Positions 1 to 34,146 of a DNA stretch of 34,146 bases are shown in pieces. Position numbers and translations under genes: made by a program. This DNA comes from a virus: the IMG/VR virus record IMGVR_UViG_3300035681_001711, positions 1-34,146 of that record; one strand, written 5' to 3'. The notes under the pieces were generated by a model that had not been told where the DNA came from, did no database searches, and saw only the letters and a program-made list of their open reading frames with translations. Numbering within the stretch: the stretch's first letter is position 1; each line of letters starts with the position of its first letter.

Positions 1-1
1 A

Positions 2-3000
2 GTAGATTTTTTATCAATAGTTGTTCCTGTACAAAATGGTACTTATACAGACTTTATCATAAAAATTCTAACCGTTGATCGAAGAAACTATAATCCTCTT
101 TATCAAATACCAAATGTTATTTTAACTCTGGAGCAAAATAACTATGAGATAGAAAATAGTAGTTTTGGTCAAGAAAAAAATAATAATTTTACTCGTAAAT
201 TAATTTTTGGAGGAAATCAACAAAGACTATACCAAGTCAAAAATTATAGATTATCTTATCATCAAAATAATTTAGTATATAATCCTATTACTAAACAATT
301 TATGAATTTAAATTCTAATAATCCAAAAAATAGAATTAATAAAATTCGTAATCCTGATTTATCTTCTACTAGAAATAAAATAGTATCAGACTTTGTTCAT
401 CCGGTAGAAAGCCCGATCTTTTTAAGAGATGATAACGATGCAAATACCAGATTTGCTTCTCCGATACCTGAGTGGTCAGACATAGAGCTAGGAAGAGCAG
501 AGAATATAGTACGAGGTAACTATAAACCAACAATTATCGACCCACAACCAACCGCTCCCGTTACTGTACAAACCAGATTTGTGTCCTTATCAAATGATGT
601 AATTAGTCCATATTTTGGTTTAAAATCAGAAACTAGAGCGCCTATAGGAGATAATACTAACGAATTTAGATCGCCAAGACCAGTATTATTTGATACATGG
701 ACTCACCAGATTACTGTATTATTTAGTTTAGATGAATTACCAATTTTATCAGTTGGCGAACCACTAAGCATATACAACCCTAATCTTTTTCCTCAACAAT
801 CAGGAGCAAATCAAACAGGAGGGGGTGTCCAAGGAGCATCTTCAGAGATCACAGCTGGTGGTACCCCACCAGTACCTCCCGCAACAGATTTTGGAGGTCC
901 AGCATCTAGTGGTATTAATCCAACAAGAACCTTAAATTATACTTTTCCTGGTTTTACTATTAAAGAATCAGAATTTAGATGTCCAAATTTTGATAGTTAT
1001 TTGACATATTGTTTAGGTAAATCAAAGTATAGTAAGCCTGATTTGTTTGTAATGTTAGTTAACGCCTATAAAGCTAAAGGTCTTTTTACAACAGCTCCAT
1101 CACCTATGCCTTCTGTTGATACTGGAGGAGGCATTAGTGGTATCGATGGAAAACTAACCTCAAATAGTAGCACTTCTCAAAATGGTATTCCGTCAAGTCC
1201 AGTGCCGGGATTAAGAACAAAAATGGATATGAATTGGGATATATGGCTAAATCATAATTTTATTAAAGATTTACAAATAATATTTGCTTTTATTAAGAAT
1301 ATCGGTGATACATATTATGGTAAAAAATATGCTATTAAATCTCCTGCTTTGTATTCCTATAAGGATACTCAATATGCTAATATCCAATTGCCATCTACTG
1401 TTGGAAATATTTCTGTGTTTCAAGGAAGCAATCAAATCTTTTATGACTATGAAATTGTTGACGGAGCATGGGAGGAGTATGGAAACTATATAGACGACAG
1501 TATTGTTTGTGGAGATCCCAACTGGCATGTGTTGAGAAACGAAGACGGTTTGATTCCAACAATTCTAGGCTATAATAATAGCTCTAATATTGATGATCTT
1601 ACCAGATATTGGTGTTCTCTAGATGCTGCTGCAAAAAAAGATCTTATATCTCAAGCTGGTTTTACAACAACAAGCAAGGCCAATAAACCGGAAGAATTAA
1701 GAAGACTGATCAGAGACAACATAGCTTGCTCTGATCCGACTAAAATATATATTCCTTCATTGGATATATCTAGCATAGAGCCAGGATCATATGTTAATAT
1801 CCAAAAAAATATACTAAATACGGATAGTTTTAACAGACCTGTTCCATCGAATAAGCTGTATACAAAAACTAATTCAGATAAGATTGTTTTTACCAATCCA
1901 ATTAATCTTTCTGGTCCTAGAATTATTGTTGATGCACCCGGAATTACTTTGGCAAATGCTAGCTATAGTTATTCTACAGATCCTAATTTATCTGTTATAA
2001 GCAATATTGCTTTAGAAGATTATTGTATGTTTATGAATCTAAAAAATCTTATAAGAACTGATCGCACAATACAACTCAGAATAGAACCGATAGAACTACA
2101 ATATCTAGAGTATTTATTAAGTTTTATTTCACCACTAGCTATTGATATTAGAAGATTAGTACCTCAAGGACCAACCGCTAATTCGTCTCCTGGTAATCAA
2201 TCATTAAATCCCAAAATGGCCACTCCATTTTTTGCTGCTGTTCCTCTAAAAAGCAACAGGGCCGTTTACGGCCCTTGGACCAATTATCCGGGTCTTGCTA
2301 TGAATCCTAATTTAGCAGACAATTTAATTGGAAATATTAAAGTTGAACAAAATAATGATTATGTACCGTGGAATTATGGTGGAATGAGTCAATTAGATAA
2401 AGTAATTTCTTATAGTATGAATGTGGATGTTAATTATCAAAGCATAATAGAAAATGGTAGAGTTTCAATAGTTGGACCTCCTATTTTTGGCATAGGCGGA
2501 GCTTTTTCTTATGAAAGAGTATCTTCGGTAAATAGTTATAGAGGAAATGCTGCTTATATAGTTTATGATAATAGTTTCTACAGTAAAACTAATTATTCTG
2601 TTGTTTTTATAGATAATAATAACCCTAGTCCAAGTCCAATATCGTATCAAACCATACAATTACAACAACAAAGTTATGGGGTAAGCGCATTAATAAGTAA
2701 TATTAGTATACAAACATCGTCTGATGGAATAAGAACCAGTTATAGCTTTCAGACATATAGTCCAAAAACAGGATTATTTAATAAAGAATTTAGTGACAAT
2801 ATTAAAAAACAAAATTCTCAAGCATTAAAATTTAATAAATTACTTTTTGGTAAATCTAACCAAATAGGAAATAAACAACTTAAAAATATTTTGGATATTA
2901 AAGAAACAGCAAAAACATCTAGAGAGCCATATAGTATAGGAAAAAACGCTACGCAACTATTCGGAACAAGTCCTGTAGAATTAATAGTTGGTCAAGCAAC

Positions 3001-4570
3001 AGAATTTGCTCCGTCTCCGCCTTCTGGGGCTCGCACACTACAGTCATTTAATAAAAGTAGAAGAAACCATCATTGGGCCGGTATAATTCCAGGAGTTGAA
3101 ACCGGTGCCGAATTAATGAATGACTACGATAGTAAATCAGCCATGAGTCTTGATGGATTATTATCTCCTGTTTCTTTCTATCCAACCAGATTAAATACAA
3201 CATATAGTCTTAGTGATCATTCTATAAAAATATCTGGCTATCCTATTACTCCAATATGTCCAAGGTGTGGAAATACTAGATTTATTACTATGGGTTATGT
3301 TGACTATAATAGTAATCAAAGAACAAAAATCGATTTACAAATTGCTTGTCCAGTTTGTTCCAAGTCTCAAACAACTGTTGTTAAAACGGATAAGAACCCG
3401 ACCAGAGATATTGGTTTACCAGATATAAATCTATATAGTTTGAATCCTATCATAGTATCAAGTGGAGAATTTGCAAATCCTTATTGTCCATCTGGACATC
3501 TTGGTAAACATAGTGTTTTAGCCATATCAAGAGGGTCTTCTTTGCCAACCGGAAACAAAAACTTTTTAGTATATGCTAATAGTGGAGAATTCGATTATGG
3601 TCAATTCGACACTAGTTTTCCTGTTGATAGCAGCGGAATATTAATGAATCAAAGATTTTTTTCTCTCAGAGGACCAATTATGTTGCATAGTTGGGGATTC
3701 GATACTGACGGATATCCCGTACCTAATGCAACAGGACAACCTTTACAATTTGATAATTATAATAGGCCTTTAAGATTTGTTTTAGACACAGGAACTATGA
3801 AAAATGATCTAACTAAACCTGGACAATATATACCATCTGCTGGAACAAGACTAGGTGATATTATTCCAATTAATTATCGATTTGTTAATAATAGATGGAA
3901 TAAAATATCAAATAAAAAATCTAAATTTTTTCATCCAAAATGGGGAGAAAGACCCGATCTTTGGCCAGTCGGCCCAATAGATTTAAGATGGGATAACGAA
4001 AGAAAAGTTTGGGACGCTGGTGGCGGTGGCGGATGCAAAGAAGAGATTTTGCCACCGTTTATATTAACTAATAGAACAGATATATCAACATTACAAGAAT
4101 TTTTAGAAAATAGAACAGAAAATAAATGCCCGTATAGAAATGTTTATATTACATTAGAAAACGATATGATTAAAGAGGATGATTATGATAGTACATATTC
4201 TACAAGAGCTTTTATTGATGATATAGAATATAATAAAGAGCCTGTGCAAAATGGCTATAGAAGATTAGTATATGTTATAGATAAAACAGGCTATACTGCT
4301 CCAAAAGGAACCAAATTATTGTGTAGATATGATAGATTAAGTGGTTTTTATGAACCTATAGGTAAACCATCTGTGACAGCAATAGGAACAATAGGCGCGG
4401 GCAATCAGGCAAGAATAGAAGCTCATTATGTATCCGGAAGAAGAGCCGGACAATCTCCAAATTTTGTTGTATCTTATTCTAATCCATTGGGATTATCGGT
4501 ATCTGTTGGAACTAAAGGAATTTTTATTTTCATTAATGGGAAATGGACTCTTTCGTCGGCTAAAGTATGA
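2..4570 (+). CDS. Giant virion-like protein, 5'-truncated by window edge
   Basis: The reading frame is open from base 2 without a stop, so the first obvious ATG at 302 is internal and at least 1522 residues are present. The protein is Asn/Ser/Tyr-rich with Pro/Gly-rich linkers (around 780-900 and 1090-1210) and no signal peptide or catalytic motif that I recognise. A four-Cys zinc ribbon (CPRCG then CPVC) lies at about 3257-3365. The central part (about 2245-2790) has the words YGPWTNYPG, PWNYGG and SDGIRTSYSFQTYSP, which I recall from long uncharacterised virion proteins of environmental phages; that is memory, not a search. The end has a YDRLSGFYEPIG-like segment. The gene overlaps the next giant ORF by four bases (ATGA). 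A tail, baseplate or fibre component is the likeliest role, inferred from size, composition and tandem arrangement. Confidence 0.8.
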   Translation, partial: VDFLSIVVPVQNGTYTDFIIKILTVDRRNYNPLYQIPNVILTLEQNNYEIENSSFGQEKNNNFTRKLIFGGNQQRLYQVKNYRLSYHQNNLVYNPITKQFMNLNSNNPKNRINKIRNPDLSSTRNKIVSDFVHPVESPIFLRDDNDANTRFASPIPEWSDIELGRAENIVRGNYKPTIIDPQPTAPVTVQTRFVSLSNDVISPYFGLKSETRAPIGDNTNEFRSPRPVLFDTWTHQITVLFSLDELPILSVGEPLSIYNPNLFPQQSGANQTGGGVQGASSEITAGGTPPVPPATDFGGPASSGINPTRTLNYTFPGFTIKESEFRCPNFDSYLTYCLGKSKYSKPDLFVMLVNAYKAKGLFTTAPSPMPSVDTGGGISGIDGKLTSNSSTSQNGIPSSPVPGLRTKMDMNWDIWLNHNFIKDLQIIFAFIKNIGDTYYGKKYAIKSPALYSYKDTQYANIQLPSTVGNISVFQGSNQIFYDYEIVDGAWEEYGNYIDDSIVCGDPNWHVLRNEDGLIPTILGYNNSSNIDDLTRYWCSLDAAAKKDLISQAGFTTTSKANKPEELRRLIRDNIACSDPTKIYIPSLDISSIEPGSYVNIQKNILNTDSFNRPVPSNKLYTKTNSDKIVFTNPINLSGPRIIVDAPGITLANASYSYSTDPNLSVISNIALEDYCMFMNLKNLIRTDRTIQLRIEPIELQYLEYLLSFISPLAIDIRRLVPQGPTANSSPGNQSLNPKMATPFFAAVPLKSNRAVYGPWTNYPGLAMNPNLADNLIGNIKVEQNNDYVPWNYGGMSQLDKVISYSMNVDVNYQSIIENGRVSIVGPPIFGIGGAFSYERVSSVNSYRGNAAYIVYDNSFYSKTNYSVVFIDNNNPSPSPISYQTIQLQQQSYGVSALISNISIQTSSDGIRTSYSFQTYSPKTGLFNKEFSDNIKKQNSQALKFNKLLFGKSNQIGNKQLKNILDIKETAKTSREPYSIGKNATQLFGTSPVELIVGQATEFAPSPPSGARTLQSFNKSRRNHHWAGIIPGVETGAELMNDYDSKSAMSLDGLLSPVSFYPTRLNTTYSLSDHSIKISGYPITPICPRCGNTRFITMGYVDYNSNQRTKIDLQIACPVCSKSQTTVVKTDKNPTRDIGLPDINLYSLNPIIVSSGEFANPYCPSGHLGKHSVLAISRGSSLPTGNKNFLVYANSGEFDYGQFDTSFPVDSSGILMNQRFFSLRGPIMLHSWGFDTDGYPVPNATGQPLQFDNYNRPLRFVLDTGTMKNDLTKPGQYIPSAGTRLGDIIPINYRFVNNRWNKISNKKSKFFHPKWGERPDLWPVGPIDLRWDNERKVWDAGGGGGCKEEILPPFILTNRTDISTLQEFLENRTENKCPYRNVYITLENDMIKEDDYDSTYSTRAFIDDIEYNKEPVQNGYRRLVYVIDKTGYTAPKGTKLLCRYDRLSGFYEPIGKPSVTAIGTIGAGNQARIEAHYVSGRRAGQSPNFVVSYSNPLGLSVSVGTKGIFIFINGKWTLSSAKV

Positions 4571-7500
4571 ATAATTGTACAATTTATAATAAAAGTTTTT
4601 TAGAGGACTTAGAGAATCTAGAGTCGTCTATTAATAGTTGTCAGTTAAATTTTAATGCAGTATCCTCATTGATACAAGCTACGGCACATGAAAACAATAC
4701 TTGGACACCACTATTTATTAATAATACTAATACTAGAGACTATTGTCCATATAAATTATTGTCTGATTTAGGATATATTTCTGGTTACGACAATAACTAT
4801 AATTTTTTAGGAATTCAAGATTTTCTATCTTTAAAAAATCCTGTATTTAATTTTTGGAATGTTGTAAATGGCGAGATGGTCGCTGATTGGGTATTAAATA
4901 ATCCGCTATCTTCACAGTTTCCAGTTGAAGGATTATTATTTTGGTTTAAAAAAGTTTCACAAGTATCTAGTCCATTGCCTCTTTCTTCTTTTCCTAATAA
5001 TAGTAGATTATTATTTGGAAATAGAACTTTTATTAAAATAGATAACGACACCCTTTACGAGATAAGCGACAACAACAGGACCTCTGCTAAATTTACCAAT
5101 ACTAATATTATTTTTAATTATGATACTAATAATCTTAATAATTTTGTTAAATTAAATACTCTGGGTACTGCTAATGCTCCTGCTTTGTTTACAACCACCA
5201 ATCGGGACACTGTAGAAAATAGATTTTTCCAAACAACATCAAGTATTCATGCAGATATTATTATTAATAACAATAAATATGTATTATGGATACCTAATGG
5301 AGATGTATATAGTTATTATACAAATTTAGATGAATCTATAGCAAAAATAAGACCAAAAGCATTTTGTCCAGCATCGCTTTATCAAACATATAATAGTTGC
5401 TATCATAGAATAACATTAGATAATATCAAAGATTTTGAAAAAAGACAACTCAATATTGCTCGATGTTATAAAGATTTTGCAAAGTATTTAGCAACTAGTC
5501 CATACACAGATGAGTTTTCTATTAGTAGATTATCTAATAAAAAGGTTAGAGATATCACCAATAATTATATATTAGATACTAATTTACAAAATGCATTAAT
5601 TAAAACTGTAAAATATTTAGAGTCTAAAAATTTAATAGATAATCTAAATAATAACTTAAATAATAATATTATTTCTAATATTCGTGATTTAAAACTAAAA
5701 ATTATACAAAAATATGGATTGAAGCTACAATTATCCGGAAGCGGTTCGATTAGTACTAAAAGACCACTGGAGCATGGGGCCGATGTTGTTATAAATCAGG
5801 TCGCGTCCTATTTGGTAGATAAAAATATTAATAATACATCTATTTTTGCTAATCAGCTTATCAGTGTTGGTGGTTTAGTTGTTAGAACAGATTTCAAAGA
5901 TCAAGATTCAAAAATATCTTTTATTGGCAATTCATCACCACGAACCAATAGCGATATTACATCGCGAGAAAATGTGCTTGATGAAAATAGCGGAGGTATT
6001 GCTAGACAAAGACCGTTGTATGCTATGAATGCTTTTATGCCCAAAATAAAAAATAGTATTAAAAACAAAATTAATATTGTTATGGAAAAGACTTGTAATA
6101 TTCCTGGTCATCCAGAAAGCGAGAATCCTTTATTGCCTAATAGTCCATTAAACATTTTATTTAAATTTGGTGATTTTAGTGGCCGTCGTGTAGGCACCGC
6201 TGCTTATGCACAGATACCTTCACTCTATACAAATTTAATAAAATTTAATGTTATCGTAGATGACTTTGAACTAGAAACATATAAGTATGCAGAAGATCCT
6301 TTTGCTCCATCAGACATGATTGCAAAAGATTATATCCAATGTCAATGGGAACAAGTTAGTGGACCTCATATGTTTTTTGTTGATCATGTGAAAGCATATA
6401 TCTCTCCCAAAAGTGGCCCATTAATAAATATATCAAGTGAAAAAATTACCGATATTTCAGGATATAATATAGCTACTAATATTTTTATTGGATCAACAGA
6501 AGCATATATTTGGCCTAGTAGTATTGGTAGATATCAAATAAAATGTACTATAAAAACGCCATACGGCACTTTTGTAAAAATTAAAACCTTTTATGTTACA
6601 GGGCCTACTATAGATGATATAAAATCCGTAGTGCCTCCTGGGACCGATATTCGCGACATAGGAGCTGCTTTGAGATCATTAAGACCAGGAGGTGGCGACC
6701 CAAAAAATGACGTGGCTCAATTTATTCCGGATCCGACAGATCAAAACTATATTTTACAAAAAGAGGTCAGGGATATTTACTTAAATAAAGATAATCTAAG
6801 AGTTTTTGTACCAAAGCTGAATAGAATAGCTTTGAATGCAAATGGATTATGTTGGCCGGTAGATACTAATCTATATATTAAAAAAAATCGAAAAAGACCA
6901 CAACTTTTAGTGAATTTGCCGCTCTATCAATTTGTTACAAATGGTACGGGTTCTTCTGGCTCAAGCACTCTTCTTTTACAATATGATCTAAATAATACAA
7001 AGTATAGATTAGAAAAAATAATATTAGAAAATACTAGAAATAATATTGATCCTAAATGTGCTGATTGTTTTAGTTTTTATCTACCACAGTTGTATTCCCA
7101 GGGAAGCACATGGTATAGAACAAAAGGAGATATAGGAGGCACAGACAATGCTTTTTCTCTTATAGGTGTTAGTAAAGACGATGGTTTGGAACAAATACTT
7201 CGTTATTATATTCTTCCTCCAATATCAACAGATTATAGCCCACCCATTAAATCTTATGGAGGATATGATCGCAATATACTTGATACTCTTGATATTTCTA
7301 GTATACCGGACCATGCAAGTCCAGGACAAATTTTGCCCGCTATTACTGGTAGACCACTAAACTATTCCGGAGATTCACCAGGACAAGAAGCTCCTTTTGG
7401 CAAAAAGAAATATTGTTTCGAAGATTACCTACCCGCGTCTAATAGTAATTATTTGTCTTTTGATAAAGGTGTTTTTCATCCTCAAAGCGGATGGATTCCG

Positions 7501-10500
7501 CATGATAGTATTCATTACAATGATGTTAAAAATTTATCTAGTGTATTAAAATTCAATCCCGGTGCTAGAGACTCATTTAGTTTCACCGGACCAAGTATTA
7601 CTAATTTAAATAACGAAGGATATATTGTAGAAACCGGGGTTTTATATATATTACCTAAAAAATGTTCTTCGAAAATTAGTTTAGGAGTAGCTCGTCAGGC
7701 TCAATTTATACCATACCTTCAGCCATGTCAAACAGATCAGGCCGATTGTAGACCCGACCCTCCTCCAGAATGGGAATGGCTAAATCAACTACACAGAGAC
7801 GCTACTGATCAATATCCTAATGTTACACCCGGAATAAATGATGCTCATGGTTATAGGATACTGGGAGGGGGTATGCCTAAACAGATAGAGAAAAATAATA
7901 ATTCTAGTTCTAATCCAGTTATGGATGAATTTCATTTAACTATAGATCAAAATAATAATTTGTTTAATTATTTATTTACGCAATCTGGCCCAGCATACCC
8001 AATTAGCCCCATGCCTGATCAAATTAATAATTTTTTACAAAAATTGACAAGGCCACAAGATACAAATTCACCAGAAGGTGACGCACGAAATTGCGTAGGT
8101 CCTGATGGATCAAAACCACAAGGTGGTTATTATAAAGGCATACCAGATCCAACAGATACGTGGCAGGGCATAAGAAATCCAAGAGTATTAGATTTTACTA
8201 TACAAGATCTTGAAGTTAAATTAAATTTTTTGAATTATGTTAATACAAAAGATATAACCATATCATTTACGTTGGCCCCATGCACAGATGAGTTTCGAAG
8301 AATATGTAGTTCATTATGTTCTTGCTTCGGTGGCGGATCCCTAGACTCTGCTATCAAGCCAGGATCAAATAATTTTATTGATCAAACAATAACAGATACT
8401 CTAGATGGACCCAGATATTTATTTGGTAATGGATATAATACATATGAAAATTTTATTGATACTAGGATCGGATTTGGCGGTAGTATGCTAAAATTTAAAG
8501 ATAGTACATTATTTGTATCGGAATATAGTTCTTTGGATAATTATCTTCGTTTTTTAACTATAATGAATACGGTTTATAATCCACTAGAAGGTACTGATGG
8601 ATTAGGAGAAAATGTATTAGAGCCTCAAATACTATATTTATTAAATCAAGAATATATTCAAAATCATAGTGTAAATTTAAATCTAACTTTTTCAGATAAT
8701 GCTAATAAATATAATGTATTACACGATAAAAGTTTTGCCGCCGAAATGTCGGGGGTTGCTTCTATAGCTAGAAGTAGTCTTCGTTATGGTGCTGGAACGG
8801 CCACGTTTGATGAAATAGATGTAGACAATCGGATAGCTCCATTCTATAAAAAACAATATATTATTAGTAACAATGATATGATTAGGCCAACAACAAGCAC
8901 AAATTACTATTCTGACAGACAAGGCTCCTTATACCATAATATTATTACTACCAATAAACTAAATATAGTGAACAACACATTTGCAAAATATAGACTCAAA
9001 CCATTATTTACCGATTCTACTTGCACAGATAACTGTGGCAGAGGCGTCGCTCCAGTCGGAAGACCAAGATATTCTAGTCAAACTGTTTTTTCTTTGGATA
9101 TAACAGTATACGATGAATCAGATGATATGTCTCCATTGAATAATACTGTTAGCTCTATGATGTTTACTAACGCATATGATTTTACTGGTAAAATAAACAC
9201 TAGTCAATTCGATAATTCGTTATGTAGTTGGGATCTTTTACTTCATGTTGGTAATACTGTTAAACCAACAGTCTCTAATTTAAGTTCATGTCATTCTTAT
9301 GGCAATAATGAAGCATTGGCACTAATAGATTATTCGAATAAGCCTAAGTATCCTGGATATAGTTTTATTGCAAATCTTAGAAACCATAAACATCTTTTAC
9401 CTTTCGTTAATATTAATGCTCCAAATATATTTTTCTATGATCACAGCATATGTCAGATTGCTAAACTGGATCAACTGGGATCTACAACACCAAGTTATTT
9501 AGTAGATTTTCCAACAAATGCAATTCTCAATATATTAACAATTATGGCCGGTGTAGCCGGTATGAGTGGTGCCGGACTAATAGGTATAAACACAGGAATA
9601 GCTGGAGCTGGACCAGGTTTAGATGCTGCTTATGGTAGTATTATATCATATTTTAATGATATAAGATTATCACAATATCGATCAGATATTGCTCAAGATG
9701 TTTTTCATCAAGATTATAGTAGATATCCTTTTGGTAGTCCAGAAAAAATATTAATTAATTTTAGCAAAGATGGTATATTTTGGTATAAAGCAGAGGCTTC
9801 AATATTTAAGTATGGAAATACTCCTGTTTTATCCACAAAAAAATATAGTTATATTAAATTAAATAAAAATTCATTTCCATTATTATCTAGATTTACATTC
9901 GATTTTGTAACAGATATTAGGGATCTAATAGATGATAAATATATTAAAACATTATCATTGCCTTGCGATAGAGCAACGTCCTTGGTTGGTCCGATAACAT
10001 ATAATAATATATCTTATAATCGGTATGATTTAGTGGACATCTCTTTTACAATAGATGATGAATCTAATACTACCGAATTATGCAAAAATGGAATCTATTC
10101 TGTTACAGATAATCAGTGGGTCTTATTATCAGGTAATCCATTATTAATAAATAGTAATCTAGATTACATTTCGGATAATAGTGTACTTGTCAATCATTAT
10201 AATGGTAGTTCGATAAGTAGTATTTTTTCAAATTTTACTGACAGTATACTAAATAATCAAATTATTATTTTAGATGGCAAAATACCTTATGAGATATTTT
10301 CTTTCAACGACAATGTGGAGGTAAGTGGAAATAATTTGGCACCAGACCCTATTATAGAAGAACCAACTGGTCCGGAAACTACACCAGGATTACCAACCGG
10401 AGATTCCACCCCTACCACGCCAACTCCACCACAACCATCTGGTCCAACATATACAAGGAAAGTTATAGGAAAAGGCTTGATATATAAGGATACAAAACCA

Positions 10501-12768
10501 TATAGTATCTTAAAAATGGATAGATCAATGTCGGGAGTTGAATTTATAAGTCCACAAAATAATGTTGCTGTTATTTTTGATCTATCGCTATCATATGATA
10601 CTAAATATAGTCCACTTAATCAGTTTTCATTTGAAAAAGAATATATAAATACTAATTATTCACCAGAAGTATTTAAAACAACACATAGTATAGGTTCGTA
10701 CGGCGATGGATCTAATTTTAGAAATAAAAATATACTTAATACAATTCCATCATATAATAATATTAAAAAGCTTGATGATATATTAAATAATCATATTAAT
10801 GATAAATTAAAAGAACCTAAAATTATTATAAATGATAATATTAAACTTTCATTGAGCTCTATTGGATATCCACATAAAATTACAGATATTCCGGAAATAT
10901 TAAATCAAAAAAATTATATAGTACAAGAAAATAATTTGAATGATTCTATAAAAAATCAATTAGAAAATATCATAAATAACATAGAATCAACATATTCTTT
11001 ATATTATATTAAAAATAATGATTTTAAAAAGTCAAATATTCCATTAACCGGCGTTCTAACTGTAGAAGATGATTTTGAGCTACAAAAAATTGTAACACCA
11101 GTTAATGGAGCTGGACTCGGAGATAATACAGCAGGACAACAGATATCTGATGCGATCTATAACAATCTTATAGATAGATTAAATATTTTAGAGGACCAAA
11201 GAGAGAATTCTAGTTTAGAAGGATTAGTTGGTATAAAAAATAATACTAATATTATTTTGCAATCTAGAAATTTAAAATATATTCATCAACATTTAACAAC
11301 ACTAGTGGATTATGATGATAATCAAAAAAGAACTGAATATGTATTGAGCACACTATATAAAGAAAGAGATGATATCTTAAGACTACTAAATGAAATAAGT
11401 ACAAAGCAAACTGCTACAATTACTTTAAATGATAGTAGTAATAGTATTATTATTGGAGATATTATTTTTGAAAATATTGATTATATCGAAATAAAAAAAG
11501 AAGAAATAGTACAAAAAATAGAAAAAAATAATATTAAATATATTAGAAGAACTTTTACTAGAAATATATCAAATATAAGAGGTCAAGAAATTGCTAATAT
11601 TTCTTTAATTAAACCATTTCGATGGATGCAAAATATTGATATTTATGATATTACATATGAAAAAAATAATGATGACTATTGGATTAATTTAGATCCGTAT
11701 CAATCATGTAGTATAGCGGAGGAGTTGAGACCAAAGGTGCTTAAAAAAATAGAGTATATATGCAGACCAGCTAACTTTAATCAGAGTATTGGCGGATCGC
11801 CCTTATTACCATCTAATAATATATGTATGAGATTTAGAGGACAATCTATAGAAGGAAAAGATGGTGATAGTGTTACTTTTAAAAAAGGAAATAAAGCAGC
11901 CTGCTTTGGGACTCCAATATATGAATCGCACATATATGAAATTAATAAAGATATTATAAATTCTAAAAAGAATGATTTGGAGAACAAACTTACAGAACAA
12001 GGGCTGCCGATATATTGGAAAGAATGGACATCAAGAAGGGACTATCATATAAATGGTATAGCAATATCAGATACTGTTTCTTTTGAAAGAGGCCAAGACA
12101 TACTTGTAACAGCTTTTGAAACATACGATATATTATTAACAGAATTAGAGAATGCTGGCGGTAAAATTGTTTCTAGTTCAAGATCGGACGGTGACGTAAA
12201 TACATTCGGAGAGAACGGCATTAAGGAGCTTCCTGAGCTTCCCGGTGGCGGGCCTCGAGAATCAAGAGGATATGGTCTATTATATCCTTTTGGAAGAATA
12301 GACCAATCTGTTAGAATTTATAATGTGTGTAATTTAGATAATACCAATAATTTAAAAATAAAAATTAGAAAGCTACCACGCTTATTAAGAGGAATTGATA
12401 TGCTATCTACTGTATTCAGATACGGTATTGATGTTCCGTATAGGCCATATGTAGCTAGAGATACTTATGATCCTTTGGATCCATGTGCCGTTAGGACGGC
12501 CGGTCAATTAAACAGTGGTTTTAACATTATTAATAATGATTTTCATTACTGGAAATGTATGGAGATAGACAATAATACAAATACATTAATTCCTTCTTCG
12601 ACCCCTCCCTTCTTTAAATTAATGAACGAAATGATGTATAGGGTATTTTATGGATCTGTCGATGGCATAGAAATAAAAACTAATGATATGATAAGTCAAT
12701 TTTTATGGGAATTAATTCCATATGAATTTTTTACTAAACCACCAACAGGAGACGATGCTGCTACATAG
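4567..12768 (+). CDS. 2733-aa giant virion-like protein with PKD-like domain
   Basis: The start ATG overlaps the TGA of the previous giant gene (ATGA), and no clear Shine-Dalgarno precedes it, so translational coupling is likely. The protein is Asn/Ile/Tyr-rich. Around residues 590-678 a WEQVSGP motif followed by beta-strand-like sequence ending YQIKCTIKTPYGTF resembles a PKD/Ig-like fold. Around residues 1650-1700 there is a Gly/Ala-rich hydrophobic stretch (MAGVAGMSGAGLIGI, then TGIAGAGPG), unlike the rest. A Pro/Thr-rich hinge lies near residues 1927-1965. It is followed by a Lys/Asn/Ile-rich, probably helical region (about 2030-2380). No enzyme motif is visible. Size, repetitive beta character and position beside a second giant ORF suggest a tail fibre, tail tip or other extended virion protein. 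The family was not recognised. Confidence 0.8.
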   Translation: MNNCTIYNKSFLEDLENLESSINSCQLNFNAVSSLIQATAHENNTWTPLFINNTNTRDYCPYKLLSDLGYISGYDNNYNFLGIQDFLSLKNPVFNFWNVVNGEMVADWVLNNPLSSQFPVEGLLFWFKKVSQVSSPLPLSSFPNNSRLLFGNRTFIKIDNDTLYEISDNNRTSAKFTNTNIIFNYDTNNLNNFVKLNTLGTANAPALFTTTNRDTVENRFFQTTSSIHADIIINNNKYVLWIPNGDVYSYYTNLDESIAKIRPKAFCPASLYQTYNSCYHRITLDNIKDFEKRQLNIARCYKDFAKYLATSPYTDEFSISRLSNKKVRDITNNYILDTNLQNALIKTVKYLESKNLIDNLNNNLNNNIISNIRDLKLKIIQKYGLKLQLSGSGSISTKRPLEHGADVVINQVASYLVDKNINNTSIFANQLISVGGLVVRTDFKDQDSKISFIGNSSPRTNSDITSRENVLDENSGGIARQRPLYAMNAFMPKIKNSIKNKINIVMEKTCNIPGHPESENPLLPNSPLNILFKFGDFSGRRVGTAAYAQIPSLYTNLIKFNVIVDDFELETYKYAEDPFAPSDMIAKDYIQCQWEQVSGPHMFFVDHVKAYISPKSGPLINISSEKITDISGYNIATNIFIGSTEAYIWPSSIGRYQIKCTIKTPYGTFVKIKTFYVTGPTIDDIKSVVPPGTDIRDIGAALRSLRPGGGDPKNDVAQFIPDPTDQNYILQKEVRDIYLNKDNLRVFVPKLNRIALNANGLCWPVDTNLYIKKNRKRPQLLVNLPLYQFVTNGTGSSGSSTLLLQYDLNNTKYRLEKIILENTRNNIDPKCADCFSFYLPQLYSQGSTWYRTKGDIGGTDNAFSLIGVSKDDGLEQILRYYILPPISTDYSPPIKSYGGYDRNILDTLDISSIPDHASPGQILPAITGRPLNYSGDSPGQEAPFGKKKYCFEDYLPASNSNYLSFDKGVFHPQSGWIPHDSIHYNDVKNLSSVLKFNPGARDSFSFTGPSITNLNNEGYIVETGVLYILPKKCSSKISLGVARQAQFIPYLQPCQTDQADCRPDPPPEWEWLNQLHRDATDQYPNVTPGINDAHGYRILGGGMPKQIEKNNNSSSNPVMDEFHLTIDQNNNLFNYLFTQSGPAYPISPMPDQINNFLQKLTRPQDTNSPEGDARNCVGPDGSKPQGGYYKGIPDPTDTWQGIRNPRVLDFTIQDLEVKLNFLNYVNTKDITISFTLAPCTDEFRRICSSLCSCFGGGSLDSAIKPGSNNFIDQTITDTLDGPRYLFGNGYNTYENFIDTRIGFGGSMLKFKDSTLFVSEYSSLDNYLRFLTIMNTVYNPLEGTDGLGENVLEPQILYLLNQEYIQNHSVNLNLTFSDNANKYNVLHDKSFAAEMSGVASIARSSLRYGAGTATFDEIDVDNRIAPFYKKQYIISNNDMIRPTTSTNYYSDRQGSLYHNIITTNKLNIVNNTFAKYRLKPLFTDSTCTDNCGRGVAPVGRPRYSSQTVFSLDITVYDESDDMSPLNNTVSSMMFTNAYDFTGKINTSQFDNSLCSWDLLLHVGNTVKPTVSNLSSCHSYGNNEALALIDYSNKPKYPGYSFIANLRNHKHLLPFVNINAPNIFFYDHSICQIAKLDQLGSTTPSYLVDFPTNAILNILTIMAGVAGMSGAGLIGINTGIAGAGPGLDAAYGSIISYFNDIRLSQYRSDIAQDVFHQDYSRYPFGSPEKILINFSKDGIFWYKAEASIFKYGNTPVLSTKKYSYIKLNKNSFPLLSRFTFDFVTDIRDLIDDKYIKTLSLPCDRATSLVGPITYNNISYNRYDLVDISFTIDDESNTTELCKNGIYSVTDNQWVLLSGNPLLINSNLDYISDNSVLVNHYNGSSISSIFSNFTDSILNNQIIILDGKIPYEIFSFNDNVEVSGNNLAPDPIIEEPTGPETTPGLPTGDSTPTTPTPPQPSGPTYTRKVIGKGLIYKDTKPYSILKMDRSMSGVEFISPQNNVAVIFDLSLSYDTKYSPLNQFSFEKEYINTNYSPEVFKTTHSIGSYGDGSNFRNKNILNTIPSYNNIKKLDDILNNHINDKLKEPKIIINDNIKLSLSSIGYPHKITDIPEILNQKNYIVQENNLNDSIKNQLENIINNIESTYSLYYIKNNDFKKSNIPLTGVLTVEDDFELQKIVTPVNGAGLGDNTAGQQISDAIYNNLIDRLNILEDQRENSSLEGLVGIKNNTNIILQSRNLKYIHQHLTTLVDYDDNQKRTEYVLSTLYKERDDILRLLNEISTKQTATITLNDSSNSIIIGDIIFENIDYIEIKKEEIVQKIEKNNIKYIRRTFTRNISNIRGQEIANISLIKPFRWMQNIDIYDITYEKNNDDYWINLDPYQSCSIAEELRPKVLKKIEYICRPANFNQSIGGSPLLPSNNICMRFRGQSIEGKDGDSVTFKKGNKAACFGTPIYESHIYEINKDIINSKKNDLENKLTEQGLPIYWKEWTSRRDYHINGIAISDTVSFERGQDILVTAFETYDILLTELENAGGKIVSSSRSDGDVNTFGENGIKELPELPGGGPRESRGYGLLYPFGRIDQSVRIYNVCNLDNTNNLKIKIRKLPRLLRGIDMLSTVFRYGIDVPYRPYVARDTYDPLDPCAVRTAGQLNSGFNIINNDFHYWKCMEIDNNTNTLIPSSTPPFFKLMNEMMYRVFYGSVDGIEIKTNDMISQFLWELIPYEFFTKPPTGDDAAT

Positions 12769-13135
12769 CTCTAATAAAATGTTTTGTAATTTCATATTAA
12801 AAAATAATGTATATAAATGCAGTAAATGTGGTATAGAAATTTCAACAAACGATGAAGATATTCCTATCTTTCCATGTTCTGCAATAAATATTAATTCTGA
12901 TCAACCAGACTTCGTTCAGGAACTAAGGAACTTGTCTACAGATATGATCGATAATGAAACAAATAATAATATTGCTTCTGATACTGAAATAGAAAGACGT
13001 TTTAAAATTTGCGAAAGCTGTGAATTTTTCAAAAACTCGATATGTTCACAGTGCGGATGTCCAGTAAATAGAACACGTACCTACATTAATAAATTAAGCT
13101 TGGTTAGTGAGCAATGTCCGATGAATCGATGGTAA
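12755..13135 (+). CDS. Small Cys-rich zinc-binding protein
   Basis: The frame is open from 12722, but the ATG at 12755 is preferred because AGGAG lies at 12747-12751, only three bases upstream. An ATG at 12779 has no ribosome site. The gene overlaps the end of the 2733-aa gene by 14 bases. The protein (126 aa) has an N-terminal CSKCG knuckle. Its C-terminal module has the pattern C-x2-C-x7-C-x2-CGC, ending in CPMNRW; I recall this arrangement in small phage proteins of unknown role encoded next to virion genes. Metal binding is inferred from the Cys spacing. The stop codon at 13135 directly abuts the stop of the converging minus-strand gene. Confidence 0.75.
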   Translation: MLLHSSNKMFCNFILKNNVYKCSKCGIEISTNDEDIPIFPCSAININSDQPDFVQELRNLSTDMIDNETNNNIASDTEIERRFKICESCEFFKNSICSQCGCPVNRTRTYINKLSLVSEQCPMNRW

Positions 13136-13459
13136 TTATTCTTTATCTTTAGTCCACTTATGCCATCCGCTGTGTGGCAAATAATTGCCATTATCGTCTT
13201 TACGTTTGGGAAATAAAGTACCACCCTTTTTGTGTTGACCAAAGGCTAAAACTGCTCCACAATCAGAGCATCTTAATTCATAATAATCATTTCCATCAAC
13301 ATTTCTAACAACAAATTTAATATTAGTACTACCACACATTCCACACTTGGCTTCTCCAAAAATTTCTTGGATTAAAGCAAGCTCTTTAAAAATTTCTTTT
13401 TGTCCACTGCCTTCTAATTCAAATTGTAATTTATCATTAGCTTTATATAGTACTTTCAT
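13136..13459 (-). CDS. Zinc-ribbon protein
   Basis: This 107-aa protein has a classic four-Cys ribbon (C39/C42 and C64/C67, CGMCG and CSDCG). A basic segment FGQHKKGGTLFPKRK and a Trp-rich end (GWHKW) follow. The N-terminal half reads like a short beta/alpha domain (YKANDKLQFELEG). Proteins with this ribbon plus a GGTLFPKRK-like tail recur in phage genomes near recombination genes, by memory. That fits its place immediately downstream of the Rad52-like candidate, with a three-base gap. Nucleic-acid binding is a reasonable inference, but no specific function can be named. It converges tail to tail with the plus-strand gene, with zero spacing. Confidence 0.7.
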   Translation of the reverse strand: MKVLYKANDKLQFELEGSGQKEIFKELALIQEIFGEAKCGMCGSTNIKFVVRNVDGNDYYELRCSDCGAVLAFGQHKKGGTLFPKRKDDNGNYLPHSGWHKWTKDKE

Positions 13460-13462
13460 AAA

Positions 13463-14191
13463 TTATTTCCATTCGTTAGAGTAGCCTAAAATATCTTGTG
13501 GTATACTATCAATATTTTGTTGGTATTTTGATAATAATCTTATTATATCAACAGCGCTCTCGTGTGTCAAACTATAAATATTCTTAGTTTCCATATTATT
13601 TTGTTCTAATAATTTGACAACATTAATATTTAATCTCTGAGCTAAAACATCTATGAAATTAATTTGTTGATTACTAATCTTATTTACTGTGTTTTGATCA
13701 GGATGATCTTCTATATCTTTTGATAGCTCTTCGGCTGCTACTACTTTGCGTAATCTTAATGCTCTTCTTAAGGCTCTTCCTTCTGCTCTAGTTTCCGCAA
13801 CTGCCACTGGATGATTGCGGTATATTTTGTCGCAGTTGCCCCAATAAACGTCTGCGGAGCCGTCCACAGACACAATATTTAAACCGTTTAAGTCCTGAAC
13901 GGTTGGATTTAAACAGTACGCTAGAGAGTGTATAACTGTTGCTCTTTTTTCATTTTCTGGACTAGGAGATTGAACAACCGAGCTTGTTGACGATATTAAT
14001 CTACAATTTAGTACAGTTTCGAAAATACGTCTTAAACCATCAGTTGTTGGATTACCAGCAATCTTTTCGTCATCCGATAAAAGTCCAAGAACATAATCTG
14101 TCCAATCTAAGTCAGCAATAGTTGGAATTTTCTTTTCAAGGATATTATCTTCAGTAGTCTCAATCGTTTCGTTCTTATCTTTTTTAGCCAT
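13463..14191 (-). CDS. Conserved phage protein, possible Rad52-like annealing protein
   Basis: This is a 242-aa soluble protein. Residues 46-58 (GNPTTDGLRRIFE) and 112-150 (ADVYWGN, then VAVAETRAEGRALRRALRLRK) match a conserved pattern I recall from many phage hypothetical proteins. The Thr-Arg-Ala-Glu-Gly-Arg-Ala-Leu-Arg helix resembles the KRAL-type helix of Rad52/Sak/ERF single-strand annealing proteins. The middle segment looks beta-rich, as in a Rad52 core, and the C-terminal 80 residues are helical and variable. The gene overlaps the upstream EDxHD nuclease gene by eight bases. Single-strand annealing is an inference from pattern only; an uncharacterised structural fold is equally possible. 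Confidence 0.7.
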   Translation of the reverse strand: MAKKDKNETIETTEDNILEKKIPTIADLDWTDYVLGLLSDDEKIAGNPTTDGLRRIFETVLNCRLISSTSSVVQSPSPENEKRATVIHSLAYCLNPTVQDLNGLNIVSVDGSADVYWGNCDKIYRNHPVAVAETRAEGRALRRALRLRKVVAAEELSKDIEDHPDQNTVNKISNQQINFIDVLAQRLNINVVKLLEQNNMETKNIYSLTHESAVDIIRLLSKYQQNIDSIPQDILGYSNEWK

Positions 14192-14996
14192 TGGTGTCCT
14201 TTATAGTAAATTTCTGTTGCCCAGAAATAAGGTTGGAATGATTTGTTTTTATAATTTGGACTATTTGATCATAAATTAAGAAGGCGCGAGCATCAGAATA
14301 ATCTTTGGTTTGTATGATCCTCAATAAATTCCATCCTTTACCAATTATTAGTCCTTCTTTTTTATTATCGTAATTTTTATTTCTTTTTAATGATTCTTGG
14401 CCCCAAACAGGGGTGAAGTGAGACGGACCATCGACCTCTATCGCTAGGTTTATACTAGGAACGAACAGATCAATCTGCAACCTCGTATTCACCAGAGTTT
14501 GTTCTTTATGAAATTCTACTTTATATCCGTCGTTTAATAGTCTTTTATGTAGATATTTTTCTAGTTTTGATCCCACTTTACTAGTGGCTCTGACCGCGGT
14601 ATTAGCAGATTTAAGGATGTTCTCTTTTGTATTATCGTCTAAGTTTTCCCAATTTTGTTTAGCTTGAAGTTTTCTTTTTTGTATTTCATCATCTTCTAGA
14701 TTTTCCCATGCATTCAATACGCCCATACCTATCTTTTGTTTTGTGTCTTGAGATCTTTCTTTACCTTTTGTCGGATGTGAGTGTTTACCAGTTTTTAGAG
14801 CATTTTTTTGAGCTTCGCTTTTATCTCGTATTTTAATATTTAATTTTTTAGCATCCCTCCTTATTCTATTAGCGTACGTATCATACATAACAGCGATATC
14901 TGCAAAACTTTTTCCCTGTTCAGAATATAGGGACAGAATTAAGTCTTTTTTGTCTTGGTCAGACAAATTATCATAAGATGTGTTGTATTTTTTCAT
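14184..14996 (-). CDS. EDxHD (VSR-like) homing-type endonuclease
   Basis: This 270-aa protein has two parts. The N-terminal third carries a helix-turn-helix (KSFADIAVMYDTYANRIRR, about 29-47) followed by a NUMOD3-like DNA-binding stretch (KTGKHSHPTKGKERS, 68-82). The C-terminal half has the EDxHD nuclease pattern: E146 in SKLEKYLH, D176 in LQIDLF, then AIEVDGPSHF (185-194). The VSR-like fold is used by I-Bth0305I-type homing endonucleases and by mismatch nicking enzymes. It starts inside the 3' end of the sugar-cassette gene upstream (26-base overlap) and is not inside an obvious intron, so it is probably free-standing. A role in phage recombination rather than homing is possible. Confidence 0.85.
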   Translation of the reverse strand: MKKYNTSYDNLSDQDKKDLILSLYSEQGKSFADIAVMYDTYANRIRRDAKKLNIKIRDKSEAQKNALKTGKHSHPTKGKERSQDTKQKIGMGVLNAWENLEDDEIQKRKLQAKQNWENLDDNTKENILKSANTAVRATSKVGSKLEKYLHKRLLNDGYKVEFHKEQTLVNTRLQIDLFVPSINLAIEVDGPSHFTPVWGQESLKRNKNYDNKKEGLIIGKGWNLLRIIQTKDYSDARAFLIYDQIVQIIKTNHSNLISGQQKFTIKDTNG

Positions 14997-15429
14997 AATC
15001 GAAATGCTCCATAATATCTAATGGTTTTTTCCAACATATTTCATATATATCATATAGGTATTTGTTTGTTGTTACAAAATCCAACTTATTATCATAAATT
15101 TTTGACCATTCGCTATAAAAATTTTCTCTATTTTTAATCCAAGGCATATCATTACAATATAGTACCTTTTTATCAATATTTGTAAAGTTTTTGCTAACTA
15201 TAATTCCTATAAGATCGAACAGCCATAAATCTCCACTAAAAAATTTTGCATGACTTAGATGAAGAATTGGTATGTTATATGTTATGATTTTATCACAAGT
15301 ACTATTAAATATTACTATATTTTTATAGGGATTATTTTTTATCAATAGAGAAATTTGCTTTAATATACTATCATAATAGTCTGTATTCTCTATCGTTGTA
15401 AGAAGAAAACCTAGGTTATTTTTTATCAC
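14971..15429 (-). CDS. Conserved hypothetical protein at end of sugar cassette
   Basis: This 152-aa protein is of unknown family. It is Asn/Ile/Tyr-rich, with an alternating hydrophobic pattern suggesting a Rossmann-like alpha/beta domain (KNIVIFNS, TYNIPILHL, KVLYCNDMPW). The last 40 residues contain YEICWKKPLDIMEHFDY. I recall comparable short proteins beside phage glycosyltransferases. It overlaps the upstream ORF by 14 bases and the downstream nuclease gene by 26 bases, so it is expressed as part of the same message. It has no signal peptide or membrane segment. It may be a truncated GT-B domain, but no catalytic motif supports that. Confidence 0.6.
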   Translation of the reverse strand: MIKNNLGFLLTTIENTDYYDSILKQISLLIKNNPYKNIVIFNSTCDKIITYNIPILHLSHAKFFSGDLWLFDLIGIIVSKNFTNIDKKVLYCNDMPWIKNRENFYSEWSKIYDNKLDFVTTNKYLYDIYEICWKKPLDIMEHFDYEKIQHIL

Positions 15430-16132
15430 TTAACAACACCTTTAAAAAATTAGAATACGATTGAAAATTTTTGCTGCTCTTAAATTTTTTGGGTTCTAAT
15501 GACACAAGATCTTCCACTGTCAAAACTTTTGATCCACATGCCCAAGCTTCCGGAACATAGTCTTCTTCCAGTGCTAAATAGTATTCTGATTGTTGCAACA
15601 AAGACGCTTTATCTTTTTCTAGAAGCAATCCAAGGTTTTGTGGATGAATAATATTTTTATTGTTAAATAGTTTAATCGGAAGATTCGAAACGGGATAAAG
15701 AAATTGGTTTAATTCCATTGGTATAGACTCCATAGAGTCTAAGAAACTTATGATCTGATAATTCTTTTGCACAGAACTATCTATATAAAAAATTTCATTA
15801 TTCACTAATTTTGGTATAGATATAATTTTGTTTTTGGATTCACTTTTTTCTTTTTGTATTACTGCTATGATATTTTTATTATAGGGTATATTTGAATGTG
15901 TATCATTGTATATAAAAATATTTACATCTTTACTAAATTCTAAAATAAATTGATTGATTTCATTATTTAGTAACGAAGCAATAAAAATACAATCTGTAAA
16001 TTGATATTTATAGTATATTTTATATAGTTGATTATCAATATTTGTAACTAATTTAGAACAAAAATCTAGTGACGATAAAGCTATGTTATTAATAAACTTA
16101 TCATTCTTTTGTTGTACTAGTAGTTTTATCAT
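15416..16132 (-). CDS. Diverged GT-B-like protein
   Basis: This is a 238-aa protein. Near its C-terminus EEDYVPEAWACGSKVL occupies the place of the donor-binding E-G-F-G-x-P-x-x-E-A-x-A-C-G motif of GT4-type glycosyltransferases. The first Glu-Gly-Phe-Gly is lost and replaced by Asp-Tyr-Val. The rest shows alternating beta and helix segments (NIFIYND, KNIIAVIQK, NYQIISFLDS) without a second conserved motif. The start ATG overlaps the upstream stop by four bases. It is probably a degenerate or specialised sugar-transferase domain acting with its neighbours; activity cannot be claimed. Confidence 0.6.
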   Translation of the reverse strand: MIKLLVQQKNDKFINNIALSSLDFCSKLVTNIDNQLYKIYYKYQFTDCIFIASLLNNEINQFILEFSKDVNIFIYNDTHSNIPYNKNIIAVIQKEKSESKNKIISIPKLVNNEIFYIDSSVQKNYQIISFLDSMESIPMELNQFLYPVSNLPIKLFNNKNIIHPQNLGLLLEKDKASLLQQSEYYLALEEDYVPEAWACGSKVLTVEDLVSLEPKKFKSSKNFQSYSNFLKVLLSDKK

Positions 16133-16797
16133 ATAAATACTTTAGCCTTGCTTAGATCTTTAGAATTATTTATTTTCATAACGTTATTTTTATTAAGATA
16201 TATTTTTTCAAACTTGATATTATTCTGTAGTAGAAAATTTATGGTTTCGAACAGATACATTTGATCGAACATTCCCGTGTCTTGATTTACTAAAATATCA
16301 ATTGCTTCACTATTTAAATAAACAATCTCGGCCCAGGGTTGTTCCATATCAAAAAATAGATACTCCAAGTTATTGGATATAGAAGAACCCACAGAAAAAT
16401 TATGTTTAGGTTTATTTAGCATAAAAATTTTAGAATTATCTTGCAAATATGACTTGTGAATAGTCCCGTCTTTAAGTAAAAGTCCACTCGTAAATATTAA
16501 TAAATTATTAGGTCTGTGTTTCTTAATATATAGAAGTAGATTATTGGCCTGATTAGTTAGTTCATATTTTTCGTTGATTAGATACTTTAAACTTCTATAC
16601 CTATATAATTTAGACATAATATTTTCTGAATCAAATCCAATATTTATTGTAATAGATGCATTTCTAGATATTTTTTGAGCCTGCATAACTTGGTATTCTA
16701 TAATACTTAGATTTTTTCTTAATGGAAGTAAACATTTGGAACCAACAGATTTCATCCCTTTTGTTATTTCTGGCGTAATAATAAGAATATCAATCAT
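16129..16797 (-). CDS. Nucleotidyltransferase-like protein
   Basis: This is a 222-aa protein of GT-A/nucleotidyltransferase type. The N-terminus has a beta strand (DILIITPEI), then KGMKSVGSKCLLPL followed by SIIEYQVMQAQKI and ITINIGFDSENI. This is the layout of sugar-phosphate or LicC-like nucleotidyltransferases, in which a Gly-rich loop and a Lys precede LLPL and a helix starting IIEY. A metal-site Asp is not obvious: the usual strand-end position reads LLIFTSGLLL, where an Asp would be expected. The enzyme may therefore be inactive or unusual. It overlaps both neighbours (8 bases upstream, 4 bases downstream) in the cassette. Supplying an activated sugar or choline-like group is an inference. 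Confidence 0.6.
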   Translation of the reverse strand: MIDILIITPEITKGMKSVGSKCLLPLRKNLSIIEYQVMQAQKISRNASITINIGFDSENIMSKLYRYRSLKYLINEKYELTNQANNLLLYIKKHRPNNLLIFTSGLLLKDGTIHKSYLQDNSKIFMLNKPKHNFSVGSSISNNLEYLFFDMEQPWAEIVYLNSEAIDILVNQDTGMFDQMYLFETINFLLQNNIKFEKIYLNKNNVMKINNSKDLSKAKVFI

Positions 16798-17518
16798 AAT
16801 TTATAGTTAATACATTAGGACTATTTTCTATTAAATAATCATTTTTAGATGATAAGTTTATATAGTTATTCATATTAATAAATATACCATAAAACTGAGA
16901 GTCTATAGATGAACACTTATAATAGTGAGCTGGTTTTTGTTCTACATTAATTATATAGTTAATATTTTGAATACTATCATTTTCTACAACTTTAGTTAAA
17001 CTATCATAATTTAATAACCATATAAGATTACCAACTTTATTTTTATTGGTCTCCAAAGCAATATGCAAAGATCTTGGCCCAGAAATGTTCTCTAAAAAAT
17101 TATGTACTTTATAATCTATATCAAATTTTAGATTAGATTTCAATAAGTCATATAGTTTATTACCATCGGCATAACAAATAATAGTTATATATGACGGTTT
17201 AATAGATAGTCTATTTATAGAATCTACACATGATTCGAAACTGTCTTCCGTTTCTACTATTAGTCCAATCGAATATTTTACTATATTTTGTTGTTTAACA
17301 TATTCTTGCATATCCAAAGAACTTAGTTTATCAATATGCTCATTATATATTTTTTTACTAAAACCATATCTACAATTATAGTTTTTAATTATATTATATC
17401 CCTGATAGGTTTCTATATTTTTATATTCTTGAACAATATTTGGTATATTAAATACACATGGTTTATCTGAGGTTGTTGGTTGTGCAAAATAGCAGTCCTT
17501 GCATATGGTGTTGATCAT
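16790..17518 (-). CDS. GT-A-like protein with N-terminal Cys cluster
   Basis: This is a 242-aa protein. The N-terminus has ICKDCYFAQP followed by C21 and C49, a probable zinc knuckle that I recall at the front of some phage glycosyltransferase-family-2-like proteins. After residue 80 a GT-A-like beginning follows (YSIGLIVETEDSFESCVDSI, then PSYITIICYADGNKLY). The expected DxD metal motif is not visible (LIWLLNYDSL is at about its place). It is therefore a diverged glycosyltransferase or a sugar-binding relative. It overlaps the genes on both sides, four bases with the half-size methyltransferase-like gene upstream. Confidence 0.6.
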   Translation of the reverse strand: MINTICKDCYFAQPTTSDKPCVFNIPNIVQEYKNIETYQGYNIIKNYNCRYGFSKKIYNEHIDKLSSLDMQEYVKQQNIVKYSIGLIVETEDSFESCVDSINRLSIKPSYITIICYADGNKLYDLLKSNLKFDIDYKVHNFLENISGPRSLHIALETNKNKVGNLIWLLNYDSLTKVVENDSIQNINYIINVEQKPAHYYKCSSIDSQFYGIFINMNNYINLSSKNDYLIENSPNVLTINYD

Positions 17519-17922
17519 AGTTCTTTTCTCTCGAAAACGATGGTTATAAAAGTGTTGGTAATATCTAAATCGATCATATCAAATAATGCAAAATCCATAA
17601 AAGTATATAATGATTCGACTGAAATAAGGCTCTGCTTATTTGCAAAGAAATTGAGAAAACTATCATTGGATATAGCGCTCTTTATGTATTGTTGAGCTAT
17701 GCTTTTGGCATTGCTTATAATGATACTCAACCTACCACTCTGTCTAAGTTTCTCCAAAAGAATCCTAATAATAACCTGATGATCGCTTTCTTTAAGATAT
17801 TCTAATATATCTATTGTTATAGAATCACAAGAATGATTAACTATAGAATTTAGATTATTTATATGTACATGAGAACCGTCTTCTTTTGATGGATCTATCA
17901 CTATGGTTATATTACGTTTCAT
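17515..17922 (-). CDS. Half-size methyltransferase-like protein
   Basis: This is a 135-aa protein. Its order (HINNLNSIVNHSCDSITIDI, then LEYLKESD, then LLEKLRQSGRLSII) matches the second half of class I SAM-dependent methyltransferases: the motif IV-like segment, the H-x-L-E-Y-L helix and the L-K-P-G-G-x-L strand. The SAM-binding Gly loop (motif I) that should precede this is missing; the N-terminus holds only ITIVIDPSKEDGSHVHI. It is either a degenerate partner subunit or a remnant kept for structure. The start and stop overlap the neighbouring cassette genes (11 and 4 bases), so the reading frame is under the same translational coupling. No frameshifted upstream half is visible; the preceding ORF is GT-B-like. 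Confidence 0.55.
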   Translation of the reverse strand: MKRNITIVIDPSKEDGSHVHINNLNSIVNHSCDSITIDILEYLKESDHQVIIRILLEKLRQSGRLSIIISNAKSIAQQYIKSAISNDSFLNFFANKQSLISVESLYTFMDFALFDMIDLDITNTFITIVFERKEL

Positions 17923-18766
17923 ATTTAAATACTCTTTGTGAAATTTTAGAATATAAATCTGTCATATTACTATAAAATGTGTTTAATGAATAATGTTCTG
18001 TTATATAATTTTTACTTGATTCTATTATGTGTTGTAAATTATCCCAATTATTAAGAGTATTATTAATATCATTAATAATAGAATTATAATTATCTATATA
18101 GGATATATTAGATATATTTTTATCTATTAGTAAAGATGATGAGAACACCCATGTTCCGCAAGATGCGCTTAGAATTGTATCATATATATTATGAGGGCTA
18201 ATACAAATCTTATAAAAAGATATGTTTTTAATTGGATCACTATTACTATTCGTAATCAGATCACAATTAATGTAATTATTTATATGTTGGTATAATCTAT
18301 TGATTCCATCATTATTTTCAAAATTTAAAATACATACGTTTTTTTCTTTAGATACTATATCCGATTTTGGAACACCATAAGACATAGTGAGAGTTTCGTT
18401 TGTGTCTGGTAGCGCCCAAAGAGATCTTATCTTATCGTTAAAAAATACCCTATAAGTATTATCTAGTTTTTTATGTAGTATAATACGATCTTCTTTTTTA
18501 AGATGTGTCGGTGGACTATCCATAAACAATATGAGCGTGTTAACATGGTATGCCAATGATAACTTATTTATTATTTGAGAATAATTTAGAGGATTATCAG
18601 CGATAATAAAAGAAAATGGTTGATTTGCTTCATAAATAAAGTTGGCATCCCTATGCTGCTCCAGAATATTGGAAAATAAATTCTTATTTCCAAGATAGTA
18701 AACAGTACTGTGTTTTCTGTTTAATGTATTGACAATAATATTTGTGATATCTAAATTATTGAGCAT
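17912..18766 (-). CDS. GT-B-like cassette protein
   Basis: This is a 284-aa protein with repeated beta-alpha units. The C-terminal part has YDTILSASCGTWVFSSSLLI and then DNYNSIINDINNTLNNWDNL, a layout like the C-terminal Rossmann domain of GT4 glycosyltransferases (conserved A-C-G-x-x-V, followed by a helix counting residues N-x-I-x-x-L). The acidic EGFG donor motif is absent. The N-terminal half is unlike the GT4 sequence at 19727-21379 and has no recognisable motif. It overlaps the 324-aa upstream gene by 11 bases. A sugar-transferase relative is probable; substrate and activity are unknown. Confidence 0.55.
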   Translation of the reverse strand: MLNNLDITNIIVNTLNRKHSTVYYLGNKNLFSNILEQHRDANFIYEANQPFSFIIADNPLNYSQIINKLSLAYHVNTLILFMDSPPTHLKKEDRIILHKKLDNTYRVFFNDKIRSLWALPDTNETLTMSYGVPKSDIVSKEKNVCILNFENNDGINRLYQHINNYINCDLITNSNSDPIKNISFYKICISPHNIYDTILSASCGTWVFSSSLLIDKNISNISYIDNYNSIINDINNTLNNWDNLQHIIESSKNYITEHYSLNTFYSNMTDLYSKISQRVFKYET

Positions 18767-19730
18767 GAGTTTCTAGTATTTCTTGAATATTATCTTTGGG
18801 AATTATATTAGTATATGCAATATCTTTTATATTAGAATCGTTTAAGCTAGATACGCTTCCGTTCTTATTAAGATCAAGTTGATTCCACCAAATATGATTA
18901 TTAACAGATATATTAATGATGGGTCTATTCAACTTATTAGCAAATGGCGTTTGAATATTATCGCTTAATGAAAGAAAAACATCTCCAGTATTATGTGCTG
19001 TGATTACATTAGAAATAGTATTATCTATTGGAACAATAACTATATTAGTAATACTATAATTAATTTCAAATAAATTATACATATCTTTTATATATTTATT
19101 ATATGTCTCTAGCGTTTGCTGAGATATATTACATATATACAAAATTAAACAAGTATTACTATTGTCCTCGAAAGTTTTTATGAAATTGATAATAACATCT
19201 TTAACAATATATTCTGGTAAATTATCAATAATAGTATAATATTTTTTATATTTTGAATATATTCCTAAGTTATATTTACCTATATTATTTTGTGAATAAA
19301 ATCTATGATTTATTGTATATGTTAGTTCTTTTTTATTTTTAATATCAATATTATCTAGTATGAATTTAGTAGTATTATTACTATACAAATAATTTATTTT
19401 TTCATCTAATATAGCATATTTTTGTTTTTGCTCATAAGATGGCATTATATTATGTGTTATTGGCCAAAATATATGATATGGTATTTTTGATGTGTAACAG
19501 TAATTCAAAATCGAGACATTCTGTATAATAACATCAAATGAATTTATCTGTTTATTTTCTGTTATTTCTAATATATCTGTAAATTTTTTATCTTTTATTG
19601 TTTTTGTTCCATCGAATACTGGTCTACTAACTACATCTAATCCCATATCATATAAATTACATAGTAAATTTATAGATTCGTATCCTATACTATTTGATAA
19701 TCTATATGGTGCAATATATAATATTTTCAT
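18756..19730 (-). CDS. Predicted GT-B-fold glycosyltransferase relative
   Basis: This is a 324-aa protein. The N-terminal strand MKILYIAPYRLSNSIGYES followed by a helix is typical of GT-B enzymes (K-I-L-x-x-x-P, then a Gly-containing loop and acceptor helix). The C-terminal domain contains TGDVFLSLSDNIQTPFANKL, the position of the donor-binding D-x-x-x-x-P-S-x-x-E-x-F-G region, again with the key Glu missing. It overlaps the clear GT4 enzyme upstream by four bases (ATGA). The three GT-B-like ORFs downstream of the GT4 gene share this loss of the donor Glu pair, which suggests specialised or non-catalytic roles in one complex. Confidence 0.6.
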   Translation of the reverse strand: MKILYIAPYRLSNSIGYESINLLCNLYDMGLDVVSRPVFDGTKTIKDKKFTDILEITENKQINSFDVIIQNVSILNYCYTSKIPYHIFWPITHNIMPSYEQKQKYAILDEKINYLYSNNTTKFILDNIDIKNKKELTYTINHRFYSQNNIGKYNLGIYSKYKKYYTIIDNLPEYIVKDVIINFIKTFEDNSNTCLILYICNISQQTLETYNKYIKDMYNLFEINYSITNIVIVPIDNTISNVITAHNTGDVFLSLSDNIQTPFANKLNRPIINISVNNHIWWNQLDLNKNGSVSSLNDSNIKDIAYTNIIPKDNIQEILETHAQ

Positions 19731-21379
19731 GTGTTATTTTTTAGATGTGCGTATTGAATAAAGTCTTCTTCGAATTTATGATTTGTTTTTCTTATATCTT
19801 CGGATCTATTATTGTTATCTATCATAACATTTATATAATCATATATATTATTAATATCATATGCGGATATTTGGGTTGGAGAATTATAGCTAAATCCATA
19901 ATCAGCGTTTTGTAGCATATTCAAAAATTTAAATGAAGATAATAAATCTGCATTTCTTACATAATTATTACAAAGATTTGCTAATACGCTAAAATTATTT
20001 TTATTACTATCCGACTGGGTTTTATCGGCTTTATTTAAGATAGTTAACGGTACGTTCCAGTCTGCTCTATATTCCAGATTATCAAAATAGTTTTCCCATA
20101 CTTTGGATATATCATCCCAATTATAATATTTTTCTGTTAGTTGTCTTATTTTTAATCTTTCTGTATTTCTAATCGGTATTGGTTTGGCTATTTGCTTGAG
20201 TATAATACCAATTAGATCTTTGTTATTCGGATATACACGAATGGCTTTTGTTTCTAACTCTTTAAAATAAGAACTAGGATTAACTTTGAATGCTTGTAAT
20301 TTTTCTATAATGTCAACCATTGCACTATAATCTACGGTAGCAATAGGTATCCCACACGCGCCTGCTTCAACTTGTGGCATACCAAAACCTTCACAAATAG
20401 CATATTGTACATAAAGATCAAACAGATTATATATTTCACTTAATTGAGTATCTGAAACACCATTTGATACAGATGGGAACTGACAGGTTTTATTTAGGCA
20501 TTTTGAACACACTTTTAATGGACCACTAAAAACACAAGCCTCAGTATTCTGACAAGTTTTGCATAGGTATGTAAATAGGACATGGTTGGATACTTGGTAT
20601 TGACTAAGTAATTCCGGTATATCCCAGCCCATGTCCGGATATGTGGTATGTAGATATAGGTAAATTTTTTGATTAGTATTTTGTATTTCGGGCAAGGAGA
20701 TTATCTGTTTAAGACTATATAAGAGTTCTGGTATTAGTTTGCGTTTCTGATTTCTCATCACGGAACCAAACACAAAAGCTTCTTGTGGTATATTGAATTT
20801 TTGACGTAGTAGATTTTTATCTTTGATAGAAAAAATATTTAAATTTACACCTGGGCTGGTTGTTGCTATGTACTTAATTTTATTATTAGTTTGTTCTTTT
20901 AGAACTTTTGCCCCCCAATCACTATATGTAAAAATGGCATCTGTTGATAGAAATACGTCTACCCACTCTTCTTGTTGTGGAGCAGAATCTACTGTGGGCA
21001 TAAGGATATGATGAAAATAAGATCTTAAAGGAGATAAGGTTTGGTAGCCGCTCATCCAAAAATCTCTTACGTCAACAACAACATCAGGCTTAAAGTCTAA
21101 TAGAACTTTCTCAAATCTCCACCTTCCAAATTGATTATCTGTTCTAGACATGTATTCCTTATATCTAGGATCATTATCTCTCACAGCATTTGCATAATAA
21201 ATCCAGTCTATATTTTTATCTCTCGGATCATTGACCATACCATAGGAAGCAAATTCTGCAACAACGTATTTGTTAGTTTTATGCCATCTGGATAAAATCT
21301 CGTAAGCATATTTACCAAAACCAGAATTTATGAAGCTGGCTTCGGAGCACATCAATATTTTTAGTTTAGATTTTGCCAT
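19727..21379 (-). CDS. GT4-family glycosyltransferase with zinc-finger insert
   Basis: This is a 550-aa retaining GT-B enzyme. The N-terminus ILMCSEASFINSGFGKYAYE (8-27) is the acceptor-domain strand, Gly loop and helix. The C-domain has FVFGSVMRNQKRK (202-214) and the donor-binding E-x7-E motif CEGFGMPQVEAGACG (E330 and E338 intact). Between residues 273 and 299 sits a six-Cys insert (CKTC, then C282, CSKC, C299), probably a zinc module, not part of a minimal GT4. The last 100 residues are a separate helical region. The ATG at 21379 has no Shine-Dalgarno; a GC-clamped stem-loop lies just upstream. It probably transfers a sugar to phage DNA, a virion protein or a host surface polymer; the sequence does not decide which. 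Confidence 0.85.
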   Translation of the reverse strand: MAKSKLKILMCSEASFINSGFGKYAYEILSRWHKTNKYVVAEFASYGMVNDPRDKNIDWIYYANAVRDNDPRYKEYMSRTDNQFGRWRFEKVLLDFKPDVVVDVRDFWMSGYQTLSPLRSYFHHILMPTVDSAPQQEEWVDVFLSTDAIFTYSDWGAKVLKEQTNNKIKYIATTSPGVNLNIFSIKDKNLLRQKFNIPQEAFVFGSVMRNQKRKLIPELLYSLKQIISLPEIQNTNQKIYLYLHTTYPDMGWDIPELLSQYQVSNHVLFTYLCKTCQNTEACVFSGPLKVCSKCLNKTCQFPSVSNGVSDTQLSEIYNLFDLYVQYAICEGFGMPQVEAGACGIPIATVDYSAMVDIIEKLQAFKVNPSSYFKELETKAIRVYPNNKDLIGIILKQIAKPIPIRNTERLKIRQLTEKYYNWDDISKVWENYFDNLEYRADWNVPLTILNKADKTQSDSNKNNFSVLANLCNNYVRNADLLSSFKFLNMLQNADYGFSYNSPTQISAYDINNIYDYINVMIDNNNRSEDIRKTNHKFEEDFIQYAHLKNNT

Positions 21380-21385
21380 TATATA

Positions 21386-21422
21386 ATAGAATAAGGGGGA
21401 TGTTTCACCCCCAATATTCTAT
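21386..21422 (-). other. GC-clamped stem-loop between ssb and GT4 gene
   Basis: ATAGAATA (21386-21393) pairs perfectly with TATTCTAT (21415-21422). Inside it GGGGG (21395-21399) pairs with CCCCC (21408-21412), leaving an eight-base loop in which TG/CA can pair further. It lies 22 bases after the ssb stop and 6 bases before the GT4 start on the transcript. No U-tract follows, so it is not a standard intrinsic terminator. It could be an attenuator, a processing site, an mRNA stabiliser or a translational control hairpin for the SD-less GT4 gene. Confidence 0.6.
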
Positions 21423-21444
21423 ATTCATTCCTCTTTGAGTCTTG

Positions 21445-21813
21445 TCAGAAAGCAACCGATTCTGATTCTTCTGCCTTTGATCTACTAAGCTTAGTGATCT
21501 TCGAAAAGTTATTAACTCTAACTTTTAGACTACTATGCTTAACTCCATCTTTTTCCCATGTGTCATTTCTAAGAGATCCTTCTACCATAACCAAATCTCC
21601 CTTTTTAAGGGATTCGGCAATAGTTTCTGCTCCGCTGTCCCATGCTTCGCAGTTAATGAAAGATGTAATTCTGTCTTTTTCTCCATTAGACTTTACATAG
21701 TCTCTATTAACAGCAATAGTAAAGTTTACTACGCTAGTTTGTTTTCCGTTTGGATTAACAACTCTTAGCTCAGGATCTCGTGCAAGATTACCCTTCAACA
21801 ATGTGATATTCAT
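21445..21813 (-). CDS. ssb: Single-stranded DNA-binding protein
   Basis: This is a 122-aa protein with the bacterial SSB OB-fold signature: ITLLKGNLARDPELR at the start, VVNFTIAVNRDY, then INCEAWDSGAETIAESLKKGD and VMVEGSLRNDTWE. It ends in an acidic tail with terminal Phe (ESESVAF), equivalent to the partner-binding tail of cellular SSB, so recruitment of replisome proteins is likely. A TTG two codons upstream (21819) is only three bases from the ribosome site, so the ATG at 21813, eight bases from GGAG (21822-21825), is preferred. It has its own promoter overlapping the end of the polymerase gene upstream, which would allow higher expression than the rest of the replication block. Confidence 0.95.
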   Translation of the reverse strand: MNITLLKGNLARDPELRVVNPNGKQTSVVNFTIAVNRDYVKSNGEKDRITSFINCEAWDSGAETIAESLKKGDLVMVEGSLRNDTWEKDGVKHSSLKVRVNNFSKITKLSRSKAEESESVAF

Positions 21814-21854
21814 TTTCAAAACTCCTAAAAGTAAAAACGCTACAACTATATAAC

Positions 21855-21882
21855 ATTATACCAAGCGGCAGCGTTTTGTCAA
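21855..21882 (-). promoter_or_regulatory. Near-consensus sigma70-type promoter for ssb
   Basis: On the minus strand a perfect TTGACA (21877-21882) is followed after 16 bases by a perfect TATAAT (21855-21860). Transcription would start near 21848, giving a 5' leader of about 35 bases before the ssb ATG with its GGAG. The -35 box overlaps the TGA stop of the upstream polymerase ORF. This is the only full-consensus promoter I found by eye in the window. Confidence 0.85.
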
Positions 21883-21895
21883 GATCTTGGTATAA
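21856..21895. repeat. 10-bp inverted repeat over the ssb promoter
   Basis: TTATACCAAG (21856-21865) and CTTGGTATAA (21886-21895) are perfect reverse complements separated by 20 bases. One arm covers five bases of the -10 box and the other lies just upstream of the -35 box, inside the last codons of the polymerase ORF. The layout suits an operator for a dimeric repressor, or a hairpin at the end of the polymerase message. No regulator gene is identified here. Confidence 0.7.
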
Positions 21896-23492
21896 AACAT
21901 TTTTCTACTATAAAAGAGTCTTTTTTAGGACTCTTATTGCCTAGAAATATTAGTACATTTCCTTCGAATAGATAGTTTCGATATTTAGACAATTGATCAG
22001 GAAATAGGATAACGGAATCCAAGGATGCGTATTGATCCTCTATTGTGACAAAAGCCATTTCTGCACCAGCATTTTTCCCATTCTTTGTCTTAACAAAATT
22101 TATATTACTAATTTCGCCAGCTAAAATAATATTTTTAACATTATTGGTATGTTTAAACATTTTGCAATCACAGTTGGTCATACTAATGTCGTACGAGTCT
22201 ATTTTAAAACAGGTAATAGACGCCCCAAGCAACGCATTTTCTGTGTCAGACAACCATTCTATTTTATCATTTAGTGAGTATGGTGGATTTTTATATAGTT
22301 TAATTAAATTTTGTATATTAGTTTTTCGTTTAATATTAATCTTACTATTAGTCAGTAGATTCTCTAAAACTTGTCCTAAATGTTTTTGGTTTATGTCTAA
22401 AAGATCTAATTCTCTAGATGTTAATTCTGATATTATGTCATATTCAAATAACATTTGTGTGCGTGACATATGATAATAATCAAGGGCTCCGCATGATATT
22501 AGTGCCTTAGCGGCTGTAGAGTTTATTTTATTGAGCAATTTTACTAAGCATCCATACCATGATATAGAATTAAGATCCATATTTTTGACTATTTCCATAA
22601 TCTTATCATATACCGAATAACCAACACCTTTTATATCTGTTAAACCAAAATAAATTTTATCATCGTTTATAGTAAAGTGTTTATTAAGTTTTCTTAAATC
22701 TGGAACGCAAACAGTAACATCCATTTCTGTCGCGTTTCTAATTAATTCCTTAATCTCTTTTTGGGGATCCATCTTGTCTTTTGCGAACTTTAAATATGAT
22801 GCAAAAAATACTTTGGCAAAGTGTGCTTTTGCATATGCTGATGAATATGCATTCATAGCATAACTTACAGCGTGGCTCTTGTTAAAGCTATATCTTTGAC
22901 TTTTTTCTATCCAACCAAAAATTTCTTCGCTCTCATCTTCCGAGACAATATTAAGTTTTTTAACACCATCTTTGAATTTAACTTTGATTTTTGCCATTTC
23001 TTCTGGTTTCTTTTTGCCTATGGCCTTACGAAGCATATCGGCTTCTTGAAGATCGAACCCGGCCACCGCCTGAGCGATTTGCATGGCTTGTTCTTGATAA
23101 ATCATCTCGCCATAGGTGGATTTTAATGAAGGCTCAAGAGAAGGATGGAAGTAGTCTAATTCTTCTAGACCATTTTTTTTATCTATATAATGATCACTGA
23201 TGCTTTTGCCTTCCCTATATGCCTCTAATGATCCTGGTCGCATAATACTAATCAATGCAGAAAGCTGCTCTATATTTTGTGGTTTAAGTTTTTTGGACAT
23301 GCTAGAGCCTAGTCTGGACTCTAATTGGAAAACGCCTTTTGTGTTTCCTTGTGCTATCATATCCCATGTTTTGGAACATTCTAGATTTAGATTTTCTAGT
23401 TTGCCATCGAAATCTATTCTAGGAATACCATCCTGGGTATAGTCCAATACCTTAAATTTACAACCACAATCAAACGTATAGTGATGATTCAT
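21879..23492 (-). CDS. DNA polymerase III alpha, fingers and OB-fold fragment
   Basis: This 537-aa C-terminal third of a bacterial-type (C-family) polymerase starts with HHYTFDCGCKFKVL, not part of standard DnaE. It joins the family at NTKGVFQLESRLG (about residue 50) and continues through LSALISIMRPG, YGEMIYQEQAMQIAQAVAGF, EADMLRKAIGKKK and SQRYSFNKSHAVSYA, the fingers and primer-template region. A helix-hairpin-helix-like part (LTDIKGVG) follows, then an OB fold near residues 450-520 (KNIILAGEISNI, MAFVTIEDQYASLDSVILFP). It carries no catalytic Asp of its own and must work with the palm fragment at 24374-25258. I recall phage polymerases with an FDCGC segment, so this start may be natural. 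No Shine-Dalgarno is seen; the upstream exonuclease stop lies six bases before the start. Confidence 0.9.
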   Translation of the reverse strand: MNHHYTFDCGCKFKVLDYTQDGIPRIDFDGKLENLNLECSKTWDMIAQGNTKGVFQLESRLGSSMSKKLKPQNIEQLSALISIMRPGSLEAYREGKSISDHYIDKKNGLEELDYFHPSLEPSLKSTYGEMIYQEQAMQIAQAVAGFDLQEADMLRKAIGKKKPEEMAKIKVKFKDGVKKLNIVSEDESEEIFGWIEKSQRYSFNKSHAVSYAMNAYSSAYAKAHFAKVFFASYLKFAKDKMDPQKEIKELIRNATEMDVTVCVPDLRKLNKHFTINDDKIYFGLTDIKGVGYSVYDKIMEIVKNMDLNSISWYGCLVKLLNKINSTAAKALISCGALDYYHMSRTQMLFEYDIISELTSRELDLLDINQKHLGQVLENLLTNSKINIKRKTNIQNLIKLYKNPPYSLNDKIEWLSDTENALLGASITCFKIDSYDISMTNCDCKMFKHTNNVKNIILAGEISNINFVKTKNGKNAGAEMAFVTIEDQYASLDSVILFPDQLSKYRNYLFEGNVLIFLGNKSPKKDSFIVEKCFIPRS

Positions 23493-23497
23493 AAATA

Positions 23498-24199
23498 TTA
23501 TGCGGACGCTGTGGCGAACGCGTTTTTGAATTTAACCTTATTACCAAGATTTCTATGAAGTTTCATAAATCTAATAAGAATATCAGCCGTGGCTCTTACA
23601 TCATTTAGAGCATCATGAGATCCACTATTGCCAAGACCTAGGTATTCTCTAACATTATCTAATGTATAGTTTTTTAGTTCATTGTTTCCTTCAAACCAAT
23701 AAAATATAACATTCATTAGATCTATAACGTCTCGTGGATAAAAAAGAGATGTTCTTCCCTCCTTATTGACATTATTATATTTCGTACTTAGTCTTTCTAT
23801 AATTCTAAGATCAAATCTATTTATATTGTATCCAGCGGCTATTGGTGCTGTAAAACAAGATTTTTTATCTGATCTTATATGATATTTCTCTAAATAAGAT
23901 ACGAACATTTTCCATCCATTATCCTGATTTTGATAAGATTTCCAGTCCTCTAATATTTTGGTTTTCTCGCATCCTCTAACCTTGGCATGGAAATCAAGAA
24001 CATCACTATCATCATATATATAATCAGGTTTTTCATCCAATATGGATGGTTTTAGATTAATATTAAATTCTGAATCTTTGATAATTTCTAATTTATATGG
24101 ATCTATTATCAGAGAGGCAATTTGAACGGGGCTACAAAGGTCAGGATTAGCCCCGTCCGTTTCTAAATCAAATACACAAATTTTTTGTAAATTAGCCAT
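23498..24199 (-). CDS. DEDDh 3'-5' exonuclease (DnaQ/epsilon-like)
   Basis: This is a 233-aa proofreading-type exonuclease. Motif I is FDLETDG (D11, E13), motif II is AAGYNINRFD and motif III is GSHDALNDVRATAD with the His and Asp in place, so all DEDDh residues are intact. It is longer than a minimal epsilon domain, with an insert after motif I (residues 50-90). GGAG lies four bases before the ATG. The gene sits between the palm and the fingers ORFs of the polymerase and overlaps the 60-aa ORF upstream by eight bases. It is probably the proofreading subunit of this phage's split polymerase. Confidence 0.92.
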   Translation of the reverse strand: MANLQKICVFDLETDGANPDLCSPVQIASLIIDPYKLEIIKDSEFNINLKPSILDEKPDYIYDDSDVLDFHAKVRGCEKTKILEDWKSYQNQDNGWKMFVSYLEKYHIRSDKKSCFTAPIAAGYNINRFDLRIIERLSTKYNNVNKEGRTSLFYPRDVIDLMNVIFYWFEGNNELKNYTLDNVREYLGLGNSGSHDALNDVRATADILIRFMKLHRNLGNKVKFKNAFATASA

Positions 24200-24374
24200 T
24201 TGTCTCCACTACTGTGTTTCCTGGGAAAAAAGTCCTTTGATTACTATCTGTCGCAACATGACAATTAACGCTTCTGCAACAACTTACTCTAACTTCTTGG
24301 ATCTTAGTATATTCTACATTATTAGCTTTAAAGTTTTCGCCCACAGCAACTTGGTCTAATGTTTTTGTTAACAT
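24192..24374 (-). CDS. Small conserved phage-type protein, 60 aa
   Basis: The ATG overlaps the TAA of the palm fragment (TAATG), with GGAG seven bases upstream, so it is a real coupled gene. The sequence LDQVAVGENFKANNVEYTKI followed by FFPGNTVVE matches a small beta-rich module I recall from many phages (V-G-x-x-F-x-x-x-G-x-x-Y-x-K then F-x-x-x-T-x-V). The middle contains Cys-Cys and another Cys (VSCCRSVNCHV). Function is unknown. Its position between palm and exonuclease genes is notable. Confidence 0.7.
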   Translation of the reverse strand: MLTKTLDQVAVGENFKANNVEYTKIQEVRVSCCRSVNCHVATDSNQRTFFPGNTVVETNG

Positions 24375-25258
24375 TATAGTTCTCCGTTTTTTAGGTATTC
24401 TGATACAGACATGATTTTGTCCAAATAAGCTATACCCAATATATCAAATTTAATTAAACCCAAACTCTCTAGATCATTCATCTCCATGCCCGCTATCAGC
24501 TGATCATTTCTATTATCATAGACCATAGGACACAGAGATGCAAGATCTTCGGTACCTATTATTACACCAGCAGCGTGTTTGCTTTGGTTGGATTTTGTTC
24601 CTTCAAGCCTTATGGCCTGTTCAAATCTTTTCGATAATGGACCAGCCAACGAACCATCTTCTGCTATATAGCACCATTCTTTCAGTTTGTCTGTGTTATT
24701 CTCTAAAGCCCATCTAATAATCGAGGCTTCTCCGGTATCTTCTTTCATCTCTTGAAGTTCGTCGGCTATTTTGGCTTCGTCAGGAATAAATTTGGTAATA
24801 GAATTCATTTCTTCGAAAGATATATTACCATATACTCTTAGCACATCTTTTAACGCCCCTCTACCTTTCATAGTATTAAAAGTAATCATTTGTGATACTT
24901 TGCCATGTCCATATTTACTTTTTATATATTCTAATACTTGTTCTCGTTTATCTATTGGGATATCTATATCGATATCTGGCATTTGTATTCTGGCTGGAAT
25001 GCTTTGTATTGGACGAGTATTATCAAGCTGATCGACAATACCATATATCCACATTATATAACTATTAATAGTGTTTTCGGATAAAATATTTTTATTTACT
25101 ATTATATGATTATAGTATGATATATTTTCTGGAGCCGAAAGAACTATAGAGCATTCATGTTCAAGAAATCTATTATTTTTTTCTTGTTCTAACCTTTCGA
25201 TTATAGGCTGGCTTTTAATCTCATGTACTAGTCTAGTAAGTGTAGAATTTTTTTCCAT
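24374..25258 (-). CDS. DNA polymerase III alpha, catalytic palm fragment
   Basis: This is a 294-aa protein. From residue 89 onward it is clearly C-family polymerase: RIQMPDIDIDIPIDKRE (catalytic Asp pair among D95/D97/D99), YGHGKVSQMITFNTMKGRGALKDV, RLEGTKSNQSKHAAGVII (thumb/palm) and LGLIKFDILGIAYLDKI (third catalytic Asp, D272). It stops soon after, before the fingers. The first 86 residues (MEKNSTLTRLVHEIKSQ onward) have no counterpart I recognise in DnaE, yet they are open and in the same frame. The start overlaps the 3' end of the LAGLIDADG gene by 31 bases and has no Shine-Dalgarno. The frame is the same as that of the PHP fragment at 26069-27367. It is either a separately translated subunit or a downstream exon. 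Confidence 0.9.
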   Translation of the reverse strand: MEKNSTLTRLVHEIKSQPIIERLEQEKNNRFLEHECSIVLSAPENISYYNHIIVNKNILSENTINSYIMWIYGIVDQLDNTRPIQSIPARIQMPDIDIDIPIDKREQVLEYIKSKYGHGKVSQMITFNTMKGRGALKDVLRVYGNISFEEMNSITKFIPDEAKIADELQEMKEDTGEASIIRWALENNTDKLKEWCYIAEDGSLAGPLSKRFEQAIRLEGTKSNQSKHAAGVIIGTEDLASLCPMVYDNRNDQLIAGMEMNDLESLGLIKFDILGIAYLDKIMSVSEYLKNGEL

Positions 25259-26046
25259 TTGTAGTCTATATATAAATGATTGTTTAGTAAATATTTTGCT
25301 ATAACTTTAATTTCACTCTTGTTTTGGTATATTAACTGATACAAGTCTCTATTTTTTATTTTTGTTGGTTTTTTATATTTTACAGGTAAGGCTTTGGATA
25401 CTGTTTCCAAATTTTCTGGAAGATATGAACATATACCTATGTTGTAACCAGTGTAGACTTTATTTTTATTGGTTTGTTTTTTTATACTAACCCATCCATC
25501 AGCATCCCAATATCCTCTTATAAAATCTGGCCATAATAATTGATCCGACGGTAATTTTAAAGTACTATACCATGTTTTTCTTGGTATAATACCATATTTT
25601 GATATATTATTTGCTAAAATATCACTAGTAAATTGAAATGTACACCTATTATCGTAGTCTTTTACTATATTAGAGCCTATTAAAAATTTAGAAAATTTAA
25701 TCAAATGTTTTTTTGATTCTGATCCCAAGCATAATTGTAGCTTATTACTATCACTAATATTTCCATCGCCAAAAATAAAACCAAGCCAATAAGCTGATGC
25801 GGCATCTAATTTAGAGAAATCATTTAATAATTTTTTTTTACTATTTTTAGTAAATCTAGTTGATTTTGCTAAACAACCACAACTTTTAACATGGTTAATC
25901 TTTATCATAGATAGTTTCTTATAACAGACATTGCCGCATTTACATTTACACTTAGCAATTGTTTCTCCTTTACTATCCGAAACTAAAGTTATTATAGTAA
26001 GTAAATTATAACTCTTATTTTTATAGTCTTTTATTTTAGCTTTCAT
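25228..26046 (-). CDS. LAGLIDADG homing endonuclease between polymerase fragments
   Basis: This is a 272-aa protein. Its N-terminal domain (YNLLTIITLVSDSKGE, CKCKCGNVCYKK, VKSCGCLAK) is the Cys-rich DNA-binding module seen in several homing endonucleases. Two LAGLIDADG helices follow: AYWLGFIFGDGNIS and FIRGYWDADGWVS, each ending in the catalytic acidic residue, so the enzyme looks intact and monomeric. The open frame begins at 26079, but the ATG at 26046 has a perfect GGAGG (26051-26055) and is chosen. It lies in a frame different from both polymerase fragments, so this is not an intein. It sits exactly where the polymerase is interrupted, between the GRGSAAG and PDIDID motifs, so it is either intron-encoded or a free-standing gene that split the polymerase. 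Confidence 0.9.
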   Translation of the reverse strand: MKAKIKDYKNKSYNLLTIITLVSDSKGETIAKCKCKCGNVCYKKLSMIKINHVKSCGCLAKSTRFTKNSKKKLLNDFSKLDAASAYWLGFIFGDGNISDSNKLQLCLGSESKKHLIKFSKFLIGSNIVKDYDNRCTFQFTSDILANNISKYGIIPRKTWYSTLKLPSDQLLWPDFIRGYWDADGWVSIKKQTNKNKVYTGYNIGICSYLPENLETVSKALPVKYKKPTKIKNRDLYQLIYQNKSEIKVIAKYLLNNHLYIDYKWKKILHLLD

Positions 26047-26050
26047 ATTG

Positions 26051-26108
26051 CCTCCGGAATTATACTGTTTATACACCATTTTTAAATGTTTGTATAGAAA
26101 ATTCCGGA
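26051..26108 (-). promoter_or_regulatory. Nested hairpin covering the endonuclease ribosome site
   Basis: On the minus-strand RNA three nested helices form. A perfect 9-bp outer stem pairs 26100-26108 (AATTCCGGA on the plus strand) with 26053-26061, a 6-bp stem pairs 26091-26096 with 26070-26075, and a 5-bp stem pairs 26084-26088 with 26077-26081. Three bases of the GGAGG ribosome site are inside the outer stem, and the stop codon of the PHP fragment (26069-26071) lies in the internal loop and inner stem. The structure would hide the ribosome site of the endonuclease unless opened, for example by ribosomes finishing the upstream gene. Confidence 0.7.
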
Positions 26109-27367
26109 AAAGATATGTGTTCTTTTACATTCCTGCCATCGGAATAAAATCTTTCGAATAGTAATTCGTGTTTAATAGGGTCTATATCTGTAATACCTAT
26201 TAAATAAGAAACCAAGCATCCGGCTGCGCTTCCTCGTCCTGGTCCTGCTAACCAATTATTATTTTTAACATATCTTAGTATGTCTTGAACAATTAGAAAA
26301 TAACTACTAAGCCCAGCATTTTGCAAAACCTGTAGTTCATATTTTATTCTATCAACATAAATATCGTGTTGTGATTTGTCAATATTCGGTATAATTCTAT
26401 TTTTCCAACCTTTTCTACATAATTCTCTTAAATATTCATCCGGAGAGAATCCTTCGGGACATTCGAATTTAGGCAATTTAGGTGGTGATAGTATATCAAA
26501 ATTTTCTATTAGACTATCCACAAATAAAGTGTTTTCTATCTCTTCATCGCTATGAAGAGTTTTCATTTCTTCCGGAGACAGAATATAGTATTTGTCACTT
26601 TTAAAGAAACACTCCATAGGTACGGATTGATTATGAAGCATTTTGGTATTTATATCTGATAATGTTGTTTTAAGATTATTACAGAGTAATATCCTTTGAT
26701 CTATAGCATCGTCTTGTTCGCAATAATGAGCATCCGGTGTGCATACCGCTTTTGTTTTACTTAATTGAGAGATTCTTCTTATTGTATCTGTTAAATATGT
26801 TTGTTGTTTTAGATATGCTTGATCAAATAGTTGTGTCTCTAGAAAAAAATTATCAGTGCCAAATATAGTTTTCATATAGTCCACAAAAGATAATCCATTA
26901 TCTATAGCTTTGGATTCGTCGCATAATATCTTATCTGCTAATGTTGATCCCAAATGTCCACAAATACCTATAATGTTACCATCCAGTATTTCTGCTAATT
27001 TAGCCAGGCTTAAACGCGGCTTATGATAAAAGTAATCGGGTCTGTTAGATTCGGAAACAATCTTTATTAAGGTTTTCCATCCTTGCAAATTCTTCGCCAA
27101 TACCAAAAAATGTGATAATGAAGCATTTTCTTTTGTTTGTATACTCGGATCATCTTCGCATATATATAATTCACAACCAAGAATTGGTTTTATATTTTTA
27201 TTTCGCATTTTCTGATAGAACTGTACAGAGCCGGCGATGTTACCATGATCGGTTAAGGCACAAGAATTAATGCCTAATTTAGAACATCTATTAGCTATTT
27301 GTTCTGGACGATTAAGACCATCCAAAAGACTAAAATGCGAATGACAATGAAGAACAGAATAGGTCAT
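26069..27367 (-). CDS. DNA polymerase III alpha, PHP and N-palm fragment
   Basis: This is a 432-aa N-terminal third of a C-family polymerase. The PHP domain looks metal-competent: HCHSHFSLLDG, ALTDHGN, GCELYICED, SHFLVLAKN and CTPDAHY keep the His/Asp/Glu ligands. The palm begins with LAGPGRGSAAGCLVSYLIG (from residue 374) and ITDIDP. After LLFERFYSDGRN (413) the protein ends with a short tail, ISFPEFSIQTFKNGV. Normally PDIDID, with the catalytic Asp pair, should follow; here ISFPE looks like a broken copy of that motif, and the true motif is in the ORF at 24374-25258. The ATG overlaps the stop of the Cas4-like gene (ATGA) and has AGGA five bases upstream. A separate DEDDh exonuclease nearby makes the PHP role uncertain. 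Confidence 0.92.
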   Translation of the reverse strand: MTYSVLHCHSHFSLLDGLNRPEQIANRCSKLGINSCALTDHGNIAGSVQFYQKMRNKNIKPILGCELYICEDDPSIQTKENASLSHFLVLAKNLQGWKTLIKIVSESNRPDYFYHKPRLSLAKLAEILDGNIIGICGHLGSTLADKILCDESKAIDNGLSFVDYMKTIFGTDNFFLETQLFDQAYLKQQTYLTDTIRRISQLSKTKAVCTPDAHYCEQDDAIDQRILLCNNLKTTLSDINTKMLHNQSVPMECFFKSDKYYILSPEEMKTLHSDEEIENTLFVDSLIENFDILSPPKLPKFECPEGFSPDEYLRELCRKGWKNRIIPNIDKSQHDIYVDRIKYELQVLQNAGLSSYFLIVQDILRYVKNNNWLAGPGRGSAAGCLVSYLIGITDIDPIKHELLFERFYSDGRNVKEHISFPEFSIQTFKNGV

Positions 27368-29352
27368 ACTGATCCTGGCGCTTTGTAAGATCCAAAAGAA
27401 TGATTCGGGTGTTTGTACATACTCATTGTAGCATCGATCCCATAAAGTTCAAGGTCGTGCTTGACTTGTTCGCACTTTGTCATGACAGATCCTTTTTGAC
27501 ATATTTGTCCATCTCTATATTCCTCCAAAGGTTGTATGCTAGTATTTTCAAAAGTGGTTTTACCGAAATGGCATAATTTATTACACATCCATGTTTTATT
27601 AAGCTTAGGACGTTTTGTTTTCTTAATAATATCAAATTTTTCTCTCAACATATTTTCTGTGTCTATGAGATCGCTATCATGAAATACCATAGAAAAAGGA
27701 CCACCATCATTAATAAAGTAGATAGAAAAAATTACATTTTCAATATGCGGATATAATTTTTTAATAGCATAGTGATAAATTTTAAGTTGTGGATCTTTTT
27801 CTAACTTTTCTTGGGTTTTTTCTTGACCGGTTGCCCAATCTAGTCTTCGTCCAGTATTATGTGTTGGAATATAATTTTCTGTACACAGATAAGTATTGTC
27901 TGGACTGTCTACGGAAATGCATTGAGTTTTTTGTATAATCGATTCTTCTATTTTAGAAACTCGTCTAACCCTAGATCTTCCAGATCCCCAATTTACATCC
28001 ACAAGTTCTTTTTTCCTGTTCAATAGAAAAGGATTAATGTCAATTGGACGAAACGAAATAGGATATATGATTACGTTTTTTTTGTAATTTGTATCTCTTT
28101 TAATACACGCTTGATTCGGTCTTTGCCCAAGGGTTAAAAGTAGGTCTTTAACATCGTCGGATAGTTTTTTATTACAAGAAGTAAACACAGTTTGTTTTCT
28201 AATTGGATTTACATTTCCGTCTGTATCCATCAAACCCCTTAGTAAGTCTAGCCTTTGTTGAAAAGATGCTCTCAAATAAATTTTTGGTATATGTTTATTA
28301 TTCAATAGATTTAAAGATTTTAGTATTTTTGTCACATTTAGGATCGATACTGTCTTATTTTTTGATCTTTTATCATTTTGAATTTTTCCTAGCTCATAAC
28401 CTCTTGCTTGTATTTCTTCAAAAATTTCAGTATCATTGCCACTAATCTCGCAACCTCTATTTCTTCCGTCTCCTAACCAGACTCCTAATAGATAAGGATC
28501 TATTGGTAGGGATTGTTCATTACATTTTAATGGTTTTGTCACATTAATAGTATCGCCAATAGCTAGATCCTGTATAGATACCGTTTCACCATTAGATAAT
28601 TTCCATAAATGCTCATCGTCACAAATTACCGATGTTTTGTCATCAAAAGTTACTCTGAAACATTTTTTTGTTTTGACTTTTGATTTTCCAACAACGCGAC
28701 ATATATTACCGTATTGATCAAAGACATTACATCCCACATTTATATCTGCAATTGTTGTCCATCCGTCAAGAGTAGGTAATTTTGTATCTAATGGCAATCC
28801 TTTCCAATCTATGACCTCAATAGTATTATCATTAGCCAAAGTTATAAGATCTATAGTGCCTTTTAAGCCCAAATATCCATCTAGTTTTTGATTATTAATA
28901 TTATACTCGTATTTAGCCCATGGTTTTTCTATTACCAAATCAAAGTGTTGTTCTGGTCTAAGAATGGTGCGATTTCTAGGATCAAACATACCGCCATTAA
29001 ATTCTATAGCCTTGTAAACCCAATTATAGCAGTCCTTATAATCTTTTAGAGTCCAAGTATGATGACTATTAGCGGTACTATAATGCTTGTATACTTTTTC
29101 TATTATGGTATTAAGACTATAGTCATTTATATCTATAAGACCTAAGAATTCGTCGTCATTTATATGAGATAATTTATCTTGCTGACCTTGTTTGATCATG
29201 GCAAGAATTTCTAAAACTTTATGGACTATTGTTCCTTTATCTGCCTTTTGTCCACTTGGACCCCTCCATCCTAGTACATATTCAAAAAAATATTGTTGTT
29301 CGCACATAGAATGGGCATTATAAGACGAACTACGGAAATAAGTTATAATCAT
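27364..29352 (-). CDS. Cas4/RecB-like PD-(D/E)XK nuclease precursor with intein
   Basis: This is a 662-aa precursor. Removing the intein (185-499) leaves 347 aa. N-terminal part: YFRSSSYNAHSMCEQQYFF with C17, GTIVHKVLE (H44, motif I), GTIDLI (D168, motif II) and EVIDWK (D182, K184, motif III). After the intein: TGRR, then PQLKIYHYAI (Q-x-x-x-Y motif). Four Cys near the C-terminus (C590, C594, C618, C627) together with C17 suggest the iron-sulfur cluster of Cas4/AddB-type exonucleases. The likely role is end resection for recombination or replication, next to the polymerase. AGGA lies five bases before the ATG. Until splicing, the active-site Lys is separated from TGRR and the enzyme should be inactive. 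Confidence 0.9.
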   Translation of the reverse strand: MIITYFRSSSYNAHSMCEQQYFFEYVLGWRGPSGQKADKGTIVHKVLEILAMIKQGQQDKLSHINDDEFLGLIDINDYSLNTIIEKVYKHYSTANSHHTWTLKDYKDCYNWVYKAIEFNGGMFDPRNRTILRPEQHFDLVIEKPWAKYEYNINNQKLDGYLGLKGTIDLITLANDNTIEVIDWKGLPLDTKLPTLDGWTTIADINVGCNVFDQYGNICRVVGKSKVKTKKCFRVTFDDKTSVICDDEHLWKLSNGETVSIQDLAIGDTINVTKPLKCNEQSLPIDPYLLGVWLGDGRNRGCEISGNDTEIFEEIQARGYELGKIQNDKRSKNKTVSILNVTKILKSLNLLNNKHIPKIYLRASFQQRLDLLRGLMDTDGNVNPIRKQTVFTSCNKKLSDDVKDLLLTLGQRPNQACIKRDTNYKKNVIIYPISFRPIDINPFLLNRKKELVDVNWGSGRSRVRRVSKIEESIIQKTQCISVDSPDNTYLCTENYIPTHNTGRRLDWATGQEKTQEKLEKDPQLKIYHYAIKKLYPHIENVIFSIYFINDGGPFSMVFHDSDLIDTENMLREKFDIIKKTKRPKLNKTWMCNKLCHFGKTTFENTSIQPLEEYRDGQICQKGSVMTKCEQVKHDLELYGIDATMSMYKHPNHSFGSYKAPGSV
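27856..28800 (-). mobile_element. Class 3 intein (Gly1) with LAGLIDADG endonuclease
   Basis: This is a 315-aa in-frame insertion from G185 to N499, followed by T500. Block A is GLPLDTKLPTLDGWTT; block B has TSVICDDEHLW (W250); the endonuclease motifs are LLGVWLGDG (288-296) and LLRGLMDTDG (370-379). Block F has QCISVDSP (C478) and block G is YIPTHN (T497, H498, N499). Trp in block B, Cys in block F and Thr in block G form the WCT set that defines class 3 inteins, the type found in the mycobacteriophage Bethlehem DnaB intein. These use the block F Cys as first nucleophile and so do not need Cys or Ser at position 1. The element looks active for both splicing and homing. Confidence 0.93.
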
Positions 29353-29361
29353 GATATCCTA

Positions 29362-29955
29362 TTATTGGGGTAGTACATTAAAATGTAACATAAGTTTTTT
29401 AAGTTTATCGTATTGCTCTCTAACTGTCATATGTTCATTATTAATGATAGCATTAAAATTATTCCAATCATATCTACAAGCATCTAATATTGATTCGCTA
29501 ATATGTTCTGATTTGTGTGGATTTCTATTTAGTCGAAATACTATTCCTCCATTATTTTTTATAGCTTCTATTTCATTAGGAAATCTACAATCAGAAACTA
29601 TAACAACTTGAAGTTTACTCTTTTTAATTTTATTGATAAGAGCATTTACCCAAACATTATTATTTAATTTTCTAAATAAGTCGGTGCCTATTAATTGCAT
29701 TAAATCTCTAGCTGTTAGTTGCTTATCTTCCCAATAGGCATCAATTAGTTCATTCTTGTTATGATCTTCACCATAACATTGAACATATGATAATCCAAAC
29801 ATATTCATGCATATGTCTTCTTTTAATGGGTCTGCAAAGTTATATATTTCAACATCAGAATATCCATTGGATAATAATAATCCTTTTAAAAATTCTGAAC
29901 AAATAGTTTTGCCAGACTGCTTACGGCCAGAAAATGCTATTATTTTAGTATTCAT
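29362..29955 (-). CDS. Deoxynucleoside monophosphate kinase
   Basis: This is a 197-aa P-loop kinase. IIAFSGRKQSGKT (5-17) is the Walker A motif. LTARDLMQLIGTDLFRKL followed by VW, and VVIVSDCRFPNEIEAI, are the substrate-binding and DR-type segments found in T4 gene 1-like dNMP kinases. It phosphorylates dNMPs, including modified ones in some phages, to feed dNTP synthesis in the host cytoplasm. The ATG overlaps the primase stop (TAATG). It lies inside the replication operon, upstream of the Cas4-like gene with a nine-base gap. Confidence 0.92.
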   Translation of the reverse strand: MNTKIIAFSGRKQSGKTICSEFLKGLLLSNGYSDVEIYNFADPLKEDICMNMFGLSYVQCYGEDHNKNELIDAYWEDKQLTARDLMQLIGTDLFRKLNNNVWVNALINKIKKSKLQVVIVSDCRFPNEIEAIKNNGGIVFRLNRNPHKSEHISESILDACRYDWNNFNAIINNEHMTVREQYDKLKKLMLHFNVLPQ

Positions 29956-31124
29956 TAGTATTTATCTTTTAATTGTGGTAAAATAATCTCTTTTACTTCA
30001 GCTACTGACATATCAGCAACATCACTGTGGTCAATATCAATATAGAAAACATTATATGTTTTATGACATTTATCATAGATTTTTTGAGCAGCTCTTTTGC
30101 CAGCGTCGTCATTGTCCATAAGTATATATATACTCATTGCTCCAGAAATATCCAATAACAATTTTTGTTTTTCTTGTAATACAGAGCCGAATAGGGCTAC
30201 GCTATTATGAATTCCGGCCTCTTCTAATCTCCAAACATTTCCTGGACTTTCGACCAGCACAACATTTTTATTTTGTTGTATATAGTCTTTTGCATACCAT
30301 AGATTATATAGATATTCTTGTGTTTTAAATCCCTTATTATGTTTCCACTTAGAATATTGCCATAAATAATCTGAATTTGGACAATCTTTTGTTAAATTAT
30401 GATAACTTTTACATTTAGAGCATTGAGTAAAAATACTTCTACCAGAACAACCTACCATATGTTCATGAGTGTCGTCGTATACTGGCACAACAGCCCTATC
30501 GCCCATTTCTTTTTCGGAACTTAAACATTCACCAACATCATATTTGATAAGTATCTCAGAAGAAAATCCTCTACTAATAAAATAATCTGATGGAATTTTT
30601 AAATTCTTTACTATTTTATCTCTTGTGATTTTAGGAGTATCGTCAACAGATCTAATATCTGTTTGTATATTATTAACAATATTTACAAAATTATTTTTTT
30701 CTACTTCTTTTTTACTAACTTTTATTTGACTAGGATTCTTTTTAGTAAAATTAATAGCATATTCTACAGCATCATTAAAAGAAACGGTTGGATCGCCCGG
30801 TCCTGTCCAACCATTTTGTTTAGACAAACAACCTCTTATAAATCCTATAATAGATCCTTTGAATGTTTCTTCGCATTGATGCGTTCTGCATTTCCAGTTG
30901 CCTCTATATGAGTCTCCTTTGTAATATAAATTACAAGCAGAATTATTATCTCCGCCATGAATTGGACATCTCATGGCTATCATGCGATCAAAAGTTTTGT
31001 ATTCTCCAACATTTAAATTATCTAGTAAATTATCTATATCTTCACATAAATAATCAGATAGTACTTTAAGTTGTTGTTGATTATACGAACGGGATTTCTT
31101 GATCGTCATTGTTGTTCTCATCAT
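29955..31124 (-). CDS. DnaG-type primase
   Basis: This is a primase of up to 389 aa. The N-terminal zinc site is CPIHGG (C53, H56) with C79 and C84. DYFISRGFSSEILIKYDVG (180-198) is the conserved segment before the catalytic domain. A TOPRIM domain follows with VVLVESPGNVWRLEEAG (E292) and YILMDNDDAG (D337, D339). A second Cys cluster (C235, C238, C248) inside the catalytic region is unusual for a minimal DnaG. It starts inside the helicase gene: 31124 is the longest start, and ATG codons at 31121 and 31109 are alternatives that the weak upstream sequences do not separate. It makes RNA primers for the split polymerase. Confidence 0.92.
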   Translation of the reverse strand: MMRTTMTIKKSRSYNQQQLKVLSDYLCEDIDNLLDNLNVGEYKTFDRMIAMRCPIHGGDNNSACNLYYKGDSYRGNWKCRTHQCEETFKGSIIGFIRGCLSKQNGWTGPGDPTVSFNDAVEYAINFTKKNPSQIKVSKKEVEKNNFVNIVNNIQTDIRSVDDTPKITRDKIVKNLKIPSDYFISRGFSSEILIKYDVGECLSSEKEMGDRAVVPVYDDTHEHMVGCSGRSIFTQCSKCKSYHNLTKDCPNSDYLWQYSKWKHNKGFKTQEYLYNLWYAKDYIQQNKNVVLVESPGNVWRLEEAGIHNSVALFGSVLQEKQKLLLDISGAMSIYILMDNDDAGKRAAQKIYDKCHKTYNVFYIDIDHSDVADMSVAEVKEIILPQLKDKY

Positions 31125-32547
31125 TAACGATAAATCCTTTGTCTGTGTTAGTATTATTATTTACTAATTCCAATCTTGTCTTACCTTCTTCAATTTTTGC
31201 ACACCAGCCCTTCATGTGACAATTAATATAGTCATTGTCGTCTAGGCCTCCACCATGTCTACTAATAATAGGAACAAGTTTTCTATTACCGTTAGTCGGT
31301 CCGTCTTCGGCAATCTCTTCGTCGCTTTTTCTTTTGAAAATAGTAAAATTGCTACATAACCATATTATACGATCAGAGCCGCTGGCGGTATCTGTGGTTT
31401 CTTTTGTTATACCATCCCTATTTAATTGTATAAAACCAAGAATAGGAACTTTATATCTGACAGCAAAATTATGTAAGCTTGTCATCATAAAACCTAAAAC
31501 CTGATACTCTTTCATATCCTGAGATATTCCTGCACTATCCATTAGTTTTAGATAATCATAAACAATAACGCAGTCTTTGGCTGTTCCATCTGGGTGTAGC
31601 CCAACCTCCTTAACAAGCCATCTTCTCATGATAGCCAATTGTTCTTCAAATGGTTTACCAGCGATTGACTTGTAATACAGTCTAACATCTTTAAGTTCTT
31701 TTTGAGCCGTTTGTAATCTATTATTTTTATCCGGAGACTCAAATGCTTTACCGGTTTCTATACTTGAAATCTCTATTTCTGTCATCATGGCCAAAACTCT
31801 ATTAAGATGATCGTCTGTGCTCATCTCGGTGTCCATATTTAATACTGGCACTTTGACATTTTTTGCTATGTGTAAACCAATATTATCTGCTAGCAGAGTC
31901 TTACCAGTTTTTGGTCTTGCTGCTATAATACTTACTGATCCTTTTCTAAGACCACCACCTATAGCATTGTCATAAACATGAAATCCTGTAGATATGCCAA
32001 CTTGATCAATGGGATTTTCTTTGATATTATTGATATAATCATCAACGATATTTGCTATACAAACAGGATTATTGTCGGTATCATTTAGCAGTGTCGAGAA
32101 ATTGAAGATACTATCTTCTGCTAATCCTATAATCGACGATATTGGTTCGGCACCGGTTATATCTAATAATTTTTCTTTTGCTTCTTCTAGTTGATCTCTA
32201 AGCAATCTAGCTATTTGTAGTTTTCTAATTTTAGCTGCAAATTTTCTAACATTTTCTAGATTAACCGGAAAATCTATAATAGCTTTTAAATGTTGAGTCT
32301 CATTTTTTTGAGATAAAATATGACCAAAATTTAATGATTGAGCAACAGATAGGATTGATGCTATATCTATGGAAGGACTATGATCTTTTTCACATATCTC
32401 TTTTATTACTTGATATATCATTATATTACTATCAACAGTAAATGTTGATGGCTGTATAATATCCGCAATATCTAAGTATGCATTTTCACCGTATTTGCAT
32501 ATTCCAGACAATACCGCTCTTTCTGCGGCAGGATCACAAAGTATCAT
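31081..32547 (-). CDS. DnaB-type replicative helicase
   Basis: This is a 488-aa protein. The N-terminal helical domain (DPAAERAVLSGICKYG, 5-20) is that of DnaB and is shorter than in E. coli. The RecA-like ATPase has Walker A ARPKTGKT (210-217), a catalytic-Glu segment NMDTEMS (E241), Walker B CVIVYD (326-331) and GFIQLNRDG (371-379) as sensor/DNA loop. A 40-residue acidic, Asn-rich C-terminal tail follows the core. Unlike many phage DnaB genes, no intein is present. It unwinds the fork and probably binds the primase encoded just downstream, with which it overlaps by 44 bases. Confidence 0.95.
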   Translation of the reverse strand: MILCDPAAERAVLSGICKYGENAYLDIADIIQPSTFTVDSNIMIYQVIKEICEKDHSPSIDIASILSVAQSLNFGHILSQKNETQHLKAIIDFPVNLENVRKFAAKIRKLQIARLLRDQLEEAKEKLLDITGAEPISSIIGLAEDSIFNFSTLLNDTDNNPVCIANIVDDYINNIKENPIDQVGISTGFHVYDNAIGGGLRKGSVSIIAARPKTGKTLLADNIGLHIAKNVKVPVLNMDTEMSTDDHLNRVLAMMTEIEISSIETGKAFESPDKNNRLQTAQKELKDVRLYYKSIAGKPFEEQLAIMRRWLVKEVGLHPDGTAKDCVIVYDYLKLMDSAGISQDMKEYQVLGFMMTSLHNFAVRYKVPILGFIQLNRDGITKETTDTASGSDRIIWLCSNFTIFKRKSDEEIAEDGPTNGNRKLVPIISRHGGGLDDNDYINCHMKGWCAKIEEGKTRLELVNNNTNTDKGFIVNDENNNDDQEIPFV

Positions 32548-32550
32548 TTT

Positions 32551-32952
32551 TCATCCAGCGTTTGTTGAACAGTTATTACATTTATAGCGAGAAGGACTAT
32601 CATGCACAAGGGCCGGATTTATATTTTCTGTTTTTCCACACACCCTGCATTTCACAGATACCGGCTCGTATTCTCTTGTTCGTGCAACTGGTGGATGTTT
32701 TGCTAATTTTTCATCTATTAGCTTATCATCTTTGTGCATATGAAACTCACTCATTTTTTCAAATTTATTACCAGACTGTGCCGGAAGTCTTTTGTTCTTA
32801 GTACGGATACTATTTGTTAGTTGAGTATCTTCGCTCTCAACAGAGGAAATCTCTTCTTTTGTTTCAGCTTTTTCGTCTGGTAACAAAGACTGAAGTACGG
32901 TAATTAAATTTTTTATTTGTTCTGGGTTGTTTAATAAATCTTTAAGATCCAT
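32551..32952 (-). CDS. Acidic protein with C-terminal zinc ribbon
   Basis: This 133-aa protein has a helical N-terminus (DLLNNPEQIKNLITVLQSLL), an acidic low-complexity linker (residues 28-60) and a four-Cys ribbon at the end (C102, C105, C125, C128: CRVCG and CNNC). The ribbon with RYKCNNC resembles small nucleic-acid-binding ribbons in phage replication loci, by memory. It overlaps the upstream gene by 11 bases and is followed after three bases by dnaB. It might be a loader, adaptor or transcription factor; no evidence picks one. Confidence 0.7.
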   Translation of the reverse strand: MDLKDLLNNPEQIKNLITVLQSLLPDEKAETKEEISSVESEDTQLTNSIRTKNKRLPAQSGNKFEKMSEFHMHKDDKLIDEKLAKHPPVARTREYEPVSVKCRVCGKTENINPALVHDSPSRYKCNNCSTNAG

Positions 32953-33433
32953 GTTTACTTTTACTCTTTTGGATGGAAATCATAACATCGGATAAATTTT
33001 TTATACTATTAGCAAGATATTGCAATCTATCACTACGTTGTTTTGCATATTTTTTTATACTATTCAATCCGTTAGCTTTTTCGTTATGTTTAATAGCCTG
33101 TATTGATTTTTCAATATAACCATATCCTTTATAGTTATTAATATCGTCTGCTATAACTTCTTTTATATTTTCGTCCGCCCAGTTATATCTTGCTATTTCT
33201 CTATTTAAACTACGTTGTACATAGAAAGAGAATTGGGATAATCTATATGATATTTGCGCACAATCTTCTGGACTTAATTTCTCTATTTCATCTCTGTTCA
33301 TTGATGTATATTTATTAATTTCTTCCGATGGTATAATACTAGCAGAGAATTCTGATAAACCTATAGAATTTTCGTATTCGTCTAAAATCTTATCCCAATA
33401 CTGTAATTCTTCTTTAGATGATTTGCTGTTCAT
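32942..33433 (-). CDS. Helical hypothetical protein between nuclease and dnaB
   Basis: This 163-aa protein is nearly all predicted helix, with many charged and Tyr residues (LSPEDCAQISYRLSQFSFYVQ, REIARYNWADENIKEVIADD). The C-terminus KKYAKQRSDRLQYLANSIKNLSDVMISIQKS looks like an amphipathic helix. No family was recognised. It overlaps the EDxHD nuclease gene by 20 bases and the zinc-ribbon gene by 11. Its size, helical content and place near recA would suit a recombination mediator of UvsY kind, but that is a guess from context. Confidence 0.65.
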   Translation of the reverse strand: MNSKSSKEELQYWDKILDEYENSIGLSEFSASIIPSEEINKYTSMNRDEIEKLSPEDCAQISYRLSQFSFYVQRSLNREIARYNWADENIKEVIADDINNYKGYGYIEKSIQAIKHNEKANGLNSIKKYAKQRSDRLQYLANSIKNLSDVMISIQKSKSKHGS

Positions 33434-33833
33434 GATTTATTCTTTGTGTCCATTGATCTATATTTTCATGATATGGTAATTCTATGTATCTTATATTATT
33501 AATATTGCACCATTCTGATTTTTCTCTATCTTTTTTTTGAGCTTTAAGAAAACTCATCATGTTACCATGATAATATGGCACATACTTATAGTGTTGTTCT
33601 CCATGAACCTCAACACACCATTTTAATAGTGGTAGATAAAAATCTAAATATGCTATTTGGCCTTTTCTTATTGGTATCAAAACTTCTTCCAAGATTTGTA
33701 GTGTTGGATGAAGAGAAATTAATAGGTTTCTTGCCTGCAAATGGTATGACGACTTATTTTGTATTTTACCTTTCGAAACGTAACCTGTCAAGGCCCAAGA
33801 AACAACTTCTCCATCCAAGTTAGTTATATTCAT
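33414..33833 (-). CDS. Small VSR/EDxHD-type nuclease
   Basis: This 139-aa protein has the EDxHD pattern: E49/E50 in ILEEVLIPI, D64 in YLDFYLP, E75 and H77 in VEVHGEQHY, and D102 in KKDREK, followed by IRYIELPY, the terminal strand of VSR-like folds. No DNA-binding extension is present, so it is either a minimal homing nuclease or a working recombination nuclease. The ATG shares one base with the recA stop (TAATG), which ties its translation to RecA. The same fold occurs in the nuclease at 14184-14996, but the sequences differ widely. Confidence 0.8.
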   Translation of the reverse strand: MNITNLDGEVVSWALTGYVSKGKIQNKSSYHLQARNLLISLHPTLQILEEVLIPIRKGQIAYLDFYLPLLKWCVEVHGEQHYKYVPYYHGNMMSFLKAQKKDREKSEWCNINNIRYIELPYHENIDQWTQRINHEQQII

Positions 33834-34146
33834 TACTTTTTAATACCCAACAGGCTTTTAACAGAATCTTCGACCTCTTTTGCTATTTCTGGATTTTCCA
33901 TCAAAAATATTCTGGTTTTTTCTGCTCCTTGAAATTTATGAGAGTCTTTGCTGGTTTTGATGGTATACCATGCTCCACCTTTATTTATAACTCCGACGTC
34001 TGAGGCCAAATTGACAAGTTCTGTGAGCTTATCTATACCTTCGTTATAGCGAATAAAGCTTTTTGCTACTCCTCCAGGAGGACCGAGAGCAGAACAAATA
34101 ACTTGCCATTCAACCTCTTGGCCTATCTGAGTATCGTCTGCTCCTA
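33833..34146 (-). CDS. recA: RecA recombinase, C-terminal part (cut by window edge)
   Basis: The last 104 codons of a gene enter from the right edge; the frame begins at 34144. The translation contains ALGPPGGVAKSFIRYNEGID, LVNLASDVGVINKGGAWYTI, KFQGAEKTRIFLMENPEIA and ends SLLGIKK. This is the end of the RecA core and the C-terminal domain (the F-D-I-x-Y-G-x-G-I-D, G-A-W-Y and Q-G-x-x-x-x-R-x-F-L-x-E-N-P-E pattern). The ATPase motifs lie outside the window. It is probably the first or an early gene of the leftward replication and recombination block. Confidence 0.9.
   Translation of the reverse strand, partial: GADDTQIGQEVEWQVICSALGPPGGVAKSFIRYNEGIDKLTELVNLASDVGVINKGGAWYTIKTSKDSHKFQGAEKTRIFLMENPEIAKEVEDSVKSLLGIKK

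Follow-up and report, generated by a model that had tools for sequence, protein, structure and literature searches.

Several phage genes in pieces carry an endonuclease gene between their parts. The accessible part of one account (PMC2988022) names nrdA of Aeromonas phage Aeh1, with mobE, gene 60 of phage T4, a topoisomerase gene, with mobA, and gene 43 of Aeromonas phage 25, with seg; for Aeh1 NrdA and phage 25 gp43A/43B, it describes pieces with demonstrated activity or co-purification. Among phage DnaE genes, those of Rossellomorea phage phiT1 (gp20/gp18) and Corynebacterium phage P1201 (gp59/gp58) have the PHP domain and palm on one coding sequence (CDS) and the fingers on a neighbouring one, and that of Bacillus phage KLEB27-3 (gp166/HNH/gp164) occupies two CDSs with an endonuclease gene between them. 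Cyanobacterial split DnaE is likewise encoded by two genes, whose products are linked through a split intein located in the fingers. Fractured genes with split inteins, in which a nuclease gene lies between the two pieces, were reportedly described by Dassa et al. in 2009. Among the open-access titles and abstract openings in the matches listed, a split phage DnaE was not described.

We analyzed a 34,146-nucleotide stretch of DNA from IMG/VR (the window), belonging to a phage with no source other than environmental DNA, in which a C-family DnaE is distributed over three open reading frames on the minus strand, with a break within the palm (break A) and another between palm and fingers (break B). 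The best reading of the sequence is that this is a genes-in-pieces enzyme. As in the Aeh1, T4 and phage 25 cases, so far as the accessible part of that account (PMC2988022) describes them, an essential replication gene, single in relatives, is present as two open pieces with an endonuclease gene between them. Unlike those cases, the window involves a C-family polymerase, a LAGLIDADG rather than an HNH or GIY-YIG endonuclease, and a cut immediately before the strand bearing catalytic aspartates; its cassette also carries a conserved protein extension, and a second, group-wide break is present. The genes of the sequenced isolates phiT1 and P1201 are broken at the palm-fingers linker, as is the window, but no exonuclease lies in the gap (49-aa gp19 in phiT1, overlapping CDSs in P1201), the palm is undivided and the sequences are distant. 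KLEB27-3 resembles the window in its intervening endonuclease gene, but that gene is of the HNH type and the break falls just inside the fingers domain. Cyanobacterial DnaE and the window share the use of more than one gene, whereas the window breaks lie at other sites and have no intein. A break of the fractured-gene kind does occur in the same gene of window relatives, again at sites other than those of the window, where intein halves are absent.

Chain 1 (F1, 26069..27367, 432 aa) contains the PHP domain and N-terminal palm, as indicated by Pfam matches to PHP and to DNA_pol3_alpha positions 1-99, and is alignable to E. coli DnaE residues 9-404. Chain 2 (F2, 24374..25258, 294 aa) consists of a head followed by the catalytic palm (Pfam DNA_pol3_alpha 96-260). 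Chain 3 (F3, 21879..23492, 537 aa) comprises the fingers (DNA_pol3_finger, 1.5e-47), a helix-hairpin-helix (HhH) region (HHH_6, 1.1e-10) and a probable OB domain, the Pfam tRNA_anti-codon match to which is below cut-off (E 0.0085); from residue 35 onward it corresponds to E. coli DnaE residue 589 onward, with a weak second phmmer match at 985-1054. PHP, three-aspartate palm, fingers and HhH are thus all present across the three chains, as in C-family DnaE. Both aspartates of PDIDID and the later KFD aspartate (F2 residues 95, 97 and 272) show no variation across the 30 rows of an alignment. An earlier, sequence-only reading had described three separate open frames totalling 1263 aa, an endonuclease, a 60-aa gene and an exonuclease between them, and an intact set of catalytic aspartates; each of these points was borne out. 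A separate observation is that locus L158 is without the PDIDID region.

The proposal that the pieces look like a working enzyme rather than a decaying one was also supported. F1, the endonuclease, F2 and F3 recur in the same order and at 98-100% protein identity in eight other IMG/VR contigs (L001-L008) from eight data sets, F3 of L002 and F1 of L004 running past the contig end, and the same arrangement at 98-100% identity is found in a GenBank metagenome-assembled genome (MAG) contig, RFNS01000104.1 (L191). Because of this recurrence, an assembly error behind the three frames is unlikely. All pieces appear to be under purifying selection, with dN/dS values relative to locus L009 of 0.17 for F1 and 0.09 for the F2 core, dS being near saturation. 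In four contigs of 100-152 kb, which may be partial genomes outside of which another polymerase could lie, no second DnaE and no A-family or B-family polymerase was found. Since the frames are open, conserved and under purifying selection, and no substitute polymerase is seen on the four contigs, we consider it likely that one replicative C-family DNA polymerase is assembled from three separately translated chains, presumably by noncovalent association. By analogy, the precedents of Aeh1 NrdA and phage 25 gp43A/43B, as portrayed in the accessible part of PMC2988022, would support such functional reassembly. Isolate relatives are remote: every DnaE and helicase match in phage records is below 60% identity.

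Break A contains a LAGLIDADG homing endonuclease gene (25228..26046; 272 aa from the ATG at 26046, in a frame open from 26079), recognized by Pfam LAGLIDADG_3 (3.1e-8), by the endonuclease family phrog_4645 (1.7e-27) and by the motif FIRGYWDADG. In two close relatives, L010 and L011, F1 and F2 form a single uninterrupted frame whose palm core is 99% identical to that of the window (the contigs of L011 and L087 begin inside F1). Comparison with the empty allele L010, which has 18 nt at this position, delimits an insert of 1,146 nt (26128-24983) that is larger than the endonuclease frame and takes in 19 codons at the end of F1 and 92 at the start of F2. The F1 tail (26069..26128) comprises 19 codons after GRN and a stop where L010 reads TKDRIS; tails of similar pattern are present in L009, L188, L170 and L169. 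Judged from these alleles, break A is a mobile LAGLIDADG cassette, absent from close relatives and situated immediately before the PDIDID catalytic strand, and the cassette itself brings the stop of chain 1 and the start of chain 2 together with a head of about 90 aa. The search for unsplit relatives that the sequence-only reading had recommended succeeded at break A. That reading's treatment of both breaks as one phenomenon was not supported, since the homing-endonuclease insertion at break A is mobile and missing from closely related alleles, and break B is old and group-wide.

The flanks and the distribution of the cassette are suggestive of homing. On the 5' side of the insert, a tract of about 200 nt (26128..26327) is 78-81% identical per 100 nt to L010/L011, whereas the next block outwards is 96% identical and the block just downstream of the insert is 95-97% identical. 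Such one-sided divergence is as co-conversion would leave, and we read the tract accordingly. It may instead reflect fast local divergence, since no donor was found: of 292 loci without a window-type head, L010/L011 themselves come closest to the tract, at 79-80%, and L009 stands at 77%. Five divergent lineages have the cassette site filled, namely those of the window, L009, L169, L170 and L188; an F1 tail and a conserved F2 head of about 90 aa are present in every one of them, and a tree made by a quick method, with long-branch warnings, gave four label changes for the four placeable lineages. A second presence/absence pair is provided by L170, which has the insert, and L267-L269, which have none, L268 being 90-97% identical in nucleotide blocks. 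In L169, most of the endonuclease is gone and F1 and F2 are still separate open frames; the PHP region of its F1 is reduced and the contig does not reach the fingers, so that its polymerase may not be whole. The features expected of homing, namely an endonuclease frame between open pieces, insert-free close relatives, a co-conversion-like tract and a patchy distribution, are thus all found here, and the cassette probably arrived by this route.

The F2 head (24983..25258, 92 codons) occurs in 12 viral contigs, 11 of them found in both scans, and in one MAG contig, with F1 and F2 separate in each; in these scans of viral contigs, a limited pattern search, it was not seen in unsplit relatives. 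Sixteen residues are invariant across the five lineages, and the codons of 13 of them vary synonymously, which points to conservation at the protein level, although dN/dS for the head between L188 and L009 is 0.67 and some pairs of heads show little third-position excess. Pfam, applied to four of the five heads, returned no convincing family and no intein (best unrelated E 0.0043), and tblastn of the head against 50,697 phage records had no hit with an E of 1 or below. A structural model of the window F2 has a mean pLDDT of 64 and is poor over head residues 1-90 (39-66 in blocks of ten); a head-palm-fingers model of L188 reaches a mean of 81. We considered it unlikely that the head derives from the N-terminal palm as a degenerate extra copy, arising from partial duplication at the time of endonuclease insertion. 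A local alignment does set NSYIMWIY.IV..LD of the head against GSLIAWLTGIVELD of phage phiT1, and the window head alone gives p 0.005-0.05 against eight of nine N-palms in a test made after the likeness was seen. However, comparison of profiles by hhalign shows no significant similarity (E 0.36 and 0.48), p falls to 0.05 or below for the other four heads with just one or two of the nine, and, among the 50 structural matches listed for the L188 model, all 16 alignments to solved DnaE/PolC begin at residue 76-86, past the head, which is left unmatched.

Three further explanations compete with noncovalent assembly of separate chains. LAGLIDADG genes often reside in introns, and break A could accordingly be a self-splicing group I or group II intron with F1 and F2 as exons of a two-chain enzyme, the RNA-splicing alternative that the sequence-only reading had allowed. 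Joining the F1 end ...HIS to MPDIDID of F2 would indeed give a family-like HISMPDIDID, and the preceding codon ends in T. Yet Rfam finds no intron in the whole window at gathering cut-offs, and a permissive search of 24900-26250 returned a single match, to a snoRNA (E 3.7). The junctions are also tight, with 22 nt from the F1 stop to the endonuclease ATG and a 31-nt overlap of endonuclease and F2. Moreover, an intron would remove the head, which is instead kept as protein in five lineages; because the codons of most of its invariant residues change synonymously, the head appears to be translated. Splicing at break A is therefore disfavored, and we regard it as improbable.

Joining of the chains as proteins, by an unrecognized split intein or some other undescribed ligation, is less probable still. 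The same gene in relatives does have a recognizable split intein, with a nuclease between the halves, at GPGRG^SAAG (L026, L032, L139, L201/L202 and L330; L032 and L330 were counted by eye as split at the N-palm), and a neighboring nuclease gene in the window contains an unusual intein. By reading, however, the 19-residue F1 tail and 92-residue F2 head have no intein start and no HN/Cys-Ser end motifs, the Pfam scan of heads was negative for inteins, and nothing intein-like is seen at break B; the earlier statement that split-intein ends are not visible at either break is upheld. It is equally improbable that the insertion killed the gene, leaving pseudogene fragments while a host enzyme replicates the genome. 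Close empty alleles suggest that insertion in the window lineage was recent, and the PHP region of L169 is reduced, as decay would have it. Against this, the window and the nine other contigs have every frame open, save for the two frames that run off their contigs; L169 retains open F1 and F2 frames despite loss of most of the endonuclease; break B is kept group-wide; and the four long contigs reveal no substitute polymerase.

Break B contains two genes. A 60-aa frame (24192..24374), the start of which overlaps the F2 stop, has a similar counterpart in many relatives. It is followed by a DEDD-type 3'-5' exonuclease (23498..24199; RNase_T, 4.3e-9; phrog_192, a DNA polymerase exonuclease subunit, 4.4e-22), which is probably the proofreader. 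F3 itself opens with an N-terminal extension containing a CGCKF motif (23391..23492). Palm and fingers are on separate frames in 97 of the 98 lineages of the viral group that were scored by script, a count that leaves out three remote lineages (L334-L336) with low palm coverage, which by eye are unsplit in one frame; the metagenomic search for the same break point proposed earlier thus found it recurring. An exonuclease gene lies in the gap in all 97 split lineages, and a CxCx[FW]...C extension starts the fingers chain in 92 of them (L333, with its fingers spread over two frames, was not judged) and is absent from the fused L188. Across these lineages, break B appears as an old, group-wide trait: chain 3 is separate from the palm, the exonuclease gene occupies the gap, and the new N-terminus mostly bears CxC...C.

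Together, these observations suggest how the polymerase might be built. The overlapping, co-directional genes would be co-translated from one mRNA; the chain 1 tail, chain 2 head and CxC extension of chain 3 may help the chains to dock into one palm-fingers active site, which the exonuclease would join as proofreader. More tentatively, the homing cassette could be a mobile element with its own reassembly parts, the chain 1 tail and a helical chain 2 head that dock the severed halves, although we hold this to be somewhat less probable than its converse. If it were true, such a cassette could colonize a replicative polymerase at its catalytic strand with neither intron nor intein, the split could outlast loss of the endonuclease, as in L169, and the polymerase, with its CxC-tagged fingers chain, would have evolved a modular, noncovalent assembly. 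In any case, a replicative polymerase that a selfish gene has cut beside the catalytic aspartates, and that apparently still works, amounts to a natural protein fragment complementation experiment. Empty, filled and mostly endonuclease-less forms all exist, so that survival of the insertion without splicing is directly testable. The group-wide palm-fingers split with its conserved cysteine motif would be a second case of the same tolerance, and would provide a DNA polymerase that is modular by nature.

Phage databases may already contain pieces that are broken in a similar way. PHROG 13169 (463 aa) is matched by F1 to its last residue, and the match to PHROG 12219 (823 aa) starts at F2 residue 93, which hints at such pieces. 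Mycobacterium phage LinStu, a candidate for an F1-only case, was rejected, its DnaE being one CDS.

The window's virus record (34,146 bases) encodes one C-family polymerase, DnaE, as three chains on the minus strand: F1 (PHP/N-palm, 26069-27367), F2 (catalytic palm, 24374-25258) and F3 (fingers/OB, 21879-23492). An endonuclease ORF (25228-26079, minus) lies between F1 and F2, and a 60-aa ORF (24192-24374, minus) followed by an exonuclease gene (23498-24199, minus) lies between F2 and F3. The sequence-only reading had described this arrangement, and its coordinates and content are borne out by the ORFs and by Pfam. F1 contains PHP and positions 1-99 of DNA_pol3_alpha, F2 matches positions 96-260 of the same model, and F3 contains fingers and HhH, with an OB match under its Pfam cut-off. 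On alignment to solved DnaE proteins, F1 spans E. coli residues 9-404, the palm of F2 runs from about E. coli 393 (Thermus 456) to about Thermus 637, and F3 picks up at E. coli 589 (Thermus 646). Break A, between F1 and F2, therefore falls immediately ahead of the PDIDID strand; break B falls in the linker between palm and fingers.

The genes are closely packed. F1 starts inside the 3' end of an upstream nuclease gene; the endonuclease ATG (26046, with GGAGG upstream) follows the F1 stop after a 22-nt spacer; 31 nt are shared by the endonuclease and F2; the F2 stop is the start point of the 60-aa ORF, itself overlapped by the exonuclease gene; and the exonuclease and F3 are 5 nt apart. This packing suggests that the pieces would be co-translated from one mRNA. 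Promoter-like sites in 21300-29500 occur at chance level (47 found, 44.8 expected from shuffling). A perfect sigma-70-type match (12/12, extended -10) at 21882-21855 on the minus strand overlaps the F3 stop and precedes the SSB gene.

Relatives were gathered by scans with F2, F3, the F2 N-terminal extension (head), the endonuclease, and queries from loci L188 and L170; one more locus was taken from the record to which the window belongs. Including the window, this gave at least 337 loci, with many repeats of a contig among them; most scans kept the best 80 and are no census, and two of the scans alone yielded at least 116 distinct contigs. Clustering at 95% fingers identity produced 101 lineages, 98 of them scorable by script at break B. 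The sequence-only reading had proposed searching metagenomic phages for the same break points, and break B recurs across the group: 97 of the 98 scored lineages are split, the exception being L188, and the three others (L334-L336, with 26-34% identity to the L170 query) carry palm and fingers in one ORF, for a full tally of 97/101. All 97 split lineages have the exonuclease in the palm-fingers gap, and in 92 of them the N-terminus of the fingers chain carries CxCx[FW] and then a third Cys before a Trp. This motif is absent from split L170, L267, L269 and L288 and from fused L188; L333, with its fingers on two ORFs, was not scorable. Because L188 is nested within the split group on a quick tree that gave long-branch warnings, its fused state may reflect re-fusion or recombination. 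Break B is enlarged in L149 (4,490 nt) and L156 (3,441 nt), indicating that the palm-fingers gap can pick up further sequence.

Sequence comparison identifies break A, by contrast with its empty alleles, as a mobile cassette. F1 and F2 form one ORF in most relatives, at 249 loci that include the PHP start, where the ORF measures 588-669 aa between stops. The unsplit relatives that the earlier reading had suggested seeking include L010 and L011, whose palm cores are 99% identical to the window's and whose gene reads uninterrupted through GRN-TKDRIS-MPDIDID; F3 of L011 is also 99% identical, and the L010 contig has no F3. The insert is 1,146 nt in the window versus 18 nt at the same place in L010. 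Identity to L010/L011 is 78-81% over the 200 nt upstream of the insert, 96% in the 100 nt beyond them, and 95-97% in the first 100 nt on the downstream side. Such a one-sided divergent tract is what homing co-conversion would leave, and co-conversion occurs in phage homing (excerpt of PMC2988022). This interpretation is weakened by the lack of a donor among 292 loci without a window-type head, where the best matches to the tract are L010/L011 (79-80%), followed by other loci at up to 78%.

The cassette site is also filled in L009 (F3 65% and endonuclease 56% identical to the window), in L170 and L169 (F1 34% and 31% identical) and in L188, and it is empty in L267-L269, near kin of L170. Four changes were obtained for the four placeable cassette lineages on the quick tree, subject to its long-branch warnings. 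In L169 the endonuclease is a remnant matching the last ~38 residues, with F1 and F2 still separate open frames; this locus also has a reduced PHP region, and its contig does not reach the fingers. At L158 4424-4930, F1 and F2 are not in one frame and the PDIDID region is missing, whereas its cluster-mate L150 has no split at this place; this is either an assembly error or a real deletion.

All five cassette lineages carry an F1 tail of similar pattern (19 codons in the window) and a ~90-aa F2 head (L009 51%, L169 38%, L170 33% and L188 44% identical to the window's). A codon alignment of all five shows synonymous variation at 16 of 21 invariant residues, including 13 of 16 in the head, as counted from the printed list. 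Measured against L009, the head has a dN/dS of 0.34 and the endonuclease one of 0.21, compared with 0.17 in F1 and 0.09 in the F2 core; dS is near saturation (1.5-2.0). The third-position excess is small in some head pairs (ratio 0.67 for L188 versus L009). From the synonymous variation and dN/dS the head is most likely translated, contrary to an intron, which would not allow this. A Pfam scan of four of the five heads found no convincing family, and nothing in 50,697 phage records matched the window head. In a model of L188 the head forms helices (residues 1-70, block pLDDT 65-92) and structural alignments to DnaE/PolC start after it; in the window model it is poorly predicted. The F1 tail, F2 head and CxC extension could have docking-type roles.

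As the sequence-only reading had argued, a working enzyme is likely, rather than decay. Each of four three-piece contigs (100-152 kb) has a single DnaE set, with two DNA_pol3_alpha matches (F1, F2) and one fingers match, and A- and B-family polymerases were each found on 0/4 of these possibly incomplete contigs; taken with the open frames of the pieces and the purifying selection on them, this points to function. Reassembly without ligation has experimental precedent in phage Aeh1 NrdA and phage 25 gp43A/43B (excerpt of PMC2988022).

A different break, at GPGRG^SAAG, was found in four fingers clusters (L026/L032, L139, L201/L202 and L330). Here a ~90-residue N-intein and a C-intein whose end reads GVHN^S accompany a separate nuclease-like ORF, features that identify these as split-intein fractured genes. 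Nuclease-associated breaks in this polymerase gene are thus of at least two independent kinds: the GPGRG^SAAG break should be healed by protein splicing, whereas break A is apparently not healed at all. In-frame insertions in the fingers ORFs of L268, L319 and L330 (~230-250 residues between two fingers parts) are probably inteins. The L333 fingers ORFs (6836-7801 and 8725-9861) join near model position 170, and at the start of the second an intein-like terminus precedes SHAVSYA; this may be a further split intein. In the window, a PD-(D/E)XK nuclease gene (27364-29352, minus) contains an in-frame LAGLIDADG intein, DWK/GLPLDT...PTHN/TGRR. Its first residue is Gly, and its block-F Cys and +1 Thr are reminiscent of class 3 inteins. 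L012 matches this gene at 98-100% from the intein through the N-terminal extein, but identity is no more than 78-88% on the side of the C-terminal extein; the intein is absent from L020 and L023.

The ingredients are all of known kinds, namely HEG-made genes in pieces and, in database records, DnaE in two CDS. PHROG families 13169 and 12219 are DnaE pieces, which suggests that databases hold more. Among the open-access literature matches listed, none reports a phage DnaE that is split; within the reach of these searches, two features are new, namely a two-chain DnaE that is group-wide and bears a cysteine motif, and a cassette that recurs at the catalytic strand and brings a conserved head. 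Named phage records, chosen because search listings pointed to them and not as a sample, include Rossellomorea phage phiT1 (gp20, 49-aa gp19, gp18) and Corynebacterium phage P1201 (gp59/gp58), both broken in the palm-fingers linker as in the window's group. Bacillus phage KLEB27-3 is broken just inside the fingers, with an HNH gene in the gap. DnaE is a single CDS in the records of Moorella phage MTATph1, Myrna and LinStu. Terapin, Poultress and Send513 are broken between PHP and polymerase; similarly, L334 (5203-8590) has its PHP domain and polymerase core on separate ORFs.
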